Shown piece after piece: positions 1 to 35,778 of a stretch of 35,778 nucleotides of DNA (positions are counted from its first letter, which is position 1; each line of letters begins with the position of its first letter). Origin of the DNA: Leptolyngbya sp. DLM2.Bin15 (lineage in GTDB: Bacteria > Cyanobacteriota > Cyanobacteriia > RECH01); the NCBI GenBank assembly GCA_007694125.1, contig RECH01000291.1, positions 1-35,778 on the forward strand. The letters run 5' to 3'. A program made the position numbers and the translations under genes. The notes beneath the pieces were generated by a model, which had not been told where the DNA came from, searched no databases, and was given only the letters and a program-made list of their open reading frames with translations.

Positions 1-1765
1 GGTTCATCACCATAATCCGATCGCTCATGAATTTCACCACCCCCAGATCGTGGGAAATGAAGATGTAGGTGAGCCCAAATTCATCCTGGAGTTCCTTCAG
101 CAAATTCAACACCTGGGCCTGCACGGAAACATCCAGGGCCGAGACCGACTCATCGCAGATGATGAACTTGGGATTGAGGGCCAGCGATCGGGCAATACAA
201 ACCCGCTGCCGCTGCCCGCCCGAAAATTCATGGGGGTAGCGATCGATGGCATTGGCCTCTAGTCCCACCCGTTCTAGCAAATAGAGAACCCGTTCCCGAC
301 GCTGACGGGCCTGGCGCAGGGTGCCGTGAATAATCATCGGTTCCATAATCGCCGCGCCCACGGTTAATCGTGGATCGAGGGAGCTGTAGGGATTTTGGAA
401 GACAATTTGCAGCTCGCGCCGCAGCATCCGCAGCTCGCGCCCCTGGACAGTTGTGACATCCAGGGCATCGAAGGTGATGCGTCCGCCCATGGAGGGCACT
501 AAGCGCATCAATGCTCGCGCCAGCGTAGTTTTGCCGCAGCCCGATTCCCCCACCAGGCCCAAGGTTTCCCCTGGATAGACATCAAAGCTCACCCCATTCA
601 CCGCCATCACGTAGCGCTGGGTTTGCCCCAAGAGACCCCGCACCGGAAAGCCCACCTGTAGATTTTGCACCGAGAGCAGGGGGGAGGATTGGGTGAGGCT
701 GGTGAGGCGATCGCTCACCTCTGCATCGCTGATCTGTTCGCCAATGCGACTCAGATCCTCTTGAGCCAAGGGTTTTTCTTCTAGAATGACGGCACCGTCG
801 GCAGATTGAGACACCTGCATAAAGTCGGAGACGGTGGGCAAATAGCGCATCCGCCGATCGGGTTGGGGGCGGCAGGTGAGCAGGCCTTTAGTGTAGGGGT
901 GTTGGGGTGCATCAAAAATATCAACGACGCTGCCCTGTTCGACAATTTTGCCTTGGTACATGACGACCACGTCATCGGCAATATCGGCGATGATGCCCAG
1001 GTCATGGGTAATGAACAGGATGGACATGCCTCGGCGATCGCGCAATTCCCGCAGCAAGTCTAGAATCCGAGCCTGCACCGTCACATCCAGGGCCGTGGTA
1101 GGTTCATCGGCAATCAGCAGGGATGGATTGCAGGAAATGGCCATGGCAATCATCACCCGCTGGAGCTGTCCCCCAGATAGCTCATGGGGATAGCGTTTCA
1201 AAATTGCCTGCTTTTGTTCAGCGATCGCTTGCATCACCTCTCGCTCCGAAGGCGGCTCGGCTCCGATCGCCTGCTGCTGATCCCGGTAGTCTTGGGCCAG
1301 GTCTTCATCACTGGCCACCAGCTTCACTTCCTGGAGGAGATTAATGGCCCGCCGTCGAGCTTCCGCCTTGGGAATATCCTGGTGTTGCTGGATCATCTCG
1401 ATCAGCTGAAAACCGCAGGTATAGACTGGGTTGAGGCTGCTCATTGGCTCTTGGAAAATCATGGCAATGCGCTCGCCGCGATAGGAGCGCAACTGCTCAG
1501 GGGGCAGCGATCGCAGATCCACCGGCTCGGGGCGATCGCCATCCTGAAACCAAATCTCGCCGGAAACCACCTCTCCCGGAGGATTGGGCACTAGGCCAAT
1601 CACAGCCAGGGACGTGACCGATTTCCCAGAGCCAGATTCACCCACAATTCCTAACGTCTGTCCGCGTTTGACGGTGAAGGAAATGTCATCGACCGCACGC
1701 ACCACTCGCTCATCGGTACGAAATTGAACCTGAAGGTTGCGAACGTCAAGAATCGTGTCACTCAT
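1..1765 (-). CDS. Fused double-ATPase ABC transporter ATP-binding protein (Dpp/Opp type), 3' end cut by window
   Basis: An ATP-binding subunit of a peptide/nickel-family ABC importer in which the DppD-like and DppF-like ATPases are fused in one chain. Reading the reverse complement from the ATG at 1765 gives about 588 codons with no stop, so the C-terminus lies outside the window; the missing part is probably only some tens of residues. The first nucleotide-binding domain has Walker A GESGSGKS near residue 40, signature LSGGQ and Walker [13 protein letters not shown]. The second has Walker [28 protein letters not shown] and the H-loop ISHD at the window edge. No permease or solute-binding gene is visible here, so the substrate cannot be told. 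A second protein of the same architecture lies at the far end of the window. Family is certain; substrate is not. Confidence 0.93.
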
Positions 1766-2190
1766 GGGTATCGAAGGTAATAAACGGGGTGGGACGATTT
1801 GTGGGAAAGGGGCTCGATGGATTTCTCGATGGATCTAAGATAAACCTGCTAGAAATCTATCGGACATGCTGGGGAATAGCGTGAAAGAGAGTATAGAGGG
1901 TGATAGACACGGTGAGGAGATGGTGGGCGGATGCACCAGGATCAGACCGGTGCGGGCACTGAACGCTAGAGGTCTCCGTCTAACCGTCTAGGGGTTCATC
2001 AAGAACTCTCCAGATGAATCCCCCATATCCTCTTAGTCCCTGGGATCACCTAGCTCTACCTATATTGCTCTAATTTAGATGGATCTTAGCAGCGTCGGTA
2101 AAGTTCCTGCTGTTCATTCACTCATCCTGAACGGCTGATACCATCCCCGTCTCCCCACCTACCTAGGGCAGTGATGCCCAACCTCACGAT
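1766..2190. other. Intergenic region between divergent genes, nothing recognised
   Basis: This 425-bp stretch separates the 5' ends of the ABC transporter gene and the SurA-like gene, so it should hold both promoters. I see no RNA gene, no repeat and no convincing ORF in it. Confidence 0.5.
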
Positions 2191-3048
2191 ATGCATTCAG
2201 TAACTAGCCCCGTCCTTTCCTTCGATGATGTACCGTTTTTGGCGATCAATCAACAGTCTCTATCCTTAGGGACGGTGTTGCGCTACCTGCAATTGTCTGG
2301 GCGCTTATCACCGCTGCTGCAGGATATTGTCAGCCAGCATCTGGTACATCAAGCTATCCAGACCCAGGATGCAGATCTGCCGGTGAGTATGGAGGCTATT
2401 GAAGGGGCGATCGCTCAGTTTCGGCAGCAGCAACGGTTGACCCAAGATCAGGCGTTTACCCGCTGGCTAGGGACGCAGAACATGACCCTTGAGGTGTTTC
2501 GCAAGCGGATGATTCTGACCCTGAAGCTGGAGCAGTTGAAGGCCAAGATTGCTGCGCCGGATCTCCTAGCTTGCTTTCAGCAGCAGCAGGGGTTGTTGAG
2601 TGAAGCAGACCTCTGCTGTATTTTGGCGGTGGATGGAGCGCTGTTGGAAAGAATTGCCCCATCCCTCCGCGATCGCACCCTGACGGTGGATCAGGTGATC
2701 CAAACCTATGAACGCTCGAAGCCTCAGCAGGTGACGGTGCTGCGCGGGCTAATCCAAATTGCGCAACTGCCGGAGGCGGTGCGATCGCCCGTGATGACCG
2801 TTCCCCTCGGCACCCTGATTGGCCCGATCCATGTGGGTCAACAATGGGCGCTGCTGCAGGTGGAAAATCGCGTGACGGCTCAGTTAACCGATCAAGTGCG
2901 TCGAGAGTTGCAGGATCGGCTGTTTCAGCGCTGGCTGGCCCAGCAGCTTGAGCAAGTCATGGTGACCCTCGGCCCCAGCCTCGACCGGCAGGAGGCGATC
3001 GCGCCCCTCAGTCGGCTCACTCTGCCGATTAACGAAACCGCTTCATGA
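2191..3048 (+). CDS. SurA/parvulin-like peptidylprolyl isomerase family protein
   Basis: A 285-residue protein resembling cyanobacterial proteins annotated as peptidylprolyl isomerase, with a SurA N-terminal-like helical region (residues ~10-125) followed by a degenerate parvulin-like segment (~130-240). The C-terminal stretch around RRELQDRLFQRWLAQQLEQ is typical of this group. No signal peptide is visible, unlike classical periplasmic SurA. Family knowledge: in cyanobacteria such proteins often sit beside HlyB/HlyD-type exporters and are thought to help export substrates. Here the neighbour is an RND pump on the opposite strand, overlapping tail-to-tail by 20 bp. Isomerase activity is not shown by any motif I can identify, so the function is inferred from family resemblance. 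Confidence 0.7.
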   Translation: MHSVTSPVLSFDDVPFLAINQQSLSLGTVLRYLQLSGRLSPLLQDIVSQHLVHQAIQTQDADLPVSMEAIEGAIAQFRQQQRLTQDQAFTRWLGTQNMTLEVFRKRMILTLKLEQLKAKIAAPDLLACFQQQQGLLSEADLCCILAVDGALLERIAPSLRDRTLTVDQVIQTYERSKPQQVTVLRGLIQIAQLPEAVRSPVMTVPLGTLIGPIHVGQQWALLQVENRVTAQLTDQVRRELQDRLFQRWLAQQLEQVMVTLGPSLDRQEAIAPLSRLTLPINETAS

Positions 3049-6000
3049 GGCGATCGCTGGCCAGGGAGATGACAATATATAGCACCGGCACTACAAAGAG
3101 GCTCAGGAACGTGGCGATGAACATACCGCCAAAGACCGTGGTACCCAAGGATTGACGGCTAGCGGCCCCAGCTCCGGTGGCAATGGTCATCGGGAAGATA
3201 CCCAGCAAAGTGGAAAAGGCGGTCATCAAAATAGGTCGCAGGCGTTCTCGGGAGGCTTCCAGGGCCGCCTTGGTGATCGACATGCCCCGTTCACGCAGTT
3301 GGTTGGCAAACTCCACAATCAAAATGGAGTTTTTGCTGGCTAGACCAATCAACATCACTAAACCAATTTGGCAATAGAGATCATTTTCCAAACCGCGCAG
3401 GGCCTGGGCCGAGAGCGCGCCTAAGACGGCTAGGGGCACTGCTAGGAGAATGATCAGGGGATCCAGGTAGTTTTCATACTGGGCGGCTAGGACAAGAAAG
3501 ACGAAGACGAGCCCTAGACCAAAAATTAGGGGTGCTTGTCCGCCAGATTCGATTTCTTCGCGGGAGGTACCGGCCCATTCATAGCCGAAACCAGGGGGAA
3601 GCTGGGCGGCTAGCTCTTCCACGCGGTTAATCGCATCACCCGAACTATAGCCAGGGGCGGGCGATCCAGAGATCTCAATCGATCGGAACAGGTTGAAGTG
3701 GTTAATGGTCTGGGCACCGGTGGTGGGTTCAATATCAATCAGCGAACTGATGGGGATCATCTCACCGGCCTGCGATCGCACGTAGATTTGCTCAATATCC
3801 TCAGGGCGCGATCGAAACTGTTGATCGGCCTGCACATAGACCCGATAGTTGCGTTGCCCCAGGGTGAAGTCATTCACATAGCGGGAGCCGATCGCTGTTT
3901 CTAGGGTGCTGAAAATATCGTCAATGTTGACGCCCAAGGCCTTAGCCGTATTGCGATCGACGTTGACCAAGAACTGGGGTGAATTCGCCGAAAAGGTGGT
4001 GAAGACCGCCTGCAGGCCGGGGGTTTGGTTAGCCTGTCCTAGGAACTGGCCGGTGGTGGCCAGCAGATCATCGAGGGGCCCGCCACCCCGACGATCCTGG
4101 AGCTGGAAGTTAAATCCACCAAACTGTCCTAACCCCTGAATCGTGGGAGGATTCACCGGAAAGACTCTGGCTTCGGTAATTTGGGAGAATTTGCCAAACA
4201 GTTGCCCAATAATCGCTGTCGCCGATTGACCGGGCCCCGTCCGGTCTTTCCAGGGCGTCAGGGTGGCAAACACAATCCCGCTGTTGGCGGTGCTGCCGCT
4301 GAAGCTAAAGCCCCCTACGGCGAAGGTGGCCACCACTTCAGGAATTTGCAAAATCTCGTCTTCAATCTGGGTCAGCACATCGCTGGTGTAGTTCAGCGAG
4401 ACACCTTCCGGGGCTTGCACAATGGTGATGAAGTAGCCTTGGTCTTCCTCCGGCAAGAAGGCACTGGGCACGCTGGTGTAGACGAGAGCTGTGAGCCCCA
4501 GCAGCACAATGAAGACACCCACCATTAAGCTGCGCACCCGCACCAGCCGCCCTAGGACGCTACGATAATTCCGCTGGGTGCTATCTAGGAAACGGTTGAA
4601 GCGCTGGAAGACATGGCCGAGCCAGCCCTCATCATGGCGATCGGGTCTGAGTAACAGCGCCCCAAGGGCAGGGGTGAGGGTGAGGGCTAGGAAGGTGGAG
4701 ACCGTAATAGAAAAGGCAATGGTCAGGGCAAATTGGCGGTAGAGGGCTCCGGTGGTGCCTGGGAAGAAGGCCACGGGAATGAACACGGCCATCAACACCA
4801 GAGAGGTCGCCACCACCGCTCCCGTTAACTCCCGCATGGATTCAATGGCAGCTTCTACAGGCGGTAGCCCCTCGTCTTGAATCAGACGGCTGATATTTTC
4901 CACCACAATGATGGCGTCATCCACCACCATACCTGTGGCCAAGGTCAGCCCAAACAGGGTGAGGCTGTTGATGGAAAAGCCAAACAGGTTGACGAAGATG
5001 AAGGTGCCGACTAGGGCAGTTGGAATAGTAATGGCGGGAATCAGCGTGGTGCGCCAGTTTTGCAAAAAGATGAAAATCACGAACACCACCAGGGCGATCG
5101 CAATCAGCAACGTCCGCACCACCTCTAGGAGAGATTCTTCAACATACAGGGTGGTATCAAAGGCAATTTGGTAGCGCATCCCTGGCGGAAAGGTTTGGGA
5201 CAACCGTTCTAGCTCCGCCTTGATCGCGCCGGCAACCTCTAGGGCATTGCTACCAGGAAGCTGAATGATGCCTAACCCCACAGCCCGCTGTCCACGAAAT
5301 CGCAGGAGGGTGCTGTAGTCTTCGGCTCCCAGTTCTGCCCGGCCGACATCGCTGAGGCGCACTAACGTACCGTCATCCCCCCGTTTCACCACCAGGTTCT
5401 CAAATTCCGACACATCCGTTAGCCGGCTAACGGCACGCAAGTCAATTTGATACTGTTGTCCGTCATCTAGGGGCGGTTGCCCAATGCGGCCAATCCCAGT
5501 TTGCAGGTTTTGCTCATTAATGGCATTCACCACATCCTGGGGCGTGAGCTCCCGAGACGCTAGGCGGTTGGGATCGAGCCAGATGCGCATGGCATATTGG
5601 CGTTCCCCAAAGATGATCACATTGCCAATGCCGGGAATGCGCCGCAGGGCATCCACCATATACAGGTCGGTGTAGTTGCTGAGGAACACGTCATCATATT
5701 CATCATTCTCAGCAAACAGCCCGATCGCCATCAAAAAGTTGCTGTTTTCCTTATTGACCGTCACCCCGGTGCGCTGCACGCTTTCCGGCAGGCGCGGCTG
5801 GGCTGAAGATACGCGGTTTTGCACATCCACGGCGGCAATATCGGGGTCGCGATCGGCCTCAAAGGTGACAGTGATGGAGGTGGTGCCACTGTTGCTGCTG
5901 CTAGAGGTCATGTAGCGCAGCCCCTCAACCCCGTTGATTTCACGCTCCAAGACGTTGGTGACGCTACTTTCTACCACTTCCGCATTAGCGCCGGTGTAGT

Positions 6001-6145
6001 TGGCCTGCACCGTCACCTGGGTGGGACTGATGTCTGGATATTGGGCGATGGGCAGGATGGGAATGCTGATCAACCCGACGAGTAACACAATAAACGCACA
6101 GACGGAGGCAAAGACTGGGCGCTTGATGAAAAAGTTGGCAAACAT
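3029..6145 (-). CDS. RND efflux pump, HAE1 (AcrB-like) permease subunit
   Basis: Inner-membrane proton-driven resistance-nodulation-division pump of 1038 residues, close to the usual AcrB length of about 1040-1050. It starts MFANFFIKRPVFA, typical of HAE1 pumps, with TM1 at ~10-30. The proton-relay aspartate pair lies in GMVVDDAIIVVENI (about residues 409-410), and the TM10 lysine lies in LASKNSILIVEFANQ near residue 940. Two large periplasmic loops carry the porter domains. It is the second gene of an operon with the membrane fusion protein gene 130 bp upstream. No TolC-like outer-membrane gene is in the window, so the pump probably borrows one encoded elsewhere. The 3' end overlaps the convergent SurA-like gene by 20 bp. 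Substrate (drug, solvent or metabolite) cannot be read from sequence. Confidence 0.96.
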   Translation of the reverse strand: MFANFFIKRPVFASVCAFIVLLVGLISIPILPIAQYPDISPTQVTVQANYTGANAEVVESSVTNVLEREINGVEGLRYMTSSSSNSGTTSITVTFEADRDPDIAAVDVQNRVSSAQPRLPESVQRTGVTVNKENSNFLMAIGLFAENDEYDDVFLSNYTDLYMVDALRRIPGIGNVIIFGERQYAMRIWLDPNRLASRELTPQDVVNAINEQNLQTGIGRIGQPPLDDGQQYQIDLRAVSRLTDVSEFENLVVKRGDDGTLVRLSDVGRAELGAEDYSTLLRFRGQRAVGLGIIQLPGSNALEVAGAIKAELERLSQTFPPGMRYQIAFDTTLYVEESLLEVVRTLLIAIALVVFVIFIFLQNWRTTLIPAITIPTALVGTFIFVNLFGFSINSLTLFGLTLATGMVVDDAIIVVENISRLIQDEGLPPVEAAIESMRELTGAVVATSLVLMAVFIPVAFFPGTTGALYRQFALTIAFSITVSTFLALTLTPALGALLLRPDRHDEGWLGHVFQRFNRFLDSTQRNYRSVLGRLVRVRSLMVGVFIVLLGLTALVYTSVPSAFLPEEDQGYFITIVQAPEGVSLNYTSDVLTQIEDEILQIPEVVATFAVGGFSFSGSTANSGIVFATLTPWKDRTGPGQSATAIIGQLFGKFSQITEARVFPVNPPTIQGLGQFGGFNFQLQDRRGGGPLDDLLATTGQFLGQANQTPGLQAVFTTFSANSPQFLVNVDRNTAKALGVNIDDIFSTLETAIGSRYVNDFTLGQRNYRVYVQADQQFRSRPEDIEQIYVRSQAGEMIPISSLIDIEPTTGAQTINHFNLFRSIEISGSPAPGYSSGDAINRVEELAAQLPPGFGYEWAGTSREEIESGGQAPLIFGLGLVFVFLVLAAQYENYLDPLIILLAVPLAVLGALSAQALRGLENDLYCQIGLVMLIGLASKNSILIVEFANQLRERGMSITKAALEASRERLRPILMTAFSTLLGIFPMTIATGAGAASRQSLGTTVFGGMFIATFLSLFVVPVLYIVISLASDRLMKRFR

Positions 6146-6275
6146 GGGCTGATGAAGGGAGAGGAACGAAGGTGAATCGGTCTCAAGCTCAGCAGAGGCA
6201 AACAGCAGGCGAGGATCGGGAAGGTTGCGCTAACCGCCCACGGGTTAGCTCTTGGGATATCTGAGGATAGTGAGG

Positions 6276-7700
6276 TTATGGGGTGGCGTCTGGATCCGAG
6301 GTCGTATCGTCGGCGGACTCTTGCTCCTGAGGCATAATCGGGATGCCGTCCGACAAGTTGAGGATGCCTGAGACAATGAGCTGCTCGTCGGGTTCTAGCC
6401 CTTCTAGAACCTGATAGCGATTGCCTTGGATGCTGCCCAGGGTGACCCGGCGCTGTTGGGCGATCAGAGCTGGGCCCTCGCTTCCATCCTCGGAGGGGGG
6501 TGGGGCAACGGCAACATAGACGAAGGTTTGTCCGGCAATGCGGGCGATCGCTTCTGTGGGAATCAAAATGCCATCCTCTTGGCTCCAAATCATTCGGGCC
6601 CGCACCGATTGGCCATCCAGCAGGCGGCGATCGCCATTGGAAAAGGATGCTTTGGCTAAAACGGTTTGGGCTCCTGGCTCCACTTGGGGTGAGATGAAGC
6701 TGATTTGCCCTTGGCGCAGAGCATTCCCCTGGGTATCGACCAGTTCCACCCGCAGACCATTGCGCATCGCTGGCCGCCGTTCAATGGGTACCGATAGCCG
6801 CAGCTCTAGGATTTGATCCTGGGTCACGCTTGTGAGGATATCGCCTCGGCTGACAAAGTCTCCCACTTTCGCCGGAATGTCTCCCAGCATGCCGTTGAAG
6901 GGAGCCACCACCAGGGTATTTTGCAGACGAGAGTTGGCACTGTCGGCATCGGCCTGGGCACGATTCAGGGATGCTTCGGATTCCTCTAAGTTGGCACGCG
7001 CAGCATCAATGCGTCGCTCTAGGGCATTGAGACGGGCGATCGCCGCATCTAAATTTCGCTCAGCCAGATCAAGCTGCTGCTGGGAAAAAGCCCCTTCTTC
7101 TACCAGTATGGAGGCCCGATTGAATTCTTCCTCCTGCAAAGCCACCTCAGCCGCCTCAGCCATTCTATCGGCTATGAGGGCATCCAGCTCCGACGTAGCA
7201 CTAGACCGCCTGGCTTGGGCCGAGTTGATGTTAGCCACCAACCCTGCGAGATCAGACTGGCGCTCATCTGAACTGAGCTGCACGATCGGTGTGCCAGCTT
7301 CAACCTGCTGCCCCGGCTCCGCATAAATCTCAATGATGCGCCCCTCAATCTCAGGTCGGAGGCTCACGGAGTTGCGGGATTCTAAATTGCCGATGAACTC
7401 CGACGACTCTTCAATGGGCGATCGCTCGACTGTTTCTAGCTGCACAGGTAGACCGCCCTCCGGCATCATCATGCCCTGGGATGGGCCACCCGCTTGGCTG
7501 CTCATCCACCAACGCCAACCCATTCCACCTCCCACCAGCAGCAGAATAATGCCTAACCCAATCAGCCACGGGCGTTTGGATGTGCTGGATGGTGTGGATG
7601 ATGAAGCTCCAGCATCGGAGGAGGGACTGAGGGCAGATTCTTGGGTTGGGTGAGTCATGGCTTTGATATTGGCAAGAGGGCGTCTCGAATACTCAGTCAT
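6276..7700 (-). CDS. RND efflux periplasmic adaptor (membrane fusion protein, AcrA/HlyD family)
   Basis: Adaptor that links an RND pump to an outer-membrane channel. After a Ser/Thr-rich N-terminus there is one membrane anchor (WLIGLGIILLLVGGGMGW). The lipoyl half-motif VSLRPEIEGRIIEIYAEPGQ follows, then a long alanine/glutamate-rich alpha-hairpin (coiled coil), the second lipoyl half (NTLVVAPFNGMLGDIPAKVG) and a C-terminal beta-barrel/MP domain. An acidic tail ends the protein. I chose the ATG at 7700 because AGGAAG lies 7 bases upstream; the ATG at 7658 (MTHPTQES) and a far upstream ATG at 7733 are alternatives. It is followed after 130 bp by the RND permease gene, forming a two-gene efflux operon with the promoter presumably in the spacer beyond 7733. 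Confidence 0.93.
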   Translation of the reverse strand: MTEYSRRPLANIKAMTHPTQESALSPSSDAGASSSTPSSTSKRPWLIGLGIILLLVGGGMGWRWWMSSQAGGPSQGMMMPEGGLPVQLETVERSPIEESSEFIGNLESRNSVSLRPEIEGRIIEIYAEPGQQVEAGTPIVQLSSDERQSDLAGLVANINSAQARRSSATSELDALIADRMAEAAEVALQEEEFNRASILVEEGAFSQQQLDLAERNLDAAIARLNALERRIDAARANLEESEASLNRAQADADSANSRLQNTLVVAPFNGMLGDIPAKVGDFVSRGDILTSVTQDQILELRLSVPIERRPAMRNGLRVELVDTQGNALRQGQISFISPQVEPGAQTVLAKASFSNGDRRLLDGQSVRARMIWSQEDGILIPTEAIARIAGQTFVYVAVAPPPSEDGSEGPALIAQQRRVTLGSIQGNRYQVLEGLEPDEQLIVSGILNLSDGIPIMPQEQESADDTTSDPDATP

Positions 7701-8097
7701 CCACCGGCTTCCTAGCAGATCACAACCTGTCATCAGGTCAGCTATGGAAGGCGTAACAGGTCACCTTCAGCCAGCAGGATAGTTTCGCAAAGGGTAGGCA
7801 GACAATCCAATTGCCCGCAAAACTATTTCTTGGCTCTGGAACAGCTCTCGATCCATGGGTTCACTACATCTGTTTATTAATAGTAGGAAACCTCTAATAA
7901 ACAATCCTGCTACCGGGTGAGCTCTAAAGGATGATCTCCTTGGACATCGTTCCTGAAAAGCCCCAAGGAACCTAAGCCCTAGGAGATATAAGCCGCCTGA
8001 GGCTCCATGAAACCACAGACCATCCCCAACGGCAGCAGCAGCCTAATAGCCTCTACCCCTGATGGATCGACAAAACTTCTGTAATCCTGATTCTCAC

Positions 8098-8174
8098 GTA
8101 GGCTGGGTTAGCGTCAGCGTAACCCAGCGAAATCTAAGCTAGTACTGGGTTTGACGTTGCTCAACCCAGCCTAG
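8098..8174. repeat. REP-like double hairpin with alternating GCTGGGTTA/TAACCCAGC units
   Basis: The arms GCTGGGTTA (8102-8110) and TAACCCAGC (8120-8128) form a perfect 9-bp hairpin. A second hairpin pairs CTGGGTTTGA (8145-8154) with TCAACCCAG (8161-8169), with one bulged base. The outer ends GTAGGCTGGGTT and AACCCAGCCTAG are also complementary. Similar GGGTTA/TAACCC hairpins are common dispersed repeats in cyanobacterial intergenic DNA; membership of a particular family needs a genome search. Confidence 0.6.
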
Positions 8175-8201
8175 GCAAAAAGATTGGTCAGTCAACCAGC
8201 C

Positions 8202-8312
8202 CTAGTACCGCAAGACAGAAGAACGAAGACAGAACAACGAAAAGGACTTCCAGGACACACAAGGTTTCCCGTCTCAGCAAGTAGGCGGGTTACTGACGCC
8301 TCAGAGTACTAG
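8202..8312 (-). repeat. 111-bp dispersed repeat, copy A (inverted relative to copy B)
   Basis: The reverse complement of this segment matches 31347-31457 over exactly 111 bp with no gaps and 11 mismatches by my count (about 90% identity). Both copies start with CTAGTACTCTG and end with TACTAG, so the ends are short inverted repeats. The internal hairpin seen in copy B is weakened here by two mismatches. The size, terminal symmetry and intergenic location suggest a non-autonomous miniature element or a structured repeat. Confidence 0.8.
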
Positions 8313-8898
8313 TCCGTCAGACCGCTTAGTTCCCCAGGGTGGCAAGTAGGCTGATTCTGCCCTTTGGAAGTTTAAAGTTTTGATGTTTATTGATGATGGA
8401 TCTAGGATGAAGCCCGAAACTTATGATATGCGATTTAAGGCTAGTTCATAGTATTGCTTGACGTATAAAGACTCAGTAAATCTTACAGAGTTAAGGACAT
8501 GATCGATACAGGTTTAAAGATATGGATTGAGTAGCGAAAAAGTTCTATGTAACTTATAGATAGATATCGACTGTCCAACGTTAAAATGAATACCGTCTCT
8601 CCATAGCTAAGGATGTATGACTGGTTCGAGAGAAAGCTATCATCCTTGGGCGATCGCGCCCTGAAAGTCTACGAAGATATACGGATGAAGCATCAGCCTG
8701 TCTGACGAGATGTGTCTTTCTGGCGTTAAGGCAGGCCAATCTAAAGCATGTATCTTTGAACTTTATCCATGCTTTAATAAGGGTTAACTCAGTCTGTAGA
8801 AGACGATTAAAACAAACAGGATCAAGACGAGAGATTGTGTGAAATTCCTGTGAATTACAACCATTTAATCTGGATAGAATGTGATGATTAATAACAGT

Positions 8899-8926
8899 TT
8901 GACTTCAGCTAAATAGCGGATATAGA
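8899..8926 (+). promoter_or_regulatory. Candidate sigma-70-type promoter for the Npun_R1517-like gene
   Basis: TTGACT (8899-8904) is separated by 16 bases from TATAGA (8921-8926), close to the consensus. It would give a leader of about 165 nt before the ATG at 9097. Based on motif reading only. Confidence 0.4.
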
Positions 8927-9096
8927 TCTCAAGATTGGTATGCTAAATTGAGCAAAGCTAATGAATGATGAACTGCTGCGTTCAAGTCTAAAACATTCAA
9001 CCCGTCGATGAATGACCCTTGAATGAATAGTGATTGTTGTCTAAATGTTGGCAATTCATCATCTATATCCGTTGTTGTTCCCCTCACCCAAACGCC

Positions 9097-9372
9097 ATGA
9101 AGACTGGTTCCCTACAGCAACAAACCGAAACCTCTGAAGTCGGTGTGTATGATTGCGAGATTCACCTCAAGTTTCGATTGGTCGAAGATAAAGAGGTGAT
9201 GGCTGTTGATGCTGAGCAGCTCCTAGAACTGCTGCTAGAAGCATTGTCCTGCGGCCCTGACGATTGCCTAGAAACCCTTGATACGGTTGTCCAGGTTCAG
9301 GAAACCTCTGAAGTCAATGCATCTCCTCGAATGCGCCGTCAGCTCATGCGCCTGCGCAACTCACTAGCCTAA
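9097..9372 (+). CDS. Small Npun_R1517/Asr1734-like cyanobacterial regulator family protein
   Basis: A 91-residue acidic protein. I chose the ATG at 9097 (MKTGSLQQQTETSE) because the 21 residues encoded upstream look unlike protein. The core YDCEIHLKFRLVEDK, the leucine-rich EQLLELLLEAL, and the tail QETSEVNASPRMRRQLMRLR resemble a family of roughly 90-residue proteins conserved across cyanobacteria. As I recall it, the family is named after Nostoc Npun_R1517 and Anabaena Asr1734 and is linked in heterocyst formers to control of differentiation. The protein has no enzyme motif and no membrane segment. The role in this organism is unknown, and nothing in the window shows that it makes heterocysts. 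A long AT-rich upstream region suggests regulated expression. The family assignment is from memory of the conserved motifs. Confidence 0.7.
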   Translation: MKTGSLQQQTETSEVGVYDCEIHLKFRLVEDKEVMAVDAEQLLELLLEALSCGPDDCLETLDTVVQVQETSEVNASPRMRRQLMRLRNSLA

Positions 9373-9711
9373 ATTCCAAGACTGGGAAATCTGCCCAAGA
9401 GACACCCCTAGGTCTGCAGAAGGGGCGATCGCATCTAGGGAGCATTGTGATATCACAACCCGGCTTAAACCATGCCTCCTGCCCGTCGATCTAGAGCCCA
9501 TCTAGAGACATACGCTGCATCGGGCAGAATGCCTATCCGTGGCATGGTGGTCTAGCATCGCTCAAGAGGGTATCTTGATCCAAAGGTCTTTAGGGGTCTG
9601 AGATATTGGCCACCGTCTGAACAGCCCTATCCAAAAAGTTCAAAAAAGATCTGCCTAAGGTATTGACACAATTTGCTAGATTCGCTACCTTAATAAAGGA
9701 GATTTTAACGC
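9373..9711. other. Intergenic spacer before tRNA-Glu
   Basis: 339 bp with no convincing ORF. An imperfect inverted pair TGCCCG/CGGGCA flanks a CTAGAG-rich stretch near 9480-9527. The distal end holds the tRNA promoter. Confidence 0.45.
9663..9691 (+). promoter_or_regulatory. Promoter of tRNA-Glu
   Basis: A perfect -35 hexamer TTGACA (9663-9668) lies 17 bases before TACCTT (9686-9691). The tRNA starts 21 bases after the -10 element. Confidence 0.6.
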
Positions 9712-9784
9712 GCCCCCATCGTCTAGAGGCCTAGGACACCTCCCTTTCACGGAGGCGACGGGGATTCGAATTCCCCTGGGGGTA
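9712..9784 (+). tRNA. tRNA-Glu (anticodon UUC)
   Basis: A 73-nt cloverleaf. The acceptor stem GCCCCCA pairs with TGGGGGT, followed by discriminator A; CCA is not encoded. The anticodon stem CCTCC/GGAGG (from 9739) encloses loop CTTTCAC with anticodon TTC at 9746-9748. The T-arm contains the GGTTCGAA-type motif as GATTCGAAT. In cyanobacteria glutamyl-tRNA-Glu also supplies the carbon skeleton for 5-aminolevulinate and thus chlorophyll and bilins. It has its own promoter upstream and a strong terminator 10 bases downstream, so it is a single-gene unit. Confidence 0.97.
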
Positions 9785-9794
9785 TTAAAGTTCC

Positions 9795-9834
9795 AAAAAA
9801 GGCTTGAAGATATTACATCTTTCAAGCCTTTTTT
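9795..9834 (+). terminator. Intrinsic terminator of tRNA-Glu
   Basis: The stem GGCTTGAA(GAT)/(ATC)TTTCAAGCC has one bulged T, is preceded by six A and is followed by TTTTTT. The A-run before it makes the hairpin look bidirectional. Confidence 0.9.
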
Positions 9835-10039
9835 AATGGATTTGCATGATACAACTCAGTATTTGATGTTGATGTGATATTGATGTCTCTCTAAGCAGGA
9901 TTTGTCTCCCTCACAAGCCAAGCCTGCACCTAGATTGACCTGGATGCATGGGATAGCCGGGCAGTGAGGATGATTCTTCGCAACCCATGGGGGAGCCCGT
10001 GCTGTGCCGTAGGCCAGCGTCGGGTCTGTTCACAGCAAA

Positions 10040-10783
10040 CTAGACAGCCTGGGGGGAGTCTTCGGGTTCAGCCTGTTCAACTCTGGGCAACTCTAGACAA
10101 TAGCCTGCCCCATAGACCGTTTTGATGTACTTAGGATGGCGAGGATCGGGCTCTAGCTTGGTGCGCAGATGGCGAACATGAACCCGGATGGTTTCAATGT
10201 CGTCATCTGGGTCATACCCCCACACTTCTTTTAAGATTTCGCTGGGGGAAACGGTTTGCCCATGGCGCTGCAAGAGGCAGTGGAGCAGCTCAAATTCTAG
10301 GTGGGTGAGTTTAACGGTTCGGTCAAACCAAATGGCTTCTAGCCGCTCTGGAACCAGGGTAAGCGGTCCATAGTTGAGGATTTCGGTATGTTTCGCAGCC
10401 TGGGGAATGCGATCGGTGCGGCGAAGCAGGGCCCGCACCCGTGCCAGCATCTCCTCAACTTCAAACGGCTTCGTCAGATAGTCATCAGCCCCCGCATTAA
10501 AGCCTTCCACTTTGTTTTGGGTTTGGCCGAGGGCGGTGAGCATGAGCACTGGGATGTCGGCCGTGCGCTCGTCCCGCCGCAGACGCTGGCATACCGTAAA
10601 GCCGTCCACTTTGGGCAGCATTAAGTCCAGCATGATCAAGTCAGGTATCAGTTGCAGCGCCATGGCCTGACCTTTAATACCATCCGCTGCCTGACTCACA
10701 TCATAGCCAGCCATTTCTAGGTTGACAGCAACCAGTTCTGAAATTGCAGAATCGTCGTCGATGACAAGTATCCGAGGCATCAC
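10040..10783 (-). CDS. rpaA: OmpR-family response regulator RpaA (circadian clock output)
   Basis: Two-component response regulator with an N-terminal receiver domain (residues ~1-120) and a C-terminal OmpR/PhoB winged-helix DNA-binding domain (~140-235). The acidic pocket is DDD at 9-11, the phospho-acceptor is D53 in [13 protein letters not shown], and the conserved Thr/Lys lie in MLTALGQ and YLTKPFEV. The sequence follows cyanobacterial RpaA ([30 protein letters not shown]) rather than RpaB. RpaA receives phosphate from SasA and drives circadian transcription; the kinase gene is not here. The first codon is GTG at 10783 with an ATG immediately after at 10780; the GTG start keeps the aspartate at position 53 as in the characterised protein. 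An AT-rich region with TATAAT on the minus strand (10859-10864) lies upstream. Confidence 0.92.
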
Positions 10784-11060
10784 TAATGGGTATTTAACTA
10801 CAGGTTATTCTAGCGACTTGGCAAAGGTTTGTATAAGAAAAATAAGATTCTTGTACAGATTATAAGCATGATTGCTCAGGTTTTTCGATGCTGCAGGATA
10901 CGAAGTGGCAATTGTTTCTAAGCCTGTAGGCGATCGCTCCGGTGCTTGCAGTTCCCACAACATGATGGACTTTGTTGCGAATTGTCACGATCAGTGACGC
11001 GTGGGCGCGATCTGGCCGCTGGGTGAACATGGGTGGCGATCGCTCCTGAACGGGCGATCG

Positions 11061-12164
11061 CTATTGAACCGATGACTCATGGCGATCGCTGACGAGCTCG
11101 GCCGATCGGGCGACGGTTTTCGGGTGAGCGGCACACCAATCGAGCAGGCGATTCCATGCCCACCACGGATCGCGATCGCCCCAGAGATCCTGACAGGCCT
11201 TGCTGCTGAGGTAGCCAATATGACCGCCGTAGCGGGTGAGCCAGAGGGTTATGGCAGGGTTGCCACGGCAGGCCTGCTGGAGATCAGCCATGATGCTGGG
11301 GGCAAAGAGAGGATCGTCGGCAGCGTAGAGAATCAAGGTGGGATGGGATAGGTGGGGCAGCAGCGGTAGAGGGTTACTGGCTTCGTAGTAGTCTTCTACG
11401 GTGGCAAATCCTAGGGCAGGAATCACCAGTTCTTGGTCGAAGCCGCGAATGCTGCGAGCCCGCTGAATGGCGGCGGGATCGATGGCTTGGGGATGGAGGT
11501 GATGGAGCTTCCAGGCCAGGCGAGTCAGCTCTTGGGTAATGGATCGCTCCACATACCGACCCAGGGGGGCCTGCATCAGGTAGGTGAGGGAGCGGTTGGA
11601 GTCGAGATTCGGGCAAATGACCGCAACGCCGCCCACATCCTCGGGCTGCAGGTGAGCATAGGCGCTGAGATCTTGGGCAGCATGACCACCCCATAGGGCC
11701 AACTGTCCGCCTAGGGAAAAGCCGGTAAACCAAAAGGGACTGGGAAAGCCCATGGCTTTGGCCTGGTCGGCAATGTGGACAAAGTCTTGCCCCTCATAGA
11801 GACCATCGGAGGTGAGGGTGGGCGAGAGTTCGCCGCTTTTGCCATGGGCTCGCCAATCAAACAAGATCACGGCCATGCCTCGGGCGATCGCTTTCCGTCC
11901 CAGAATTTGCAATAGCCATTGATTGTCTAAGCAGCCCGTGATGCCGTAGGTGCCAATGATGGTGGCGATCGCTCCGGGTGGTTGCGCGATCCAAGCATGC
12001 AGCGGTACGCCATTTGCGCCGTAAAAGATGTGACTGCGGTAGGTAGGCTGCGGTTCGCGGGTGAGCTGCTGCCAATGTCGCTTGACCCAGAGGGCGGTAT
12101 GCAGGGTCATGGCTAACCCATTTTTCAGCAGCCAGGGAGGAGTGTAAGCCGGGGGATGGGTCAT
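11061..12164 (-). CDS. Alpha/beta hydrolase of the YheT family
   Basis: A 367-residue alpha/beta-fold hydrolase. The nucleophile elbow is GFSLGGQ with serine at about 150. The acid lies in LYAADDPLFAP and the histidine in YGGHIGYLS, giving a complete Ser-Asp-His triad. The early segment GTYGITGCLDNQWL and FDWRAHGKS match the YheT/UPF0017 group, predicted carboxylesterases whose substrates are mostly unknown. Its start lies 6 bp after the stop of the SRPBCC gene, so the two are almost certainly co-transcribed, downstream of crtQ. That linkage hints at lipid or isoprenoid chemistry, but this is inference only. The extreme C-terminus is rich in HIP1-derived codons. Confidence 0.87.
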   Translation of the reverse strand: MTHPPAYTPPWLLKNGLAMTLHTALWVKRHWQQLTREPQPTYRSHIFYGANGVPLHAWIAQPPGAIATIIGTYGITGCLDNQWLLQILGRKAIARGMAVILFDWRAHGKSGELSPTLTSDGLYEGQDFVHIADQAKAMGFPSPFWFTGFSLGGQLALWGGHAAQDLSAYAHLQPEDVGGVAVICPNLDSNRSLTYLMQAPLGRYVERSITQELTRLAWKLHHLHPQAIDPAAIQRARSIRGFDQELVIPALGFATVEDYYEASNPLPLLPHLSHPTLILYAADDPLFAPSIMADLQQACRGNPAITLWLTRYGGHIGYLSSKACQDLWGDRDPWWAWNRLLDWCAAHPKTVARSAELVSDRHESSVQ

Positions 12165-12170
12165 TAAAAC

Positions 12171-12611
12171 CTAAGAACGGTGGGCGAGGGCATAGTTTCG
12201 GAAGCGTTCGAGATCGGCCTGAATGGTCGATTCGACCACACGACCCAGGAAGAGATTGTCCATCAACTGCCCCAAAATGCCAGGAATAGCATAGGCAACG
12301 GTGAGTTTGACAATGCTGCGATCGCCTCGGTCGTAGAACCGAATAGCGCCGCGATTGGGTAGCCCGTCTACCGACTCCCATTGAATAATTTGATTGGGGG
12401 TGACCTTCAAAATGCGGGAGAGCCAGCGAAATTCTAGACCACCAGAGGCTAAGGTCCACCGAGAAAGTTCGGGATCGTCCTCCAAAATCTGTACCGAGTC
12501 GATCCATTTCATCCAGCGCGGCATCTGTTCTAGGTCAGACCATAGACTCCAGACATGCTCGACGGGGGTTTCGACTTCAACTTGAACGCTATGTTCGAGC
12601 CAATCAGACAT
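12171..12611 (-). CDS. SRPBCC (START-like) family protein linked to carotenoid gene crtQ
   Basis: A 146-residue protein of the polyketide cyclase/START superfamily, which forms a hydrophobic ligand-binding cavity. Features seen are the opening strand HSVQVEVETPVEHVWSLWSD, the middle RWTLASGGLEFRWLSRI and the amphipathic C-terminal helix LGRVVESTIQADLERFRNYA that usually closes the cavity. Family knowledge: a homologue sits beside the zeta-carotene desaturase gene in other cyanobacteria, for example Synechocystis slr0941 next to slr0940. The gene is 90 bp downstream of crtQ and 6 bp upstream of the YheT hydrolase gene. A role in holding or passing a carotenoid or lipid is plausible but unproven. 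Confidence 0.85.
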   Translation of the reverse strand: MSDWLEHSVQVEVETPVEHVWSLWSDLEQMPRWMKWIDSVQILEDDPELSRWTLASGGLEFRWLSRILKVTPNQIIQWESVDGLPNRGAIRFYDRGDRSIVKLTVAYAIPGILGQLMDNLFLGRVVESTIQADLERFRNYALAHRS

Positions 12612-12701
12612 AGATAGGTGCCGTGATGAACAACCAGGGAAGGGTGTGGGAAGACGAGTGTAGGAGGAATCGGGAGGAATCGGGGGAGAGATTGAGACGG
12701 C

Positions 12702-14174
12702 CTAGGCAACCAGGGTCAGCTCTTGAATATCGGTGCGATCGCCAAAGGATTCTAGGATGACCTTGGCGGCCCGTTTGCCCGAAATAGTCGCCCCCTCCAT
12801 GCTGTCAATGTAATCTTGCTGGGTGTAGCTACCGGCCAGGAAGAAGTTGGCGATCGGCGTCTTTTGATCGGGGCGATATTGATCCATGCCTGGTGCTTCT
12901 CGGTATAGCGACTGGGCTAGTTTCACCACACTAGACCAGGTCATGGTCAGCGATCGCGATGAGGGAAACAGGTTGTGAACTTGGTCGAGCACATGCTGGG
13001 CGATCGCGTCGTTGGGTTGCTTAATAAAGGGATCGCCGGGGGTGAGCACAGCTTGGATCAAGGAACCTTGACCCTCGCGGTAATAGTTGCTGGGGCTGGT
13101 GAGCGCTAGGTCGGCAAAGCAGGAGAAGTCAGCATCTGCTGTATACAGCAGGTTATCCAGCCCCGCCGCATGGTCAACTTGGGTGCGCTCGGCGGCATTG
13201 CTCAACTCGGTGACCCAGCCGTCGAAACGCAGTTGCACGGTGGCGACGGGAACGGTTTCTAGCTTGTACACATTGTCGAACTGATCCCATTTCCGCCAGG
13301 TATCGGGCAGCAGCCGTTGGACACCGGGCACATCGCAGGCGCAGACGTAGGCGTCGGCGGTAATGGTTTCCACGGTGTCACCCTTGGCGATCGCCAGTCC
13401 AGTGATCTGAGTGCGATCGCCTTCTTCGCTAAACAAGATCTCGCGCACGCCGCGGCGGGTATGCACCTGACAGCCGCGCTCGCCCAGGTAGTCCAAAATG
13501 GGCTTGTGCAGGTAGTCGTAGGGCGAACCTTCCAGCATCCGCAGCACCGATGCCTCGGTGCGGGCAGCAAAAAATTGGAAGATGGTCAGCATACAGCGGG
13601 CAGAAATCTGCTCGGTATCAATAAAGCCCAAGGCATAGGCAATGGGATTCCACATGCGCTTCAGGCTACCGTTGGAGCCGCCATGCTGACGAAACCAATC
13701 GGCAAAGCTGATGCCATCGAGGTCACGAATGGAGCGCATGGCTCCTTCAAAATCAACCAAGCCCCGCACAATTGGACTGGTGCCTAAAGCGATCGCATTC
13801 TGCAGCTTGTCTTGCACCGACAGTTGAGACGTGGTGAAAAAAGCCTTCAGGCCGTTAAACGGCGCGCCGGTGATGAAGCGAAAGTCGAGTGCGCCCAGAT
13901 TGCCGCCGGAATTCACAAAGGTATGCACATGCTCCTTGAGCAGCAGGTGATCAATCGCGCCCACTTTTTCCATCAGGGCAAAGAGGTTGTAATAGCAGCC
14001 GAAGAAGACATGCAACCCCATTTCTAGGTGATTGCCCTCAGCATCCACCCAGCTACCCACCTTGCCGCCCACAAAAGGACGGGATTCAAAGATCTCTACC
14101 TCATGCCCGGCATCCGCCAGTTCCACGGCGGTCGAAAGTCCGGCTAGCCCTGCCCCAATAATTGCAACTCGCAT
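12702..14174 (-). CDS. crtQ: 9,9'-di-cis-zeta-carotene desaturase
   Basis: A 490-residue FAD-dependent plant-type desaturase that converts zeta-carotene through neurosporene to lycopene in carotenoid synthesis, at the membrane. The N-terminal dinucleotide-binding motif is [20 protein letters not shown], followed by [14 protein letters not shown] and the conserved [15 protein letters not shown]. The last block distinguishes zeta-carotene desaturase from phytoene desaturase, which has FFGAYPN. Near the C-terminus [18 protein letters not shown] is the second FAD-contact region. Length fits the family. It is likely the first gene of a crtQ-SRPBCC-hydrolase operon; the histidine kinase gene ends 170 bp upstream, leaving room for a promoter that contains the inverted repeat TTACA-TAG-TGTAA (14290-14302). 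Confidence 0.95.
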
Positions 14175-14344
14175 CCTTAACCTGTTCCAACCCAGTGACT
14201 GTAGTGAACCTAGCCAAACCTGTTGCCGATGAAGCTGAACGCAGTCCCAGAGACTGGATTAACTTCTGCTGAGATTCTTTTTAGATTCTTTACATAGTGT
14301 AATAGACCCTGTCCGCTTCGGGAATCACCCGACCCGATTCGGGG

Positions 14345-16360
14345 CTATCGCAAGCTGGCGCGCTTGGGGTTGGACGATCGCCGGGGAGGACGAGAGGGAG
14401 CGATCGCTGGGGGTGGAGCCGAACGGGTGGTATCCGCCGTGGGAATGGTGAAGTGGAACTGGGTGCCCTGGTCACGACCGGCAGACTCGGCCCAGATTTT
14501 GCCCCCTAAACCCACAACGATCTGGCGGCAAATGGCTAAGCCCAGCCCCGTACCGCCGGCCGTGCGTCGTAGTGCGCCTTCTTCCTGGTAAAACCGCTCA
14601 AACACCGCCTCTAGGCGATTGGGTTCAATGCCGCGCCCGGTGTCGCGAATGGTCACCTCTAGCATGGCTTTGGCATCGCTCGTGGGCTGGGCTTCAATCA
14701 CCACCTGCCCTTCCGGCTCGGTAAACTTGCAGGCATTGTCCAATAGTTTGGAGAGCAATTCCACCAGCCATTCCCCATCAGCCCGCACCAGCGGCAGTTC
14801 TGGTAACGACACATTGGCCGTAATCGTCGGCATCTTGCCTTCCGATTGCCGGGTACGGATGCCACTCAGGGCCAAGTCCACACATTCCTCTAAATCTAGC
14901 GGTTCTAGATGCCACTTCACCCGGCCGCTTTCCAGTTGTGAGAGGGTGAGAAAATCTTGCACCAGGGTGCGCATGCGCTCGGCGTCGGAGAGGGCAGAAC
15001 TGAGCATCACCTGCCGCAGTTCTAGAGGCATATCGGGTTCGCTGGAGAGGCTTTCTAGGCAGATTTGAATCGTGGACAGCGGGGTGCGCAGCTCGTGACC
15101 GGTGATGGCAATGAGATTACTGCGGGTGCGCTCTAGGGCCTCAAGCTGTTCATTCAGGTCTTCAAGGTGGGCATAGGACTCGGCTTGAATCAGCGTTGTG
15201 CCCAATTGGGTGGCGATCGCTTCTACTAAACTCGTTTCATCCGCCGACCAATCATGGGGGTCAGCCCTACAAGACTGCAATTCGATCACCCCTAGCAGGC
15301 GACCTTGGTAGACAATCGGCACCATCAACCACGACCGGATCTGCCAACGATCAATCAGCGATCGCACCGGTTCTAGATCAAAGGCTTGTGCCTGCTCCGT
15401 ATCGGCAATGGCAACCGGCTCTAGGCTCTCGGTCAACACTTGAAAGAGAGGATTCTCAGCCAAGGGCCAGGATTCTCCATGGAGCGAGGCTAAGCTTTCC
15501 TCAAATCGATATTCGTGGTGGATCTGAGCTGCCTGATCCCGAGCCTTGCAGCGATAGATCAAGCAACGGCACACTTCCATGGCCTGCCCCAGTTCTTTGA
15601 CCGCCACGGCAAAAATTTCCTGAGGATTGAGCGATCGCCGAATAGCGGTCGTAATCAAGTTAGCCAACCGTTCTCGGCGCTCCTGAGCCGCGATGGAGCG
15701 GTAGGCCTTCAAAAGCTTATACTGCCCAGCCTGTAGATAGGTGACCAGGCGCTGAGCAAAGGGATCGGGATCAATATCTCGGGGCGGGATCGGGTCATCG
15801 GCGAGGAAGTTAGCACGGGCCTGCTCCACCTTCTCGATGATCTCGGGGCGATAGTAGGCGACACGGTTTAATAAAATCTTGGCAGCTTCGCAGCTCACGT
15901 GGCGATCAAAGGTCCAAACTCCTTCAAACCGTCGGGTTTGATCCACCGTCATGCCTTCAGCGCCTTGGAAGTCAGAAACGCCCTGGCGCTCGCGGCAGAT
16001 TAAACAGGCAGAATACCGCGCCCCGATCACCACCAGATGCCATTCGTGCCGCAATTCATCGCTGGCGTCAAAGGCCACCATTTCGTAGTGGTTGCTGCGA
16101 TTGGAAAATTCGGTTTCGGCGGCGGCTAAGACGTAGACCTGAGGGGTGAGCGCCGCAATGCGTAGGTAGCGGTTGACCTCTTGGCGGTAAAATCGTTCTC
16201 GTTGAAAATTAGCAATGACAAGAGGCTGTCCTGTATCTGCCAAGACCTGATCTTCCATGGCATGGGAAAGAGCCGTCAAAGATGCTTTGAAGTACATCTG
16301 TGACCGCAGGTGGGGCATGGATTGCAACAACTCTTCCAAGACGGAAGTCGTCATGGTCAT
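14345..16360 (-). CDS. DICT-GAF sensor histidine kinase
   Basis: A 671-residue cytoplasmic two-component kinase with no membrane segment. Residues ~15-195 resemble the DICT sensory domain found in cyanobacterial kinases and diguanylate cyclases. It contains a cysteine-rich SACLICRER segment near 118-125 and a second Cys near 157. A GAF domain follows (~235-395), then HisKA with phospho-acceptor H422 in AITGHELRTPLS. The ATPase domain shows N-box DNACKFTE, G1 DTGRGIEP, F-box FERFYQEE and G2 GTGLGLAICRQ. The signal is unknown; cysteines in the DICT-like part could bind metal or sense redox state, which is inference. No response regulator gene is adjacent, so the partner is elsewhere. Start at 16360 gives MTMTTS; the ATG two codons later is equally possible. 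Confidence 0.9.
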   Translation of the reverse strand: MTMTTSVLEELLQSMPHLRSQMYFKASLTALSHAMEDQVLADTGQPLVIANFQRERFYRQEVNRYLRIAALTPQVYVLAAAETEFSNRSNHYEMVAFDASDELRHEWHLVVIGARYSACLICRERQGVSDFQGAEGMTVDQTRRFEGVWTFDRHVSCEAAKILLNRVAYYRPEIIEKVEQARANFLADDPIPPRDIDPDPFAQRLVTYLQAGQYKLLKAYRSIAAQERRERLANLITTAIRRSLNPQEIFAVAVKELGQAMEVCRCLIYRCKARDQAAQIHHEYRFEESLASLHGESWPLAENPLFQVLTESLEPVAIADTEQAQAFDLEPVRSLIDRWQIRSWLMVPIVYQGRLLGVIELQSCRADPHDWSADETSLVEAIATQLGTTLIQAESYAHLEDLNEQLEALERTRSNLIAITGHELRTPLSTIQICLESLSSEPDMPLELRQVMLSSALSDAERMRTLVQDFLTLSQLESGRVKWHLEPLDLEECVDLALSGIRTRQSEGKMPTITANVSLPELPLVRADGEWLVELLSKLLDNACKFTEPEGQVVIEAQPTSDAKAMLEVTIRDTGRGIEPNRLEAVFERFYQEEGALRRTAGGTGLGLAICRQIVVGLGGKIWAESAGRDQGTQFHFTIPTADTTRSAPPPAIAPSRPPRRSSNPKRASLR

Positions 16361-16772
16361 CGATCGTCCGCGTGTGTGATTTGAGGGCGGGAATAGGGAG
16401 GTTTGGCCAACCTCTGGGCGTCGATCTCCGTCGCATCTAGCGATCGCCCTGGCGATATGTCGCTACGTTGAACCTTGAATCACGGCTAGTCTGTGGTTGG
16501 GAAACCCAGAGAGGCGGTGACACCGAAGTCATGCGTGAGCTAGCCAGAACACCACAAAATGAGTATCCCACCATTGTGCCACTACTAGTGTCTCAGAAGG
16601 ACACCCGTCTCGCCAAGCATAAAGGGGAGATCAATGGATGGGGCGGTTGTGAGCATCTTGTCACCAAGCCAGCAGTGGATGCTGTCCCTAGGGGCGATCG
16701 CTCCCCTAGGGCGAGGAGATTTTTCCTGTCGAGACCCATTACGCAGGGCACGGTTTGCTGTAGAGTGACAAT
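16361..16772. other. Intergenic region with GTGTC/GACAC repeat and HIP1-cored palindrome
   Basis: 412 bp between divergent genes. The open frame running through it has no recognisable protein features. It holds GTGTC-N7-GACAC near 16590 and a palindrome with 9-bp arms at 16686-16711. Confidence 0.5.
16686..16711. promoter_or_regulatory. HIP1-centred palindrome upstream of the HEAT-repeat gene
   Basis: The arms CCCTAGGGG (16686-16694) and CCCCTAGGG (16703-16711) are perfectly complementary around an 8-base loop that completes a GCGATCGC. The start codon of the HEAT-repeat gene is 62 bp downstream. It may be an operator or a transcript hairpin; no T-tract follows, so a terminator is unlikely. 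Confidence 0.45.
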
Positions 16773-17525
16773 ATGTATGATGACGATGCTAGCGTGTTAG
16801 ACCCTGCCATTGCCGCCGATAGCCCACTGGATCATCTCGAGGCGATCGACGTATCTGAGGATGACAAGCCAGATCCGGACGTAATGCTGCCCCTGCTAGA
16901 CGCGTCCGACAATCAGCAGCGCATGTTGGCCACCCGAGCATTTTGTGAACTAGAGGAACCGCGTGCCGTTCCTCAGTTAATTAACCTTTTGTCTGATACC
17001 TGTCCGCTCATCCGGGTGAGTGCTGCCTATGCCCTCGGACGCAACCCTAGTCCCCTGGCTGTTGATGCATTGATCGCTCAATTAGAGCAGGATCTGAACG
17101 GCTATGTTCGCAAGGGGCTGGTCTGGGCCTTGGGCAACTGCCGCGATCGCCGCTCATTGACCCCCCTCACCCATGCCCTGCGCACGGATATTTCCGCCGT
17201 GCGTCTATGGGCTGCCAGCGCCCTCGCCCAAATGGCAAATCTGGACTATGAGTCGGTGATTGCCGCTATTCCCCCCCTCATTGAAGCCCTGCGGCGTGAC
17301 CCCGTAGCGGCGGTGCGCAGCAACAGTGCCTGGGCGATCGGCCTCCTGTGTCGAGAGCTGCCGTCCAACGTAATTTATGCCACGGCCATTGACGCCATCA
17401 TTGAAGCCTTTGCCGAAGACGAAGACATGGGTGTTCGCGATGATGCCCGTCTCGCTGTGCTCAAAGTAGGCGATCCTCGTGGCCTCCAGGTGATTGAAGA
17501 ACTTGAACAAGATGGGTTAGTTTAG
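16773..17525 (+). CDS. HEAT-repeat protein, IaiH/CpcE-type
   Basis: A 250-residue alpha-solenoid. After an acidic N-terminus (MYDDDASVLD, residues 1-30) come about five HEAT/PBS-lyase-type repeats, seen as AVPQLINLLSDTCPLIRVSA, ALIAQLEQDLNGYVRKGLVW, RTDISAVRLWAASALAQMA and VAAVRSNSAWAIGLLC. The same repeat type occurs in phycobilin lyases CpcE/F and in NblB. The closest match I recall is the Synechocystis protein IaiH (Slr1098), reported to bind IscA and stabilise its iron-sulfur cluster, with the same MYDD start and length. I infer a scaffold or assembly role rather than lyase activity because no partner lyase gene is nearby. It stands alone on the plus strand, and a MITE-like element begins 31 bp after the stop. 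Confidence 0.85.
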   Translation: MYDDDASVLDPAIAADSPLDHLEAIDVSEDDKPDPDVMLPLLDASDNQQRMLATRAFCELEEPRAVPQLINLLSDTCPLIRVSAAYALGRNPSPLAVDALIAQLEQDLNGYVRKGLVWALGNCRDRRSLTPLTHALRTDISAVRLWAASALAQMANLDYESVIAAIPPLIEALRRDPVAAVRSNSAWAIGLLCRELPSNVIYATAIDAIIEAFAEDEDMGVRDDARLAVLKVGDPRGLQVIEELEQDGLV

Positions 17526-17556
17526 CCCACCTGAGTTTCTAGGTGAGTAGGGTGGA

Positions 17557-17678
17557 CAGTTCGTAGTAGCGCGTCCAGTCTAATGTGGTGGGTAGCTCTC
17601 ATGGCGCTTGAATGAAACACCAATAGTTTGAGCAATTGCTTTGCCCATCATTTTACTTTAGACGCGCTACTACAACTG
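17557..17678. mobile_element. MITE-like element with ~18-bp terminal inverted repeats
   Basis: The left end CAGTTCGTAGTAGCGCGTC (17557-17575) and the right end GACGCGCTACTACAACTG (17661-17678) are inverted repeats, perfect except for one extra C on the left. The interior has no transposase; the minus strand carries only a 23-codon frame starting MMGKAIAQTIGVS, which could be the start of a lost ORF. It fills the gap between two convergent genes and could also act as a transcript hairpin there. No clear target-site duplication is visible. Confidence 0.65.
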
Positions 17679-17690
17679 GTTACGGGGTGG

Positions 17691-18878
17691 CTACGGCAGA
17701 TCTGGGGGCGATCGCCTGGGAGTACCGTGCTGAATATGGCTGCAGCTTAGATGTTTACTGACCGCCAGCACATGACCTAAAAACTGTGCTGGCTTGTCGT
17801 AGGGCTTGGAGGAACGGGGTCGGTTTTGCACTGCACCAGACAGACTTAGGGCTCGTCCGTAGGAGATCATGAAATCGTGGTAGACCTTATCGTGATCAGC
17901 CTGGGGTGCGGTTCTGAGTAACACCGATACGCCTTGATAGATGGTGTGACTGATGTCTTGAATGGAAATCTGTGCCTCAGGGTTTTGGGTATCTGTGCGG
18001 CGGATGGCTTGGGCAAAGGCATACCAGTTGAGCCCATGACTAAACGAGAGCTTGACGGTGGCTAAGGTGCGCTGCATCAGGTTTTCAAAGGCCAGACCCG
18101 ATAGCTGCCCGCGTTGGGGAAAGCGATCGCCCTCTTGTAAAAAGATGTAGTCACACACGCCCTGGTCAAAGCAGGTGTCGCTGTTGATCTGCCAATGCTC
18201 GATACAGGCAGCGGTGAGTTTTGCTCGGTGGAAGTTGGTGCCGAGGGCTTGGATGCCCTGTAGGTTGCTGTGGGCGAGGTTGGCTTCGGCAAAGTTACCT
18301 TCGCTGACGTCGGCATAGGCCAGGATGGATTGATAAAAATTGGTGCCATAGCAGTTGCCCCAGCGCAGGTAGGCATTGGTTAAGTTAGCCTGCTTAAGAT
18401 TGGCTTCTTGAAGATTGGCCCAGCGCAGGTTAGCACCGCGAAATAGGGTGCCGATGGCGTAGGCCCCCTCTAGGTTGACGCCGCTGAGGTAGGCATGGCT
18501 AGCATCGGTGGCAATCAAGTCGGCTTCACTAAAGTTGGTGTCGCGAAAGTCGGCATTGACTAAGGAACCGTCACGTAGGCTAGCGCCGCGAAAATCACTT
18601 TCCCAAGCGATCGCCCCTTCTAAACTAGCCTGTTGCAACTGGGCATCACGACCATTGGCATAGCAAAGGTTCGCATGGCGCAGGTTGGCCTGCCGCAAGA
18701 TGGCTCCTCGTAGATCGGCATGGGCCAAGTTTGCTTCAGACAGATCGATGCTGCTTAAGTCTTGCCGGCGTAGGGATGCATGGGATAAGTCAATAGGAAT
18801 ACGAGGATGATCCTGCCGCCATTGATTCCAGACGGATGGGCCGGCTTGAAGCTGGGCAAGGTGCTGTGGATCTGCCAT
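17691..18878 (-). CDS. Pentapeptide-repeat protein
   Basis: A 395-residue protein whose residues ~30-210 are tandem A(D/N)LXX pentapeptides, for example LAHADLRGAILRQANLRHANL and LRWANLQEANLKQANLTNA. Such repeats fold into a right-handed quadrilateral beta-helix. The C-terminal ~180 residues are a separate non-repeat region (LNWYAFAQAIRRTDTQNP, KVYHDFMISYGRALSLSG) with no motif I recognise. No signal peptide or membrane segment is visible. Pentapeptide proteins are abundant in cyanobacteria, and most have no known function. The gene ends 13 bp from the MITE-like element, and its neighbours give no functional clue. Confidence 0.9.
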   Translation of the reverse strand: MADPQHLAQLQAGPSVWNQWRQDHPRIPIDLSHASLRRQDLSSIDLSEANLAHADLRGAILRQANLRHANLCYANGRDAQLQQASLEGAIAWESDFRGASLRDGSLVNADFRDTNFSEADLIATDASHAYLSGVNLEGAYAIGTLFRGANLRWANLQEANLKQANLTNAYLRWGNCYGTNFYQSILAYADVSEGNFAEANLAHSNLQGIQALGTNFHRAKLTAACIEHWQINSDTCFDQGVCDYIFLQEGDRFPQRGQLSGLAFENLMQRTLATVKLSFSHGLNWYAFAQAIRRTDTQNPEAQISIQDISHTIYQGVSVLLRTAPQADHDKVYHDFMISYGRALSLSGAVQNRPRSSKPYDKPAQFLGHVLAVSKHLSCSHIQHGTPRRSPPDLP

Positions 18879-18928
18879 GTCACGTGGGGAAGATGAAGGG
18901 GAGCTACGAGGATAATAGGTATCTAAGA

Positions 18929-19137
18929 CTTGAAGAATGTCAGAAACCTATCAGCGGTCGGCATTCTTCAAGAGCCGTCTTTTTCCCGAGGCTAATACTG
19001 CCTTGGGGTGCTACACCTTTCTTCACAGGTTCAACGCCATAATCCGGCATCCGACAATATGCTGAAGTTATTTCAGCATATCCACGTGTTTCGCCAGCGT
19101 TTTCATACCTCGTATTGATCAGGGCGATCGCTCCCAT
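18929..19137 (-). pseudogene. Possible remnant of an IS200/IS605-type 3' end (short ORF tail plus two hairpins)
   Basis: On the minus strand a 65-codon frame ends at 18940 with KKTALEECRPLIGF. Its stop lies inside an inverted repeat CTTGAAGAATG/CATTCTTCAAG (11-bp perfect arms, about 18931-18972). A second perfect 10-bp hairpin, ATATGCTGAA/TTCAGCATAT, sits at 19057-19081. A reading frame ending inside a right-end hairpin is typical of TnpB-carrying elements, but no zinc-ribbon or RuvC motif remains. It could instead be an unrelated structured intergenic region between rimM and the pentapeptide gene. Confidence 0.3.
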
Positions 19138-19169
19138 AGCCTCTCTATCAACCGTTCCCCTGGGATCAC

Positions 19170-19796
19170 CTAATCCAGCAGCCCTTCTGGCGGTGTAATT
19201 TCGATCCGCTGCTGCTCTAAATCCACTACCGGCACGATCGCTTCCACGAAGGGAATCAGCAGGGGCGGCGTTTGGCGTTTTTTGGCGCGAGGGGTCTTGG
19301 CAGACTTACGGCGATCGGGATGGTGGGGGATTGGTTCCACCGGCTCCTCGGGTGCTGGCGTTCCGGAGGAAGGACGCTCCACCACCAAAATGTCGTGCCC
19401 GGTGGACATCACATCCACGACGGTGCCGACCAGATCCTGGCTGTGCTGGTCAACCACGGTCAGACCAATCAAATCTGCCACATGAAACTCATGGGGGGCG
19501 AGGGGCAGGCGATCGCTCTCGGGCACCAGCAGTTCATGATCGCGCAGGGTTTCTGCTTGGGCGCGGCTGGTAATGCCCTCTAGGCGAATGACATAGAGAT
19601 TCTTGCCCTCGACATAGCGCCCAGACTGCAGATGCACCAGAGTCGGGTCGCCACCCTTGGGCGATCGCATCCAGCGTTGCCCCGGTTCAAGAAACCGTTC
19701 GGGAAAGTCGGAGCTTGGGTAGACGCGCAGTTCGCCGACCAGCCCTTGGGGCGCGACGATTTTGCCAATTTCAATCCAGTCAGAGGGGTTGGGCAT
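19170..19796 (-). CDS. rimM: Ribosome maturation factor RimM
   Basis: A 16S rRNA processing factor that binds ribosomal protein S19 during 30S assembly. The N-terminal domain opens [20 protein letters not shown] (RimM domain), then FLEPGQRWM and the PRC-barrel part [15 protein letters not shown], and ends [22 protein letters not shown], all typical. A basic, proline-rich insert ([20 protein letters not shown]) interrupts the PRC barrel. I chose the ATG at 19796 (MPNPSDW), giving 208 residues. The frame stays open to an ATG at 19934, but that start would overlap the pyrB start codon on the other strand, and the extra 46 residues look unlike protein. Divergent from pyrB with about 136 bp for both promoters. 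Confidence 0.94.
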
Positions 19797-19932
19797 AAAA
19801 GACGAGGAGAAGAGCAATGGGATACCAACAACGGGGAGGGTAGACGGAGAGGGTGGAGCGATCGCACCTTGCGTGACATAATCTCTAGGGGGTAAATCTT
19901 CCTCCTGCTGATGGCCCCATTGATTAAGATAC

Positions 19933-20934
19933 ATGCCTCCTTCACCAGATTGGACTCGTCGTCACATTCTTTCGCTAGCGGACTTCACCCCGGCGGAATA
20001 TAACACCATCTTACAAACGGCCGTCAGCTTCCGTGAGGTTTTGTCGCGCCGCACCAAAAAGGTGCCCGCCCTGCAAGGCAAAGTGGTCGCCAATCTGTTT
20101 TTTGAATCCTCCACCCGCACTCGCAGCAGCTTTGAGCTGGCCGCCAAACGCCTCTCCGCCGATAGTCTCAACTTTGCCCCCGGTACATCATCTCTGACCA
20201 AGGGAGAAACCATCCTCGATACCGCCAAAACCTATCTAGCCATGGGCACCGATTTGATGGTGATTCGCCACCGCGATGCCGGCGTGCCGACGGCGATCGC
20301 CCAAGAGATGGAGCGCCTCGGCACCCAGGTGGGCGTTCTCAATGCCGGCGATGGCCAGCACGAACATCCCTCCCAAGCGCTGCTGGATTTATTTACCATG
20401 TGCTGCTGCTTAGATGTCGATGAGCCTCGCTTGGAACAATTGCAGGGCAAGAAAATTGCCATCGTCGGTGATATTCTGCACTCACGGGTGGCGCGATCAA
20501 ATCTTTGGAGCCTGACCGCTAGCGGTGCCGAGGTTCACCTCGCCGCCCCACCCACCCTCCTGCCCTCCTACTTTGCCGAGATGATCGCCGCTGCCACCGA
20601 TCTGCCTCGCAGCATCACGCTGCACTGGGACTTAGAACCCGCCTTAGAGCAAGCCGATTTTGTGATGACCCTGCGGCTGCAAAAAGAGCGCATGACCCAG
20701 CATCTCTTGCCCAGTCTGCGAGAATATCACCAGCAGTTTGGCATCACCCGCGATCGCCTCCGATTATGCAAACCTAGCGTGCGCCTGCTCCATCCCGGCC
20801 CCGTCAACCGTGGCGTAGAAATTAGCTCCGACCTGATGGATGACCCCCTCCTCAGCCTGGTGTCTCAGCAGGTGACCAGTGGCGTCGCTATTCGCATGGC
20901 GCTACTCTATTTAATGGCAAGTGGACAGGAGTGA
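19933..20934 (+). CDS. pyrB: Aspartate carbamoyltransferase catalytic subunit
   Basis: Condenses carbamoyl phosphate and aspartate to carbamoyl-aspartate, the first committed step of pyrimidine synthesis, in the cytoplasm. The 333 residues show the carbamoyl-phosphate motif [15 protein letters not shown] (SSTRTR at 59-64), [29 protein letters not shown], and the aspartate-binding segment [10 protein letters not shown] with HPGPVNRG downstream. Length is normal. No pyrI regulatory subunit gene follows. The stop is 3 bp before a small membrane-protein gene, suggesting co-transcription. It is divergent from rimM. Confidence 0.97.
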
Positions 20935-20937
20935 ACC

Positions 20938-21303
20938 ATGCTCAGAAACTTATGGAACAGCGGCTTGGTAGGACTGGGCTATATGCTATCGCCCCTGTCT
21001 TGGTGGAATGACTTGTTTTTTAATCTGCCGATTGCCTATGCCGTGGGCTATGCGGCAAGTTGGCTCAACCCCGCCTGGTTTCTCCCCGCCACCGCCCTTG
21101 GCTACTGGCTATCCAATGTCTTAGGCATTGTGATGATGCAATGGGGCGCAACCGGCTTCGTCGGGCAACCAGAAACCTCTAATCCCAAACGCGCGCTGTT
21201 GATTAGCCTGGGTCTTTCCACCGCCTACACCGTCCTCATCCTCGGATTGGCCTACTTCCATATCCTCGACATCCCCGACGCCATCCTAGCTCAACATCCC
21301 TGA
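20938..21303 (+). CDS. Small conserved membrane protein downstream of pyrB
   Basis: A 121-residue hydrophobic protein with three likely membrane segments: about residues 29-45 (LPIAYAVGYAASWL), 46-72 (WFLPATALGYWLSNVLGIVMM) and 88-110 (LLISLGLSTAYTVLILGLAY). A tryptophan-rich N-terminal part (GYMLSPLSWWNDLFF) precedes them. I do not recognise a named family, though it looks like the short uncharacterised membrane proteins common in cyanobacteria. It follows pyrB with a 3-bp gap, so it is probably in the same transcript; whether it has anything to do with pyrimidine metabolism is unknown. Confidence 0.82.
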   Translation: MLRNLWNSGLVGLGYMLSPLSWWNDLFFNLPIAYAVGYAASWLNPAWFLPATALGYWLSNVLGIVMMQWGATGFVGQPETSNPKRALLISLGLSTAYTVLILGLAYFHILDIPDAILAQHP

Positions 21304-21520
21304 CCAGACTCCATACCCCAACTCCATACATCTACGGAGAATGTGAGTCGTGCTTGATAACCGGGTATTGTAAAACTGAACAGCAGGTAGCCACTCGACA
21401 TTGGATCTGAAAACGATGCTCCTACCATCCAGGTATTCTGTAGGTGCCAGGTTTTCTCACCTCATGTAGCCGTAGATGATGCTATCTGTTTGTGGCAGTC
21501 AATCTCAGAGGAAAACAGGA

Positions 21521-21655
21521 ATGAAGGACGGTGGCCTCATTGTGTTTGCAATTGTAGTCGTTGTGATTGCTGGATTGGTGGTTCATGCACAAGGTCGGAT
21601 AGACGCCTGCAAACGTCAAGGACAAAAAACTATCACTTGTGTTTTAGGATTCTAG
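21521..21655 (+). CDS. 44-residue single-pass membrane microprotein
   Basis: A short frame from the ATG at 21521 to the TAG at 21653-21655. A good Shine-Dalgarno, GAGGAA (21508-21513), lies 7 bases upstream. The product has one strong membrane helix (GLIVFAIVVVVIAGLVV, residues 5-21), then a short basic tail with two cysteines (IDACKRQGQ, TITCVLGF). It lies in the otherwise empty 408-bp gap before moaE. I do not recognise a family. The combination of ribosome-binding site, clean helix and paired cysteines makes it a better candidate than the overlapping longer frame at 21490-21693. Confidence 0.6.
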   Translation: MKDGGLIVFAIVVVVIAGLVVHAQGRIDACKRQGQKTITCVLGF

Positions 21656-21732
21656 GCAACCCCACTCGTGATCCATGGCTCAGGGTAGAATAGCGCACAA
21701 TAATAGTTGTATTGCGCTCTAGGCTATTGTCG

Positions 21733-22221
21733 ATGGATGTATCTCGATCTCAAGTATTGCAAGCTCCCGCCTTGGCGGGTGATTACGTCGCGATCACCTT
21801 TGCGCCGCTGTCCCTAGACGAGGTCTATGCCTTAGCCGATGATGGAGCCAATGGAGCGATCGTGGTGATGAGCGGCATGGTGCGCAATCAAACCGAGGGG
21901 CGTCCGGTGGTGTCTCTGGAATATCAGGCCTATGAGCCGATGGCTATTCGCGTTTTTCAGCAAATCGCTACCGATATTCGCCAGCGGTGGCCCGTCACCC
22001 ATAGTGTCATCCACCATCGCACCGGACGCTTGGCGGTGGGCGATATCAGTGTCTTGGTAGCCGTCGGCAGTCCCCATCGTTCTGAAGCGTTTGCTGCCTG
22101 CCAATATGCGATCGATACGCTCAAACATAATGCTCCTATCTGGAAAAAGGAACATTGGGCCGATGGATCCAGTAGTTGGGTGAGTATTGGTGCCTGTGAG
22201 CAAGTAGACGGAGTATGTTAG
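21733..22221 (+). CDS. moaE: Molybdopterin synthase catalytic subunit MoaE
   Basis: Large subunit of molybdopterin synthase, which with the MoaD thiocarboxylate puts two sulfurs into precursor Z to form molybdopterin. Visible family features are FAPLSLDEVYALADDGANGA, SGMVRN, LEYQAYEPMA, HHRTGRLAVGD, SPHRSEAF and the active-site lysine region IWKKEHWADG near the C-terminus. I chose the ATG at 21733 (MDVSRSQ, 162 residues); the frame also opens at a TTG at 21712. The N-terminal ~20 residues are an extension compared with bacterial homologues. No moaD or other cofactor gene is adjacent. A 7-bp inverted repeat GGATCAC/GTGATCC (22223-22254) follows the stop. Confidence 0.95.
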   Translation: MDVSRSQVLQAPALAGDYVAITFAPLSLDEVYALADDGANGAIVVMSGMVRNQTEGRPVVSLEYQAYEPMAIRVFQQIATDIRQRWPVTHSVIHHRTGRLAVGDISVLVAVGSPHRSEAFAACQYAIDTLKHNAPIWKKEHWADGSSSWVSIGACEQVDGVC

Positions 22222-22352
22222 TGGATCACCTCTCTCTGATCATATCTGTGATCCTAGCCTAGCGTTCATCAAGTAGGAAAGCGATCGCCACCCTGCACAC
22301 TAAGGGATCGCGATCCCTCACCAACCCAGCTCCGTTGAGCATTCATAGATTC

Positions 22353-22784
22353 TTAGGCAGGGTCAGCAGATGGTTTGTCCATCAGCAAACCAACGCCCAC
22401 CAGCGCTGGGATGATCATGACTATTCGCAAGCCTCTAAAAGCTATGAGCTCACTTGAGTTAAGAGCCATCGTCAGAGCAGAGTCTGCCAGCAAAGAATTT
22501 ACGAATCCCTCAATCAGCACAAAGATGAAGCAGCCATAGGTGGCGATCGCTGCCCATCTTGACCAGGTTTTATCTAAGCTAATGCCAACGATTGCTGCAA
22601 TTCCCACCACTGCCATGACACCAGAACGAATGACTTCTACACCAGAGACGTCTGTGTCTTCATACGTGCCCAAAACAGTTGTGATCACCAGCGTGCTCGA
22701 TGTGAAAGCAATGAATGCCAGATAAGCTAGGTTGTACCATTTCGTCGTGCGAGTATAGAGCTTTGGCTGAGAAGAATTTGTCAT
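22353..22784 (-). CDS. Four-helix membrane protein, tandem paralogue 1
   Basis: A 143-residue integral membrane protein with four predicted helices: about 18-40 (LAYLAFIAFTSSTLVITTVLG), 50-68 (VIRSGVMAVVGIAAIVGISL), 74-94 (WAAIATYGCFIFVLIEGFV) and 115-135 (GLRIVMIIPALVGVGLLM). It begins MTNSSQPKLYTRTTKWYNLAYL, nearly identical to the next gene (MTNSSRPRLYTRRTKWYNLAYL). The basic N-terminus before the first helix suggests it faces the cytoplasm. I do not recognise the family. It looks like the product of a local duplication that includes both flanks. Confidence 0.78.
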   Translation of the reverse strand: MTNSSQPKLYTRTTKWYNLAYLAFIAFTSSTLVITTVLGTYEDTDVSGVEVIRSGVMAVVGIAAIVGISLDKTWSRWAAIATYGCFIFVLIEGFVNSLLADSALTMALNSSELIAFRGLRIVMIIPALVGVGLLMDKPSADPA

Positions 22785-22911
22785 AGATGAGCTTAGAATT
22801 AGATGAACTATCTTCGCAACATACCATGAGCGATCGCCCTCTAGATAGTCAGGTCAAGAGCGATCGCCCGACTCCCTTATCAACCCAGTCCCGCTGAGCA
22901 TTCACAGCTCC

Positions 22912-23316
22912 TCAGACCGGGGCAGCAGGTCGTTTCTTCATGAGTGAATTTATGCCTAGAAGCGTGACAGCGAGGATGAGAAGCATCATGATTCTAGAAG
23001 CTTTGAGCCCACCTTCGCCAAGGGTACTAGATAGATCAGGTTGTAGGAAGGAAGACACAAATCCTGCAATGAGGATGAAGCTCAAGAAGCCATAGGCGGC
23101 GATCGCTGCCCACTTTGCCCAAGCTTTATCTAAGATGATGCCAACAATGGCTGCGACTCCCGTCGCGGGTATGATGCTGCCTAAAACAACTCCTGGGATA
23201 GAGGGACTTGGCGTGATGACCACCGTGCTCCATATGAGAGTAATTAATACTAGGTAAGCTAGGTTATACCATTTGGTTCTTCGAGTATAGAGCCTTGGTC
23301 GAGAAGAATTCGTCAT
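22912..23316 (-). CDS. Four-helix membrane protein, tandem paralogue 2
   Basis: A 134-residue paralogue of the neighbouring gene with the same plan: a basic N-terminus (RRTKWYNLAYL), four hydrophobic segments and a short C-terminal tail (KKRPAAPV against DKPSADPA). The best conserved block outside the N-terminus is AAIVGIILDKAWAKWAAIAAYG (AAIVGISLDKTWSRWAAIATYG in the other copy). The loop between helices 1 and 2 is shorter and the loop after helix 3 is unrelated, so the copies have diverged for some time. No function is known to me. Confidence 0.78.
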   Translation of the reverse strand: MTNSSRPRLYTRRTKWYNLAYLVLITLIWSTVVITPSPSIPGVVLGSIIPATGVAAIVGIILDKAWAKWAAIAAYGFLSFILIAGFVSSFLQPDLSSTLGEGGLKASRIMMLLILAVTLLGINSLMKKRPAAPV

Positions 23317-23479
23317 AATTGTTGATCCAGCAAGGTAAGTAGACGCTACGCATTGTGGTGTCTGTTCTATGAATAGCTTATTGTCATGAGTCGAGGAATA
23401 AATGCAACACTTCGCAACATGCCATGGGCGATCGCCCGTTAGCTATTCAGATAAAGAGCGATCGCTTCCCGGTTCTAAC

Positions 23480-23923
23480 CTATTGGGGACGCTCCATGAC
23501 GCTGGTTAATCGTTCAATTGCCTGGGTGAGGCGTTCCTGAGCGACGATGGCAGGATCCGGCGGGGCTTCTGCTGCTTCCACCTCTTCCGCTCGCTTCACG
23601 CGATTTTTCATCGCCGTAAACGATCGCACTACCAAGAACATACAGAAAGCAATGACGATAAAGTTAATAATGGCTGCCAAGAACAGACCATACTGAATAC
23701 CCGCTGCACTTAGATCCGCTAGCTTATCTACGCCCGCCGCCTGCATCGCTGGATTAAGGATAGCAGGCGTCAGAATGTCTGCTACGAGGGAATTAATCAC
23801 ATTGCCGAAGGCACCGCCAATGATCACCGCTACAGCTAGATCGATGACGTTGCCCCGCATGATGAAATCGCGAAAATCTGAGAAAAAGCCACTAGTGGCC
23901 TGTCGTCCGCGCCGAATGCTCAT
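23480..23923 (-). CDS. mscL: Large-conductance mechanosensitive channel MscL
   Basis: Inner-membrane channel that opens under membrane tension to release solutes during hypo-osmotic shock. The 147 residues show the family signature FRDFIMRGNVIDLAVAVIIG with TM1, then NSLVADILTPAI, TM2 (LFLAAIINFIVIAFCMFLVV), the basic cluster KNRVKRAEE and a C-terminal helix bundle (AQERLTQAIERLTSVM). The length is typical. It is a stand-alone gene with an AT-containing 200-bp spacer upstream. Its 3' end abuts the duplicated membrane-gene block. Confidence 0.97.
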   Translation of the reverse strand: MSIRRGRQATSGFFSDFRDFIMRGNVIDLAVAVIIGGAFGNVINSLVADILTPAILNPAMQAAGVDKLADLSAAGIQYGLFLAAIINFIVIAFCMFLVVRSFTAMKNRVKRAEEVEAAEAPPDPAIVAQERLTQAIERLTSVMERPQ

Positions 23924-24124
23924 AAGAGTTGCATCTCCTTAGGTTGCCAGAGTTTGATATCGAGATAATAGTAGGCGAGATCAGGACAAATGTCAGGAAA
24001 TCCTAGGAACTGGATGCAGGAGAGCCAGAGACGATAGGAGGATGGTGGACTAGGTGAGATCGGAGATAGCTAGGATCGTCTCGATGACATCTTATGATCT
24101 CCAGATGTTAGAGGGCGATCGCTC

Positions 24125-25450
24125 TCAAATACTGGATTCTTCCTCATAGGGTGAAGGTAAGGAAGCTTCATCTTTCTGGGAAATCAGTTCAGCTTTTAAG
24201 ACCTGAGGCGGGCGATCGCCTGTGGGCGCACGGGATGGATCACGGCGATCGCTGGTGGGTGCCGGTGAGGGTGGCGCTTCTTCGTTCCAATCATCCCAAC
24301 CTTCTTCGAGTTCCTCAATCTCCTCAATAGGTGCAGACGGCTTGGCAGACGCTTTCGCTGGCGCGGAACGCTGAAATAGGTTTCTCAGACGACCCATGGG
24401 GCCGGTCGCTTTTTTGGGCTGGGGTGCAGGTGCTTTGGTCTGAGGTGTTGGCTGAGGCGTTGGCTGAGGCGTTTTGACCGTCTTGGTCGGGGACGGGTCG
24501 GGTTGGGTGGTGGTGGTTTGGGGTGGCGTCGGCTGAGGCGGTCTGGCTGGACTAGGGGGACGAGAGGGTGGTGGAGTGGCGCTGGAGCGCTGAGGTGGGC
24601 GTTGGTTGGGCTGGGGCGATCGCGGCTGGGACGCTGGCGCTGGAGATGCCGTTGCTCGGGACGCGCTCTGAGCCGCCCTCACATCTGGTTTCTCAGGGCT
24701 GGGGGATGGCTGGTTGGATGTCTCTGGTTTGGGGGCCTGGATAGGGTTTGATGGAGTCGGTTCTGATGGGGGAGCGCCTGCCTGGATAGGCTCTGTCTGG
24801 ATAGGTTCTGCCTGGATAGGTTCTGATAAAGGAGATGGGGTGGCCGATGGGGTGGGAGGGATAGCCTCCGGTTTGGCGACAGGGGGAGGGGCGATCGCTG
24901 CTGTGGCGGTGGGTGCCGCAGCAGACTCGGTGGCAGCAGGGGCAACCGGCTCAACCTGGGGAACTGGAGGAATCTCGGTGGCAGAGGTATCGGCAATTGG
25001 CGCGGCTGGACTGGCTGACGGGGCCGGTTGAGCCGGCGGGGTAGCTGGTGGCGCAGCCTTTTGGGTGGACTGCTTGCTGGATTGCTTGCTGGTCTGCTTG
25101 CTGGTCTGGCGAGTCGGCTGACGAGCGGATGTTGCAGGTTGCCGCTCCAAGCCTGGAATCACGGTAGCGCCGTCTGGCAAGTCGGTTTGCTGCTCAAGGG
25201 GGGTAGTTTGTCGGCGCAGGATCAGCAGTTGCCATCCCAGCCAGAGCAACAGCACCACGCTGGCCGTTTGCCCCACCAAGAGGCCACCCTGGAGGCGATC
25301 GCCATAAATCCACAGTGCCAAGGCATAGAACATGCCGACGCCGCTCCAAGCTATATCTTGACGGCGATGGACTTCTGGGATGAAAAATGCTGCCATGTAA
25401 AACGTCAGGCTTCCCAAACCCACCAGTATCGCTAAACCATACGCAAACAT
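24125..25450 (-). CDS. Ycf66-family protein with long proline-rich tail
   Basis: The N-terminal ~80 residues carry three membrane helices (FAYGLAILVGLGSLTFYMAAF, AWSGVGMFYALALWIYGDRL, LLVGQTASVVLLLWLGWQLL) and match the Ycf66 domain found in cyanobacteria and some plastids. Ycf66 proteins are usually much shorter. Here about 330 further residues are low-complexity Pro/Ala/Thr/Ser/Gln-rich (repeated SKQ, PIQAEPIQTEPIQA, PQPTPQPTPQ) and end in an acidic segment EEIEELEEGWDDWNEE. The tail is probably disordered. Function unknown. The DNA of the tail is repetitive, so its length may vary between strains or be affected by assembly. Confidence 0.85.
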   Translation of the reverse strand: MFAYGLAILVGLGSLTFYMAAFFIPEVHRRQDIAWSGVGMFYALALWIYGDRLQGGLLVGQTASVVLLLWLGWQLLILRRQTTPLEQQTDLPDGATVIPGLERQPATSARQPTRQTSKQTSKQSSKQSTQKAAPPATPPAQPAPSASPAAPIADTSATEIPPVPQVEPVAPAATESAAAPTATAAIAPPPVAKPEAIPPTPSATPSPLSEPIQAEPIQTEPIQAGAPPSEPTPSNPIQAPKPETSNQPSPSPEKPDVRAAQSASRATASPAPASQPRSPQPNQRPPQRSSATPPPSRPPSPARPPQPTPPQTTTTQPDPSPTKTVKTPQPTPQPTPQTKAPAPQPKKATGPMGRLRNLFQRSAPAKASAKPSAPIEEIEELEEGWDDWNEEAPPSPAPTSDRRDPSRAPTGDRPPQVLKAELISQKDEASLPSPYEEESSI

Positions 25451-25550
25451 ATCGGCATCCTCGATGCAGCAACGGACGACTCAAGCCCTAAGGGCAACGC
25501 CCCAGTCTATCTCTATTTTGCCTGGCCCTTGCACGAATCACGAGGATTGA

Positions 25551-26789
25551 CTATCCACGGAAATAGAGGATCACCGCTTGGAAGAGACCGATGGTGAAAC
25601 CAAGGATGCCGCCTAGGTTGACGATCGCTTGCAGTTCATTGCGGACAATGCCTTGAATGGCAAGTTCCAAGTCGCGGGGGGAGGTGGCCCGCACTCGGTC
25701 GATGATCACTTGGTCGATGTCGAGAATGGGAATGGCCTGGGCCACAATGTTTTCTAAATCGCGTTCTAGATATTGCTCTAGCACCAGCGCCAGTTCTTTA
25801 CTGACAGGTTCTAGGGACTTATAGACGGCATCTGAGGTTTGCAGGCGGTTCAGCAATAGGTCGGCGGTGCTGTCCCAATCCACCGATTCGCCCAACCCTT
25901 CCAAGAGATCGGCACCTCGGTTGCTCACATAGTCGCGCACGGTCTCGCGCATGGTGCTGCGCAGTCGGCGGACGGTGGAGACTGGCAGGTTTTGCATGGA
26001 GAGGTTTTGCAGCCACTCGGTCAACCGCCCTTTGATGCCCAAGGCCTGAATGAGCTCGGTGATCCGGGTGTTGGTGGCCTCTTTTTCGTCGAGGCAGTAG
26101 GTGCGCAGGCGGGTGAGGGTGTTGCGTAGACCAAAGAGGTTGGCGACCACCCAGTAGGTGCCGCTGGTTTTTTCGCGAAAGCCTTCGTCGATCACCTGAA
26201 TGTTGCGATCGGTGAGGAAGTCGATCAGGGTCACCCGTAAAACATCCGGGGGCAGCACCACGTTCAGCAACCAGTCGGACAGTTGCTCTGCCTGCACCTC
26301 GGAGAGCTGGAACTCTAGCAACACTTGGTCAAAAATCTGGTTGAGCTGCGGGGCTAAAAAGTCTTCCTGTCTAGCCCAGACCCGTACCAGACGCAGGAGC
26401 GATCGCCCCAGTAAATCCCGCAGGATATTGGCGACAATTTTGCTCGTGCCCCGATCATCCCGGGCCTGGAGCTGTTCTAGGGCCAGCCGCAGCAGCCAGA
26501 GAATGGCCGACTGCATCCGCTCGGTTTGCAACAAGCGCCGCGCTAGGTTTTGCAGCTCGGCGGGGGTCAGCAGCGACCCCATAATCGTGTCGGCGATCCG
26601 CTTGGCCAAGCGTTCCTGGTTGCTGGGAATCAAGCCTGGGGTAAAGGGCAATCGTCGTCCGGCGATGTAGAGGGGACGATAGGGACGAAATAGCATTTTG
26701 ATGGCTAGATCATTGGTGAAATAGCCAATAATGCCGCCCACAATGGGAGGTGCAGCAATCAGCAGTAGGGTGGAAGCGTCCAAGGGCAA
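25551..26789 (-). CDS. DUF445 family membrane-associated protein
   Basis: A 412-residue protein with hydrophobic ends and a long helical middle, matching the DUF445 family. The N-terminal helix carries [30 protein letters not shown], with the family motif GGxIGYxTNxxAIxMLFxP. Next comes [25 protein letters not shown], and the C-terminal helix is [19 protein letters not shown]. The central region is charged and helical. The start codon is TTG at 26789; the next in-frame ATG would remove the first membrane helix. Function is unknown; homologues are widespread in cyanobacteria and Firmicutes. It is followed 100 bp later by the Ycf66 gene and preceded 121 bp upstream by menG. Confidence 0.88.
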
Positions 26790-26910
26790 AAGAGGCGATC
26801 GGGATAACTGGGTGCCCTATGACCAGGGCAACTCTATGCTTACCCTATCATTTTTGAACAGATGCCTGTCTTCTACCCAAATGGCGATTTTTACTCAGCT
26901 TCGGCGTGAT

Positions 26911-27615
26911 TTACCGAGTCGCGACCAAAACACCCATCAATCCGCCAGCGATCGCGTAGTGAATCGCCTGACGAAAGCCAACCTGGTGAGCGATCGCCCG
27001 CTGTTCTGCTCCCACGGGAAAGCGATCGATACTAGGGGCTAAGTAGGCATATTCATCTTCCATGCCTAAATCTTTGGCCATGGGAACGACCACGGTGGCC
27101 AAATACCAGCGCTGGAACTGCCGCACTAGGTCACTGCTAGGGCGGTGAAAATCAAGGATAGCCACCGTTGCGCCGGGCTTCAGAACACGGTGCAGTTCCC
27201 GCAGGCTATCGGGAATAGAGGCGACGTTGCGCAGGCCATAGCTCATGGTGGCCGCATCAAAGGTGCTGTCGTCAAAGGGCAGATGGAGCGCATCACCTTC
27301 CACCCAGGTAATCGGCAAGGGCGATCGCCGCTGGTCGTTGCGCTGTTGGGCGATCGCTAATTGAGAGACAGCAAAATCAACCCCAACTACGTGACCGCTG
27401 GGGCCCACCTGCTGGGCCAGAAGTTGGGTCACATCGCCACTGCCGCAGCATACATCCAGACAGGTTGCGCCTGGCATCGCCCCGCTCCACTGCACAGCCA
27501 TCAGCTTCCACACCCGATGCAGGCCTAGACTCAGACCATCATTTAACTGATCGTAGACGGGCGCAATTCGGTTAAATAATGCCTGGACGCCGTCGGGAGC
27601 CACCGGAGACCTCAT
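26911..27615 (-). CDS. menG: 2-phytyl-1,4-naphthoquinone methyltransferase (MenG/UbiE family)
   Basis: SAM-dependent C-methyltransferase for the last step of phylloquinone (photosystem I secondary acceptor) synthesis in cyanobacteria. Residues begin QALFNRIAPVYDQLNDGLSLGLHRVWK, followed by SAM motif I LDVCCGSGDVT, then GVDFAVSQL, EGDALHLPFDDSTFDAATMSYGLRNV and LKPGATVAILDFHRP. All are UbiE/MenG hallmarks, and the length of 234 fits. In a cyanobacterium the substrate should be the demethyl-phylloquinone precursor rather than ubiquinone. Other men genes are not in the window. The REC-GAF regulator gene ends 58 bp upstream on the same strand. Confidence 0.95.
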   Translation of the reverse strand: MRSPVAPDGVQALFNRIAPVYDQLNDGLSLGLHRVWKLMAVQWSGAMPGATCLDVCCGSGDVTQLLAQQVGPSGHVVGVDFAVSQLAIAQQRNDQRRSPLPITWVEGDALHLPFDDSTFDAATMSYGLRNVASIPDSLRELHRVLKPGATVAILDFHRPSSDLVRQFQRWYLATVVVPMAKDLGMEDEYAYLAPSIDRFPVGAEQRAIAHQVGFRQAIHYAIAGGLMGVLVATR

Positions 27616-27673
27616 AGACCAACCCTGGTATATATCTCTGCCATCCTACCGCGTCGATGGAACCATCCTAGAG

Positions 27674-28609
27674 CTAGCGGCAGGTGCAGGAAATCGCTAG
27701 ACCAATTTGCTGGGCGGAGAGGTAGAGCAACTGCAGTTCCTCAGGACGGAGCGGACAAAGGTCAACCCACTGTAGCGAAATCACCGCCATCACCGCATCT
27801 TGGAAAATAATGGGAATCACCACATGGGACTGAATGCCTCCCTGACCGTAGTGATCAAGCTGGGATAGATCGGGATCTTGGCTGACTTGAATGACGCCCC
27901 GAATCACCTGCTGAGCGATCGCTTGTTGGGCCAGGGGATCCTGCTGCAGCCAGTCGGCGGCTTCCGGTTGATTGCTGCTATACACCTCCGTCAAAGCAGC
28001 ATCGCTCACCATCTGTAAGATGCAGCGATCGGCAGAAAAGCTGCTGGACAAGGCATCCACAATGGTATCCAGACGCGCTTGATGATCCACCGATCGCTGG
28101 GTCACCCGCACAATAGCACTGAGGAGATGGGTTTGGGCCTGGGCTCGCTTCAGGTCATCCGATCGCTGTTTTTGGAGTTCGTAGCTTTCCACCGCCCGCT
28201 GCACCACCGTTTTCAGCTCCGATGGATCCCAGGGCTTGGTGATATATTTGTAGACCTGCCCCGAGTTAATCGCTTCCACCAAGTCTTCCACATCTGTAAA
28301 CCCGGTGAGGATAATCCGCATGGTGTTGGGAAACTGCACCACGGTTTTGCTGAGAAACTCCGTCCCCTTCATTTCCGGCATCCGCTGGTCGGAAATAATC
28401 ACCGCCACTTCCCCCTCCTGGGCCAAAATGTCTAGGGCCGCGCCACCACTTTCTGCCTTGAGCACATTAAAGTGACGGCGAAAGGTGCGGTAGAGCAAGT
28501 CTAGGTTGTCTGGCTCATCATCCACCACCAGCATCTTGGGCTTTTTGGCTTGTTCGACCTGTTGCAGTTGTTGGCTAATGTCGTCAATTCCAGGGATCAC
28601 AATGTCCAT
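27674..28609 (-). CDS. Response regulator with receiver and GAF domains
   Basis: An N-terminal receiver domain (residues ~24-140 of the chosen protein) has the acidic pair in VVDDEPDN, phospho-acceptor Asp in VIISDQRMPEMKGTEF, and Thr/Lys in ILTGFTD and YKYITKPWDP. It is followed by a coiled-coil linker (VESYELQKQRSDDLKRAQAQ) and a GAF domain (~165-305). The SDQRMPEM receiver type is usually joined to HD-GYP or GAF outputs. I chose the ATG at 28609 (MDIVIPGIDD) because AAGGAG lies 8 bases upstream; the frame extends 18 residues further to 28663. The output could be protein contact through the GAF domain, since no DNA-binding or enzymatic domain is present. menG follows after 58 bp. Confidence 0.88.
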   Translation of the reverse strand: MDIVIPGIDDISQQLQQVEQAKKPKMLVVDDEPDNLDLLYRTFRRHFNVLKAESGGAALDILAQEGEVAVIISDQRMPEMKGTEFLSKTVVQFPNTMRIILTGFTDVEDLVEAINSGQVYKYITKPWDPSELKTVVQRAVESYELQKQRSDDLKRAQAQTHLLSAIVRVTQRSVDHQARLDTIVDALSSSFSADRCILQMVSDAALTEVYSSNQPEAADWLQQDPLAQQAIAQQVIRGVIQVSQDPDLSQLDHYGQGGIQSHVVIPIIFQDAVMAVISLQWVDLCPLRPEELQLLYLSAQQIGLAISCTCR

Positions 28610-28644
28610 CCAGTGGTCTCCTTCAGCAAGTTGGGTGGGGCGAA

Positions 28645-28692
28645 CACATAGGTCTGTACTCACATAGGCCTGTGCTCACATAAGCTGTGTGC
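28645..28692. repeat. 16-bp tandem repeat in the leader of the REC-GAF gene
   Basis: CACATAGGTCTGTACT (28645-28660) and CACATAGGCCTGTGCT (28661-28676) are followed by a degenerate third unit, CACATAAGCTGTGTGC. The array sits 36 bp upstream of the chosen start codon, on the transcript's 5' side. Confidence 0.6.
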
Positions 28693-29032
28693 TTAACCTG
28701 ATATATCCATAGGAATTCAAGCCAAGCGATGATGCAACCGGATTGATTCGCGTACGATCCTGAGCAATCATCCCAGTGGACTGAATAGCTCAGGTGCCCC
28801 TGCCGACTTATAGTATCAAGTTTGGGTGAGCTACTCCTACATTCTGGGGGCGATCGCTGGCTGGGAGGGGTGTCAAAGGCGATCGCCCCCAATCCTCGCT
28901 CCGTCCCTGCCCCCGAGAGCTTATCTACGCTATTCCGGTTGGGGGAAATTGTTCTTCAGTGTAGCAGCGCCCATCGATCACGCCATCTCTCTCTGGTGGT
29001 GCTCATCTCCATGCTCGGATCCAGCGCCGTTT

Positions 29033-29067
29033 CAACGTCCCTTGATCGCTCTAGGAAAGGGACGTTG
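29033..29067. repeat. Perfect 11-bp inverted repeat, 13-base loop
   Basis: CAACGTCCCTT (29033-29043) pairs with AAGGGACGTTG (29057-29067). No T-run follows on either strand, so it is not a classical terminator. Confidence 0.6.
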
Positions 29068-29306
29068 GGTGAGGATCTGGTTCAGGCAAGAGATCTATAG
29101 AGCTTGGGTAGAGGAGAGCGATCGCCAGCAAAAAGCCCCCATCTTTGCAGACTAGGGGCGGCACGTGAGCAAGAGGAACAGCGTGCATGGGTCATGCAAG
29201 TGCTGATTCCTAAGCTAACAGTTCAACGTTAAGAACGGTTTTTGCCTAGGCTAAACCTCAGGGATAGATCAGGGGCGATCGCTCCTGCCTAGACCCAGAT
29301 CGTCGT

Positions 29307-30032
29307 CTAGAAGAAGGCGGGCTGGTGGCGAATCAGGCTGAGAAACTCTTCGCGAGTTTTGTGATCTTCTTGAAATACACCCACCATGGCGCTGGTCACC
29401 GTCCAAGAGCCCGGCTTTTGCACACCGCGCATCACCATACACATGTGGCTCGCTTCCATAACCACAGCCACCCCACGCGGATCGAGAATGGTCTGCACCG
29501 CTTCTGCCACCTGGCGGGTGAGCCGCTCTTGCACCTGCAAGCGACGGGAATACATTTCCACAATCCGTGCTAACTTACTTAGCCCAACAACCTTTTCGTT
29601 AGGAATATAAGCGACATGCACCTTACCCATAAAGGGCAACATGTGGTGTTCGCAGAGGCTGAATACATTGATGTCGCGGACGAGCACCATTTCATTGTGG
29701 CCCTCATCAAAGATGGCTCCATTCACCAACTCCTCTAGGGATTGCTGATAGCCACTGGTGAGAAAATGCATGGCCTCGGCAACCCGCTTAGGGGTCTTGA
29801 GGAGACCTTCCCGTTCTGGGTCTTCGCCAACGCCCAGCAGGATGGCCCGCACCGCATCCATCATCTGCTCTTTAGCTTCTTCAGTTGTGGGGTGGGGGGT
29901 GGAAGCTTGACCATTAATGGTATTGCGATCGGGACGGGTTTCAGGCAATGGCTTAGCCTCGCTAGGCGTTAGTGAATTGGCAAGCCCTTTGCTATTGAGG
30001 CCATTCGAGTTATTGGAAGAGGCAATAGTCAT
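29307..30032 (-). CDS. folE: GTP cyclohydrolase I
   Basis: Converts GTP to 7,8-dihydroneopterin triphosphate, the first step toward folate and, in cyanobacteria, pterins. A low-complexity, Asn/Ser-rich N-terminal tail of ~50 residues precedes the catalytic domain ([30 protein letters not shown]). Zinc ligands lie in [11 protein letters not shown] and in [41 protein letters not shown] and TREEFLSLI are also family hallmarks. I chose the ATG at 30032; a TTG two codons earlier keeps the frame open. It lies 3' of an SDR gene, accA and aar on the same strand, an order I recall from Synechococcus elongatus. Confidence 0.96.
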
Positions 30033-30163
30033 GAGCAAATGTGCAATAAAGAACCTGTTAAACGGGAAACGATGCGGGCGTTACTCCACAGTTGTTGCCC
30101 TAGAGACGATGTCCTAGGTTGACGCAGCAACGCCTACGCAATATTTCAGAGTTGACTGAAATG

Positions 30164-30889
30164 CTAAAGTGCGCCGGCACTGGGCATCACCACGAGTTCA
30201 TCGATGACGGCCTGAGCGGGCAGCAGCGCAGCCTGGACAATGGTCTGGGCTACAATCTCGGGGGTTAGCATACTGGTACGGTTAAAGTCAGCTTGCACCG
30301 TATCGGTATCCCAAATGGGGGTGTTCACAGCTCCGGGGGTGATCAGCGTGACTCGAATACCATGACTGCGCTCTTCGGCGGCCAGGGTTTTGGAGAGGGC
30401 AATCAGACCAGCTTTACTGACATTGTAGGCACCCCAGCCGGGAAACGCCTGATGGCCAGCAATGGAGCCTACGTTAAGAATGGTGCCCTGTTGGCGATCG
30501 CGCATGGAGGGTAGAATGCCCTGAATACACTGGAAAACGCTGGTGAGGTTGAGGGTTAAAACGTCCTGCCAGTCGCTCAAGGACGTATCCACCAGCGTGC
30601 CGGTGTAGCCCATGCCAGCATTGTTAACCAAGATGGTAATCGGCGCACCCTGCTGGGCGATCGCCGCAATGGCAGGCTGAATCTGCTCCAGGTCGGTGAG
30701 ATCCATGGGATAGATCTGTACATCAACCTGATGCGATCGCGCCTCATCGGCAACCTTGAGGAGTTTATCTTTAGAACGGCTTAGTAAGACTAGATCCACA
30801 CCGGCTTGGGCAAAAGCAAGAGCCGTGGCTTTGCCAATGCCACTACTAGCTCCAGTAATTAGAGCCCGGTGGCGCTGTTGAATATCCAT
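30164..30889 (-). CDS. Short-chain dehydrogenase/reductase (SDR) next to accA and aar
   Basis: A classical NAD(P)-dependent SDR of about 241 residues. The cofactor motif is TGASSGIGKATALAFAQ, followed by LVNNAGMGYTGTL, the catalytic serine in LNVGSIAGHQ, and the YxxxK pair in WGAYNVSKAGLIAL. TPGAVNTPIWDT follows. I chose the ATG at 30889 (MDIQQRHRALITG); the longer frame from 30940 adds 17 unlikely residues. Family knowledge: the SDR gene between accA and folE in other cyanobacteria sits in the same cluster as acyl-ACP reductase, so a role in fatty aldehyde or fatty acid metabolism has been suggested, without proof here. The substrate cannot be derived from sequence. Confidence 0.92.
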   Translation of the reverse strand: MDIQQRHRALITGASSGIGKATALAFAQAGVDLVLLSRSKDKLLKVADEARSHQVDVQIYPMDLTDLEQIQPAIAAIAQQGAPITILVNNAGMGYTGTLVDTSLSDWQDVLTLNLTSVFQCIQGILPSMRDRQQGTILNVGSIAGHQAFPGWGAYNVSKAGLIALSKTLAAEERSHGIRVTLITPGAVNTPIWDTDTVQADFNRTSMLTPEIVAQTIVQAALLPAQAVIDELVVMPSAGAL

Positions 30890-31346
30890 GAACAAGTCCG
30901 AATGAACATCAGTGGTGTCATAGGAAAAAATTGCTCTCAACGGTGAAGAGACTCGGTCTAAATAAGGTGTAAACCGCTAACCCTTGAGTGCAGACGTCAC
31001 CACGATTGACTCAGATGATTGTGAGCCGGGGTTAATTGCGAGGGTTCGCTCATGTGGGATGTAATCTTGAATCACGAGGACGGGAACGATTTGCTTCTCC
31101 GTAACGATGGCGCTCTAGAAAACCATGGAAGACGCTCTGCGTCTGCGGCTAGCATCGTTATCTTGTCCCTGCCTACATCCTAGGGAGAGCGTGAACTAGA
31201 ATGCAGACAACTCAATTGTAAACAATTATTGCTAACCACCTTTGGGATTATAACACTGGCATCGAGCCCTGCGGCAGGTTAACCCTGGCTAACAGATTGA
31301 GATTCATCAATGATGAGTATAGCGATCGCCCCCGCTTGCTGAGCAT
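30890..31346. other. Intergenic spacer between accA repeat and SDR gene
   Basis: About 457 bp. It carries a short perfect inverted repeat AGACGC-TCT-GCGTCT (31130-31144) and a HIP1 site near 31322. No convincing ORF or RNA gene was seen. It should hold the SDR promoter, since the SDR gene is far from accA. Confidence 0.45.
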
Positions 31347-31457
31347 CTAGTACTCTGGGGCCTCAGCAACCCGCCTACTTGCTGAGGCGAAAAACCTTGT
31401 GTGTCCTGGAATTCCTTTTCGTTCTTCTGTCTTCGTTCTTCTATCTTGCAATACTAG
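31347..31457 (+). repeat. 111-bp dispersed repeat, copy B, overlapping the accA stop codon
   Basis: Matches the reverse complement of 8202-8312 over its whole length with 11 mismatches. It begins CTAGTACTCTG and ends TACTAG. Inside is a perfect 10-bp hairpin, GCCTCAGCAA (31360-31369) with TTGCTGAGGC (31379-31388), around a 9-base loop. Near the right end there is a 14-bp direct repeat, TTCGTTCTTCTGTC/TTCGTTCTTCTATC (31418-31445). The terminal CTA supplies the minus-strand TAG that ends accA. Confidence 0.82.
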
Positions 31458-32437
31458 GCGGCTGGCACTTGAAAAACGCCAATCTGCCGGAATTTTTGAT
31501 AGCGGCGCTCGCGGCGCTCGGCACTGGTCATGCGGTTTAAGTCTGCCAGATGCCGCAGCAAAGCCGCCTTGAGGCTGCTCGTGGCCGCCACTGGATCGGC
31601 ATGGGCTCCCCCAATGGGTTCTGGTACAATTTCATCCAAAATACTCAGGTTTTTGAGATCCTTGGCGGTGATCCGCAGGGCTTCGGCGGCCTGGGGAGAT
31701 TTGCTAGCATCTTTCCAGAGAATGGCGGCACAGGCTTCTGGGCTAGCCACGGTGTAGACCGAATGCTCGAACATCAACAGGCGATCGCCCACGCCCACAC
31801 CCAAGGCACCGCCGGAGCCACCTTCTCCAATCACGGTGCAGAGGATGGGTACGTCGAGGCGAAACATTTCCCGGAGGTTATAGGCGATCGCTTCCCCCTG
31901 CCCCAACCGTTCTCCTTCCACCCCTGGGTAGGCTCCGGGGGTGTCGATAAAGGTGAGAATGGGCATACCAAAACGGTTGGCATGGTTCATCAACCGCATG
32001 GCCTTACGGTAGCCACCGGGGGAGGCCATGCCAAAGTTGCGGGCGACGTTATCCTTGGTATCTCGTCCCTTTTGGTGCCCCAGCATCATAATCGGCCGAC
32101 CATCGAGCCGACCAATGCCGCCCACCAAGGCCTTATCATCCACGCCCGTGCAGCGATCGCCATGCAGCTCAATCCATTCATCGGTCATGGACTGAATGTA
32201 GTCGAGGGTGCTCGGACGCCGCGGATGCCGCGCCACCTGCAGCCGCTGGGAGGGCGTCAGACTGCTAAAGATTTCCTGGCGGAGTTGGCTGGCCCGCGTC
32301 TCTAGCTGCCGAAGTTGCTCCGAAACATCGACATCGTTCTCTTCGGCAAGGCTGCGGATTTGGTCGATGCGAGACTCTAATTCGACGAGAGGTTTCTCGA
32401 AGTCAAGAAGAATGGGCTTGCGTTCAGGAGTAACCAT
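31454..32437 (-). CDS. accA: Acetyl-CoA carboxylase carboxyltransferase subunit alpha
   Basis: Alpha half of the carboxyltransferase that, with AccD, moves carboxyl from carboxybiotin to acetyl-CoA to give malonyl-CoA for fatty acid synthesis. The 327 residues from the ATG at 32437 begin [20 protein letters not shown] with the typical coiled N-terminus, then [81 protein letters not shown] and [13 protein letters not shown]. The frame opens earlier at a TTG (32473), which I reject. The stop codon lies inside the terminal CTAG of a dispersed repeat. aar lies 96 bp upstream on the same strand. Confidence 0.97.
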
Positions 32438-32533
32438 GGTGGGTGGGGAAAGACCTGGGAAACGAACAACCAATCTGAGACAAAGGGGAGACAGGGGAAG
32501 CGATCGCCGGAGCAGCCATTTTCCCTTGCAGTT

Positions 32534-33571
32534 CTAAGCCGTACCGCTAGGCTGGGCTAGTAAGGGTCGGAACCCGTGCTTGATGGAAGCTTGGCCAATC
32601 AGATCCATCTTGTCGAGGGTGATCTGATTGCGTCCCCAGGAAAAGTTGGTGTACAGCTTTTCAAATTCCAAAAGCATCGACTCGGCAAAACAGGCAAATA
32701 GCTGTCGTGATGGCACATCCATGTTGACGATTTGCATGATCTTCCAGTCAATATCCAAGGAATGCTCCACAATGCCGCCGTTCAGCACGTGGATCTCGGG
32801 GTGCTGAAGCTGGGTGGCCAAGTTTTTGGGATAGCCTCCGTCAATCAGCAAGCAGGGGTGCTTGAGGGTTTCAGGATTAATTTCCACGCCCTTGGGCATA
32901 CTCGCCACCCAAACCACCACATCCGCTTGCGGCAGCGCCTCTTCTAAGCTCAAAATTTTGCCGCGACCTAGCTCATCCTGCAGCGCTTGGAGTCGCTCTG
33001 CATTCCGGGCCACCAGCAGCAATTCTTTCACATCGGTGCGGGCATCCAACCAGCGACAAACCGCGCTACCAATATCGCCCGTCGCTCCGCAGACCGCCAC
33101 GGTGGCTTGGGATAAATCAATGCCCAGCTTGGGAGCAGATTCTTCCACCTGACGGCAGATAATGTAGGCCGTGTGGGTGTTGCCGGTGGTAAACCGCTCA
33201 AACTCTAGCTTGACGTTACGCACCTGCTTAATCTGCTGGAGATTAAAATTCTCGAAGATAATCGATGAGAAGCCGCCCAAGGCCGTAATGTCGATATTGT
33301 GCTTTTGGGCGTGGGCCATGGCGTTGATGATTTTGCGAGTGGCCGCCTTAATGCGCCGAGCGGCTAACATTTCTGGCAAAAAGCAAGACTCAACGTAGTA
33401 CCCTTCGATCTGTTGACCGGTGAGGCTGGTAACTTTGATGGTGTCTACGATTTGCGGCGGAGCGCTACACCAGAAATCTAAGTCCTGGTCGGCGTATTCG
33501 GGATAGCCCAAATCATGAGCGACAGATTGAGCGTGTTGAAGACTGGTAAGGTGACCGATGAGACCAAACAT
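32534..33571 (-). CDS. aar: Long-chain acyl-[acyl-carrier-protein] reductase
   Basis: Reduces fatty acyl-ACP to fatty aldehyde using NADPH, the first step of cyanobacterial alkane synthesis. The 345 residues begin [23 protein letters not shown], as in characterised enzymes. The nucleotide-binding loop is [15 protein letters not shown] (about 161-175). The catalytic cysteine falls at position 294 in [10 protein letters not shown], the same number reported for the Synechococcus elongatus enzyme. Length is normal. The normal partner, aldehyde-deformylating oxygenase (ado), often lies directly upstream but is not there. accA follows on the same strand after 96 bp (to its ATG). If ado is absent from the genome, the aldehyde could be oxidised or reduced instead. 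Confidence 0.97.
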
Positions 33572-33957
33572 GAAGGATCCTGTGCAGACCTATAACTAGG
33601 TTGGATGGCGAATGACGTCGTGAATCAGAGGCGATGGAGCCGGATTTCTCAATCGATCAATCCCACACACCATCGTAGACAGACCGAGCCAGTGTCGATC
33701 GGTACTGAGTGATCAGTATAACGGCTAGAGCAGGGGAACTGGCGGGGCACCGGCAGACTTTGGAGATGGAGCGATAACCGCAGCCAACACTAGAGCTGAG
33801 TTACAGCCCGAGAATGCTGGACTCACCGAGTCCAAAGGTTTTTTGATCATACCAGTCTGGTGCTCCATGGGGGCGATCGCTCTTGGAGAATCCCGCAATT
33901 CTCAGAGGAACGGATCGCGGGATGACTAGGGTTACTCGATCCCAAACGTTAGGGATA
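33572..33957. other. Intergenic region upstream of aar, where ado is often found
   Basis: 386 bp. I found no remnant of aldehyde-deformylating oxygenase in any frame I read. There is a 6-bp hairpin GGACTC-ACC-GAGTCC (33819-33833) followed after five bases by TTTTTT, terminator-like for the plus strand, though no plus-strand gene precedes it. A HIP1 site lies near 33874. Confidence 0.5.
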
Positions 33958-35619
33958 CTACCCATCACCGCGAGCCAGCAGGGGCGCGGCACTCAGGAGG
34001 GTTTGGGTGTAGGGATGTTGGGGATGGGCAAAGAGGTCGGCCGTTGCCCCCAGTTCGACAATCTTGCCAGCATTCATCACGGCAATGCGATCGCAGAGGA
34101 AGCGGGCCACCCAGAGATCGTGGGTGATAAACAGATAGGTGAGGTCAAAGTCGCGCTTCAGGTCAAGCATCAGATCCAGCACCTGGGCCTGGACGCTGGC
34201 GTCCAGCATACTCACCGGCTCATCGCAGATCAGCAGTTTGGGCTGGGTGATCAAGGCCCGGGCGATCGCCACCCGCTGCTGCTGTCCGCCGGAGAGATCG
34301 CTAGGATAGCGCGGGTAATATTCCTTGGGATCTAAACCCACCCGCTCCAGCATGGCATAGACTCGGCGTTTGGCTTCCGTCGCATCGGCCAACCGATGCA
34401 CCAGCAGCGGATCGGTAATGCTCTGCCCAATGGTCATCATGGGATTGAGGCAGGCATGGGGATCTTGGAAAATCATCTGCATCTGGCGGCGCTGCTGGCG
34501 CAGGCGCTGCCGATCCATCTGGGTGAGGTCTTGCCCGAGGAATTCGACGGTGCCGCTGGTGGGACGCAGCAGGTGCAGGATGGTGCGAGAAAGGGTGCTT
34601 TTCCCGCAGCCCGACTCGCCCACCAGCCCCAGAATTTCCCCTGGATACAGATCTAAATCCACCCCATCTACAGCCTTGATGGTACGGCGGGGCGATCGCG
34701 TCAGCAGGCGAGCAATGGGATTATCTTCGAGGGTGAAATGCTGTTTGAGATTGCGTAGCTTGAGAATCGGTTCCTTCGCGGGCTCCTGGGAGGCGATCGC
34801 TCCTTCGCTGGCCTGGAGCAATCGAGCAGCCTGGAGCAGCGATCGCGTGTAGGGATGCTGGGGGCTGGTCAACACTGTGTCTACCTCGCCCATCTCCACC
34901 AGCTTGCCCTCATACATCACCGCTAGGCGATCGCAATATTCTCCCACCAGAGCTAGGTCATGGGAAATCAACAGCAGCCCCATTTGGCGCTGGTCGCAAA
35001 GGCGGGTTAGTTCGGTGAGGATTTGGGCAGAAACGGTGACGTCCAGACTGGTGGTGGGCTCATCGGCCACAATCATTTTGGGTTCGAGCAGCAGGGCCAA
35101 GGCAATGGCCACCCGCTGCCGCATACCGCCGCTAAACTCATGGGGATATTGCATCCAGCGGTTGGCGGGAATGTTGACCGTTTCCAGCGCTTCCACCGTT
35201 TTCTCCCGCAGTTGCCTTGGGCTGAGGTGGGGGCGATGGGCGCGCAGGGTTTCCATACAGTGCCACCCCACGGTCATCAGCGGATTCAGGCGGGTCATGG
35301 GGTCTTGGAAAATCAGGGCGATCGCTTCTCCCCGAAACCTGCGCAGGGCCGGGGGCGATAGGTCAAACACCGACTGCCCCTGAAACAGCACCTGGCCATC
35401 CACCTGGCTCTGGGGTGGCAGCAGTTGCAGCACCGCCCGCCCCAGGGTAGATTTTCCGCAGCCGGATTCTCCCACCAGCCCCAACCGTTGCCCAGCGGCG
35501 ATGGACAGCGATACGTCATTCACGGCCCAGTCCTCGGTCGAGGCCTGGCGGTGCTGGGCGCGGGAGGAGGGCGGATAGGCAACCCGCAGGTTTTGAATCT
35601 GGAGAAAATCCTGGCTCAT
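33958..35619 (-). CDS. Fused double-ATPase ABC transporter ATP-binding protein (Dpp/Opp type)
   Basis: A 553-residue fusion of two peptide/nickel-family ATP-binding subunits. NBD1 has Walker [32 protein letters not shown] and VADEPTTSLDVTVSAQ. NBD2 has [31 protein letters not shown] and ICDEPVSMLDASVQAQ, with ITHD as H-loop. The oligopeptide-type C-terminal extension HPYTQTLLSAAP ends the protein. I chose the ATG at 35619 (MSQDFLQIQNLRVAYP): the frame is open for 49 more residues, but these run into an IS200/IS605-like end and look unlike protein. No permease or binding-protein genes are in view; aar lies downstream. A protein of the same design starts the window. Confidence 0.93.
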   Translation of the reverse strand: MSQDFLQIQNLRVAYPPSSRAQHRQASTEDWAVNDVSLSIAAGQRLGLVGESGCGKSTLGRAVLQLLPPQSQVDGQVLFQGQSVFDLSPPALRRFRGEAIALIFQDPMTRLNPLMTVGWHCMETLRAHRPHLSPRQLREKTVEALETVNIPANRWMQYPHEFSGGMRQRVAIALALLLEPKMIVADEPTTSLDVTVSAQILTELTRLCDQRQMGLLLISHDLALVGEYCDRLAVMYEGKLVEMGEVDTVLTSPQHPYTRSLLQAARLLQASEGAIASQEPAKEPILKLRNLKQHFTLEDNPIARLLTRSPRRTIKAVDGVDLDLYPGEILGLVGESGCGKSTLSRTILHLLRPTSGTVEFLGQDLTQMDRQRLRQQRRQMQMIFQDPHACLNPMMTIGQSITDPLLVHRLADATEAKRRVYAMLERVGLDPKEYYPRYPSDLSGGQQQRVAIARALITQPKLLICDEPVSMLDASVQAQVLDLMLDLKRDFDLTYLFITHDLWVARFLCDRIAVMNAGKIVELGATADLFAHPQHPYTQTLLSAAPLLARGDG

Positions 35620-35723
35620 ACAAGACAATGGCGGAACTAACCGGGATGAACCCAGGGGCGATCGCCCACTGGTTTGAACGCAGCTAGACGCAACTAGCTT
35701 GGACTCATTATGTCGGAAAGTCG

Positions 35724-35778
35724 TTGACATCCTCCCCGACCTAAAGGCACGGGGATTCTTCGCCACGCCCTAACCTGC
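35724..35778 (-). mobile_element. IS200/IS605-family right end (tnpB-type), element continues beyond window
   Basis: Read on the minus strand, GAATCCCCGTGCCTTTAG leads into TCGGGGAGGATGTCAA, ending at about 35724. This is the familiar right-end hairpin of tnpB-carrying IS200/IS605 elements in cyanobacteria: CCCCG pairs with CGGGG around the short inner stem CCT/AGG. The rest of the element, with tnpB on the minus strand, would lie to the right of the window. The end sits about 105 bp upstream of the ABC transporter start codon, in its likely promoter region. Whether an intact tnpB exists cannot be seen. Confidence 0.6.

Follow-up and report, generated by a model that had tools for sequence, protein, structure and literature searches.

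Short direct repeats give rise to deletions in bacteria through slipped pairing or annealing, in which one copy of the repeat is kept and the spacer is lost. The locus presented here conforms to this scheme, with one repeat copy kept and the spacer lost, and repeats of at least 8 bp were likewise found at 16 of 69 clean indels between two congeneric genomes. It differs in that the repeat involved, the octamer HIP1 (GCGATCGC), is the commonest octamer repeat of its genome.

According to a passage of PMC6331805, the smtB region of Synechococcus PCC 6301 is where HIP1 was discovered, and a role in promoting rearrangements was suggested for it with reference to Gupta et al. 1993; the title of that work, as listed in the same paper, refers to a deletion involving HIP1. 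A section of PMC4390886 mentions evidence for a link between HIP1 and site-specific recombination and none for homologous recombination, and a passage of PMC6604393 cites statistical support for selection keeping the motif. As far as these passages describe it, the deletion of Gupta et al. 1993 resembles the present one in that a HIP1-involving event removes gene sequence, and differs from it in having arisen in one cadmium-tolerant strain, whereas natural species and a whole conserved membrane-protein gene are concerned here. The likeness to the work of Robinson et al. 1997 on E. coli and Synechococcus PCC 7942 lies in a recombination between HIP1 copies independent of a cyanobacterial factor; according to the passage in PMC4390886, cloned sequences were used there, whereas the present case is chromosomal and comparative. 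Deletions at HIP1 are already known, and the probable one described here is a further, base-exact natural example. No paper associating HIP1 with tandem duplication was found in the open-access literature.

We analysed a stretch of 35,778 bp (the window) in which two adjacent paralogous genes are bordered by HIP1, and compared it with its own genome (G000), with two congeners (G001 and G002) and, for the paralogue B, with a total of 145 genomes. The history that we consider quite probable comprises two events, an old tandem duplication and a later HIP1 × HIP1 deletion by the ordinary short-repeat route.

HIP1 and the paralogous pair between moaE and mscL

The window contains 88 copies of HIP1, against 0.93 in shuffled sequences, and the genome 11,648 copies in 5,006,105 bp, where the reversed motif occurs 84 times; the density is 2.3-2.6 per kb across the genome and the samples used below. 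The motif is also well conserved: 1567 of the 1618 copies of G000 lying in sequence aligned with G001 (624 kb) are conserved (96.8%), as compared with 54.1% for all octamers and 49.1% for other palindromes with six G/C in the same alignment. Seven copies, and not three, fall in the 1.2-kb stretch of the pair (Table 1). The three positions highlighted by the sequence-only reading (22281, 22860 and 23458) are confirmed as HIP1; the stretch also comprises three homologous HIP1 pairs (in the genes, inner head and outer head) that are simply present in both units, as expected from the conservation of the motif. The inner head copy lies 30 bp inward of the outer one in both units.

Table 1. Coordinates of the genes, HIP1 copies and spacer around the duplicated pair (positions in the window)
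Feature	Coordinates	Strand	Remarks
moaE	21733..22221	+	Pfam MoaE, 3.1e-41; adjoins the pair on the side of the putative deletion
HIP1 at recombination scar	22281..22288		congeners 482 bp longer here; three-way alignment
Spacer, scar HIP1 to end of tail homology, 25 bp	22289..22313		unmatched in unit B; repeat D3 follows from 22314
Paralogue A, predicted membrane protein, 143 aa	22353..22784	-	ORF; 97% and 94% aa identity with congeners
HIP1 inside gene A	22543..22550		homologous to 23099
Inner HIP1, A head	22830..22837		homologous to 23428; repeat D4; three species
HIP1, middle junction (end of B tail, start of A head)	22860..22867		also in G002; GCGATAGC in G001
Paralogue B, predicted membrane protein, 134 aa	22912..23316	-	49% aa identity with A; 92-95% with congeners
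HIP1 inside gene B	23099..23106		homologous to 22543
Inner HIP1, B head	23428..23435		homologous to 22830; repeat D4; three species
HIP1, start of B head (right border)	23458..23465		in 3/3 species
mscL	23480..23923	-	Pfam MscL, 4.4e-32; adjoins the pair on the other side

From their hydrophobic segments, the products of A and B are predicted to be membrane proteins; they gave only sub-threshold matches, with no Pfam or NCBIfam model above cut-off. Self-comparison of the window resolved the two units into ungapped blocks, 72-86% identical, that take in both flanks as well, which, together with the amino-acid identity given in Table 1, agrees with their earlier description as tandem paralogues sharing an N-terminus and flanks. 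A third, distant paralogue (27% identity) is located on contig C109. Elsewhere, one of the genomes searched (G128) has two near-identical relatives of A/B on two contigs (L020 4182-4622 and L021 4763-5203), both adjoining near-identical ORFs of about 1190 aa, and this segment is perhaps of mobile or plasmid nature.

Age and borders of the tandem duplication

Both copies are present in the two congeners, in the same position next to mscL and moaE, and the duplication is therefore older than the three species. Matches to B at E ≤0.01 were retrieved in 8 of the 145 genomes, the close pair being found only in G000, G001 and G002. A genome of the same family (G003) gave no match to B, a profile search of genome contigs built on the family alignment yielded no confirmed relative, and neither the 145 genomes nor this profile search provided a close single-copy A/B locus. 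A membrane-protein gene lying between mscL and moaE would have been duplicated in tandem before the split of the three species, by a route no longer readable from the sequence.

The sequence-only reading placed HIP1 at all three junctions of the units and explained the duplication by unequal exchange between HIP1 sites, an explanation that we regard as unlikely. Its first part holds for the middle and right junctions. Head homology begins exactly at HIP1 in both units, at 23458 for B and at 22860 for A, and the homology between A and B stops at these two sites without ever crossing them. Moreover, in the congeners the tail of B runs to AGGGA and then reaches the middle HIP1 within a base (GCGATAGC in G001), a 4-bp insertion separating AGGGA from this HIP1 in the window. 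The left junction does not follow this rule. Tail homology between A and B ends at AGGGA, at position 22314 of the window, in all three species, and 25 bp separate this point from the HIP1 at 22281, on the outer side; the bases that follow AGGGA in unit A are TCGCGATCCC in the window, TCGCCACAC in G001 and ATGCCACCC in G002, none of which includes HIP1. A single HIP1 crossover predicts the motif at all three borders, and the left one is devoid of it in three of three species despite the 96.8% conservation between two of them, which makes the loss of a former left-border HIP1 in all three less credible. The closest approach is in G001, where GGGATCGC, one base off HIP1, stands at the left end where the motif would be expected. 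HIP1 shows in addition no excess at indel junctions (see below). We propose that the copied unit started at a HIP1, which would account for the motif at the right and middle borders. A HIP1-driven duplication is not shown by these data, and the duplication itself is ordinary.

When three borders with the same spacing were placed at random, HIP1 occurred at all of them with frequencies of 0.000005, 0.001 and 0.006 for tolerances of 3, 20 and 35 bp respectively, these figures being post hoc and based on the genome-average density while the 1.2-kb stretch is HIP1-rich; the left border meets only the widest tolerance. A truncated third unit to the left of A was also considered and rejected, shuffling giving p values of 0.02-0.06 with HIP1 and of 0.24-1.0 with HIP1 masked.

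Recombination between two HIP1 sites beside moaE

The left HIP1 is clearly the scar of a precise HIP1 × HIP1 recombination. The alignment of the window with G001 and G002 is unbroken through the A/B pair and jumps at 22281-22288, where BLAST and a three-way alignment show that both congeners have 482 bp extra with a HIP1 on each side. The window keeps one HIP1, which joins the sequence to the left of the first site to that on the right of the second site. Accordingly, one of the BLAST pieces ends at query position 1920 and the next starts at 1913, an overlap of exactly 8 bases that corresponds to GCGATCGC, and the bases flanking the two sites in the congeners differ, so that the common stretch is HIP1 alone. 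The allele structures and this exact 8-bp junction are direct observations.

In both congeners the 482-bp segment harbours an intact gene in the same orientation as moaE, whose 113-aa product has the look of a membrane protein and fits no Pfam or NCBIfam family. Of its 113 codons, 22 differ synonymously and 4 non-synonymously between G001 and G002. Relatives of the gene were retrieved in 50 of 140 cyanobacterial genomes and, among named cyanobacteria, in Leptolyngbya, Nodosilinea, Anabaena, Calothrix and Synechocystis, while no match was detected in G000, a genome 99.87% complete.

We infer that the 490-bp event was a loss in the lineage of the window, which we hold to be highly probable. Two HIP1 located 490 bp apart on the moaE side would have recombined or mispaired, through slipped pairing or annealing at the short repeat, with loss of one HIP1, the 482 bp between and the 113-aa gene, a single HIP1 being left at 22281. 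The wide spread of the gene among cyanobacteria favours this direction. The reverse, a gain of the segment by HIP1 recombination in the ancestor of G001 and G002, for example from a HIP1-bearing circle, appears improbable to us, as it calls for a donor molecule that integrates at a site of 8 bp, whereas a loss takes one step. In its favour, the gene does not neighbour moaE at any of 18 other loci with flanks of about 1.5 kb, nor at any of 80 named loci with flanks of up to 3 kb; this placement would thus be specific to the genus among the loci examined, and a gain in G001 and G002 would be possible. Trees of four genes (pyrB, mscL, zds and accA) joined G001 with G002 at 51% when all sites were used, one outgroup branch being anomalously long, and G000 with G001 at 89% when restricted to codon positions 1 and 2, the two trees being in conflict and both weak. 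With the latter topology loss is the simple reading, and with the former gain is accommodated. A gain in G001 and G002 is in any case likewise a HIP1 × HIP1 event. Recombination between HIP1 sites, as invoked by the sequence-only reading, did take place here, at the left HIP1, but later and as a deletion (less likely an insertion), and not as the duplication.

Another length difference was noted at 25514 of the window, where G001 is about 430 bp longer and G002 is unbroken like the window; the repeat at its junction is only 4 bp.

HIP1 at other indels and tandem repeats

The abundance of HIP1 raises the alternative that the motif is so dense that borders hit it by chance, with seven copies in 1.2 kb and the genomic density given above. 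For the duplication borders, chance is a possible explanation. The scar agrees to the base at its two ends and in the joined allele, and random placement yields a repeat of at least 8 bp of any kind in only 0.24% of cases; coincidence as a general account is thus very unlikely.

This null was derived from a comparison of G000 and G001, which were sampled blind to content except for the contig of the window, its G001 counterpart (C289) and the small contig C109. Over 624,118 aligned bp, indels of at least 20 bp were counted and considered clean when the short allele had at most 12 unmatched bases; pieces below 60 bp or 72% identity and chains below 2.5 kb were left out. The 131 indels comprised 62 with more than 12 unmatched bases, which were left out and among which there were no HIP1 repeats, and the 69 clean ones, 16 of them flanked by a direct repeat of at least 8 bp. 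Placing these indels at random predicts 0.17, so repeat-mediated indels are common. Exact HIP1 × HIP1 junctions account for 2 of the 16, versus 3.5 expected when longer repeats are included (p = 0.55), and for 1 of 15 if the focal event, known before the survey, is removed. The second exact case is a 29-bp indel, short in G000 (C340; L169, around 9246) and corresponding to C289:153641-153670 in G001. In a third indel, of 144 bp and short in G001, HIP1 is paired with a sequence that differs from it at one base (L093 6677-6812).

HIP1 represents 21% of the 8-9-bp direct-repeat pairs spaced by 100-600 bp, 15% of those spaced by 20-99 bp, and 42% of the repeat pairs of at least 10 bp at 100-600 bp. 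Per 1000 pairs of 8-9 bp, the yield at 100-600 bp is 0.30 for HIP1 (one event, the focal one) vs 0.31 for other repeats (four events), and at 20-99 bp 2.1 for HIP1 (one event) vs 1.1 for others (three events). These small numbers give no indication of HIP1 recombining beyond what would be predicted from its length and abundance. That HIP1 would be a dedicated recombination site, served by a special enzyme or Chi-like, with the scar as one product, is very improbable: a passage of PMC4390886 mentions that HIP1-like sites undergo site-specific recombination in Synechococcus PCC 7002, but the deletion yield of HIP1 pairs is not above that of other repeats and, by the title of Robinson et al. 1997, E. 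coli and Synechococcus show similar excision. We infer that HIP1 was probably used in the deletion because it is common, and not because it is specially recombinogenic.

An inversion of about 14.6 kb between G000 (C15) and G001 (C175) was also observed (L070 14492-14860, L080 9636-9732). A role of HIP1 in it was considered and rejected, as HIP1 is not at both ends: G000 has a single copy, close to one breakpoint, and G001 has none. Inverted repeats at this place do not exceed about 10 bp.

The sequence-only reading had also suggested counting HIP1 at other tandem duplications of the genome against chance. Self-comparison of samples of 474 kb (G000) and 667 kb (G001) returned many low-identity and overlapping pairs, and the edges of most other tandem repeats in them are without HIP1. 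Three cases were examined closely, too few and too mixed for counting. A recent repeat at the end of contig C17 (L072 12-397; 197-bp unit, 95.8% identical) has HIP1 at the unit start and none at the far end. The recent 155-bp duplication of G000 contig C280 (41581-41889; L131 1981-2289), 98% identical, has edges without HIP1. On C70, copies of 60% identity have HIP1 at the start of both. The C280 place shows besides a 203-bp excess over G001 and is rich in a GTTCCCTGAGCGAAG-type repeat.

The locus provides a natural case, exact to the base, in which a gene was most likely lost between two HIP1 sites, and the survey a yardstick, on about one sixth of a genome, by which HIP1 recombination can be set against a prediction based on abundance, with no excess here. 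Considered alongside the 96.8% of HIP1 copies conserved between two species, these results recast the function of HIP1 as a matter of cost versus benefit. We put forward tentatively, as a possibility with more doubt than support, that HIP1, through its share of the direct-repeat pairs, creates a standing load of HIP1 × HIP1 deletions able to remove whole genes, while the motif is kept at 97% between species. If this is true, cyanobacteria would pay a measurable deletion cost, which would argue for a function of HIP1 that is worth more.
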